A stretch of 39,893 nucleotides of DNA from Acidobacteriota bacterium. GTDB taxonomy: Bacteria; Acidobacteriota; Polarisedimenticolia; J045. Numbering within the stretch: position 1 is the first letter of the stretch; every line of letters begins with the position of its first letter. The stretch spans positions 1-39,893 of the forward strand of contig JAUZRX010000053.1 of NCBI GenBank assembly GCA_030949985.1, written 5' to 3'. The notes below the pieces were generated by a model that saw nothing but the letters and a program-made list of their open reading frames with translations, searched no databases and was not told where the DNA came from. Position numbers and translations under genes: made by a program. Below, piece after piece: positions 1-39,893 of this stretch.

Positions 1-561
1 CCGTCGGGGGGCGGCCCGGGCTCCGGGACCCCCGTGCAGGGAGCGGTGACTTTCGGGGGCTGGCTGCTCTCCCCGGGCGGGAACGACGCGGACGGCGACG
101 GCTACAGCGAGTGCGACGGCGACTGCGACGACCAGGAGTCCAGCACCTGGCCGGGCGCGGCCGAAATCTGCCTCGACGGCATCGACAACGACTGCGACGG
201 TGTCGTGGACAAGGGCGAGGTCACTCCCAACGGCGTGGCCGACCTCTCCGTCAGCCGCAACCCGACCGGCGTGACCCTGTCCTGGCAGGCCGTCGCCGAC
301 GCCACCTCCTACGACGTGGTCCGCGGCAACCTGGCGGCCCTGGTCGCCGGCGGAGGCGACTTCACCGGCTCCACCGACGCCTGTCTCGCCAACGATCTGG
401 CCGCCCTGTCGGTGGACGACACCAACACCGAGTCCGTCAACCAGATCTGGTACCTCCACCGCGCCCGCAGCTGCGCCGGTGTCGGCACCTATTCCAGCGA
501 CCCCGCCGCCAACGAGAGCCGCAACACCGGCATCGAATCCAGTCCCAACGCCTGCCCCTGA
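1..561 (+). CDS. Exported MopE-like / FnIII-like protein, C-terminal part only
   Basis: The reading frame is open at the left edge, so only the last 186 residues are visible. It holds an acidic DADGDGY / DCDD / DGIDNDCDG segment, the motif of the MopE-type putative metal-binding repeat and calcium-binding thrombospondin type 3-like repeats. A roughly 100-residue FnIII-like module follows (VTLSW, then YDVVRGNL, an internal Cys, WYLHRA, and a final Cys three residues from the end). The same module ends the subtilase, the esterase and the cytochrome in this window, so the protein is probably exported and surface-linked. Its N-terminal function cannot be seen. A GTG at 34 is internal and I do not regard it as the start. 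Confidence 0.8.
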   Translation, partial: PSGGGPGSGTPVQGAVTFGGWLLSPGGNDADGDGYSECDGDCDDQESSTWPGAAEICLDGIDNDCDGVVDKGEVTPNGVADLSVSRNPTGVTLSWQAVADATSYDVVRGNLAALVAGGGDFTGSTDACLANDLAALSVDDTNTESVNQIWYLHRARSCAGVGTYSSDPAANESRNTGIESSPNACP

Positions 562-595
562 CGCGGCGCCATCACGTCGACAGGCAGTCCCCGCC

Positions 596-622
596 CCCGG
601 GTCGCGCTCCGCGCGACCCGGG
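596..622. terminator. Perfect 12-bp GC hairpin after the first gene
   Basis: Arms 596-607 and 611-622 are perfectly complementary around a 3-base loop, 35 bases after the stop of the first gene. No T-run follows, so this is either a Rho-assisted terminator or an mRNA-end hairpin. A classical intrinsic terminator is not shown. Confidence 0.4.
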
Positions 623-725
623 CGGGACTCGCCGGGCACCGGGGATCCGCTCGATGCCTCGAGATCGTTCCACCGGAAAGCACACCATTCGAGCCGCGCG
701 CATCGACCGCCTACAATACGCCGAC

Positions 726-1919
726 GTGAGCGCTGCCGACTCCCATGACCCCGCCGCGAAGGTGCGCTGGCTGCCGATGTTCGCGGTGGCCGGGGGCCAT
801 TTCGTCCACGATGTCTACTTCGCCTTCTTCGCGCCCCTGTTGCCCCTGCTCCGCGAGCGCCTGGCCCTCAGCTACGCGGATGCGGGCTGGCTGGCGGCGC
901 TGATCCAGCTTCCCGCCCTGGCCAACCCCTTGCTGGGCTACCTCGCCGACCGGGGCGGGGGCCGCTGGCTGATGGTGGCCGCGCCGTCCGTGGCCGCGGC
1001 GTCGATGAGCCTGATCGGGCTCGCGCCGAGCCGACTCGCCCTCGGGGGCCTGCTGCTGATCGCCGGTGTCGGATCGGCCTTCTGGCACGTCCCCGCTCCC
1101 GTGCGCCTGGCCCGGGAGGCCGGGGGGCGCAAGGGAACGGCCATGTCCCTGTTCATGGTGGCCGGCGAGGGAGCACGTACGGTGGGGCCCCTGCTGGCCC
1201 TGGCCGTGGTGGGCCTGGCGGGCCCCGCCGGGCTGACCGCGCTGATGCCCTTCGGGCTGCTGACCTCCGCCCTGCTGGCCTTCGTCACCCGGGACCGCAG
1301 GGGTCTCCACCGCCGCGCCGCGACGGCCGCCGCGGCGGCACCCGCCGAGTCGTGGCGTCCCCTGGCACGGCTGTTCGCGGCGGTGAGCCTGGTGATCGGA
1401 GGCCGGGCTTTCCTGGTCGGCTCCCTGGCCACCTACCTCCCCTCCTACGTGGTGGAGCGGGGCGGATCGCTCTGGCTTGGCGGCGCGGCCCTGGCGATTC
1501 TCCAGGGCGCCGGCGCGGTGGGCGCCCTGTCGAGCGGTACCCTCAGCGACCGCATCGGCCGGCGGCGCATCCTCTTCGCCGTCGCCCTGGCCTCTCCACT
1601 GGCCCTGTTCGGCCTGGCCCGCAGCGGGCCGGGGCTGATGGTGCCCCTGCTGGTGCTGCTCGGCTTGCTCACCTTCTCCACCAATCCGCCCCTGCTGGCC
1701 CTGGTCCAGGAGTCGGCGGGCTCCCGGCCGGCGGTGGCCAACGGGATCTTCATGACCCTGGGCTTCACCCTGCGCTCCGCGGCCCTGGTCTTGGTCGGCC
1801 GGCTCGGCGACACCCTGGGGCTGGTACGCGCCTTCGAGATCGCGGCCTTCGCCGCCCTGCTGGCGGTGGCCGGCGTGCTGGCACTGCCACGCCCGACCGA
1901 CGGAGGCGTCCCCCGATGA
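726..1919 (+). CDS. MFS transporter, fosmidomycin-resistance (Fsr)-like
   Basis: 397 residues with about twelve hydrophobic segments. The N-terminal GGHFVHDVYFAFFAPLLPLL pattern and the central RKGTAMSLFMVAGEGARTVGP stretch match the Fsr branch of the major facilitator superfamily, proton-driven inner-membrane exporters of small molecules. An intact half-way MFS motif (SDRIGRRR) is visible near residue 277. I chose the GTG at 726 because the frame upstream to 111 is shadow sequence overlapping the preceding gene and gives no sensible protein. The stop overlaps the next start (ATGA), so it is translationally coupled to the methyltransferase. The substrate is unknown. Confidence 0.85.
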   Translation: MSAADSHDPAAKVRWLPMFAVAGGHFVHDVYFAFFAPLLPLLRERLALSYADAGWLAALIQLPALANPLLGYLADRGGGRWLMVAAPSVAAASMSLIGLAPSRLALGGLLLIAGVGSAFWHVPAPVRLAREAGGRKGTAMSLFMVAGEGARTVGPLLALAVVGLAGPAGLTALMPFGLLTSALLAFVTRDRRGLHRRAATAAAAAPAESWRPLARLFAAVSLVIGGRAFLVGSLATYLPSYVVERGGSLWLGGAALAILQGAGAVGALSSGTLSDRIGRRRILFAVALASPLALFGLARSGPGLMVPLLVLLGLLTFSTNPPLLALVQESAGSRPAVANGIFMTLGFTLRSAALVLVGRLGDTLGLVRAFEIAAFAALLAVAGVLALPRPTDGGVPR

Positions 1920-2938
1920 GCCGCCGGCGCCCCTTCGAACAACACCGGGAACTGGCCCGTACCGTGGCCGGGGCCCTCACCACCGTCCCCCTCGAAGGTC
2001 AGACATGGCTGGTGGTGGATGACGAGGGAGACCAGCTCGGCCCGGCCCTCGAGGCCGCCGGTGCCCGGGTCCGGCGCTGGTGGCGCTGGGCCTTCGGGGG
2101 CCTTCCGGCCCGCCCCTGGCCCCCGGCGGGCCGCTGGCAGGGAGTGGTCCTGCGCCTGCCCCGGGACAGAAGCGTGCTGGACATGCAACTCCACCTTCTC
2201 TGCCCGACCCTCGAGGCCGGCGGGCGCCTGGTGGCCTGGGGGGCCAACGACGAGGGAGCCCGCAGCGCCGGCGGCGTGCTCGAAGCCTTCTTCGACCAGG
2301 TGCGCCCGGTCGCCTCCCGGGCCCACGGGCGCGTTTTCGAGGCGCGGCGTCCCCGACCCGCCGAACATCCCGGCCCCGGCGCGCCCTGGCGACGGCGGCA
2401 ACCCGTGGCCCTGCCCCTCGGTGGCGAGCGGAAGGTGACCCTGGACTTTGTCTCCTACCCCGGCGTCTTCGCCGGAGGAGGCCTCGACGAGGGCACCGCC
2501 CTGCTCTGCTCCGTGCTGGGAGACCTGCGCCTCGCAGGAAACGTGCTGGACTTCGCCTGCGGGGCCGGGATGATCGCCGCAGCGGTGCGCCGTCTCTGCC
2601 CTGCCGCCACCATCACCGGCCTCGAGGTGGACGCCCTGGCCCTCGAGGCGGCGGCGCTGAACGTGCCCGACGCGGAATGGCTGCTCTCCGACGGCTGGCG
2701 GGCCCTGCCTTCCCAGCGGCGCTTCGACCAGATCCTGAGCAATCCACCGGTGCACCGCGGGCGGGAGGAGGACCACTCCATCCTCCTGCACCTGCTCACC
2801 CGCTCCCGCCGGTACCTGCACGGGGGGGGCAGGCTGACCCTGGTGGTGCAGGGCAGGCTCGGAGCCCTGGTCCGCCGCACCCTGCCCCGGGCCCGACGCC
2901 TGGCTGCCACGGCTCGCTACCAGGTCTGGCAGGCCTGA
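1916..2938 (+). CDS. RsmC-like class I SAM methyltransferase
   Basis: 340 residues, close to the length of E. coli RsmC (16S rRNA m2G1207 methyltransferase). The N-terminal half is a degenerate methyltransferase-like domain. The C-terminal half carries the MTS domain: PGVFAGGGLDEGTALL before motif I (VLDFACGAGMI), an acidic SAM-binding Glu in ITGLEVDALAL, and the catalytic NPPV motif in LSNPPVHRG. These are the hallmarks of RsmC/RlmG enzymes that methylate the exocyclic N2 of guanine in rRNA. The ATG overlaps the upstream TGA by four bases. Which rRNA position it modifies cannot be told from sequence alone. The gene converges on the cytochrome gene with about 55 bases between stops. Confidence 0.85.
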   Translation: MSRRRPFEQHRELARTVAGALTTVPLEGQTWLVVDDEGDQLGPALEAAGARVRRWWRWAFGGLPARPWPPAGRWQGVVLRLPRDRSVLDMQLHLLCPTLEAGGRLVAWGANDEGARSAGGVLEAFFDQVRPVASRAHGRVFEARRPRPAEHPGPGAPWRRRQPVALPLGGERKVTLDFVSYPGVFAGGGLDEGTALLCSVLGDLRLAGNVLDFACGAGMIAAAVRRLCPAATITGLEVDALALEAAALNVPDAEWLLSDGWRALPSQRRFDQILSNPPVHRGREEDHSILLHLLTRSRRYLHGGGRLTLVVQGRLGALVRRTLPRARRLAATARYQVWQA

Positions 2939-2993
2939 GGCCCCCCCGGCCGGGCAGCCAGGAACAACATTGTTCGCTCCACGGTGGGGGGGG

Positions 2994-5228
2994 TCAGGGG
3001 CAGGTGGCCGCCAGGTCCTGGGGCCACTCGCAGCCGCCAGCGGTGGTCATCTCAGGGCGCTGATTGCCCGCACTGTCGGTGCCGTAGGACCCCTCGGCGC
3101 CCCCCGCGTTGCCCACCACCACGTAGAACACCGAACCGCTGCCCGGCGCGAAGGTGGTCTGACCGCTGACGCCCACCGCGCACTTCACCGCGCTCCAGGC
3201 ATAGGTCGACACCTGGGCCAGATCGCCCCAGTAGAGGTTGTGATCGCTCGCCTCGCAGGCCGGCCCGTATTGGACCTGCACCTCGCCCAGCGACTCGTCC
3301 CAGCCGGTACTCAGCAGAGCTGTCCCGTCCCGGGGACTGGCCTCACCGGGAACCGCCGCCGTCGTACTGATGGGAACGCTCGACAGGGCCTCGCCCACCG
3401 TCACCGGCGCCGAGCGGCCGTAACTGTCCCACAGGGCCCGCATCTTCTCGCCCCGGTTGGGGCGGGGATCGGGCCGGGTGGGATCGCAGCCGGTGTCGAA
3501 GGGATCGCAGGTGGAACGGTTTTCCGTCTCCAGAAACTCCACGTACTCGTCGGTGGTGGTCTGGTACATCAGCCGCGAGCGCACCAGCAGGTCGCCGCTC
3601 GAGCCGGTGGGCACGGCGATGGTGTAGGGGGTCTCGTCCCAGTGGGCCAGGGCGCCGGGGATGTCCGGATTGGGCGGGTAGGTCACCCCCACTGGCGCCG
3701 TCTCGTCGCTGGGGGTGAAACCCTTGGGCGGGATACGGTTGTCGCTGACCACGCAGTTGTTGAGTACGAAGTGGAACATCTTGCGCCCGGTGGCGTCGTC
3801 CACCAGATCGCACTGCCCCGTGCCGTTGAAGTTCCAGACCCCCACCTCGATCTCGTAGACCTTGAGCTGGGGATCGTCGGCCAGCGCGCCGGTGGTCGGG
3901 TCCCAGGCTCCCGATTCGAAGGTGATCTCCGTGGCGTCCAGGGTGCCGTCGCCGTCGGTGTCGGGACCGGCCTGCACATGCAGGAACAGTCGTCGCCCCT
4001 CCGGGTAGCCGGTGGGCAGCTTGTGCCCGCTTCGGTTGGTGACGGTAACCGTGGCCGTGATGTCACCGCCAGCCGGAGCACTGGCCGGGGTGGCCAGGGC
4101 CACGTCCGCGGTTTCCTGCTGCAACAGCTCGAGGGCCTGTTCCCGGGCAGCGGCGTAGGAGGCCGAGCGGCCGAGAGCCGCGCCGTACTCCCCGTCGAGC
4201 ACTTCGATCATCCAACTCCCGCCGCCACGGAAGAAATGGGTGAATACAGGTCCCTCGGCGGCGGTGTTCTCGCCCCGCAGGGACGGTTTCTGGGAGCAGG
4301 CCCAAGCCGGATCCGTGGTGCCGTCGCCGTCCACATCCGCGGGAGGCATGTGGCAACGCTGGCAGCTCGTGAAATCGGCGCTGGAGGGCCGACCGAACTC
4401 GCTCTGCCGCCACTCGTCGAAGGTCCGCTCGATGGGCATCCGGTAGCCCAGGTCCGCGCCCGTGTTCGGATCGACCCGATTGCGAGCCGGATTGGTCACG
4501 TTGTGGCACTGGCCGCAGAAAGCGCCTCCGCGGTGCAGCTCGGACAGGGCCGCGGTGTGCCGCGGCGGAGGCGCCGCGTCGGAGTACGGCCCGCGCATCT
4601 CCCGACGATCGGTGGTCAGGAAGACCTGGCCGTTCTCGGTGTAAGGCGCCTGGGGATCGAGGAACTCCCCCGGAGGGGGCTGGGAAGCATCGTACTGGCG
4701 ATGACAGAAGTGACACTGGATACCCTCGAAGTCGTTGTCGGGGGTGTCCCGGGTACCCTCCAGGCACGAGCCGTCGAACTCCGCGCCCCAGGGGGTGGTG
4801 CAGTGGGAACGCCCCTCCAGCCAACCCTTGGGAGCGTGGCAACGCAGGCAAAGGTCCCCGATCCCCAGGTCGCCGAGGTGATCCACGTCGTCTTGGTTGG
4901 CCACGTCGAGGGCGGCCCAGAACAGCGGATCGCGCCCGGCGTTGGCCATCAGCGAACCGGCCCAGCTATCGGAGGGCTCGTAAATCTTCTGTCCCGCGTC
5001 CCGGTAGCCCCCGTGACAGTTCGAGCAGGTGCCCGGGTTGTCCAGAATGCCGGGATCGACACCATCCCGAAACGGCGGATAGTCGGGATGCCCGCTGCCG
5101 TCCGAGGGCTGGGTGCCGGGGAGATCCACCCCCGTCCCGTCCGTGCCGGCCCCGACGGCCACCGCTGCCATCACCAGCAGCAGCAGCACTCCCCCTCCGC
5201 GTCCAACCACACCCGTCCTGCGCTTCAT
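2994..5228 (-). CDS. Exported multihaem c-type cytochrome (five CxxCH) with C-terminal module
   Basis: 744 residues with a signal peptide (hydrophobic run 14-27). Five covalent haem motifs are visible: CSNCH 68-72, CLRCH 127-131, CHFCH 172-176, CGQCH 238-242 and CQRCH 289-293. No CxxCH follows residue 293. The centre (about 370-640) is beta-rich and contains GHKLPTGYPEGRR and DGDGT stretches, resembling the extra domain of large exported cytochromes. The last ~115 residues are the FnIII-like C-terminal module (YGPACEASDHNLYWGDL, FYVVVGNA, GSYGTDSAGNQRP). It is the last gene of a three-gene minus-strand unit behind a sigma-54 promoter, 25 bases after the small exported protein. An electron-transfer role at the cell surface or periplasm is likely. 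The partner is unknown. CcsA/ResB-type maturation genes lie at the far right of the window. Confidence 0.85.
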   Translation of the reverse strand: MKRRTGVVGRGGGVLLLLVMAAVAVGAGTDGTGVDLPGTQPSDGSGHPDYPPFRDGVDPGILDNPGTCSNCHGGYRDAGQKIYEPSDSWAGSLMANAGRDPLFWAALDVANQDDVDHLGDLGIGDLCLRCHAPKGWLEGRSHCTTPWGAEFDGSCLEGTRDTPDNDFEGIQCHFCHRQYDASQPPPGEFLDPQAPYTENGQVFLTTDRREMRGPYSDAAPPPRHTAALSELHRGGAFCGQCHNVTNPARNRVDPNTGADLGYRMPIERTFDEWRQSEFGRPSSADFTSCQRCHMPPADVDGDGTTDPAWACSQKPSLRGENTAAEGPVFTHFFRGGGSWMIEVLDGEYGAALGRSASYAAAREQALELLQQETADVALATPASAPAGGDITATVTVTNRSGHKLPTGYPEGRRLFLHVQAGPDTDGDGTLDATEITFESGAWDPTTGALADDPQLKVYEIEVGVWNFNGTGQCDLVDDATGRKMFHFVLNNCVVSDNRIPPKGFTPSDETAPVGVTYPPNPDIPGALAHWDETPYTIAVPTGSSGDLLVRSRLMYQTTTDEYVEFLETENRSTCDPFDTGCDPTRPDPRPNRGEKMRALWDSYGRSAPVTVGEALSSVPISTTAAVPGEASPRDGTALLSTGWDESLGEVQVQYGPACEASDHNLYWGDLAQVSTYAWSAVKCAVGVSGQTTFAPGSGSVFYVVVGNAGGAEGSYGTDSAGNQRPEMTTAGGCEWPQDLAATCP

Positions 5229-5253
5229 GTCCCGCCTTCACCATCCCTCGATT

Positions 5254-5748
5254 TCAACGATGCATCGAACCGCGACCGCCGCCGCCCATACCACCGCCAC
5301 GGGGGCCCCCACCGTGCCCCCCGCCGCCGGGCATCCGGCGGCACCCTCCACCCTGCCACATGCCTCCCGACGACCAGAGCGGAGCGTCGTGCAGGGTTCG
5401 CAACACCATCATCGTGCCGCGGTTGATCACCATCACCTTCTGTGCACGCACCGCCTCGGCCTCGGCGCCGGAGAAGACGCGGGCTCGCAGGACGTCGCCC
5501 GTCTCTACCGTGAAACCGGCCTGCTCGAGCAAGGCCGGCGGGGCAAGCAACACGTCGAGCTTCTCTCCGCCGCCACGCAATTCCAGGGTGGCGACCAGCA
5601 CCTCGATCCCACCTTCCGCGGCAGCCGTGTGCACCGCCACGACCGTGCCCTGCACCTTGCGCATCCCCTTGTTCCGGCGCGCCTGCACGCCTCCCACCGC
5701 GGTCAGCAAGACCAGCCCTGCAAGCAGCCAGCGGGAAGCACGGATCAC
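5254..5748 (-). CDS. Small exported OB-like protein with Gly/His/Met-rich tail
   Basis: 164 residues. I chose the GTG at 5748 because it overlaps the upstream TGA (GTGA) and has an AAGGGG ribosome site; a longer ATG start at 5769 would lie wholly inside the upstream gene. It has a signal peptide (cleavage likely after GGVQA). A beta-rich core follows: VQGTVVAVHT, LAPPALLEQAGF, VETGDVLRARVF, then RGTMMVLRTLHDAPLW, a pattern I associate with small OB-like exported proteins. The last ~40 residues are Gly/His/Met-rich with one Cys. It is a distant relative of the protein at 9867-10505. Metal binding by the tail is plausible but only inferred. The specific function is unknown. Confidence 0.75.
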   Translation of the reverse strand: MIRASRWLLAGLVLLTAVGGVQARRNKGMRKVQGTVVAVHTAAAEGGIEVLVATLELRGGGEKLDVLLAPPALLEQAGFTVETGDVLRARVFSGAEAEAVRAQKVMVINRGTMMVLRTLHDAPLWSSGGMWQGGGCRRMPGGGGHGGGPRGGGMGGGGRGSMHR

Positions 5749-6638
5749 CGGTAGAGCCCCTTGTTCCACGACGGAGGGTTGAGCCCCCAGGCCAGTCCCA
5801 CGATCACGCTCAGATCCTGGGCGCCGTCACCCAACCCCCTGAGCACCGCCGCCCGCCATCGCCGACGGCCGGTGGTCTCGACCCCCAAGCCCAGCGCGGC
5901 GTAGTCCGCCGCACCGGCCACCACCGCCTGCCGACCCTCGAGCCAGGCGCTGACAGTCAGGCGGCCGCCGGCGACAGGATCGGTCTCCACACCGATCCAG
6001 CCGTCATAGATGTTCTCCAGATCGACCCAGGCGGGATCCCCGAGCCGGGAATAGCCCACACCGGCGAAACCCGTGGCGGACCAGAATCGATAGGCGCCGC
6101 CGGCGAAGATCCGCAGGTCCCACTCCCCGGTACCCAGGCCCCTGGTCTCGTCCGCCGTGGGAACTTTGAGTTCCACCCCGCCATCGACACGAAAGAGACG
6201 GACGCCGCCCCCGACGAGACGGCGGGAGAGGGCGACCCGAAGATCGCCCACACCGCTCTCCCAATAATTGTCGGTCGTCACCGTCGCCGCCGCGGGGAGG
6301 GTCGCCCCCATCGGCGAATGGCCGCTCCCCCCCATGTGCGACCCGGAACGATGCCCTTGGCCCAGGGGCATGGTGCCAAAACCGGTCTGCAGCACTTCCG
6401 TCGAGGTCTGCATCCGGATCACCGACCATTCAACCCTTATCTGAAAGAGGTCACCCCAGACGTAGCGCGTGGTGAAAACCTGGCTGTCGGCATCGATGCC
6501 GGTGCCGTAATCACCGGAATTCCACGTACCATAGAAGGAAAGTTCACCCTCCGCAGCCCGGGCCATCGGCGCCCCCGCCCCGAGCAGGACCGTCGCCAGC
6601 GCCAGAAGCCCCCACCAGGTGTGCCGCCGAACCATCAT
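5745..6638 (-). CDS. Outer-membrane beta-barrel protein with His/Met-rich loop
   Basis: 297 residues. The start is the first of two adjacent ATG codons, with GGAGAG eight bases upstream. The longer ATG start at 6704 would span the sigma-54 promoter. A signal peptide (ending PMARA) is followed by repeated amphipathic beta-strands with aromatic girdles (LSFYGTWNSGDYG, TRYVWGDLFQIRVEW, WDLRIFAGGAYRFW), typical of porin-like or transport barrels. Residues about 90-115 form a loop rich in Gly, His and Met (GHRSGSHMGGSGHSPMG), which could bind soft metals. It is the first gene after the sigma-54 promoter at 6686-6701 and is coupled by overlap to the next gene. No exact family is recognised. Confidence 0.75.
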   Translation of the reverse strand: MMVRRHTWWGLLALATVLLGAGAPMARAAEGELSFYGTWNSGDYGTGIDADSQVFTTRYVWGDLFQIRVEWSVIRMQTSTEVLQTGFGTMPLGQGHRSGSHMGGSGHSPMGATLPAAATVTTDNYWESGVGDLRVALSRRLVGGGVRLFRVDGGVELKVPTADETRGLGTGEWDLRIFAGGAYRFWSATGFAGVGYSRLGDPAWVDLENIYDGWIGVETDPVAGGRLTVSAWLEGRQAVVAGAADYAALGLGVETTGRRRWRAAVLRGLGDGAQDLSVIVGLAWGLNPPSWNKGLYR

Positions 6639-6685
6639 CGTCAGTCTCTCCACTGTCGCCACGGGGCGAAGCCAACCCCCTGGAA

Positions 6686-6701
6686 AGCAAGTTCCATGCC
6701 G
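6686..6701 (-). promoter_or_regulatory. Sigma-54 (-24/-12) promoter of the barrel/cytochrome unit
   Basis: Read on the minus strand this is cGGCATGGAACTTGCT. GG (6700-6699) and GC (6688-6687) are separated by exactly ten bases, and it closely matches the TGGCACGnnnnTTGCW consensus. Transcription would start near 6675, about 37 bases before the barrel ATG. It lies immediately downstream of the gene for a sigma-54 activator. Confidence 0.65.
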
Positions 6702-6755
6702 CACATGGCGGGCATTTACGGGCCAAAGGGAGCTAGTTTGACCTCATCCCCGACA

Positions 6756-6768
6756 TTTTCGTCGAAAA
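6756..6768. promoter_or_regulatory. Dyad TTTTCG-T-CGAAAA, possible activator site
   Basis: A perfect 6+1+6 palindrome about 80-95 bases upstream of the predicted sigma-54 start site, at typical enhancer distance. Binding by the adjacent regulator is inferred from position only. Confidence 0.35.
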
Positions 6769-6782
6769 GCCGGGCCGGCGAG

Positions 6783-6798
6783 TCGACCATTTGGTCGA
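6783..6798. promoter_or_regulatory. Dyad TCGACCA-TT-TGGTCGA, possible activator site or hairpin
   Basis: A perfect 7+2+7 palindrome between the end of the regulator gene (6824) and the sigma-54 promoter. It could be a second enhancer site or a hairpin that ends the regulator transcript. Confidence 0.35.
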
Positions 6799-6823
6799 GG
6801 AGTGGGCCGGCCCCTCCTTCGTC

Positions 6824-8191
6824 CTACTCCCGCGCCTCGCGAAACTTGCCGAGTTTGTAACGCAGAGCCCGCTCCGAGATCCCCAGCAGGGCGGCCGCCC
6901 GCGATTGATTGCCCTCCGTTTCCGCCAGGGCCTGCTCGATGGCCCGGCGCTCGAGGGCCGCCACACGCTCGGGAAGGGTAAGGCCCTCCTCCCCGCCCGC
7001 GACGCTCGAGGCCGGGGCCGCCGCCACGGCCGGGGGCAAATCGGCGGTGGTGATCTGAGAGCCGCGGGCCAGCACCAGCGCCCGCTGCACGATGTTTTCC
7101 AGCTCTCGCACGTTACCGGGAAAGTCGTAACGCACCAGGGCGCTCATGGCCTCCCGGGAAAAGCGCTTGGGAGGCCCTTCGGCCGCTCCGTAGCGCTCGA
7201 GGAAGTGCTCCACCAGCAGGGGGATGTCCGCCCGGCGGCAACGCAAGGGCGGCAGATCGATGGTGACCACCGCCAGCCGGTAGTAGAAATCTTCCCGGAA
7301 CTTCCCCTCCCGTACGGCCCGGACCACGTCGCTGTTGGTCGCCGCGATCAGTCGCACGTCCACCGGCAGGGGGCGGGAAGAGCCCACCCGCTCGATCTCC
7401 TTCTGCTGCAGGACCCGCAGGAGCTTGACCTGGATCTCCGGCGCCAGTTCTCCCACCTCGTCGAGGAAGAGGGTGCCTCCCGCGGCGGCTTCGAAGCGCC
7501 CGATACGCTGCCGTTCGGCGCCGGTGAAGGCTCCCTTCTCATGACCGAAGAGTTCGCTCTCGAGCAGGGTCGGCGAGAGAGCCGCACCGTTGACCGCGAC
7601 GAAGGGTCCGTCGGCCCGCGCACTGGCCTGGTGGATCGCCCGGGCGACCACTTCCTTGCCGGTACCCGATTCACCGAGAATCAGCACCGGCACTTCCGAG
7701 CGGGCCACCCGGGCGACGGTGGATAGGACTTCGGCCATGGGTCCGCCGGCCGTGATGATGCCGGGGATCGACTCGATTTCGCCCAAGCGCTGCCGCAACT
7801 GGCGGTTCTCCCGCTGGAGCTGCACCTCCTCGAGCCGTCGCCGCATGACGATTTCCAGCTCATCGAGATCCACGGGTTTGAGCAGGTAATCGGCAGCCCC
7901 CTCCTTCAGGCAAGCCACCGCCTGCTCCACCGTGCCGTACGCCGTGACCAGGATCACCCCGATGCCGGGATCGAGGGCCCGCACCCGGCGCAAGAGTTCC
8001 CGGCCATCGATCCCCGGCATACGCTGATCGGTGAGCAGCAGGTCGAACGACCCCGCCTCCAACGCTTCGAGCGCCTGCTCACCGCCGGCGGCCTCCACCA
8101 CCTCGGCTCCCATGTCCCGCAGGCATCCGGCCAGCAGCTCCCGCTGGGAGGGATCGTCGTCGACCACCAGAATGCGCGCCTCCAGGCTCAT
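6824..8191 (-). CDS. NtrC-family sigma-54-dependent response regulator
   Basis: 455 residues in three domains. The receiver (about 5-120) has the acidic pocket D11-D13, phospho-acceptor D55 in [11 protein letters not shown]83 and K105. The AAA+ domain has Walker A GESGTGKE 173-180, the sigma-54-contacting GAFTGA 220-225, Walker B LFLDEV 241-246, and an arginine-rich second half. The C-terminal Fis-type helix-turn-helix ends in [20 protein letters not shown]. The start is the ATG at 8191 overlapping the kinase stop (ATGA); the frame upstream is shadow sequence. It would activate sigma-54 promoters when phosphorylated by the adjacent kinase. Both sigma-54 promoters in this window flank the pair, which makes them the obvious targets. 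Confidence 0.93.
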
Positions 8192-9831
8192 GCCTTCTCC
8201 TCTTGGTTCCCCGCGGGAAGCCGCAGCCAGGCCCGGGTCCCCCCCCCTTCTCGAGGCTCGAGCCCGCAACTCCCATCGTGCTCGTCCATCACCCGCCGCA
8301 CCAGGGAAAGGCCCAGCCCACTGCCGTCGGCCCGCGTGGTGACGAAGGCATCGAAGAGCCGCTCCCGGTCCGCAGGGTCGATGCCCCTCCCGCGGTCGAG
8401 GACTTCCATCACCACTGCGTCCCGCTCCCGGAACACCCGTGTTTCGATCTGCGAACCGGCGGGGCTGGCCTCCAGTGCGTTGAGCAGCAGGTTGACCAGG
8501 GCCCGCCGCATGGCCCCCGCGTCCGCCTCGACCACCGCCGTCCCCTCCGGCTCGGCCAGTTTCACGCCCTTGGCGGTGGCCTGGGGTTCGAGAAGCTCCA
8601 CCACCCCACGGGCGAGCCGGGCCAGGTCGAGCTTTTCCCGGTCGCGACCCACGGGCCGGGCCAGTTCGAGAAACTCGCGCAACACCCGGTCGAGCCGTGC
8701 CACTTCCGCGCGAATCCGTGCGGCAAAGGCGGCGCATTCGCCCTCGCCCGCCGGCGGGCGACGCTCGATGCGCTGGGCCGCCAGAGAAATCGCGTTGAGC
8801 GGCGAGCGCACCTCGTGGGCCAGCCCCGCGGTCAGGGCGCCGGCAGCGGCCAGGCGCTCGGAGCGGCGCCTGGCCAGTTCGGCTTCCGCCAGGCGACGGG
8901 CGGCGTCCGCCCGCTCGAGGGCGCGCGCCCGGCTGACGTAGACCAGGCCGGCGGTGGCCAGGGCGAACATCACCAGGGCCAGGGCCACCAGGATCGTTCG
9001 GCGGGCGGCGGCGGCCGCCGCCTCCTGCACCCGCCGACCGTCGAGGCCCACCCTGAGGCGGCCCCGCTCACCCGCGATCAGGTCCAGGGGAGCGTCGACC
9101 TCGAAAACCTCTCGCCCCCGCACCAACCGCAGCCCCTGGCCCCCGGGCAGGGGCTGCGGCGGGATCGGCCCGCCGTCCCAGGCGACCCCGGCCACCAGCG
9201 GCCGCGGCCCCGCCACCCGGTACTCGAGGTAGAGCACGCCGGGCTCGGCGACCAGTTCGGCCAGCAGGCGACCGACCCCCAGGCGTCGGACCAGCGTCCG
9301 GGCCGACTCGCCGTGCACCCGTACGAAGACGATCCCGCCCCGATCGGCGGCCGCCGCTCCCAGATGTTCGTTCCCCGGCCCCACGGCGGCGCCGAAGATC
9401 ATCTCGTCCACCTCACCGGCCAGCAGCGGGGCCATCGCCTGGAGGTCCTCTTCTTCGATCGGGGTCCCCGCCACGGCCAGGGGCCTTCCATCGATGCCGA
9501 TCCAGGCAGCGCTGTCCAGACCTGCCGCCTCCACCTGCTCGGCCAGCACCGCAGCATCCAGGGCCCGACTCGCCGCCAGCCTGGAGAGCAACCGGGCGTT
9601 GTCCAGCATCCGTGCGAAGATCTGCTGGTCCACCTCCCGCATCGCCGCGTCCGCCGCCTCGAGGCCGGGCCCCAGGCTTCTGGCCAGCAAGGCGGCCTGG
9701 CCGGCCAGGGCCTGCCCTACCTCCTGCCGCTGGCGCCGGGCCTCCACCAGGGCCCAACCCACCAGCACCACCGCCGCGGCGAACAGGATGAAGACGGAAA
9801 GGAAAGGACGGGGCCTGCGCATCGGCCCCAT
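8188..9831 (-). CDS. Membrane sensor histidine kinase
   Basis: 547 residues. I chose the ATG at 9831 (GGAAGG five bases upstream); a second ATG nine bases on is possible. Transmembrane helices at about 10-29 and 279-300 enclose a periplasmic sensor of roughly 250 residues that I do not recognise. A charged helical stretch follows, then the HisKA H-box LAHEVRSPLN (H339). The ATPase has an N-box (NLLLNALEA), G1 (DRGRGID) and G2 (GSGLGLSL). This is the NtrB-like architecture that normally pairs with NtrC-type regulators, and the regulator gene overlaps its stop. The signal sensed is unknown, but the predicted targets are exported Gly/His/Met-rich proteins and a cytochrome. Confidence 0.92.
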   Translation of the reverse strand: MGPMRRPRPFLSVFILFAAAVVLVGWALVEARRQRQEVGQALAGQAALLARSLGPGLEAADAAMREVDQQIFARMLDNARLLSRLAASRALDAAVLAEQVEAAGLDSAAWIGIDGRPLAVAGTPIEEEDLQAMAPLLAGEVDEMIFGAAVGPGNEHLGAAAADRGGIVFVRVHGESARTLVRRLGVGRLLAELVAEPGVLYLEYRVAGPRPLVAGVAWDGGPIPPQPLPGGQGLRLVRGREVFEVDAPLDLIAGERGRLRVGLDGRRVQEAAAAAARRTILVALALVMFALATAGLVYVSRARALERADAARRLAEAELARRRSERLAAAGALTAGLAHEVRSPLNAISLAAQRIERRPPAGEGECAAFAARIRAEVARLDRVLREFLELARPVGRDREKLDLARLARGVVELLEPQATAKGVKLAEPEGTAVVEADAGAMRRALVNLLLNALEASPAGSQIETRVFRERDAVVMEVLDRGRGIDPADRERLFDAFVTTRADGSGLGLSLVRRVMDEHDGSCGLEPREGGGTRAWLRLPAGNQEEKA

Positions 9832-9866
9832 CCTACCCTTCCGCGGTTGCAGATACCCGCCGGGAA

Positions 9867-10505
9867 TCAGCGCCGCGGGCATGAACCGGCGGCGCCACCG
9901 CGGCCCGCGCCCATACCGGCACCCGAACCGGCCCCCATGCCGCCATGGGAGCCCGCGCCGCCCTGGTGGGGCCCGCTGCCCACCGGTCCCGTTCCGTCAT
10001 GTACGCCCTGGCCCATGCCGCCGGAACCACACGAGGCGGGATCCTGGGCACAGTTCCCGGGGCTGTGGGCGCCGGTGGCTCCCGCCACGCCCCCGGTCGA
10101 TCCCATCGCACCCGATCCCTCGCCGAAGCGGAGGGTCTGTCCGGTGCGCCGCACCTGCAGGGTCCGGGCCTCGAGGGCGGTACCCTGGCCATCCATAGCG
10201 CGCACCTGGGCGCGGACACGGTCACCGACCCTCACCTGCTGCCCCAGGCTGCCGGCCGGCACAGTCACTTCCAGGCGCTGGCGATCGCGGGTCTGGAGCA
10301 TGATGCGATCCATCGTGCCGGTCTCACTGCCCGCCGTCTCGATGCCGTGGCGGATCTGGATCACCCGCCCTTCCACCCGCCGGGTCTCACCGGTGGCCTG
10401 GGCCCAGACCGGACCGACCCCGGCGGCGGCCAGCGCGAGCACCAACAAGGTCGGCAGGAGGCGCCGCGACTTCCTCTTCGAACGATCCTGCGTTTCGTTT
10501 CTCAT
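9867..10505 (-). CDS. Exported OB-like protein with long Gly/His/Met/Cys-rich tail
   Basis: 212 residues. I chose the ATG at 10505 because GGAGAG lies nine bases upstream. A basic N-region and hydrophobic segment end in a likely cleavage site (VWAQA). The core (about 40-115) has the same beta layout as the 5254-5748 protein: VEGRVIQIRH, then RQRLEVTVP, VRVGDRVRAQV and ALEARTLQVRRTGQTLRF. The last ~90 residues are very rich in Gly, Ala, His, Met and Ser, with three Cys (NCAQDPASC and one near the end). It lies 35 bases before the kinase and behind a strong sigma-54 promoter. It may be a sensed or metal-binding partner of the kinase, but that is inference. Confidence 0.75.
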   Translation of the reverse strand: MRNETQDRSKRKSRRLLPTLLVLALAAAGVGPVWAQATGETRRVEGRVIQIRHGIETAGSETGTMDRIMLQTRDRQRLEVTVPAGSLGQQVRVGDRVRAQVRAMDGQGTALEARTLQVRRTGQTLRFGEGSGAMGSTGGVAGATGAHSPGNCAQDPASCGSGGMGQGVHDGTGPVGSGPHQGGAGSHGGMGAGSGAGMGAGRGGAAGSCPRR

Positions 10506-10590
10506 GGCTTGCTCTCCATCGCTGCCCTCGCGCACCGCCGGGCGAGGGAGCGGCTAGCTGCGGGTCCCCTGGCAGTGCACCCCTCCGGAG

Positions 10591-10607
10591 AGCATCTTCC
10601 GTGCCAA
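10591..10607 (-). promoter_or_regulatory. Sigma-54 (-24/-12) promoter, near consensus
   Basis: Read on the minus strand this is TTGGCACGGAAGATGCT. GG (10605-10604) and GC (10593-10592) are ten bases apart, and the whole -24 element TGGCACG is perfect. The start of transcription would be near 10580, about 75 bases before the ATG at 10505. It could drive the exported protein and, by read-through, the kinase and regulator. Confidence 0.72.
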
Positions 10608-10682
10608 CTCGCAGAGCAGAAGCGACGATGGCGCCAAGCGGCCGTCTTCAGGCGGGTTGCGCAGAGCATGAACACCCGGGCC

Positions 10683-10699
10683 GGCGCGTTCTCCGCGCC
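10683..10699. promoter_or_regulatory. Dyad GGCGCG-N5-CGCGCC upstream of sigma-54 promoter
   Basis: A perfect 6-bp inverted repeat about 105-120 bases upstream of the predicted start site. It is a candidate activator site by position only. Confidence 0.3.
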
Positions 10700-10700
10700 G

Positions 10701-10722
10701 CCTTCGACCTTCGCGTCGAAGG
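10701..10722. promoter_or_regulatory. Dyad CCTTCGAC-N6-GTCGAAGG upstream of sigma-54 promoter
   Basis: Perfect 8-bp arms with a 6-base centre, about 121-142 bases upstream of the predicted start site. It contains TTCG/CGAA half-sites like the dyad at 6756-6768. It is a candidate enhancer site for the adjacent NtrC-type regulator. Confidence 0.4.
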
Positions 10723-10760
10723 GAGGTCGGCGCCACCGGCAAAGTCCGTCGAGGCGGCGG

Positions 10761-11543
10761 CTACTCGGGCCAGCTCTTGCCCGACAGCCGCGCGATCTCT
10801 CCCATCACCCGGGCATGCCACTGGCGCACCTCCGCCGCCTTCGCCCGGGGCCCCTCGATCGGCGGCGGCGACAGGGGAGCGCCGAAGTGCACCTCGAGCG
10901 GCTGGAGGTCACCGATGGGTCCGTCCCCCTCGTGGCGGGGGAAGCGAAGGCCCACGGGAATCACGCTGGCCCCACTTTCGAGGGAAAGGCGCGCCGCCGA
11001 AGGGCTTCCACGCAGCAGCCGGGTAGGATGGCGATTGATCGTTCCCTCGGGGAAGATCCCCACCGAGCGCCCCTCGGCGAGCACCTTCATCGCCCGCTCC
11101 ATGGCGCTGCCCGGCTGGGCGAGCCATGGCTTGAGGCGGTTGAAAACGCGCAACTTGGCATCCTTGCGCATGACGATGATCGCCTGGCTGCGCCGGTAGT
11201 AGGAACCGACGACAGGAATGATGTAGAAGATCCAGTCGGTCAGGAAGTGGATCATCCGGCCGCTGCGATGGTGGATCATCAGCAAGGGCAACAACAGGGC
11301 CTCCACCCGCTGATTGTGGTTGAGCACCACGATGAAGGGGTCGTTGTCCGGATGAATGTGCTCGAGGCCCTGGACGTCGAGCAGGCGGGAGTGGAAGCAG
11401 GCCAGAAAAAAGCGGCAGAGAAAACGATCGAAGCGCCGGGCGATGCCGGGCAGAGGCTTGCCCCAGATGCGGCGCTGGTCGAGGCCCTGCCACCGCGCGC
11501 CGGTATCTTTTCCCGAGATCGGCTCGGCGCGTGGGTCGTTCAT
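10761..11543 (-). CDS. PlsC-like 1-acylglycerol-3-phosphate acyltransferase
   Basis: 260 residues; ATG with GGAGGGAG seven bases upstream. Acyltransferase block I is NHNQRVE (H76, with Glu at +5 where Asp is usual), block II is YYRRSQAIIVMR, block III is FPEGTIN and block IV includes VIPVGLRF. These define the PlsC/LPLAT fold, which transfers an acyl chain to lysophosphatidate or a similar acceptor at the inner membrane face. One hydrophobic stretch (about 92-115) may dip into the membrane. The HX4E form of block I is a known minor variant, so the exact acceptor is less certain. The upstream neighbour on the same strand is the YheT-like hydrolase, 50 bases away. Confidence 0.85.
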   Translation of the reverse strand: MNDPRAEPISGKDTGARWQGLDQRRIWGKPLPGIARRFDRFLCRFFLACFHSRLLDVQGLEHIHPDNDPFIVVLNHNQRVEALLLPLLMIHHRSGRMIHFLTDWIFYIIPVVGSYYRRSQAIIVMRKDAKLRVFNRLKPWLAQPGSAMERAMKVLAEGRSVGIFPEGTINRHPTRLLRGSPSAARLSLESGASVIPVGLRFPRHEGDGPIGDLQPLEVHFGAPLSPPPIEGPRAKAAEVRQWHARVMGEIARLSGKSWPE

Positions 11544-11593
11544 GCCGCTCCCTCCACCGACCGCTCACTCACTCGCTGCGCCGGCGGCTCATT

Positions 11594-12595
11594 CTAGCAG
11601 CCCGCGGCGAGCCGCAACTGCCGCAGGAGCACCTCGAGCAGCCAGAAGCGCGGGCGCCGTACCTGCCAGTAGCCCCCGTGGCCGCCGTAGTCGGGGTGCA
11701 GGAATTCGACGCACTCCCGTGCTCGCCGGTGGCAACCCGGAAAAATCCGGTAGGGGATGAAGGGATCGTCCTTGGCCGAGAGCACCAGCGCCGGCCGCCG
11801 CACGCCGTCGATCACCCGGCCGGCACTGGCCCGAGTGTAGTACTCCTCGACGTCGGCGAAGCCTCCCGACGGCGCGGTGAACACTTCGTCGAAGTGCCGC
11901 AGGCTGCGCACCGTGCGCGGTGATGCCTCGGGACCCGGAACGGTCATGTAGCGCCGGGACAGCCGCACCAGCCGACACAGGCGGCGGACGAAGTAGCGCC
12001 GGTAGAGCGCGTTGCCCGGAGCGTCCACCGCATCCACGCAGGCTCCCACGTCGACCGGCGGGTTGGCGGCCACGATCCGGTCCGCCAGGCAGTCCCCGCC
12101 GCTGCGCCCGGCATAGCTCAGCGCCAACGCCCCGCCGAGGGAAAAGCCGACGATGACGAAGGGCCGGGGCAGTCCCTCCCGCTCCAGCCGCGCCAGGCAG
12201 TGCCCAAGATCACCGCCCTGGCTCGCGTTGTGGAGACTGCGCGCCCGGGCCTCGGTGCCGCCGCAGCCCCGCAGATCGAGGCGCGCCGCATTCCACCGCT
12301 CGAGCACCGCCGAACGAGCCAGCCGCAACAGGTACGAAGCGTCCGACGAGCCTCCCATGCCATGGACCAGCAACACCGTCCCCCGGGCGCGGGCCCCCGG
12401 TCCCGCCACTTTGAGCCGAACCTCGGTGCCCTCCTCCACCTGGACCCAGATCTGCTGCTCGGAACCCGGCATGGCCGGCGCGGGCGCCTTGACGCCGATG
12501 ATGGTCTGCAAGTGGGGATTGCGCGCCCACCAGGACGGCTCGAGGAGGGGAAGCTGTGCTGTGGGACGGTCGGCGGACCAGGCGGTGGCGGACAT
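11594..12595 (-). CDS. YheT-like alpha/beta hydrolase
   Basis: 333 residues. I chose the ATG at 12595 (AAGGA upstream); the frame beyond it overlaps the divergent gene region. The WWARNPHLQTI entry motif, the oxyanion VHGMGGSSDASYL, the nucleophile elbow GFSLGG (S152), the acid in LSAKDDPFIP and the late His in DYGGHGGY are all present. This is the full signature of the YheT/ABHD1-3 family of esterases acting on lipid-like substrates. The physiological substrate is unknown. Its start faces the GNAT gene with a 119-base shared control region. Confidence 0.88.
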   Translation of the reverse strand: MSATAWSADRPTAQLPLLEPSWWARNPHLQTIIGVKAPAPAMPGSEQQIWVQVEEGTEVRLKVAGPGARARGTVLLVHGMGGSSDASYLLRLARSAVLERWNAARLDLRGCGGTEARARSLHNASQGGDLGHCLARLEREGLPRPFVIVGFSLGGALALSYAGRSGGDCLADRIVAANPPVDVGACVDAVDAPGNALYRRYFVRRLCRLVRLSRRYMTVPGPEASPRTVRSLRHFDEVFTAPSGGFADVEEYYTRASAGRVIDGVRRPALVLSAKDDPFIPYRIFPGCHRRARECVEFLHPDYGGHGGYWQVRRPRFWLLEVLLRQLRLAAGC

Positions 12596-12714
12596 GCTCA
12601 GAAAATCCTTCGTTTTTGACCAAAGGCAAGACCTGTCGGCAGCTTGCCCACGGCGACCGCAGAACCGAGCTTTGCCTTTGCCCCCGCACATGGTGCCGGG
12701 GTGGAGAGAGCAGC

Positions 12715-13809
12715 GTGCGACTGTCGATCATCGACCATCCCGCCGAACTGGCCTCCATCGGGGAGGCCTGGCGGCAGCTCGAGCAGGCGGATCCACCATC
12801 GGTGATCGGCACCTTCCATTTTCTTTCGGCCTGGTGCCGCCAGCGCCTCGGAGAAGACCAGCTCCAAGTGCTGGTCTTCCACCAAGGCTCCGAATGCGTC
12901 GGCATCGCTCCGCTGATGATCGCCCAGCGCCGGATGGGACCGCTGCGGGTGCCCACCCTGCTCTACCTCTCCCGCAACGGCTATGTGCCCGGTGCCCGGC
13001 TGCTGGCCCGCCCCGACGCACGCGAAATCGTCGCCGAAGCCCTGGTCGACCACCTGCTGCACCGGGATCGGCCCTGGCATGCCGTGCGCCTGAACAACAT
13101 CGAGCCCGGCGGCCCCCTCGAGGCCACGATTCGTCGGCGGCAGGAGGACGGGGCGCGGATCAACTTCGGTCCGGACGAGGGGTCGGCCACTATCCCCCTG
13201 CCCGCAGACTGGCAGGAGCTGATGGCCGGTTTTCGCCGCGACCGCCGCAAGACCCTGCGCAACAAGACCCGCCGCATGGAAGAGGAGTTGGGCCTCGAGA
13301 ACCGGGCCGTTCGCGACCTGCGGGAGATGCTCCCGGCTCTCGATGAGTGCTTCGCGGTCTCGGCCCGGAGTTGGCAGGGCCGCGCGGGAACCGGCATCGA
13401 CTCCAACGCCCCATCCCGGGCCTTCTACCGCGACTTGCTGACGGATTACGCCCGCCGGGGCCAGGCCAGGATCCAGCTTTTGCGCGCCGGCGGGCGTGCC
13501 GTGGCCTTTGAACTTTCCCTCGCCCATCGCGACACCCACTACGCCTTGAAGACCGGATACGACGAAGCCTTCAAAGAGTATGGCCCGGGCGTGATCGTCG
13601 AGGCCGCGGCTTTCCGCGCGGCCCTCGAAGCCGGAGACCGGCGGGTGGAACTCTTCCATCCCGCCAGCCAGGCCAAGCTCGCCTGGGGAGTGACATCGAA
13701 GCCGTTCCGGCGCGTGACCCTCTTCACCGGCTCGCTCTCCGGCCGACTGCTCCAATTTGCCCGCAGTGGTCGGCAAAGGGCGCTGGCCACCCTCCGCAGC
13801 GGCGCGTAG
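12715..13809 (+). CDS. GNAT-fold acyltransferase, CelD/BioF2-like
   Basis: 364 residues. The GTG at 12715 is chosen because GGAGAG lies six bases upstream and no in-frame ATG occurs nearby. Two tandem GNAT-like halves are suggested: TFHFLSAWCRQRLGEDQLQV and LMIAQRRMGPLRV in the first, then FRRDRRKTLRNKTRRMEEE, FYRDLLTDYARRGQARIQLL and the core FELSLAHRDTHYALKTGYDEAFKEYGPG in the second. That core is typical of acetyltransf_6 (CelD-like) proteins, often linked to exopolysaccharide or peptidyl transfer. The substrate is unknown. It converges on the desaturase gene with about 20 bases between. Confidence 0.78.
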   Translation: MRLSIIDHPAELASIGEAWRQLEQADPPSVIGTFHFLSAWCRQRLGEDQLQVLVFHQGSECVGIAPLMIAQRRMGPLRVPTLLYLSRNGYVPGARLLARPDAREIVAEALVDHLLHRDRPWHAVRLNNIEPGGPLEATIRRRQEDGARINFGPDEGSATIPLPADWQELMAGFRRDRRKTLRNKTRRMEEELGLENRAVRDLREMLPALDECFAVSARSWQGRAGTGIDSNAPSRAFYRDLLTDYARRGQARIQLLRAGGRAVAFELSLAHRDTHYALKTGYDEAFKEYGPGVIVEAAAFRAALEAGDRRVELFHPASQAKLAWGVTSKPFRRVTLFTGSLSGRLLQFARSGRQRALATLRSGA

Positions 13810-13830
13810 GCCCGGTTCCAAGGCGAGCGT

Positions 13831-15009
13831 TCAGGCTGCGGCGAGCTGAGCGCGCGCCGCATGCCACGCCGCCTCCCAGGCCCGAAACTGCCTGCGGAAC
13901 TCCCGACGCAGCGAACGCAACTCCCGGCGAATCTCCCGCAGGCGGCGGCGGCGTTCGGCTCCCCGCTGCTGCTGGACCCGCCGGTACTCGGACCACAGGA
14001 CCCGGGAGCGATGATGCATTTCGTCGAGGCTCTCTTCGAGACCGGTCATCAGTTCGACGGCCTTGTGCCGGATCTCGTCCAGCCGAACGCTGAGGCTGCG
14101 CTCGAGATCGCGGCGCTTCTCCCGCAGGCGGGCCATGCGGATCGTCTCCTCCGCCACCCGCCGCAGGTTCCAGGCCAGGCCCAGCCGCGCCAGCAGCCAG
14201 ATCACCCACTTGCCCGGATCGAAGTGCCAGGCACGGATGCCGTTGCGGTAGTCGGCCTGGAAGGTGTGATGGAAGTTGTGATAGCCCTCACCGAAGGTGA
14301 AGAAAGCCACCAGGCCGCTGTCCCGAGCCGTGCACAGCCCGTTGTAGGGGCGCCGACCGATGTAGTGGCACAGGCTGTTGATAAAGAAGGTGGCGTGCTG
14401 CACGGCCACCACCCGCACGATACCGCCGAAGACCAGGCCCGCCAGTGCCGCTCGAGTCGGCTCGACGCCGACCAGCAAGCCCCAGCCCAGGGCCAGAAGG
14501 ACCGGAAAGCCGAAGCACATCCCGATCATCAGGGGCAGGATCCAGCGATCCTGCCAGACCAGAAAGCGACTCTGCTCCAGGTCGGCCACGTTGTCACGGG
14601 GCAGCTTGGGTTCGCGGTTGCGAAACAGCCAACCCATGTGGGCATAGAAAAACCCCCTGTTGATGTTGTAGGGGTCGTAGGGGAATCCGTCGCGGTCGAC
14701 GTACTTGTGGTGGTAACGGTGCTCGCTGGCCCAGTCCAGCACCGAGTTCTGAAACGTGGCCGCGCCCAGCAGCCCGGTGATCACGGCCACCGGTGAAATG
14801 GCGTCGAAGCTGCGATGGGCGAACAAGCGGTGATAACCGATGGTGATGCTCAGACCGGTGGCATAGGCCATCACGAAAAAAACGAGAAATTCGAAGAGCG
14901 AAAAACCGTAGAAGTGAACGTAGGCAGGCGCCGCGACCACGGCGGCGGCCAGGGACAGGACCAGCCACAAGGCCGTCGGCCAGTTGATGGGGGGCTTTTT
15001 CTGGGTCAT
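13831..15009 (-). CDS. Acyl-CoA desaturase (delta-9 type) with C-terminal coiled-coil extension
   Basis: 392 residues; ATG at 15009 with GAGG upstream. The membrane di-iron desaturase has its three histidine boxes: HRLFAH 60-65, EHRYHH 96-101 and HNFHH 244-248. Hydrophobic segments lie near 11-31, 38-58, 155-180 and 188-210. This family inserts a cis double bond in acyl-CoA in the membrane. The catalytic part ends around residue 283. After it comes a strongly charged, heptad-like tail of about 105 residues (RLREKRRDLERSLSVRLDE through RRELRSLRREFRRQFRAWE), predicted coiled coil, which most bacterial desaturases lack. It may mediate self-assembly or docking of an electron donor; that is inference. 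Confidence 0.9.
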   Translation of the reverse strand: MTQKKPPINWPTALWLVLSLAAAVVAAPAYVHFYGFSLFEFLVFFVMAYATGLSITIGYHRLFAHRSFDAISPVAVITGLLGAATFQNSVLDWASEHRYHHKYVDRDGFPYDPYNINRGFFYAHMGWLFRNREPKLPRDNVADLEQSRFLVWQDRWILPLMIGMCFGFPVLLALGWGLLVGVEPTRAALAGLVFGGIVRVVAVQHATFFINSLCHYIGRRPYNGLCTARDSGLVAFFTFGEGYHNFHHTFQADYRNGIRAWHFDPGKWVIWLLARLGLAWNLRRVAEETIRMARLREKRRDLERSLSVRLDEIRHKAVELMTGLEESLDEMHHRSRVLWSEYRRVQQQRGAERRRRLREIRRELRSLRREFRRQFRAWEAAWHAARAQLAAA

Positions 15010-15128
15010 GCCAATCCTCGGACTGTCGCTGCCTCCCGCACGAGAGCCGAAGGCCAAGCACTGTCTTTCGTGGCTAGGTTAGCGCCTGATGGCCACGGAC
15101 GTCAAAGAGTCCGGTGCCTGTCAAGGCG

Positions 15129-15153
15129 GGGGGACGGCCCGCAGACCGCCCCC
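15129..15153 (-). terminator. GC hairpin after outer-membrane gene
   Basis: An imperfect stem (GGGGG-A-CGG with CCG-CCCCC, loop 15138-15145) lies about 40 bases after the stop of the 15194-16624 gene. The equivalent place after the paralogue holds a better version of the same hairpin, which supports a role in ending or protecting the transcript. No clear T-run follows. Confidence 0.35.
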
Positions 15154-15193
15154 CCGAAAGTCATCCTCGGCCGTCCGGCCACAGGTTTCCCAA

Positions 15194-16624
15194 TCAGTAA
15201 GAAAGCCCGATCAGGAGAGTGACTATCGAAATGTTGAGGGCATGCAGGCTGTTGACATAGTATTCGGAACGGAATCCCAACTCTGCGGTCGCCCTGTCGC
15301 TGTGCTGATAGCGGAAAGCCATGGCGTAGTCGGTTCCCGTGGAGACCGTACTCTGCTGGATCCGGCCTTCCGTGGTCGCCGAAGGCGACACGGCAAACAT
15401 GTTGTCGTCCACCCTGTCGTAGTCGTTCCTCCAGAACTCGGCCCCGGCGACTACCGTCCACTTCTCGCCGATCCGGGCACGCACGGAGGTGGGGATGGAC
15501 TGCCTTTCGCCTTCCACCTTGGAGCGGGTGGAAAAACCACCGATTTCGGGCGGTGCGTAGAATGTATCGGTCACATCGCCGGCGAAGTCGGCGTCGATCT
15601 CGTAACACTCCCACGTGAAGCCGACGCCGAAGTCGACGCCGTCGGCGAGCTGCTTTTGCCACCGCATCCCGAGCATGGCGTTCCACGCGGAAAAGTCGTC
15701 CCGTGTCACCGTCTCGTCGTAATCGTTCCCCCCGCTCTGTTCCATGTAGATCATCGGGCGGCTCAGATCGCCGGACAGCGAAGAATAGGAGCCCAGAAAC
15801 TCGACTGCGCTGGGGTGGTCACCACCCTGGTACCAGTTGAGCCGGACGTCGCCACCCCAGCTGAAGTTGTCGAAATCCCATATTGTGCGGCTGAAGAAAC
15901 TGGAGCTGGCGGCGACGCTTTCGGAGAACATGTCGCCGGAAGCGACGTGTCCGCTCACAGTCCAGGAGAAGTCTTCCCGGCTGTGATCTTGATAGGCGCC
16001 GGAGAAAGTGAAGTAGTTCGTCTCGAACTGGTTCGCGGCCGAACTCGTCGAGGAGCTCAAAGCACTGCTGTCACGACTGAGGTACCCCCCTGTCACGCCC
16101 CAGTTGGAGTTTTCGCCCTGCTGCCCCCAGCCCAGCAGCAGCTCGGTCGCGCTGGCCTCGCTATGGTTGCGACTTGAAAAAGAACTGCCGAAATCGACGT
16201 CAGAGTCGGAGCTGAAGTCTTGCCAGGCCAGATAGCCCGCCAGGTTCCCGTTCTCCATCCCGTAGATGCCACCCGCCTGGAAGGAATTGACATCCGCCCG
16301 GTTGGCGAGACCTGTGAAGAGGATCCGCGGCGTGCCGTCCCCTCCGCTGCTGGGCCGACCCAGCACAGGAGTCAACTCGTCGCGCTGGATATCCGCCAGC
16401 CGGGTCGGATCGTTGATCTGATCGATGGTCGAAGAGAACAGACCGAAGCTCGCTTCGTTGAACACGGACCGCGCCTCGATGAGATGGCCGGCCTGCATGG
16501 AGTTGTACAGGATCACCGCGCTCGAAGCATCCGCCGCCACGACCAGGCTGCTCCCGCAAACCAAGACTGTCACCCCGACCGCCGCAGCGAGTCGGGCCCA
16601 TTCCGCCCTTCTTTTTCCGAACAT
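15194..16624 (-). CDS. Outer-membrane beta-barrel protein, tandem paralogue A
   Basis: 476 residues; ATG at 16624 behind AGGAGG. After a signal peptide (ending VVAADA) comes a conserved block, ARSVFNEASFGLFSSTIDQI and LADIQRDELTPVLGRPSSGG. Alternating hydrophobic/aromatic beta-strands run from about residue 105 to the end (NWGVTGGYLS, FTFSGAYQDH, WGGDVRLNWYQ). The protein ends VTLLIGLSY, with the final aromatic residue typical of barrels inserted by BamA. It is clearly homologous along its whole length to the next protein (17245-18669). I do not recognise the family or a substrate. The barrel is probably large, judged by strand count. Confidence 0.78.
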   Translation of the reverse strand: MFGKRRAEWARLAAAVGVTVLVCGSSLVVAADASSAVILYNSMQAGHLIEARSVFNEASFGLFSSTIDQINDPTRLADIQRDELTPVLGRPSSGGDGTPRILFTGLANRADVNSFQAGGIYGMENGNLAGYLAWQDFSSDSDVDFGSSFSSRNHSEASATELLLGWGQQGENSNWGVTGGYLSRDSSALSSSTSSAANQFETNYFTFSGAYQDHSREDFSWTVSGHVASGDMFSESVAASSSFFSRTIWDFDNFSWGGDVRLNWYQGGDHPSAVEFLGSYSSLSGDLSRPMIYMEQSGGNDYDETVTRDDFSAWNAMLGMRWQKQLADGVDFGVGFTWECYEIDADFAGDVTDTFYAPPEIGGFSTRSKVEGERQSIPTSVRARIGEKWTVVAGAEFWRNDYDRVDDNMFAVSPSATTEGRIQQSTVSTGTDYAMAFRYQHSDRATAELGFRSEYYVNSLHALNISIVTLLIGLSY

Positions 16625-17244
16625 GACTCCATTCCTCCTAGGACAGGACACCGCAAGACATCCTGCAATCCGCGAGATTCGCGGGTATTGACCGGCAACA
16701 AACTCGACCGGAGTGCAAAAAATAACCGCGCCAGGCAGTTTGTCAAGAACTCAATCGGTCGCCCGGGGAATTAGGCAATCACTCGGAAAGGACTTCGAAT
16801 CGTTACGAACACCCGGAAAGCGCAAACGGGGCGAAAATCCGGGGGGCGGGGAGAGGCGGGAGAGGCGAGGGCACCCACCCGCCGCCCGCCATCGCCTTTC
16901 ATTTCACCGCAACCGGGGCTCGAGAGGGGCGCCATGCGCCTGCCTCGCCGGCAAACAGGGGGAGGGAACAGGACCGGAGGAAGATCGTCGCCCGGCGCAA
17001 ACGCGCCCCCCTGCCCCGGTTTGCGGCCATCCTCGCCCCCCGACAGCGCCGGGGCCAAGGCCTTCGGGGCGGGATGCGATCAGCAGCCGCGGGCCCGGAA
17101 CAGGTCGTTCCCGCCGACCGGAGCCTGAGAGACGCCGCCCGGCCCCAGGTCGCCGAGCCCCTCCGCACCTGTCGAAGCCGAGGGGACGGCCCGAAAGCCG
17201 TCCCCCGAAGAGTCCGCCTCAACCGACTGGAAAAGGCTTTCCTA
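16625..17244. other. Intergenic region, 620 bases, between outer-membrane paralogues
   Basis: The right end near 17182-17205 holds the hairpin of the upstream paralogue. A TTGACA lies on the minus strand at 16746-16741, followed by an AT-rich stretch (about 16716-16728) that stands out in this GC-rich DNA, so the promoter of the 15194-16624 gene is probably here. The central part (about 16790-17150) is GC-rich, shows no convincing coding frame and no recognised element. Confidence 0.4.
17182..17205 (-). terminator. GC hairpin after outer-membrane gene B
   Basis: Perfect 9-bp arms (17182-17190 and 17197-17205) with a 6-base loop, about 40 bases past the stop of the 17245-18669 gene. The surrounding 3' sequence resembles that after paralogue A, so the hairpin was duplicated with the gene. 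No T-tract follows. Confidence 0.45.
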
Positions 17245-18669
17245 TCAGTAAGAAACCCCGACCAGGAACGTGACTTCCGACGTTTGAAGGGTGTGCCTGG
17301 CGCCGACATAGGAGCCGGAATGGAACCCCAGCTCAGCGGTCACGCTCTCGCCGTGCTGATAGCGCAGCGCCATGGCGTAGTCGGTTCCCGTGTCGCTCCG
17401 ATGGGACCGGAGCCGGTCTTCCGAAACCGGCACCGAGGGGTACAGGTCGTAGGTCTTTATATCGACCTCGCTTCTCCAGAACTCGGCTCCGACGACCACG
17501 GTCCACTTCTCGCCGATCCCGGCGCGTACGGAGGTGGGAATGGAAAGGGTATCCCCTTCCATACTGGCCTGGGTGACAAAACGACCCAGGGCGGCCGGCG
17601 TGTAGGCTGTATCGGTCACGTTGCCGGCGAAGTCGGCGTCGATCTCGTAGCTATCCCACATGAAGCCGGCGCCGAAGTCGACGCCGCCGGCAAGCTGTTT
17701 TTGCCACCGCAACCCGAGCGTGGCGTTCGACGCCGAGAAATCGTCTCTCGTGGCGGTCTCGTCATACTGGACCCCGTTGGACCGCATGAAGATCGTCGGG
17801 TGGTTCAGGTCACCCGTCATGGAGTCGTAGGAGCCCACCACTTCGAACGCACCAGGATGGTCACCCTCCTGGTACCAGTTGAGCCGGACACCGCCGCCCC
17901 ACGTGAAAGTATCGAAATCCCACCGCAAACGGTTGAAAACCAGACTGTTCCGCCAGCCTCCGTCGTCGATCATGTCGCCGGAAGCGACGTTTCCGCTCAC
18001 GGTCCAGGTGAAGTCTTCACGAGCATGGTTCTGAAAAGCACCGGAGACGGCGTAACGGCTCGCCTCGGACTGATCCCAGAACACGGAGGACGTGTCGGAG
18101 ATTGTGTTCCCCCTGTCGCCGCTGAGATAGCTCCCTGTCACGCCCCAGTTGGAGGTTTCACCCCGCTGTCCCCAGGCCAGCATCAACTCGGTCGCGCTGG
18201 CGTCGGCCTGGTTGCCATTGAAGTACGAGCTTCCGGAGTCATGGCGGCTGTCACTGTTCGATTCGCGCCAAGCCAGGTAGCCCGCCAGGTTTCCGCTCTC
18301 CATCCCGTAGATGCCGCCCACCTGGAAGGCATGGACTTCCGCCCGGTTGGCGAGACCCGTGAAGAGGATCCGCGGCGTGCCGTCCCCTCCGCTGCCGGGC
18401 CGACCCAGCACAGGAGTCGGTTCGTCGCGCTGGATATCCGCCAGCCGGGTCGGATCGTTGATCTGATCGATGGTCGTGGAGAACAGGCCGAAGCTGGCCT
18501 CGTTGACAACGGACCGTGCCTCGATGAGGTGGCTGGCTTGCAGCTGCCTGTAGCGGGAGATGACGTCTCCGGCCTCCGCCGCCACGACCAGGCTGCTTCC
18601 AAAACCCAGAACTGCGACCCCGACCCCTACGGCGAGGCGGAAATGCTTCGCCTTGTTTTCTCTAAGCAT
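17245..18669 (-). CDS. Outer-membrane beta-barrel protein, tandem paralogue B
   Basis: 474 residues; ATG at 18669 behind GGGAGG. It has the same layout as paralogue A: signal peptide (ending LVVAAEA), the ARSVVNEASFGLFSTTIDQI and RDEPTPVLGRPGSGG block, then beta-strands to a terminal VTFLVGVSY. Some blocks are identical in the two (NDPTRLADIQRDE, DGTPRILFTGLANRA), while surface-loop regions differ strongly, as expected for barrels under diversifying pressure. The family is unknown. A TTGACA at 18770-18765 and an AT-rich run lie about 100 bases upstream. Confidence 0.78.
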   Translation of the reverse strand: MLRENKAKHFRLAVGVGVAVLGFGSSLVVAAEAGDVISRYRQLQASHLIEARSVVNEASFGLFSTTIDQINDPTRLADIQRDEPTPVLGRPGSGGDGTPRILFTGLANRAEVHAFQVGGIYGMESGNLAGYLAWRESNSDSRHDSGSSYFNGNQADASATELMLAWGQRGETSNWGVTGSYLSGDRGNTISDTSSVFWDQSEASRYAVSGAFQNHAREDFTWTVSGNVASGDMIDDGGWRNSLVFNRLRWDFDTFTWGGGVRLNWYQEGDHPGAFEVVGSYDSMTGDLNHPTIFMRSNGVQYDETATRDDFSASNATLGLRWQKQLAGGVDFGAGFMWDSYEIDADFAGNVTDTAYTPAALGRFVTQASMEGDTLSIPTSVRAGIGEKWTVVVGAEFWRSEVDIKTYDLYPSVPVSEDRLRSHRSDTGTDYAMALRYQHGESVTAELGFHSGSYVGARHTLQTSEVTFLVGVSY

Positions 18670-18979
18670 CCTCGATTTCCTCCCTGTTGAAAAACACTCT
18701 CCCCGCCACCGGCGCCTGCTCCGGAACCCGCGGGGAAGCCAAGTCGACCCGATAGTAAAAATTTTGTCAAGGGCAGAGCCCCGGCCCCCAGGCAGGATGA
18801 ATCAGACCCTTCCGGTCGCTTTCGAACCTTCCCGAAACCCTCGTAAAGCCCAAGCCAGACGCAAGCCGAGCCGGACTACGGCGGGTATCCATTCCCGTTG
18901 CCCCCAGTCGCCTTTCGCCGTACCTTGCGCTCACTTGGGACCGCCATCCGGCCCCAAGCCCCAGCAAACGGGAGGGTTG
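18670..18979. promoter_or_regulatory. Divergent control region of outer-membrane gene B and the E1/E2-like operon
   Basis: 310 bases between divergent genes. The minus-strand TTGACA (18770-18765) and AT-rich run 18752-18766 probably belong to the outer-membrane gene. A similar TTGACA plus a CGGTCGA-like motif occurs upstream of paralogue A. The open frame from an ATG at 18797 to 18976 has third-codon-position composition unlike the real genes here, so I treat it as leader sequence. I see no clear plus-strand promoter. Confidence 0.4.
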
Positions 18980-19903
18980 TTGGACCGGCGGGAGATCGCC
19001 GCCACGGAGGGGAGCCGTGGTGGCGCAACGGGGCATTGCGGGGAGGCGTTCTACCGGGGGATCTACCTCATCCGGCGGTTCGAGGAGCTTCTGCTCGACC
19101 TCTTCGCCGCCGGCAAACTCAGCGGAACGACCCACACCTGCCTGGGCCAGGAGGCCAACGCGGTAGCCCTCGCGGCCCACCTCCAGGAACGGGACGTGGT
19201 CGTCAGCAATCACCGCTGCCATGGACACTACCTGGCCCGGACGGGGGACGTGGAAGGATTGCTGGCGGAGATCCGGGGCCGGCGGGACGGCCTCTGCTCG
19301 GGCCGGGGTGGCAGCCAGCACCTCTGCGCACCCAACTTCTATACCAACGGCATCCAGGGCGGCATCGTCCCCCTGGCCACGGGAATGGCGCTGGCGGAAA
19401 AGCGCCGCGGATCGGGCGCCATCGTCACCGTCTTCATCGGCGACGGCACCCTGGGCCAGGGCGTGGTCTACGAGTCCCTCAACATCGCCGCCCTCTGGGC
19501 GGCACCGCTGCTGGTGGTCGTCGAGGCCAACGGCTGGGCCCAATCCACTCCCACCCACCGGGCCCTGGCAGGCTCGATAGAGGGCCGCATGGAAGCCTTC
19601 GGCATCCCCTGCGACAGCGTCGAGGGGAACGACGTCTTCACCCTGGACGCCGCGGCCTCCCAAGCCGTCGCCCGCGTTCGGGAGACCTCCCGACCCTGCG
19701 GCCTGCTGATCCACACCCAGCGCCTCGGTCCCCACAGCAAGGGCGACGACCCCCGCAGCCGTGCAGAGATCGACGCCCTGCGGAAGCGGGACCCCCTGCC
19801 CCGACTCGCCGCCACCCTCGATCCCCGGCGGCGCCAGGCCATCGAGGCGGACTGCGAGCAGCGGCTGGCGACCGCCCTTGCGGCGACCGGAGGCGCGCCA
19901 TGA
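18980..19903 (+). CDS. 2-oxoacid dehydrogenase E1 component, alpha subunit
   Basis: 307 residues. A TTG at 18980 (GGAGG four bases upstream; a second TTG at 18977) is the best start, because codon use becomes coding-like only there. An ATG at 18797 would add 61 low-quality residues. The sequence follows the PDH/BCDH E1-alpha plan: FYRGIYLIRRFEELLLDLF, GTTHTCLGQEA, the NGIQGGIVPLATGMAL stretch, and the thiamin diphosphate motif GDGTLGQG...ANGWAQS. It decarboxylates a 2-oxoacid and, with the beta subunit, acylates a lipoyl arm. The stop overlaps the next start (ATGA). The partner is an E2-like protein with an atypical catalytic domain, so the product may not be acyl-CoA. Confidence 0.88.
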   Translation: MDRREIAATEGSRGGATGHCGEAFYRGIYLIRRFEELLLDLFAAGKLSGTTHTCLGQEANAVALAAHLQERDVVVSNHRCHGHYLARTGDVEGLLAEIRGRRDGLCSGRGGSQHLCAPNFYTNGIQGGIVPLATGMALAEKRRGSGAIVTVFIGDGTLGQGVVYESLNIAALWAAPLLVVVEANGWAQSTPTHRALAGSIEGRMEAFGIPCDSVEGNDVFTLDAAASQAVARVRETSRPCGLLIHTQRLGPHSKGDDPRSRAEIDALRKRDPLPRLAATLDPRRRQAIEADCEQRLATALAATGGAP

Positions 19904-20508
19904 CCGTGCGATGCGCGCAGGTGCTCAACGAGACCCTGGCCGAGGCCCTCGAGCGCTGGGAAGACGTCCTGCTGCTCGGCGAGGACCTGGCCGATCCCTA
20001 TGGCGGCGCTTTTCGCGTCACCCGGGGGCTCAGCACCCGCTGGCCGGAACGGGTGCTCTCCACCCCGATCAGCGAAGCGGCCCTGTTCGGGGTCAGCGCG
20101 GGGCTGGCGCTCCGGGGCCGGCGACCGGTACTCGAGATCATGTTCGGCGATTTCATCACCCTGGGACTCGACCAGGTGATCAACCACATCGCCAAGTTCC
20201 GGGAGATGTACGACGAGCAGGTGCGCGTCCCCCTGGTGGTGCGCACCCCCATGGGTGGGCGCCGGGGCTACGGGCCGACTCACAGCCAGTCCCTCGAAAA
20301 GCTGCTGGTGGGCATCCCGGGCCTGACGGTGGTGGCGGCCAGCGAATACCATGACCTCCGGGACATGCTGCTGGCGGCCATCGCCTGCGACGACCCGGTG
20401 TTCTTCATCGAGAACAAGCTGCTCTACGGCCGCAGTCCCCAGCGCGGCGCCGAGGGTCGACTCGGCCCCTTCACCTGGGAAGAGAGCCCGGCCCCTTTCC
20501 CGCCGTGA
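19900..20508 (+). CDS. 2-oxoacid dehydrogenase E1 beta, N-terminal (pyrimidine-binding) half
   Basis: 202 residues, against about 330 in the family. It covers the thiamin pyrimidine-binding domain: LLLGEDLADPYGGAFRVTRG, ISEAALFGVSAGLALRG, EIMFGDFITLGLDQVINHIAK and RTPMGGRRGYGPTHSQS. It stops at the linker before the C-terminal transketolase domain, which is encoded by the next ORF in another frame with a GTGA overlap. The split falls exactly between domains. It could be a true two-gene subunit or one gene with a one-base frame error. Confidence 0.85.
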   Translation: MTVRCAQVLNETLAEALERWEDVLLLGEDLADPYGGAFRVTRGLSTRWPERVLSTPISEAALFGVSAGLALRGRRPVLEIMFGDFITLGLDQVINHIAKFREMYDEQVRVPLVVRTPMGGRRGYGPTHSQSLEKLLVGIPGLTVVAASEYHDLRDMLLAAIACDDPVFFIENKLLYGRSPQRGAEGRLGPFTWEESPAPFPP

Positions 20509-20912
20509 CCCTGCGTGCCGCCGGGCGCGGCGCAGTGACGCTGGCCACCTGGGGCGGCATGGCGCACCTCGCCCACCAGGCGGCCCGGGAAGCGGCCATC
20601 GAGTACGAGAAGATGGTGGAGGTGGTCGTCCTCTCCCGCCTCGCTCCCCTCGATCCAGCCCCTCTGCTCGCTTCGGTGCGCCGCACCGGAGCGCTGGTGG
20701 TCGCCGAGGAGGGCACCCTCAGCGCCGGTGTGGGAGCAGAAATCGTGGCCCGGGTCCAGGAGGAGGCCTTCGCCGCACTGCGGGGCCCCGTAAAGCGTGT
20801 GGCGGCCCGAGACCGGGTGATTCCCGCCGCCCGGCACCTGGAAGACGCCGTGCTGCCCCAGGTCGAAGAGATCCTCCACGCCTGCCTGGCAGCCGCCGGG
20901 GCGGAGAGCTAG
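20505..20912 (+). CDS. 2-oxoacid dehydrogenase E1 beta, C-terminal transketolase domain
   Basis: 135 residues beginning with GTG that overlaps the upstream TGA. It has the E1-beta C-domain pattern: GAVTLATWGGMAHLAHQAA, VVVLSRLAPLDPAPLLASVRRTG, ALVVAEEGTLSAGVGAEI, then RVAARDRVIPAARHLEDAVLP. This domain normally helps the E1 dimer and contacts E2. Together with the previous ORF it totals 337 residues, the usual E1-beta size. The next gene starts two bases after its stop. Confidence 0.82.
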   Translation: MTLRAAGRGAVTLATWGGMAHLAHQAAREAAIEYEKMVEVVVLSRLAPLDPAPLLASVRRTGALVVAEEGTLSAGVGAEIVARVQEEAFAALRGPVKRVAARDRVIPAARHLEDAVLPQVEEILHACLAAAGAES

Positions 20913-20914
20913 TC

Positions 20915-22480
20915 ATGCAACGCCTCTTCCTCGAGCGCGAGGACGCCAACTCCGAAAGCGCCACCCTGGTGGCCTGGCTGGTGGCGGACGGCGAAACGGT
21001 GCAGCGCCACCAGCGGATCTGCGTGCTGGAAACGACCAAGGCCACCATCGACATGGTCGCCCCGCAGCCCGGTATCCTCCGCCACCGCTACCCGGAGGGC
21101 AGCGAGATCGCCTTCGGCACCACCCTGGGATGGATCCTCGAAGCCGGTGAAGACTCGCCCGACCCGGAGGACACCCGGGAAACCGGGGGGGCCGCCGAAA
21201 CCGCCGGCCTGCAGATCAGCCGTGCGGCGGCAAGGTTGATCGAAGAGGCGGGCATCGATCCCACCGCGATTCGTGAACACGGCTTCATCACCGAAAAAGA
21301 GGTCCGCCGGCACATGGCGCGCTCCCGCCGGCAGGCCGCCCCGCCCCACCCGGCCCTCGCCGACATCGACCTCGAGGCGGTTTCTCTGCCACCGGGCCTG
21401 GGACAGGACGATCACGGCCGGCTCGACCCCGTCTTTCTCTCCCGCCTGCGGGAGGAGGGCGAGAGATTCCGCCGCCTGCATCCCGGAGAGAAGCTCCAGG
21501 CCTACCGCAAGCACGGCGCCGCCATCGCCGAGGATGTCCACCTCGGCCCGGGCAGCCTGCTGATCGCCCCCCGCCTGGTCATCGGCCCCGGCAGCCGCAT
21601 CGGCGCCGAGACCACGGCCGACTGCGCCGAGCAGCTTGCCATCGGCGCCCTCAGTCACTTCGGCCCGGGGCTGACCGTCAGGGCCCGCTGCGCGGTTTTC
21701 GGGGACAACGTCCACGCCGGCCGGGGGATCACCATCGGGGGCGGCGGCCATCGGGATCCCTGGGCGGTCTTCGCCGCCGGAAACCTGACCTTCATCGGTG
21801 ACGAGGTCTTCATCAACGTTTGCCGTGCCGTGCTGCTCGGGCGCGAGGTCTTTCTCACCATGAGATCGATCATCGTCACCCACAACATCGGCCATTCCCC
21901 CCTGGAGGGCTTCGAGAACCGCTTTGCCCCGGTGATCCTCGAAGATCGTTGCCAGGTCGGCATGGGCTGCACCCTCTATGCCGGGGTTCGCATCGGCAGG
22001 GAAGCGATCGTCGGCTCGGGCTCCTACGTTCTGGCCCCGGTGCCGGCCGGCAAGCTGGCCATGGGGGTTCCCGCGCGGGTCGTCGCCGAGGCCCGCCGCC
22101 CGGTCAGCGCCGCCCGCCGGAGAGAACTGGCCCGCGAGATGGTGGAAGAGTTCGGACGTCTGCTCGCAGCCCGGGGAGAACGGGTGGAGAGGATCGACGG
22201 CGGAGGAGGCCTCCGCATCCGGCGCGAGGGACGGCTCCATGAACTGCTCTACGCCGATCGCGCAGACCAGCTCCCGCCGGGAGACCCCGCCAGCGACAAG
22301 GTCTACGTGGTCCTCGAAGGCTCGGACGCGAGTCCCGGCGACGGCCTGCTCCTCGAGTTGCTGCCGCGAAGGGCCCGTGGGCAGGCCACGGCCTTCGGTG
22401 AAAGTGTCCGGGAATACTTCCGCAAACGGGGGATCCGCTTCGAACCGGGCCCCTGGCGCTATTCGGGAGGGTGGCTCTGA
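20915..22480 (+). CDS. E2-like protein: lipoyl domain + E3-binding domain + left-handed beta-helix acyltransferase
   Basis: 521 residues; ATG with GGAGAG six bases upstream. Residues about 1-78 are a lipoyl domain, with the lipoylation lysine K42 in the hairpin ETTKATID. Residues about 99-134 are a peripheral-subunit-binding domain (ISRAAARLIEEAGIDPTAI...FITEKEVRRHM). The usual E2 catalytic domain with its HxxxDG motif is absent. Instead residues about 190-390 form a hexapeptide-repeat left-handed beta-helix acyltransferase (GAAIAEDVHLGPGS, IGPGSRIGAE, VTHNIGHSPL, VGMGCTLYAGVRIGREAIVGSGS, AMGVPARVV), with His in VTHNIGH a plausible catalytic base. The last ~125 residues are unassigned. The protein is probably the acyl acceptor and donor of this operon's E1. 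No E3 gene is in the operon. Confidence 0.85.
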   Translation: MQRLFLEREDANSESATLVAWLVADGETVQRHQRICVLETTKATIDMVAPQPGILRHRYPEGSEIAFGTTLGWILEAGEDSPDPEDTRETGGAAETAGLQISRAAARLIEEAGIDPTAIREHGFITEKEVRRHMARSRRQAAPPHPALADIDLEAVSLPPGLGQDDHGRLDPVFLSRLREEGERFRRLHPGEKLQAYRKHGAAIAEDVHLGPGSLLIAPRLVIGPGSRIGAETTADCAEQLAIGALSHFGPGLTVRARCAVFGDNVHAGRGITIGGGGHRDPWAVFAAGNLTFIGDEVFINVCRAVLLGREVFLTMRSIIVTHNIGHSPLEGFENRFAPVILEDRCQVGMGCTLYAGVRIGREAIVGSGSYVLAPVPAGKLAMGVPARVVAEARRPVSAARRRELAREMVEEFGRLLAARGERVERIDGGGGLRIRREGRLHELLYADRADQLPPGDPASDKVYVVLEGSDASPGDGLLLELLPRRARGQATAFGESVREYFRKRGIRFEPGPWRYSGGWL

Positions 22481-23331
22481 TGCACGACGCGAAAGGTAGA
22501 CCGCCCCAGCGCGGCAGGGAGATGAGCCTCGACAGCTACGAGCGGCTGCTTACCCGGGCCCGCCGCATGGGCTATGCCTTCCCCATGGTCTCCGAACTCC
22601 GCGATCGTCTGCCCCCGCGGCCGAGAATCCTGCTCCTGCGCCACGATATCGACGTCAGCCCCGTCTGTGCCCTCGAGATGGCGCGACTCGAGCACGCTCT
22701 GGGAGTCCGTTCCTCGTACTTCGTGCTGCTGCACTCTCCGTTCTACCACCCCGGCGCCCCGCCGCACATCGACGCCCTTCGGAAGATCGTCGACCTGGGC
22801 TTCGAAGTGGGGCTGCACTACGACGTGGAGTTCTTTCGCAGGCGGGGGATCGAACCGCTCGAGGGCATCGGCCGGGATACCCGCGCCCTCGAGGCCCTGC
22901 TCGGCATCCGTATCCGCTCGGTCTCCCAGCACCGGCCGGCTTCCAGCGAAGTGCTGCGGGGCATCAGCCGACGTCTCGTCGACGCCTACAGCCCCCACCT
23001 GACCCGGAACCTGCACTACATCTCCGACAGCGGCTTTCGCTGGCGCGGCGCCAGCCTCGAGCAGGAGCTCGGCGTGCGTCAACGCATCCACGCGCTGATC
23101 CACCCCGCCACCTGGGCCTGGCCACTGGACATGGAAGAGACCTACCGGCGCTGCGCCGACCAGGCCGGCCGCCGGGTCCGCGCCGCCTTCGACGACTTCA
23201 TCGCCTCCACCCACCAGTACCTCGCTCGTCGCCCGCAACTGGATCGGCTCCGACTCGAGCGAGAGCTGGGCCCCGGGACCCAGCCGCGCTCACACCGGCG
23301 GGACGCCCCCAGACCTCCCGCCGGCCCCTGA
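22480..23331 (+). CDS. Polysaccharide-deacetylase-like protein
   Basis: 283 residues. The ATG at 22480 shares one base with the upstream stop and has GGGAGGG nearby; a later ATG at 22522 is possible. The NodB-like fold is indicated by RHDIDVSP (HDID 55-58, metal-binding Asp/His motif), the GVRSSYFVLLHSPFYH block and EVGLHYD (H113, D115). Such proteins remove acetyl groups from sugars, or sometimes act as unassigned C-N or C-O hydrolases, in glycan gene clusters. The C-terminal part is Arg-rich and has no clear signal peptide, so it may act in the cytoplasm. Its tight coupling to an acyltransferase-bearing E2 suggests a shared sugar substrate. Confidence 0.75.
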   Translation: MHDAKGRPPQRGREMSLDSYERLLTRARRMGYAFPMVSELRDRLPPRPRILLLRHDIDVSPVCALEMARLEHALGVRSSYFVLLHSPFYHPGAPPHIDALRKIVDLGFEVGLHYDVEFFRRRGIEPLEGIGRDTRALEALLGIRIRSVSQHRPASSEVLRGISRRLVDAYSPHLTRNLHYISDSGFRWRGASLEQELGVRQRIHALIHPATWAWPLDMEETYRRCADQAGRRVRAAFDDFIASTHQYLARRPQLDRLRLERELGPGTQPRSHRRDAPRPPAGP

Positions 23332-23335
23332 CCGC

Positions 23336-23365
23336 ACCGGGAAGGCATTCGACAGCCTTGCCGGT
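23336..23365 (+). terminator. Hairpin ending the E1/E2-like operon
   Basis: ACCGG-g-AAGGC and GCCTT-g-CCGGT pair with a single G-G mismatch around an 8-base loop, starting five bases after the last stop codon. It has no T-tract, but its placement directly behind the operon supports a terminator. Confidence 0.45.
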
Positions 23366-23419
23366 CCCGGCGACCATGGGCGTGGGCCGAGGCGTCCCAC
23401 CACAAGAAGGATCCCGCTC

Positions 23420-25063
23420 GTGACGAGGATCGCCGTGCTCCTGCTCATCTTGTTTTCCGGCATCGCCCACGTCGAGGCGGGGCCCGTGATCCACCTGTTG
23501 CCCGTGCGGGCGGCCCATCCCCTCCCGGCGGAACTGCGCAGCTGGAGCCGGCGCCTGACCAGCGCATTCTGGCAACCGGCCCGGCGGCAGGCCCTGGCGG
23601 AGCGTTGGCCGGGGGCGCAAGTGATCCTCGGGCCTCCCGCCGACGCCTCGGCAGACGAGGGCGACACCCACTACGAGTTGCGCGGCCGCCTGGAGGTGGA
23701 GCCCGTCCGGCTGAGAACTCCCGTCCTGCACCTGAGCGCTCCCCGGGCAGGCAGGTGGCTCTCGCGCCGCATCGAAGTCGTCGAGGCCCGGGGGTTGCTG
23801 CGCTACACCTTCACCCTGGTCGCCACGGCCAGCGGAGCCGAGTACGCCACGGGAACCTGGACGGTGGCGTGGATCGCCCCCCCGCCACCGGACGATCGCT
23901 ATCTGCCCCCACCCCACTCCCCGGTAGCCTGGCGGAGCACCGTCCTCGAAGCTCCCGACAACCTGTTCCACGGCGAATGGAGCCCCGAACCGGCGGAAGG
24001 CCCCTGGCCTCCCCCGGGTCTCGAGAACCTGGTGCAACGCCTCCGGCGACGCCGAACGATCACTTTCGGACACCTGCTCGAGGACTCGATGCCCCTGCGG
24101 CTGGCGGGACTCGCCGACCTCGATCACCAGCCGCTGCCGGCGGGCATGCCGCTGACGGTCCGCACCCGCCACGGCACCTTCGCGACCGCCCGGGGCCCGC
24201 GGCGCAAGCTCGTCCTCCGGGCCGGCCCCGACCCGGTCCTCCTCGAGGACTATCGGCCACCCGCCTGCTCGACGGCGGTGGTGGACGTGTTCAGCATCAC
24301 GCCGGCAGCCCCGGCGGCGGATGCCCCACCGCTGGAAATCCTGCGCGTCAACACGAGCTGCCTCGGATCCTGGCTCGAGATCTCGATCGACTCCCGGCGC
24401 AGCCGGGCCGATCCGACAGCCGCACCGAGAGCCGATTGCCGTCTCCGTCGCTCGGTCGCGTTCGACGAGACCCGACGCGCCCGGCTGATCCTCGAGCTGG
24501 GCCCGAACCCTGAGGCCGAGGTCGTGGATTCGGGCCACGTCTTCCGCTCGTTTCCGGTCACCCGCGGTTGGTGGGTCGGGGCCGAGTTCTCCCGTCGCCG
24601 ATCCTCCTCGCTGACCGCCTTCTGTCCTGATCGGCCCCTGCAGCGCAAAACCTGCGCCCAGCGACAGCGGGGCCGGATCGCGGACCGCCCGCCGGCAGCC
24701 GATCCCTTCGCCCCGCGCCTGTTGGTGGTCACCACCGGCGACGCCGACGACCGTATCCTGGAAATCCGGCCGCCCCGCTGGCGCACTCGTCTCGGGTGGA
24801 CGGGAACGGCGACCTGCCAGGCGGCGAGCGACGCCCCCTCGACCCGGTCTTCCCCGCGAAGCGGCGATCTCGTCACGAGCGCTGAGTACCTGGTCGCCGG
24901 GCCCGACAGCGCTTTCCGTGCGACGCTCCCCCGGACAGCACAGTGCTTTCGCGCAGCCCCCTCCAAGAGCCTCGGCCGGATCTACGGCGGCTGCGAGGCC
25001 CACCGTCGGCGCGAGAACACCGAGATCCGCACGCGCTTTTCCTGGACTCTCCATCTCCACTGA
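23420..25063 (+). CDS. Exported protein of unknown function
   Basis: 547 residues from a GTG with AAGAAGG ten bases upstream. A signal peptide (hydrophobic 5-15, cleavage near HVEA) leads into a protein rich in Arg, Pro and Trp with no domain I recognise. Visible features are a run of short beta-like segments (YELRGRLEVEPVRL, LRYTFTLVATASGAEYATGTWTVAW), Cys residues spread over the C-terminal half (about eight), and the final FSWTLHLH, a strand-like end. It lies 88 bases after the E1/E2-like operon on the same strand, behind a terminator-like hairpin, so it may be separately transcribed. It could be envelope or glycan associated, but I cannot assign a function. Confidence 0.65.
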   Translation: MTRIAVLLLILFSGIAHVEAGPVIHLLPVRAAHPLPAELRSWSRRLTSAFWQPARRQALAERWPGAQVILGPPADASADEGDTHYELRGRLEVEPVRLRTPVLHLSAPRAGRWLSRRIEVVEARGLLRYTFTLVATASGAEYATGTWTVAWIAPPPPDDRYLPPPHSPVAWRSTVLEAPDNLFHGEWSPEPAEGPWPPPGLENLVQRLRRRRTITFGHLLEDSMPLRLAGLADLDHQPLPAGMPLTVRTRHGTFATARGPRRKLVLRAGPDPVLLEDYRPPACSTAVVDVFSITPAAPAADAPPLEILRVNTSCLGSWLEISIDSRRSRADPTAAPRADCRLRRSVAFDETRRARLILELGPNPEAEVVDSGHVFRSFPVTRGWWVGAEFSRRRSSSLTAFCPDRPLQRKTCAQRQRGRIADRPPAADPFAPRLLVVTTGDADDRILEIRPPRWRTRLGWTGTATCQAASDAPSTRSSPRSGDLVTSAEYLVAGPDSAFRATLPRTAQCFRAAPSKSLGRIYGGCEAHRRRENTEIRTRFSWTLHLH

Positions 25064-25430
25064 CCCGGCGCGGCAGCGGCACCGTCCTCAGGGGCACCGT
25101 CCTCAGGATCCCCAGGCATCGTTCTCACCGGCGGCATCGTTCCCACCGATTTCCGGCCTTTTTCCACTTCTCCTTTCCGTGGTTTCGTCGTACCTGCTAG
25201 CTGCGGAGGATCCAGCAAGGGGGGGGCCGGGCCGTGCGTTCGCGCCGTTCGTTCGCACGGTCGTGGCCCCTGTGCCGGCGAGAAGGCAAGGGAGGCTTTC
25301 GCCGGAGTCATTCTCATTTTGTCGATTTCAGTGCATCGGGTTCATTCCCGCCCGTGGTCTTTTCAGCCTTCTGGATGCATGCCGGCGACGTGCAGCAACC
25401 GCGAGGCGGGATATGGGAGGAGAGGAAGTC
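25064..25430. other. Intergenic region with four degenerate 13-base direct repeats
   Basis: 367 bases. Four copies of GGCAYCGTYCYCA lie at 25078-25090, 25093-25105, 25115-25127 and 25133-25145: two identical, two diverged. A short AT-rich, pyrimidine-rich stretch follows (about 25145-25195). The end of the region supplies the Shine-Dalgarno of the next gene (GGAGGAGAGGAA). No ORF with real coding character is seen. Confidence 0.45.
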
Positions 25431-27605
25431 ATGAAGTTTTTCCGCGTTTCGAGCGCCGCCAGAATGCTGGCGCTGGCCGGAGTCACCATCCTCGCGATGG
25501 TCGGCGCACCGGCCCAAACCCCCTTTGACACGCCTCTGGGGGAATTCGAGCGAATCGGTGGGGGCGAGGTCCGCATCGCCATCGCCGGCGTGGGCACGGG
25601 GGAAGGAGCCCATACCTTCGACATCGACGTACCGGGCGATCCTCTGGCGGCCTGGCTCTACTGGTCCGGCGAAACCACCGAAGCCGGCAATCCGGATCCG
25701 GAAATAACCCTCAGCGGCGGCGCACTCGCCGCGCCCCTCGCCCTGGCGGGCATCGAGATCGGGCGCCGCTACGTGGTCCCGCCGGACGAGGCGGCCACCA
25801 AGGGCGGCGAGGTCGTCTCACGGGCCGACGTGCCGCTCTACGCCCTGGCCGCGGGTATCAACACTTTCTCGATCACGAATTTCAACGACGTCGTGAACAA
25901 CGCCCGCCCCTACCGTGTACAGCACGGCGTGGTGATGGTGGTGATGTACCAGGTGGTTCCCGGCGAAGGGGATTGGGAAGCCATCGGCCTCCAGGGGGCC
26001 GATGTGGCCAACTACGACCGCTGGGCCAGAACTTTCGACTACTCCGAACAGGCCAACAGCGACGTCTTCTGCTTCGATTTCCAGGCTCTCGGCTGCCAGG
26101 TGCAGGGAACCATCAGCCTCGGCATCGGGGGCGTCCTCGAAGATGTTCACCAGCTGGCAGGAAGCACCCGCGTCGCCTACGCCTCCCCGGAACGCACCTG
26201 GTTCGCCACGGGCTCGGGCCCCAGGCCGACGAGCCTGGTCGACCTCTACCAGGTGCTCGAAGAGAACAAGATCATCGACGCCGATTTCGGCTTCAAGGGC
26301 GAGAAGCTCGGTGTTTTCTCCACCCTCGTCGATCTGCCCCAGGGAGCCACCTGGGCCTGCCTGCAGCACCAGATGCTGGAGAAGAAATCCACCGACGAGT
26401 TCCCCCAGAACTTCACCACCTTCTTCGCCGGCCTCCACATGAATCGCTCCTGCAAACCGCCGGGGCAGTGCGCCCTCGACCTGTCGATGGAGATCACCCC
26501 TCCGGACGTCATCGTCCCGGAAACCGAGTGCGACGGCGCCCTGACCCAGGTTGCCTTCGAATACACCGGGCAGGGCTGTGAGGCCAGCACACACCAGCAG
26601 GCTCACGACGCCCATTGCACCGGCGCCGCGGCCTTCGAGGAGAACGTGCGGATCGAGATGACCCGCGCCGACGGCACCCTGATCGGCAGCGTGGAAGGGG
26701 TGAGGCTCGGCGACGTGGTCACCTTCGACGCCCGCCGGGCGGGCCTCGACCATCTCGGCCGCGTCGTCCATCTCGAGATCTTCGACAGTCTCGGGGCATC
26801 CCTCGAGACCAACAAGATTCGCCTCAAGTGCGAAAAGAAATTCAACATCGGCGATCAGTTCGGCAGCCTGCTCGCACTGGCCTACGACACCACCCGGGGC
26901 ACCGCGCGGGATCTGCGCACGGCGACCACCATCAACTACACGGTGACCAACAACGGCGACGGTGACACCGGAGAGCTGACGGTCAACGACGATCTGCTCG
27001 GCGAAGTGGGTTACGTAGCCAACCTCGCACCCGGTGAATCGATCACCTTCACCGCCGATACCACGACCTGGAAACAAACCCGTTTCGACGCCGTGGCCAC
27101 CGGCGAGTGGAACTGTCAGGCATCCGTCGCAGCCGCTCAGACCTTTTCCGAGCCGCCGGATGACGGTGGCCCCGAGTGCGAAGGCGGCATCAAGTCGATC
27201 ACTCTGACCTACACCGGAGAGAGCTGCGAGGCTTCGACCAACGATCAGAGCGGCAAGATGCGCTGCAAGGGCGATGCGCTGATGACCGATCCGGTGAAGA
27301 TCAAGGTCCGCAACAAGAAGGGCCGCAAGCTCTTCGTCTTCGACGATGTCCGGATCGGGGACACCCTGACCCTGGGCTACGGCGACCTCGCCCCGGCACC
27401 GAAAGAATGCGGCAAGCGGGCCAAGCGCAAGCGGGAGCGCAAGCACAAGCGTAAGCTGCCCAACAACCTGGTCTTCCAGGTCATCGACGCGACCACCGGC
27501 GAGCGCCTGCAGGGGATCAAGATCCACACCTCCTGCGAGGAGCCCTTGCTCCAGGGCGACCATTTCGGATCTCTGCAGCTGCAGTCCATCGAATCCCGCC
27601 GCTGA
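25431..27605 (+). CDS. Large exported protein with two Cys-containing repeats
   Basis: 724 residues; ATG at 25431 with AGGAGAGGAA just upstream (the frame before it is shadow). After a signal peptide (VTILAMVGAPAQ) an acidic beta-rich head (GAHTFDIDVPGDPLAAWLYWSGE, FSITNFNDVVNNARPYRVQHG) is followed by two copies of a module: copy 1 about 26535-26880, copy 2 about 27186-27590. Both share Y-TG-x-x-CEAST, a second Cys, R-x-GD, and a final GD-x-FGSL. I associate this kind of module with unassigned exported proteins (DUF7467-like, unverified). Copy 2 has a unique highly basic stretch (KRAKRKRERKHKRK). The function is unknown. A strong terminator hairpin follows. Confidence 0.78.
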   Translation: MKFFRVSSAARMLALAGVTILAMVGAPAQTPFDTPLGEFERIGGGEVRIAIAGVGTGEGAHTFDIDVPGDPLAAWLYWSGETTEAGNPDPEITLSGGALAAPLALAGIEIGRRYVVPPDEAATKGGEVVSRADVPLYALAAGINTFSITNFNDVVNNARPYRVQHGVVMVVMYQVVPGEGDWEAIGLQGADVANYDRWARTFDYSEQANSDVFCFDFQALGCQVQGTISLGIGGVLEDVHQLAGSTRVAYASPERTWFATGSGPRPTSLVDLYQVLEENKIIDADFGFKGEKLGVFSTLVDLPQGATWACLQHQMLEKKSTDEFPQNFTTFFAGLHMNRSCKPPGQCALDLSMEITPPDVIVPETECDGALTQVAFEYTGQGCEASTHQQAHDAHCTGAAAFEENVRIEMTRADGTLIGSVEGVRLGDVVTFDARRAGLDHLGRVVHLEIFDSLGASLETNKIRLKCEKKFNIGDQFGSLLALAYDTTRGTARDLRTATTINYTVTNNGDGDTGELTVNDDLLGEVGYVANLAPGESITFTADTTTWKQTRFDAVATGEWNCQASVAAAQTFSEPPDDGGPECEGGIKSITLTYTGESCEASTNDQSGKMRCKGDALMTDPVKIKVRNKKGRKLFVFDDVRIGDTLTLGYGDLAPAPKECGKRAKRKRERKHKRKLPNNLVFQVIDATTGERLQGIKIHTSCEEPLLQGDHFGSLQLQSIESRR

Positions 27606-27632
27606 TTTCGACGCAGCGACGAATCGACCCAC

Positions 27633-27656
27633 GGGGGCGGCCTTCGGGCCGCCCCC
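27633..27656 (+). terminator. Strong hairpin terminator
   Basis: A perfect 10-bp stem (27633-27642 with 27647-27656) capped by a TTCG tetraloop, 27 bases after the stop of the large exported protein. The convergent esterase ends 90 bases to its right, so it may serve both directions. Confidence 0.6.
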
Positions 27657-27745
27657 CCGTTTGCACCGGCCCCGCATCCGGGCCGAACGCGCCGCCGGGT
27701 CGGGACTCTCGCCCGCGGCTCGAGCGTCCGACCTCGGGTTCCAGC

Positions 27746-29146
27746 TCAGCGAGCGCAACTATCGGGTGTCGCCAGGGGCGCGCAAGGCGCTGCGGCGGGT
27801 TCCCGGGGCTGGCCGGCGGCATCGAACCCGTAGCTGCCTTCCCCCTCCGGGCCCGCCGGCACCACCAGGAAGAAATCCGCCCCGCCGGCCCCGGCGGGGA
27901 TCACCGCCTGCCGGTCGACCAGCGAACAGCGTTCGGAGACCAGCGAGTCGTAACCCGCCCGCAGGTCACCGCGATAGATGCCGTACTCGCTGCCGTCGCC
28001 GCAGTCGCCGGCCCACTCCAGCCGCAACGATTCCGGTCCCTCCCGCCGTAGCCGCAACAGCCCGGCCACGCCGGGGGCCGTGCCCTGCCCCTGCCCGCTG
28101 AGGCGCTGGCGGGAGAGAAAGGCCCAGGCCTGGCGGGAACCCTCGATGTCGTGGTTCTGCAAGCCGAGACCGAGGAGTTGCAGGACGAGCCGCGAGCGGG
28201 GGTGATCGATGGAGGGGGTGACGTGCCCCCCGTTGCGAATGCGGTAGAACGCCACCTCCGCCCCCTCGTAGCCGCGGCGGTAGAGGGTGCTCTCGGCGGT
28301 GGTGCCGTCATCGGGGTCGAGGTCGTCGTAGGCGGTGAACTCCCCGGGACCGGCTTCGGTGAGGTTGTGAGCGATCCAGTACTCCCGGGTCGCCTCGGCG
28401 GAGATCACGCGGCCGCGTTCACATTCCACCTTGTCCACTACGCAGCCCCCGTCCCAGGGCATGTAGGTCTCCTCGCCGTCGCCGTTACAGATGAAAACGG
28501 AGATCGGGTGCCGGGGATCGGCGCATTCGCTGACCGCCGGAAGGTTGGCGATGAACGGCGCGATGGCGGCGATGCGTTCGGAAAGCTCGAAGGCCAGCCG
28601 GTAGCTCATCAGGCCGCCATTGGACGAACCCGTGGCATAGACCCGCTGCGGGTCGATCGGGTAGCGCGCGTCGGCCCAGTCAATCAGGGCGCTGATGAAA
28701 CCCACGTCGTCCGCCCCGGTTTCGACTCGGGGACCGTCGGCCCGGCAGTCATTCCAGTTCTGGTCGTTGGTGGAGGGATCTCCGGTCGCAGGATCCACCC
28801 CGTTGGGGACGATCAACAGCAGACCTTCCTCGTCTGCGATCTCCGGCCATTCGGCGTGAGTCCCATTGTCGAGAAACGAGCGCATGTCGCCACCGCCACC
28901 ATGCAGTACGAAGAGCAGGGGCATGCCCTCCGGAGGCTGGAAATCGGGCCTGTAGACACGGAAGTAGCGCGTCATGCCGTCGTGCTCGAGGGTCTGCTCC
29001 TCGTCCCAGGTACCGGCGGCCGCCGGCCCGGCCGCAAACCACGCCGCCAGAACCGCTCCCAGCGCCCACCACCATCGAAGGGTACGCCTGCGACGGAACA
29101 CCGCGCATACGGCACACCGACGACCGGAATCCGCGCATGCTGTCAT
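27746..29146 (-). CDS. Exported PHB-depolymerase/feruloyl-esterase-like hydrolase with C-terminal module
   Basis: 466 residues; ATG at 29146 chosen because GGGAGG lies nine bases upstream. A long N-terminal signal region (basic Cys-containing start, hydrophobic to AAGPAAAG) precedes an alpha/beta-hydrolase of the Esterase_PHB/LpqC group. It shows LFVLHGGGGDMRSFL, LIVPNGVDPATGD with NDQNWNDC, the nucleophile elbow ATGSSNGGLM and the late GGH (NGGHVTPS). These enzymes cleave polyester or feruloyl/acetyl-xylan esters outside the cell. The last ~110 residues are the FnIII-like module seen in other exported proteins here (YGIYRGDL, FFLVVPAG, GSYGFDAAGQ, terminal Cys). The natural substrate is unknown. 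Confidence 0.86.
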   Translation of the reverse strand: MTACADSGRRCAVCAVFRRRRTLRWWWALGAVLAAWFAAGPAAAGTWDEEQTLEHDGMTRYFRVYRPDFQPPEGMPLLFVLHGGGGDMRSFLDNGTHAEWPEIADEEGLLLIVPNGVDPATGDPSTNDQNWNDCRADGPRVETGADDVGFISALIDWADARYPIDPQRVYATGSSNGGLMSYRLAFELSERIAAIAPFIANLPAVSECADPRHPISVFICNGDGEETYMPWDGGCVVDKVECERGRVISAEATREYWIAHNLTEAGPGEFTAYDDLDPDDGTTAESTLYRRGYEGAEVAFYRIRNGGHVTPSIDHPRSRLVLQLLGLGLQNHDIEGSRQAWAFLSRQRLSGQGQGTAPGVAGLLRLRREGPESLRLEWAGDCGDGSEYGIYRGDLRAGYDSLVSERCSLVDRQAVIPAGAGGADFFLVVPAGPEGEGSYGFDAAGQPREPAAAPCAPLATPDSCAR

Positions 29147-29441
29147 GACTCGCAAACCTCCCACTATGAATTAGACGCTCCCGAACGGGTCAAGGCAATG
29201 GATTTCCGGCCGGGAACCCGGGCGGGGACCGACTTCCGCGGCTCCAGGCCGTTCGGAGCGGATCGCCCACGCTCGGCTTCAGGTCCCCGGCGCCGCCCGC
29301 CGGGCGCGCGATGCACACCGGGTCGAGACGGGTTGCCCTTCTACCGGACGCCACTTGGTGGTACATGTTGAGTCGAGCAACCCCCCACGGTGCGCCCCGA
29401 GGCGCCCATAGCTGCTGAACGAGGTCCCACGGGAGCCTGAA
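29147..29441. promoter_or_regulatory. Divergent control region of esterase and subtilase
   Basis: 295 bases between the two starts of two exported enzymes. It contains only the ribosome-binding sites GGGAGG (esterase) and GGGAG (subtilase) as clear signals. No promoter consensus or dyad stood out by eye. Confidence 0.3.
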
Positions 29442-31244
29442 ATGCACATTCCTCGTCGTCTCGCCCTTCTCCTCGCCCTGTTGCCGCTGATCGGCTCCAC
29501 CGCCCTGGCGGATGCGACCATCGCTCCCTCCCTGGCCGCCCGCCTCGACGAAGGACCGGCCCCCTTTCTCGTCCTGCTCGAGGAAGATCCCGTCCCCACC
29601 GGCGTGACAGGCACGGAACTCTACGGCCATCTCACCCGGCGGGCGGGCACCAGCCAGCGTTCCCTGCGCGCCTGGCTCGACGCACGGGGCATTCCCTACA
29701 GGCCTTTCTACATCGTCAACGCCCTGCTGGTGGAGGGCGACCGGAAGCTGGCCGAAACTCTCGCCGGTCGTTCCGACGTCCGCCGGCTGGTGGACGACCC
29801 CGCCGTCCGCGCCGTGGAACCGGTTCCCCTGGGCCCGGCCCCGGAGGCATCCACTGACGGAGTGGAATGGGGCGTGACCATGGTGGGAGCGGTCGAAGTG
29901 TGGAACCGCTGGGGAAGTCACGGCGAGGGTATCGTGGTCGCCTCGATGGATACCGGAGTCGAGCGGACCCATCCCGCCATCATCGCCCAGTACCGTGGCG
30001 GCACCGGCGAGGGGGTGGACCACGCCTACTCCTGGCACGACGCCATCGACGGCTCGGACGCGCCCTGGGACGATCACGGCCACGGCACGCACACGGTGGG
30101 CACCATGGTCGGCGACGACGGCGCCGGCAACCAGGTGGGTGTGGCTCCCGGCGCCCGCTGGATCGCCTGCCGCAACATGGACCACGGTGTAGGGCGCCCC
30201 TCGAGCTATCTCGAGTGCATGGAATGGACCCTCGCACCCTATCCCCCGGGCGGCGATCCCTTCACCGACGGTCGTCCCGAGATGGCCCCCCAAGTGGTGA
30301 ACAACTCCTGGGGTTGTCCACCGTCGGAGGGCTGCGACACCCAGGTCTTCGACGAGGCCCTGGCCAGGCTGCGTCGCGCGGGCATCTGGATGGTCGCCGC
30401 CGCCGGCAACGACGGGCCCAACTGCAACACGGTGAAGGACCCGCCGGCCATCTCTCCCGACGTCTTCACCGTCGCCGCCGTGACCTCGGCCCGGGCCACC
30501 GCCTGGTTTTCCAGTCGAGGGCCGGTGACGGTGGACGGCTCGAACCGGGCCAAACCCCAGATCGCCGCCCCCGGCGACGGTGTGCGGTCGGCCGTACCGC
30601 CGGATGGCTACGCCTCATGGAGCGGAACGTCCATGGCCGCCCCCCACGTGGCCGGGGTCGGCGCGCTGATCTGGTCGGCGGCCCCCGGCCTCGAAGGCCT
30701 GCTCGAGATCTCCGAGTGCCTGGTGGAGCGCTCGGCGAGCACACCGGTGGGTAATTTCTTCCCCCAGAACTGCGGCGGCATCTCCCACACCACCTACCCC
30801 AACTACATCTCCGGGTGGGGCATCGTCCGGGCCGACGCGGCCCTCGACCTGCCCAACGGCGACGGCGACAAGGTGGCCGACGCCTGCGACTGCGCACCGG
30901 GCGATGGCGGCGCCTTCGCCGCCCCGGTGGAAGTCACCGGCCTGGATTTCGACGACGCCGCGACCCTGCGCTGGGACGACCAGTCTTATGGGGCGGGAGA
31001 CGGCACGACTTATGACCTGCTGCGCGGCACACTGACCGACCTGCGGGCCCGGGGAGGCGTCGACGATGCCACCTGCCTGGCCGCGGAACTGACCGAGGCT
31101 GCGACAAGCGATCCCGCGACGCCGCCACCGGGGGACGGCTTCCACTACCTGGTCCGCGCGGCCAACGCCTGCGGAAGCTCCGACTGGGGCCGCGCCTCGG
31201 ACTCCACCCCCCGCTCGGCCACCGCCTGCGACGGTGGTCCCTGA
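29442..31244 (+). CDS. Exported subtilisin-family (S8) serine peptidase with C-terminal module
   Basis: 600 residues. Signal peptide (ending STALA), then an I9-like propeptide (about 25-135: FLVLLEEDPVP, IVNALLVEGDR). The catalytic domain follows with Asp in ASMDTGV (D170), His in HGHGTHT (H214), the oxyanion Asn in AAGNDG (N323) and Ser in SGTSMAAPH (S397). A Cys-rich insertion lies around 275-330. The last ~120 residues begin with an acidic DGDKVADACDC stretch and continue as the FnIII-like module (YDLLRGTL, CLAAEL, FHYLVRAANACG). It should be a secreted endopeptidase. It is tail-to-tail with the radical SAM gene, five bases apart. Confidence 0.92.
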   Translation: MHIPRRLALLLALLPLIGSTALADATIAPSLAARLDEGPAPFLVLLEEDPVPTGVTGTELYGHLTRRAGTSQRSLRAWLDARGIPYRPFYIVNALLVEGDRKLAETLAGRSDVRRLVDDPAVRAVEPVPLGPAPEASTDGVEWGVTMVGAVEVWNRWGSHGEGIVVASMDTGVERTHPAIIAQYRGGTGEGVDHAYSWHDAIDGSDAPWDDHGHGTHTVGTMVGDDGAGNQVGVAPGARWIACRNMDHGVGRPSSYLECMEWTLAPYPPGGDPFTDGRPEMAPQVVNNSWGCPPSEGCDTQVFDEALARLRRAGIWMVAAAGNDGPNCNTVKDPPAISPDVFTVAAVTSARATAWFSSRGPVTVDGSNRAKPQIAAPGDGVRSAVPPDGYASWSGTSMAAPHVAGVGALIWSAAPGLEGLLEISECLVERSASTPVGNFFPQNCGGISHTTYPNYISGWGIVRADAALDLPNGDGDKVADACDCAPGDGGAFAAPVEVTGLDFDDAATLRWDDQSYGAGDGTTYDLLRGTLTDLRARGGVDDATCLAAELTEAATSDPATPPPGDGFHYLVRAANACGSSDWGRASDSTPRSATACDGGP

Positions 31245-31249
31245 AGGCG

Positions 31250-32821
31250 TCAGGCCGACTCGTCCGGGCAAACCACCGCCGGAGGAGCCGCAGCGCCGCC
31301 ACCGAGGGCCGGCAGCGACTCGGTGTTCAAGATCGCCTCCAGACGAGGCGCGACCACCTTGCGGGTGTACTCGATGAAGTGATGCCCGGCACCGGCTCGC
31401 ATCAGGGCTTCGACCAGGCGACTCGAATCCCAGCGCCAGATCTTCCACAAAAAGCGCAGGTACTCGAGGCGGTAGTGGGCGAACAGACCCTGGGTGATCA
31501 GGGCCCGCGCGCCCGAGACGATTTGCGCCGCCGTGGGACGACGCCGCCATCGAGGCTGGGGCCGCCGGGCCAGCATCGCCCGTACCCGGTCGAAGTAGGC
31601 CCGCGGCTCGTAGACCTTTTGCAGCAGACGACGATAACCCGCCACCAGGGTCTTGTCGGACAGCACGGTGTCGAAGTTCACGTGGCCGAACTGATCGGTA
31701 CCGATGTGGGGCCTGAGCCGACCCTCCTTCTCCAGGCGCCGGGTCAGGGCGGTGCCGGGCAACGCCTGGAGCATACCGACCATGGCGAAGGGAATCGCGG
31801 CCTTTTCGATCAGGTCGTACTGCTCGTCGAAGATCGATGGCGTGTCGGAGTCGAAGCCGACGATGAAGCCGGCCCAGACATCCATGCCGTGCTCGAGGAT
31901 CCGGTGAACCCGGTCGGCGATGTCCCCTTTCATGTTCTGGACCTTGTGCATCTCGGCGATGGAATCCGCCGATGGACTCTCGATGCCGATGAACACGCTT
32001 TCGAAACCCGCATCGACCATGGACTTCATCAGGGCTTCGTCATCGGCCAGGTTGAGCGATGCCTCGGTGTAGAAGAAAAAGGGCCAGTCCTTCCGCTCCT
32101 GCCACCGCCGGAGATGGGGAATCAGCGCCCGGACTTCCTTTTTATTGCCGATGAAGTTGTCGTCGACGAAAAAGACACTACCCCGGAAGCCCGTCGCGGC
32201 GATGGCATCGAGTTCCGCCTCCACCTGTTCGGGAGCCTTGACCCGAGGCCGGCGACCATACATGACGATGATGTCGCAGAACTCGCAGGAAAAAGGGCAA
32301 CCCCTCGAATATTGCAGGGCCATGTGCAGGTAGGAGTCCACGTTGAGCAAGTCGTAGCGCGGCACGGGAGAGTCGGTGATCGGCGGTTTGTCGAGGCCCT
32401 GGAAGCGATGAGGCGCCCGGCCCTGTTCGAGCTGCCGGCAAAACTCTCCGATCGAGCCTTCCGCTTCCCCGACGAAGACATGGTCCGCCGCCTCGAAGTC
32501 TTCCGGAACGGCGGTGGCGTAGGGCCCTCCCACCGCGCAGCGCACACCCAATGCACGACAGCGGGCGATGACCTGGTGCATCGACCGGCGCTGGGCCAGC
32601 ATGCCGGAAATCAACACCACGTCAGCGGCACGAATCTGCTGATCGCTCAGAGACTCCGCGTTGAGATCGACCAGGCGCAGCTTCCAGTCTGCGGGCAGCA
32701 AGGCCGCCACGGTGATCAGGGGCAACGGCGGCAGCAGGCAGCGTTTGCCCACCAGGCGCAGGGAGTACGAGTAGCTCCAGTAGGTCGGAGGGAACTCGGG
32801 CCAAACGAGCAGGGCTTCCAT
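31250..32821 (-). CDS. B12-binding radical SAM protein (DUF4070 type, HpnP-like)
   Basis: 523 residues; ATG at 32821 with GAGGAGA upstream. The N-terminal cobalamin-binding domain (about 1-135: ITVAALLPADWKLRLVDLN, ADVVLISGM, VGGPYATAVPEDF, HVFVGEAEG) precedes the radical SAM core with the 4Fe-4S motif C175-x3-C179-x2-C182 (SRGCPFSCEFCD). The core also holds VFFVDDNFIGNKKEV and IGIESP. A C-terminal DUF4070-like domain follows. This is the domain order of HpnP, the hopanoid C-2 methylase, but that family also holds many uncharacterised relatives, and no hopanoid genes lie in the window. It uses methylcobalamin/SAM for C-methylation or a similar radical step. The substrate is unknown. Confidence 0.85.
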   Translation of the reverse strand: MEALLVWPEFPPTYWSYSYSLRLVGKRCLLPPLPLITVAALLPADWKLRLVDLNAESLSDQQIRAADVVLISGMLAQRRSMHQVIARCRALGVRCAVGGPYATAVPEDFEAADHVFVGEAEGSIGEFCRQLEQGRAPHRFQGLDKPPITDSPVPRYDLLNVDSYLHMALQYSRGCPFSCEFCDIIVMYGRRPRVKAPEQVEAELDAIAATGFRGSVFFVDDNFIGNKKEVRALIPHLRRWQERKDWPFFFYTEASLNLADDEALMKSMVDAGFESVFIGIESPSADSIAEMHKVQNMKGDIADRVHRILEHGMDVWAGFIVGFDSDTPSIFDEQYDLIEKAAIPFAMVGMLQALPGTALTRRLEKEGRLRPHIGTDQFGHVNFDTVLSDKTLVAGYRRLLQKVYEPRAYFDRVRAMLARRPQPRWRRRPTAAQIVSGARALITQGLFAHYRLEYLRFLWKIWRWDSSRLVEALMRAGAGHHFIEYTRKVVAPRLEAILNTESLPALGGGAAAPPAVVCPDESA

Positions 32822-32937
32822 GTTCTCTCCTCGGGGCGCGGCGACGAACCGTCCTGGTCCCTTGTCGCGGCTTCCGCGCCCCCAACAAGTACGGGCAAAG
32901 CCGCCCCACCGCAACCGGCGCCGAATGCACCGTCCAT

Positions 32938-32963
32938 AAAAAACGCCCCGCCGAAGCGGGGCG
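32938..32963 (-). terminator. Intrinsic terminator of the cold-shock gene
   Basis: On the minus strand an 8-bp GC stem (32956-32963 with 32944-32951, TTCG loop) is followed by a run of six T. It lies about 30 bases after the cold-shock stop codon and just before the radical SAM gene, so the two are separate transcripts. Confidence 0.9.
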
Positions 32964-32993
32964 CCTTCAGTACTATGGCAGCTCGTGAAGGGT

Positions 32994-33197
32994 TCAGGCG
33001 CTGCGCTGGACCTGGGTCGCCTGGGGACCCTTGGGACCCTGGGTGACCTCGAACTCGACGGTCTCACCCTCGTTGAGGGTCTTGAATCCACTGCCGAGAA
33101 TGGCGGTGTGGTGGACGAAGACGTCCGTGCCATCCTCCTGGCTGATGAACCCGTAACCCTTGGCATCGTTGAACCACTTCACAGTTCCCTTCGGCAT
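32994..33197 (-). CDS. csp: Cold-shock domain protein, CspA family
   Basis: 67 residues, the normal CspA length. It has the nucleic-acid-binding motifs RNP1 (KGYGFI) and RNP2 (VFVHH), plus the [10 protein letters not shown] entry and [11 protein letters not shown] end. It binds single-stranded RNA/DNA and acts as an RNA chaperone. The ATG at 33197 has GGAG six bases upstream. A candidate promoter far upstream would give a leader of over 100 bases, as in other cold-shock genes. Confidence 0.95.
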
Positions 33198-33558
33198 TCG
33201 GTACTCCGTTCTTTCCGGAAAGCGGTCGGCGCTTCCCTCAATCGGTTCCAGTAGCGGGCCAAGCGGCTTGCGGGCAGAAACGATCCGGCCCGGAAAAAAG
33301 ACAAGGGCGTTTTGCGCCGCTTCTGGAGGTAACCCGGTGATTATGCGGGCAGTCACCCCTCGAAAGCAAGGCCTTCGACTCTTTTTTCTTACTTTCGCGT
33401 GACTTCTGAAAAACTCGGCCGGGAACACCCTGCGCCATCCTCTTGCCCTCCCCGGCCCTTTCAGTACTGACCGGGTCCTGGAGGGACACTCCCCGCAGGG
33501 AGCACCGGGGTTTTCGGCGTGTTCTCGATCACCGGGGAGGTCGGCCGGGAGTCGTCGT
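33198..33558. other. Leader and upstream region of the cold-shock gene
   Basis: 361 bases between the cold-shock start and the decayed metalloprotease. It contains the cold-shock leader, the candidate promoter listed separately, and a plus-strand T-rich stretch near 33381-33390. Otherwise no gene or repeat is seen. Confidence 0.4.
33340..33369 (-). promoter_or_regulatory. Candidate sigma-70-like promoter of the cold-shock gene
   Basis: On the minus strand, TTGCTT (33369-33364) and CATAAT (33345-33340) are separated by 18 bases. The implied leader of about 135 bases is consistent with a temperature-responsive 5' region, but this is inferred from position and consensus only. Confidence 0.35.
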
Positions 33559-35351
33559 GTGCCGTCGGTCCGTTCCCCCGTTCGAAGTTGCCCGATCCTC
33601 GCTCTCGCCGGGTCGGTCGGGCTTCCCGCCCGGACCCTGCGCCAGCGGGAAGATCCCGAGCCCTTCGATCACCTGCTGCGGGATCGACCCGGCGGCGGGC
33701 TTGCCACCCTCGCCGAAAATCCCCTCGACCTGCCCGCCTCCGCCGACCTGCGGAAGACCTGGGAACACCTGAACGGTGAACCGGGAGGCCACTGGCGGGC
33801 CACCATCGACGCACGCACCGGCCTGCCCACTCTCGCCTGGGGCACCGGCGTGGCCCGGATGCCCGCGTGCGCCGCGGACACCCCGACCGCGCGGCTCGAG
33901 CGACTCGAAGTCCGGGTTCGCGCCCTCATCGAGAAACACCCGGTGGTCTTCCGCGGGCTGGCAACCGACCTGGTGCTGGATACCGCCGCATCGGGTCCCG
34001 TGGGTGGGCACGTCTGGCAGATCACCTTCCGGCCAGGCGCCTGCCGGAGTTCCGGTGGAAGGCGCACGGCTGGACTTCCAACTCGGCCGCGGCCTTCTGG
34101 TGGCCTTCGGCGCCTCCCGCGTGGGCCCGGTGTCCACCTTCCCCGCCCGACTCTCGACGTCCACCAGGCCCGGCGTCTCAACGCCTGCCTCGGCGCAGGA
34201 ACGATTGCCGGCATGCCCCTGGTCGATCCGGGCACCCTGCTCCTGCTGCCCCTCGCCGCCGCGGCCCGCTCCCGACGCTGGACGGGTCAGTGACGGCACC
34301 GGCTGCGTGGTGCCCGAAGGCTCGTCGGCAGACAACACCCATGCCTCTCGCTCTTCCTTTTTCCACCTCAATCGATCGATGCAGAGAGGAAGAGCCTGGC
34401 TGCCGGACAACAACCGACTGAAAAGCCGACTTACCGACAACGTCAACATCGATAACACGCGCAACGCATGCTGGGACGGCACCGTCAACTTCCACCGTTC
34501 GGGCGGGGGCTGCCGCCATACGGGCGCGATCATGGGCGTCTTCCTCCATGCATGGGGCCACGGTCTCGACCAGAACGGCGGGAGCGGCTACGACAATCCC
34601 CCGGAGGCCTACGCCGGTATCGTCGCCTTCTTCGAAACCCGTGAATCCTGCACCGGGCATGGTTTCTACACCAGCAAGAACTGTTCGGGCCAAGGCGATA
34701 CCTGCCTCGAATGCACCGGGATGCGCGACCAGGACCGGGACAAGCGCGAGTTGCACACTCCGGCGACGCCATCCGGCTTTCTGGCCGAGAACTGCGGCGG
34801 CGGCCCCTTCGGCAAGGAAGTGCACTGTAAAGGCCACGTCGCCGGCGCGGCGTCGTACAAGGTGCTGCGTAACGAGTAGGGCTGCGAGAAAGGGCAGATC
34901 ATCGTCGGCACCGCGGTGGCCCCCGCCCCGAGCCATGTCGACGACGGTCTGGCCGACGCATTCGCCATCGACTACCGGGTGCAAGCCGTGGGGTCAACGA
35001 AACCTGCACGACGGTGGGCGGCCTCGAGGACGGCAATCAGGATGCGGTCGCCGTGATGGAGACCGGCAGCCGCCAGGCGGCCGGCCCCATCGCCGATCTG
35101 GCCGTCACCCCGGTCAACCACGATCACGTCAGGCGCGAATGGAGTGCAGCGACCGGTGAAGACATCGGCCGGGTCTATCGCTCCCCCTGCCCGGCGTCTT
35201 CAGCCGGCTCGGCGAAACCACGGAACTCTTCTATGAAGATGGTCACCAGGGCGACGCCCCGCAGATCTTCTTCTGCCTGGTGCGTGCCGCCAACGCCTGC
35301 GGCGAGGAGGGCCGTGAGTGGCCGGGCTTACGCCGGGCCACGCCATGGTAA
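33559..35351 (+). pseudogene. Decayed exported metalloprotease gene with C-terminal module
   Basis: Sequence similarity continues only by hopping frames. Frame 1 (33559 to about 34045) carries a propeptide-like part (WRATIDARTGLPTLAWGTG, VVFRGLATDLVLDT). Frame 2 (about 34045-34150) carries VPVEGARLDFQLGRGLLVAF, and frame 1 resumes with LNACLGAGTIAGMPLVDPGTL. Frame 2 (about 34300-34876) has the catalytic-like LHAWGHGLD and NPPEAYAGIVAFFETRESC with Cys-rich surroundings. A TAG then interrupts at 34877, followed by frame 2, frame 1 (about 35014-35190) and frame 3 (35193-35351, FFCLVRAANACG). Where the family would have HExxH, codon 34550-34552 is GCA (Ala), so the metalloprotease motif is dead (HAWGH). 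The many shifts argue for a true pseudogene rather than one read error. Confidence 0.78.
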
Positions 35352-35375
35352 AGACACCCGAACGAAGACCGCCGG

Positions 35376-35618
35376 TCAGAGCTTCTCGCGGTAGCCGAAA
35401 ATGCTGAAGAACCAGATCACCGTTCCCAGCAGCCAGAGCAGGCAGAAGGTGGCGGCGTAGAGCGAACCCGCGCGAATACCGAAGTAGGTGCCCGCGACGG
35501 CTCCCAGGGCGAGGAGTGTGGCCGCCACCGCTTCGAGGCGACGCGGGCCTGCGCCCTTGCGGCCCTTCCCGCCCTTGCTCTTGGGTCGCATCCGGCGCCG
35601 ACGATTCGTCCTGACCAT
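35376..35618 (-). CDS. Small membrane protein, two transmembrane helices
   Basis: 80 residues; ATG at 35618 with GGAGGAGG eight bases upstream. A very basic N-terminus (RTNRRRRMRPKSKGGKGRK) precedes two hydrophobic segments (about 30-48 and 54-73), ending FSIFGYREKL. The basic N-terminus suggests the inside of the inner membrane. I cannot assign a function. Confidence 0.65.
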   Translation of the reverse strand: MVRTNRRRRMRPKSKGGKGRKGAGPRRLEAVAATLLALGAVAGTYFGIRAGSLYAATFCLLWLLGTVIWFFSIFGYREKL

Positions 35619-35734
35619 CACAATTGCCTCCTCCGGCTTCGACGACCGGTCCGCAGCATTGTATTCTTCTCCACCGGAAGCGTCTGCCGCGTCAACGCCG
35701 ATGCGGCAGGGCGGCAGGCCGGAACGGTGAGACC

Positions 35735-36331
35735 ATGCTCAACGCCCCCGCCCCCCGAACACTCCGCATCCCCGGACGGGCTCTCGTCATGACAGCGCTG
35801 ACCCTGTTGCTGGTCGGCTGCGGCGACGAGGGGGTTCGCTCCTACCAGGTTCCCAAGTCTTCCCCTCCCGGAGCCGTCTCCGGGGAGATGGGCCACTCCC
35901 ACTCGGAAGAACTCCACTGGCACGCCCCCGCCGGCTGGCAGGAGACCCCCGGATCCTCCCTGCGGCTGGTCAACTACCGGATTCCCGGGGGCGGTCCGTC
36001 TGCAGAGTGCTACATCGTCATTCTGGCCAACGACGGTGGCGGCGAGGCGGCCAATGTCAACCGCTGGCGCAGGCAGCTCGGCCTCGAGCCTCTCGATGCC
36101 GCCACCATCGCCCACGAAGGCAAGGACGGCAAGGCGGGCGCCGGTGCCTATCGATATTTCCGCATCGTCAATCCCGACCAGCCGGCCAAGGCCATGCTGG
36201 CCACCATCCTTCCTCTCGGCGACCGAACGGCCTTCGTCAAGCTCCTCGCCCCAGCCGACAAGATCGACCAGTTGACACCCGACTTCGTCGCCTTCTGCGA
36301 CTCCCTGGCCCTGCCCGCGGCGCATTCATGA
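35735..36331 (+). CDS. Outer-surface or periplasmic lipoprotein, unknown function
   Basis: 198 residues. The ATG at 35735 is chosen because the signal peptide then starts well (basic N-region, hydrophobic core, lipobox LVGC before GDEG). After a His-rich stretch (MGHSHSEELHWHAP) comes a compact domain with W-x-APAGW, SAECYIVILANDGGG, EAANVNRWRRQLGLEPLD and VKLLAP. I have no name for this pattern. It is 28 bases before ResB on the same strand and may be part of the cytochrome c assembly operon. Confidence 0.75.
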   Translation: MLNAPAPRTLRIPGRALVMTALTLLLVGCGDEGVRSYQVPKSSPPGAVSGEMGHSHSEELHWHAPAGWQETPGSSLRLVNYRIPGGGPSAECYIVILANDGGGEAANVNRWRRQLGLEPLDAATIAHEGKDGKAGAGAYRYFRIVNPDQPAKAMLATILPLGDRTAFVKLLAPADKIDQLTPDFVAFCDSLALPAAHS

Positions 36332-36359
36332 AACCGTGGTTCCCGACGGAGAGATGTCC

Positions 36360-37478
36360 ATGTTGAAAAGGGCTCTCATCTTCCTTTCGCGCGCGGAAAT
36401 CTTCACCTTCGCCTGCGCCTGGTTGATCGTACTGCTCGTCATCGGCACCCTTGCCCAATCGAGCATCGGCCTGTACGGCGCCCAGGAGAAGTACTTCTCT
36501 TCCTGGATCACGCTGGTGGGCGTTCTGCCCCTGCCCGGCGGCCGCCTGACAATGTTGGTGGTCTTCATCAACCTGCTGGCCTACCTCGTCCAACCCGCGA
36601 CGTGGACCGCACGCCGGACCGGCCTGCTGGTGGCTCACGCCGGCGCCCTGCTGTTGCTGGTCGGCGGCATGCTCACGGCCTACTTCAGCAACGAGGGCAA
36701 CATGATGATCGCCGAGGGCGAGACATCGAACTTCGTTGCCGACGACCGCCAGAAGGAACTGGCCTTCATCGACACCAGCCCCGCCGACCACGACGCGGTA
36801 CGGGCCTACAGCGAGCCGTGGCTCGAGCCCGGGCGCGTGATCAAGCTGCCCGTCGAGGGCGTCACCGCGGAAATCCTCCACTTCTACCCGCGGGCCCAGG
36901 CCTTCCGCCGGGACAATCCGGCCCCGGCCCCCTGGCGTGGTCTCGGTCGTATCGCCCGCGCCGAACCGGTCGTCGACAGTGGGGACGACACGCTGGGCGC
37001 GGCCGCCGTTCTACGCATCACCGGCGCGGGAGAGAGCACCGACGGCCAATACCTGGCCGTCGAGAACGCGCGACAGCCGGACGTGATCACCGTGGGCGAC
37101 AAGCGGATCCGCATCGAGTTACGACGCGAGCGCCGCATCCTGCCCTTCAGTCTCGAACTGGTCGATTTCGAGAAGAAGGTTCACCCCGGCACGCGCATGG
37201 CCAGCGCTTACAGCTCGACGGTCAACCTGATCGACTCGGGGACGAAGCGGCGCGTGGTGATCAGCATGAACGAACCCCTGCGGCACCGCGGCTATACCTT
37301 CTACCAGTCGTCCTATATCGAGGGCACTCCCGAAATCACCGTACTCGCGGTGGTCAAGAACTACGGTCGCCTGTTCCCCTACATCTCGAGCCTGGTGATG
37401 TGCCTCGGGCTGCTGATCCACCTGGCCCAGATCCTCGCCCGCTCCCGGGCGGCCGCCCGCAAGGAGGCGATGCCATGA
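36360..37478 (+). CDS. ResB/CcsB-like cytochrome c biogenesis protein
   Basis: 372 residues, short for the ResB family (often over 450). The ATG at 36360 has GGAGA eight bases upstream; an ATG at 36354 is the alternative. Membrane helices lie at about 14-38, 57-75, 84-106 and near the C-terminus (about 345-363). A soluble, beta-like periplasmic domain sits between (VKLPVEGVTAEILHFYPRA, MASAYSSTVNLID, MNEPLRHRGYTFYQSSY). MNEPLRHRGYTFYQSSY is a very typical ResB stretch. With CcsA it delivers haem to apocytochromes c in System II. It overlaps the next gene by four bases. Confidence 0.88.
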   Translation: MLKRALIFLSRAEIFTFACAWLIVLLVIGTLAQSSIGLYGAQEKYFSSWITLVGVLPLPGGRLTMLVVFINLLAYLVQPATWTARRTGLLVAHAGALLLLVGGMLTAYFSNEGNMMIAEGETSNFVADDRQKELAFIDTSPADHDAVRAYSEPWLEPGRVIKLPVEGVTAEILHFYPRAQAFRRDNPAPAPWRGLGRIARAEPVVDSGDDTLGAAAVLRITGAGESTDGQYLAVENARQPDVITVGDKRIRIELRRERRILPFSLELVDFEKKVHPGTRMASAYSSTVNLIDSGTKRRVVISMNEPLRHRGYTFYQSSYIEGTPEITVLAVVKNYGRLFPYISSLVMCLGLLIHLAQILARSRAAARKEAMP

Positions 37479-39331
37479 GGAAGACGAGCTGGCTGTTGAT
37501 CCTCCTCTCCCTGCTGCCGGGCGCCGCCATCGCCCAGGAGACCATCGGCGAGCTGCCGGTACAGCACCAGGGCCGCATCAAGCCCCTCGATACCTTCGCC
37601 CGGGTCCACCTGCTGGCCTTCTCCAGCCGCCGCAGCCCCGGGGGCGCGACCCCCGAGCAGTGGCTGCTCGACGTGCTGACCCATCCCGACGGCTCGTCGC
37701 CCATGCGGGTGTTCAAGATTCGCTCCCCGGAGGTGGTCGTCGCCCTCGGCCTGCCCGAACGGGAAGATCGCGTCTACACCTACTCCGAAATGGTCGAGGC
37801 CATCGGTCCCCAGGAAGGCACCCTGCGCGAATTGATGCAGCGGGAAGAAGAAGACCGAACCTACGTCGAGAACCAGCTCGTCGAGAGCTATCGCAACGTG
37901 CTGCGCTACCAGGAGATTTCCCGCGCAGCCTCCTGCCTGCTGCCCTTGATCCGCATCGAAGATGCCGAACTGGCCGCCGAACTGGACCTGCCCTCCAATC
38001 GCAACATTTCCTATCGTACCCTCGTCGGCCACTTCCCGGCGATTCGCGGCCGTCTCGACGACCTCGGGCACCTGCCCCGGGAACAGTGGTCCGACTCGCA
38101 GAAGGCTCTCGTGCGCCTGGTCAACACGGTCAATCGGCTCCAGGAAGACCGCTTCGCCCACATCCTGGCCATCGTCCCTCCGGGCACGGGGACAGAAGTG
38201 GAAGAGGCCAAGTGGCTTTCTCCCTGGGAAATCGTCGGCACCGCCCAGGACCGGGGACTGGCAGCCGAGATCCTCGACGGCTGGGAAGCCTTGCTTTCCG
38301 CCCACCGTGACGGCGATCGGGTACGCCAGGCGGAAGCCACCGTCGCCTTGCACGCGGCGATCCGCGGAGCGCTGCCCGATTCCCGGCTCCAGCGCATCGA
38401 TCTCGAGAACTGGTACAACCGCACCGACCTGTTCTACAAGAGCGTCGCGCTCTACATCCTGGCTTTCCTGCTGCTGGCGACGAGCTGGATGTTCGCCTCC
38501 CGCTGGCTGCGCCCCACCGCCCTGGGCGCGCTGGGCTTCGGCGTGGCACTGCACATCGCCGGGCTCGTCTGCCGGATGGTGATCATGGGGCGCGCCCCGG
38601 TCTCGACCCTCTACGAGTCGATCGTCTTCGTCGGCATGGTCTCGGCCCTGACCGGCGTGGTGGTCGAGTTGATGCGCCGGGACGGCTACGGGATTCTTCT
38701 CGGCGCCATCGCCGGCGCGATACTCCACTTCGTCGGCTTCGGCAAAGCCGCCGACGGCGACACCATGGGCATGCTCGTCGCCGTGTTGAACTCCAACTTC
38801 TGGCTCTCGACCCACGTGGTGACCATCACCATCGGCTATGGCTGCTCACTGGTCGCCGGCCTGGCGGGACACCTCTACCTGGTCTTCCGGGCCTTCCGGC
38901 CATCGGCCAAGGCCCGCCTCGAAGTACTCAACCGCAACATGGGCGGACTGACGCTGGTCGCTCTCTTCTTCACCCTGTTCGGCACCATTCTCGGCGGCAT
39001 CTGGGCCGACCAGTCCTGGGGCCGCTTCTGGGGCTGGGATCCGAAGGAAAACGGCGCCCTGCTGATCGTGATGTGGCAACTGATGCTCCTCCATGGCCGT
39101 TACACGGCACTCTTCCGGCCCCGTGGTTTCGCCTTTGGGCTGGTGCTCAACAACATCATCGTCGCCCTGGCGTGGTTCGGCGTGAACCTGCTCAACATCG
39201 GGCTGCACACCTACGGCTTCGCCGGCAACGTGGCCACCAACCTGGCCATCTTCTGCGGGATCGAGCTGGTCTTCGGCCTGGTGTTCTACGGCCTGGCCTA
39301 CCGGCGCGGCCAGCAAGAGGCGAGAGCCTGA
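37475..39331 (+). CDS. CcsA-like cytochrome c biogenesis haem-delivery protein
   Basis: 618 residues; ATG overlapping ResB's stop, with AAGGAGG upstream. The first ~320 residues are a signal peptide followed by a soluble domain (GELPVQHQGRIKPLDTFARVH) not found in simple CcsA proteins. About seven or eight membrane helices follow from residue 325 on. The haem-handling tryptophan-rich WWD-type motif is WADQSWGRFWGWDPKENG, and conserved periplasmic His residues are visible (STHVVTITIGYG, LLNIGLHTYGFAG). This pairs with ResB in System II maturation of c-type cytochromes and is consistent with the multihaem cytochrome at 2994-5228. Confidence 0.92.
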   Translation: MRKTSWLLILLSLLPGAAIAQETIGELPVQHQGRIKPLDTFARVHLLAFSSRRSPGGATPEQWLLDVLTHPDGSSPMRVFKIRSPEVVVALGLPEREDRVYTYSEMVEAIGPQEGTLRELMQREEEDRTYVENQLVESYRNVLRYQEISRAASCLLPLIRIEDAELAAELDLPSNRNISYRTLVGHFPAIRGRLDDLGHLPREQWSDSQKALVRLVNTVNRLQEDRFAHILAIVPPGTGTEVEEAKWLSPWEIVGTAQDRGLAAEILDGWEALLSAHRDGDRVRQAEATVALHAAIRGALPDSRLQRIDLENWYNRTDLFYKSVALYILAFLLLATSWMFASRWLRPTALGALGFGVALHIAGLVCRMVIMGRAPVSTLYESIVFVGMVSALTGVVVELMRRDGYGILLGAIAGAILHFVGFGKAADGDTMGMLVAVLNSNFWLSTHVVTITIGYGCSLVAGLAGHLYLVFRAFRPSAKARLEVLNRNMGGLTLVALFFTLFGTILGGIWADQSWGRFWGWDPKENGALLIVMWQLMLLHGRYTALFRPRGFAFGLVLNNIIVALAWFGVNLLNIGLHTYGFAGNVATNLAIFCGIELVFGLVFYGLAYRRGQQEARA

Positions 39332-39471
39332 CGCAACCGACGGGCGTGTGCGAGTCGTCCACGTACCAGTCGTGCCGCGCCTCCATCAGGTGGCCCAGCC
39401 CTCTCTGCCAACATCCGTGAGACACTTCGGTTCCCTTGGATCTTTGTAGAAGAGGGCGAATTGGAGGTCCC

Positions 39472-39893
39472 ATGTTGAAGCACAAGGCGATTACTGGCTC
39501 TCCGGGCCGCGCGCCTTCGGAGGAAGCGAAGGTCGAGCGAAGCGAGAGCCTCGCTTCCGGAGAAGGCGCGCGGCCCGCGGCCGATCCGGAGGTCGTGGCC
39601 AAGCCCCAGCGGCGGCGATTCTCCGCGGCGTACAAGGCGCGCATTCTGGCCGAGGCGGAGCGCTGCCAGCACAACGGCGAGATAGGGCGTCTGCTGCGAC
39701 GTGAGGGGCTGTACAGTTCCCACCTCTCCGCCTGGCGCAGAGCCCAGCAGGAAGGTGCTCTCGGCGCTCTGAAGGGAAGCGCTCGGCGTCGCAAGACATC
39801 GCCCGACGCGGCACTCGAAAAAGAGAATCGTCGCCTCCGGCGGGAGAATGACCGGCTGAAAGAGAACCTGCGCAAGGCAAACCTCGTGATCGA
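39472..39893 (+). CDS. IS3-type transposase OrfA, start only
   Basis: The frame runs off the right edge, with 140 residues visible. ATG at 39472 with GGAGG four bases upstream. After a variable N-terminus (residues 1-45, including a palindromic insertion), the helix-turn-helix RRRFSAAYKARILAEAE and RREGLYSSHLSAWRR is diagnostic of IS3-family OrfA proteins. A leucine-zipper-like coiled coil follows (ALEKENRRLRRENDRLKENLRK). OrfB would follow outside the window. The left end of the element probably lies within 39400-39471 but I cannot fix it. Confidence 0.85.
   Translation, partial: MLKHKAITGSPGRAPSEEAKVERSESLASGEGARPAADPEVVAKPQRRRFSAAYKARILAEAERCQHNGEIGRLLRREGLYSSHLSAWRRAQQEGALGALKGSARRRKTSPDAALEKENRRLRRENDRLKENLRKANLVI
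39503..39577. repeat. Large in-frame palindrome inside the transposase start
   Basis: Outer arms 39503-39518 and 39562-39577 match perfectly over 16 bases. Inner arms 39522-39529 and 39551-39558 match over 8 bases, with a symmetric 3-base internal loop between. It lies inside residues 11-36 of OrfA and keeps the reading frame. Confidence 0.7.

Follow-up and report, generated by a model that had tools for sequence, protein, structure and literature searches.

In 2-oxoacid dehydrogenase complexes, lipoyl arms carry acyl groups to CoA. Acyltransferases of the left-handed beta-helix type draw on other carriers as well: the WcaF, LacA, PglD and LpxA families use acyl-CoA or acyl-ACP, and LpxA and LpxD in particular are fed by a protein-bound acyl arm (acyl-ACP). 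PDH-like E1 alpha/beta pairs are proposed to serve in the formation of two-carbon branched sugars in the avilamycin (AviB1/AviB2) and paulomycin (Pau11/Pau12) clusters (PMC4425429).

The window (the whole stretch of 39,893 nucleotides that we analysed) encodes a protein that touches each of these systems, an E2-like lipoyl-PSBD-beta-helix acyltransferase that we call E2LbH (Table 1). As in the 2-oxoacid dehydrogenase complexes (PDH, BCKDH, acetoin dehydrogenase), a lipoyl-PSBD gene directly follows the E1 alpha/beta genes, but its product lacks PF00198 and HxxxDG, has a beta-helix and an extra C-terminal domain, and is accompanied by an E1-beta from a separate clade. With the hexapeptide O-acetyltransferases (WcaF, LacA, maltose O-acetyltransferase) it shares a beta-helix and a catalytic-type His, whereas the fused lipoyl carrier, the longer helix and the extra C-terminal domain set it apart, and it scores far under the curated cut-off of the WcaF subfamily (57 of 192 bits). 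It also falls short of the NeuD/PglD model (TIGR03570, 51.5 of 160.8 bits) and has no PglD_N domain, unlike a sister fusion at locus L047, which passes that cut-off, has that domain and belongs with the NeuD/PglD/VioB/PerB N-acetyltransferases while carrying the lipoyl-PSBD module of E2LbH. The resemblance to LpxA and LpxD is one of working, a beta-helix enzyme with a protein-bound acyl arm, but the carrier here is lipoyl, is fused in the same chain and, as we propose, is charged by E1. Finally, the locus would resemble AviB1/AviB2 and Pau11/Pau12 in using a PDH-like E1 alpha/beta for sugar chemistry outside central metabolism (PMC4425429), and differs from the AviB1/AviB2-type pair in having a lipoyl partner, which 13/13 E2LbH loci encode and which also adjoins E1 at the lipoyl-NeuD loci.

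Our preferred reading, to which we assign a probability of roughly 60%, is that these genes encode a dedicated 2-oxoacid dehydrogenase variant, in which E1 would charge the lipoyl arm and the fused beta-helix would acylate a sugar without CoA. Transfer from lipoate to a sugar had been proposed in the initial annotation, made from the letters of the window. Comparative support for it is strong, because the same module is found on a second sugar-acyltransferase family whose E1 belongs to the same clade; that the acceptor is a sugar and that CoA is dispensable we infer. In the open-licence literature, a scope that makes a negative result weak evidence, we found neither a published description of a lipoyl plus hexapeptide, sugar acyltransferase or polysaccharide system nor a described precedent for lipoate as acyl donor in surface-sugar biosynthesis.

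Table 1. Positions of the operon genes and E2LbH domains in the window, and of related genes at other loci
Feature	Position	Strand	Remarks
E1-alpha (ThDP 2-oxoacid dehydrogenase/decarboxylase alpha)	18980..19903	+	start uncertain: TTG at 18977 or 18980
E1-beta, N-terminal piece	19900..20508	+	Transket_pyr 8.9e-32 (Pfam); stop arises from a one-base frame break
E1-beta, C-terminal piece	20505..20912	+	Transketolase_C 1.3e-23 (Pfam); other frame, GTG overlaps TGA
E2-like lipoyl-PSBD-beta-helix acyltransferase (E2LbH)	20915..22480	+	521 aa; ORF coordinates exact
Lipoyl domain	20915..21150	+	residues about 1-78; K42 in ETTKAT; Pfam, PDB profile, Foldseek
Peripheral-subunit-binding-like domain	21206..21340	+	residues about 98-142; family profile, SucB model
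Left-handed beta-helix (hexapeptide) acyltransferase	21512..22099	+	residues about 200-395; His323 in T-H-N
Conserved C-terminal domain	22106..22477	+	residues 398-521, ending RKRGIRFEPGPWRY; follows beta-helix
Overlapping downstream gene	22471..23331	+	'deacetylase-like' by eye only (RHDID)
Lipoyl-NeuD fusion of L047	2444-3568	-	Biotin_lipoyl, PglD_N, Hexapep; downstream of E1-E2LbH operon
Lipoyl + 2-oxoacid_dh proteins of G772	L119:13718-15133, 16531-17865	-	one HxxxDG kept (HQVADG), the other lost (ARIVSG)

Domain organization of E2LbH

E2LbH runs from a lipoyl domain through a divergent E1/E3-binding domain and a left-handed beta-helix acyltransferase to a conserved C-terminal domain. PF00198 (2-oxoacid_dh) matched 0/5 members of the family at E <= 1 in Pfam, and the HxxxDG motif was found in 0/13 full-length sequences, which rules out a normal E2 catalytic domain elsewhere in the chain. 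Compared with an HxxxDG-type E2, the protein has the lipoyl domain with its Lys and a PSBD, albeit a divergent one, and no CAT-type domain. The initial annotation had described just such an E2-like protein, with a lipoyl domain (K42) and an E3/E1-binding domain in the usual order and a beta-helix acyltransferase standing in the CAT position, and this description holds in the relatives. These, at 43-70% identity, keep the domain order, K42, T322-H323-N324 and adjacency to E1; a chance fusion or mis-assembly is ruled out by the conservation of the full-length protein in 13 copies from two phyla.

The N-terminal domain matches Biotin_lipoyl at residues 16-71 (5.7e-8, Pfam), in the PDB the profile of residues 10-110 matches mainly lipoyl domains of E2 and E3BP, and lipoyl domains are among the top Foldseek matches of the full-length model. 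K42 is invariant in 13/13 sequences. Its motif, ETTKA, and PDB matches that are mostly E2 lipoyl domains make a biotinyl group at K42 less likely than a lipoyl one. The profile searches, suggested in the initial annotation as a check, matched the lipoyl and hexapeptide domains directly and recovered the PSBD only with a family profile: Pfam E3_binding is weak on it (E = 0.03 at best, in 3/5 members), whereas a family profile of residues about 97-142, run against 737 ORFs, ranked canonical E2 proteins directly behind the family members, with matches that coincide with the Pfam placement of PF02817 or are a few residues off. NCBIfam SucB/PDH E2 models cover residues 15-148. By these comparisons the region of about residues 98-142 qualifies as a divergent PSBD-like domain.

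For the acyltransferase, Hexapep (PF00132) matches residues 340-372 (6.4e-10, 38.8 bits against a cut-off of 27, Pfam), and its repeats are present in 5/5 members tested. NCBIfam models of WcaF- and NeuD-type acetyltransferases fall on the second half of the protein, the family profile matches hexapeptide acetyltransferases of the PDB over its rear part, and beta strands are predicted in the beta-helix region. T322, H323 and N324 are invariant (13/13). H323 aligns with the His of hexapeptide acetyltransferase 3ect in the profile alignment, and in that with galactoside O-acetyltransferase, where query positions 24-98 correspond to chain positions 111-185 with no net gap, it lies at chain position 115, the His of which we take to be the catalytic residue of that enzyme. 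On the strength of these alignments, H323 qualifies as a putative catalytic-type His of the LacA/maltose acetyltransferase type.

Since beta-helix proteins are trimeric and trimers are also the building blocks of E2 cores, the beta-helix could be a non-catalytic scaffold that takes the place of the E2 core. We regard this as highly improbable, as T-H-N and the stretches GGGGHRDPW and HSxLEGFENRFAP are invariant, or nearly so, among the 13 sequences, beyond what a scaffold would need. Structure prediction, also suggested in the initial annotation, was of partial help: confidence in the models, predicted from 5 sequences, is low (pLDDT 54.8 and 59.3), and the full-length model backs the lipoyl domain but not the beta-helix fold, with Foldseek searches of the beta-helix part of these models giving no supported fold match.

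The C-terminal domain, an addition to the initial account of the protein, is kept in the 13 relatives and also in lipoyl-free relatives, and has no family match in Pfam or the PDB. The lipoyl-free proteins, which consist of beta-helix and C-terminal domain, adjoin LuxC, LuxE and AMP-ligase genes (L049:91-4270, L050:4201-8684) or a glycosyltransferase gene (L051), which suggests that the beta-helix family also goes with other acyl-supply systems. The first arrangement hints at a possible aldehyde or acyl-protein route to this acyltransferase family.

The E1 genes and conservation of the operon

E1-alpha of the window matches E1_dh (7.5e-51, Pfam), scores 230.8 bits on TIGR03182, under the cut-off of 393.85, keeps the ThDP motif GDG...N plus the HSKGDD loop, and is 57-78% identical to the E1-alpha encoded at the same place in relatives. 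E1-beta is broken in the window near 20487-20495, where one base fewer is present than in locus L001 and the two ORFs overlap at GTGA. This may reflect an assembly error, a recent frameshift or a decaying gene; a split E1-beta as a conserved feature is ruled out, as the gene is continuous in L001 and in the Thermoleophilia loci.

A genome scan found full-length relatives of E2LbH in one Acidobacteria and three Actinobacteria/Thermoleophilia assemblies (the records of L002 and L003 are the source of the class name Thermoleophilia). Our genome surveys, which span two phyla, placed it in 11/349 Thermoleophilia genomes sampled and, among 294 Acidobacteriota genomes, in the genus of the window only; the plasmid collection gave no full-length match. 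E1-alpha, E1-beta and E2LbH are consecutive in 13/13 loci to the extent that the contigs cover them. The direct linkage to E1 alpha/beta noted in the initial annotation is thus a general property of the family, and the survey of gene order that it called for finds the order kept both in the window genus and in the 11 Thermoleophilia genomes. Canonical E2s are present in 8/8 genomes tested, and in the genome of the window an E3-type reductase follows SucB, which suggests that the system would be separate from central metabolism and could borrow its E3.

A second lipoyl-acyltransferase fusion

Lipoyl-PSBD-PglD_N-hexapeptide fusions occur in 12 cases in the 349 Thermoleophilia genomes and in 0/297 Acidobacteriota genomes. 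The fusion of L047, on which TIGR03570 was scored among the 12, lies above the cut-off of that model (167.3 vs 160.8 bits), and its best PDB relatives are perosamine N-acetyltransferase, a pilin glycosylation protein, PglD and VioB. It has its lipoyl-PSBD module in common with E2LbH (hhalign probability 99.2). Judged by its sequence relationships, lipoyl-NeuD is a second, independent fusion, to a different sugar-acyltransferase family. E1 genes adjoin it in 9/12 cases; of the other three, one is at a contig edge, and G072 and G230 have an E1-E2LbH operon elsewhere. A Sulfotransfer_3-type gene adjoins all 12 fusions (L047, L070, L071, L095, L109-L116). In L112 and L115, a second sulfotransferase-like gene is found between E1-beta and the fusion.

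This second fusion bears on two other explanations. E2LbH might be an atypical E2 that forms acyl-CoA with a beta-helix in place of the CAT-type active site, as the layout of the operon, like that of a normal E1-E1-E2 operon, would suggest. We consider this quite improbable: the nearest beta-helix families acylate sugars, the second fusion retains an N-terminal domain of the PglD nucleotide-sugar type, and the same genomes already have canonical E2s. Alternatively, acyl-CoA could be the direct donor to the beta-helix, with the lipoyl-PSBD part and E1 supplying acyl-CoA locally or serving a separate step. The E2LbH beta-helix could indeed use acyl-CoA like its relatives, as its characterised close relatives use acyl-CoA or acyl-ACP and the lipoyl-free proteins beside AMP-ligase, LuxC and LuxE indicate that the domain can also draw on different sources of acyl groups. 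However, the operon has no CAT-type domain to turn a lipoyl thioester into acyl-CoA, and the fusion of two sugar-acyltransferase families to lipoyl-PSBD, both with E1, is hard to explain unless the carrier feeds the active site; we therefore hold an acyl-CoA donor to be possible but unlikely.

E1-beta phylogeny and a related glycan region

We built a tree of 32 E1-beta sequences, comparing those of both fusion types and of the Acidobacteriota genome G772 with 14 canonical E1-beta from the same genome set. The E1-beta of both fusion types and of G772 fall in one clade with 100/100 support, apart from the 14 canonical sequences, and within it the two partner types are intermixed. The G772 sequence is on a long branch and its placement is uncertain. 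This is best read as one E1 lineage with swappable lipoyl-acyltransferase partners, as far as the sequences can tell.

PDH-like E1 pairs are known from branched-sugar clusters (PMC4425429) and some of our loci have sugar-related neighbours, so E1 might instead form a carbon-carbon bond, in the manner of AviB1/AviB2 or Pau11/Pau12, with the lipoyl-beta-helix protein acylating or otherwise modifying the product separately. We give this explanation little credence: descriptions of the known clusters mention E1 alpha/beta alone, while in our loci E1 is constantly partnered by a lipoyl-PSBD protein, the lipoyl Lys of which is invariant.

G772 also encodes a lipoyl-beta-helix protein that shares the C-terminal domain of E2LbH (L117:8688-10166). 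Its gene is separated by about 28 kb from a gene for a fused E1 alpha-beta (L119:17855-19894, minus strand) and by about 23-28 kb from those of the two lipoyl proteins with 2-oxoacid_dh-type domains listed in Table 1. The stretch, of about 30 kb, includes NeuB and an Epimerase_2 (NeuC-type) gene, and a PIG-L deacetylase gene adjoins the beta-helix gene. By eye, the polysaccharide region of G772 also holds a possible ACP gene (DSLG motif) beside a possible FkbH-like gene (L120:6097-8095, minus strand), neither of which has a Pfam match.

A proposed route from 2-oxo acid to sugar

Based on these comparisons we can outline how the preferred system, acyl transfer from lipoate to a sugar, might work. 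The ThDP-dependent E1 alpha/beta would decarboxylate a 2-oxo acid and reductively acylate the lipoyl arm at K42, and the acylated arm would swing to the fused beta-helix trimer. There, a sugar, whether free, nucleotide-linked or part of a glycan, would have a hydroxyl or amine group activated by His323 and would be acylated from the lipoyl thioester with no need for CoA. Re-oxidation of the dihydrolipoyl group would then fall to a general E3 docked on the PSBD-like domain. At the sister loci, the same E1 lineage would serve a NeuD/PglD-type enzyme bearing the same lipoyl-PSBD module. Our default guess for the acyl group is acetyl from pyruvate, while an E1 set aside for this system could point to a rarer 2-oxo acid. 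The broader statement, that lipoyl carriers charged by a ThDP E1 lineage pass acyl groups directly to exchangeable sugar acyltransferases of the beta-helix type along a CoA-independent route, is one that we favour by a narrow balance. Against the scheme stand the weak PSBD score in Pfam, the low confidence of the structure models and the lack of any obvious polysaccharide cluster around the E2LbH loci, which in Thermoleophilia constantly adjoin an alkaline-phosphatase-superfamily gene instead.

If the scheme is right, a 2-oxoacid dehydrogenase complex has been re-plumbed at least twice to hand acyl groups straight to sugars, and carbohydrate acylation can draw on 2-oxo acids via lipoate. This would be a CoA-free acylation route and a new job for lipoate, and would allow the modular making of unusual acyl-sugars. 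Whether acyl-lipoyl domains serve acyltransferases besides E2 cores is now a question that can be tested with defined proteins.

Neighbouring genes

The gene that overlaps the end of E2LbH was taken in the initial annotation for a deacetylase-like partner in support of a sugar role. We do not retain that argument: the gene has a counterpart in L001 (77%) but in none of the Thermoleophilia operon loci, and searches with its product, in Pfam up to E <= 5 and in the PDB up to 0.1, matched nothing, deacetylase (NodB-type) profiles included. A deacetylase as core partner of the system is therefore ruled out, the gene standing beside the operon in the window genus only.

In 9/9 Thermoleophilia loci with enough upstream sequence (L002, L003, L004, L041-L045, L048), E1-alpha is preceded by a gene of the alkaline-phosphatase superfamily ('sulfatase'). 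The nucleophile position is Thr (WTAPS or WTCPS) in 8/8 examined, for which reason the product is probably not a formylglycine sulfatase.

In the window, two tandem paralogous ORFs of 485 and 474 aa (15194-16651 and 17245-18669, minus strand) lie directly upstream of the E1 genes and encode probable secreted or outer-membrane proteins. Further downstream, an 895-aa ORF (24918-27605, plus strand) carries DUF7467 near its C-terminus (Pfam, 4.7e-41), and a similar gene is found at the same place in L001.
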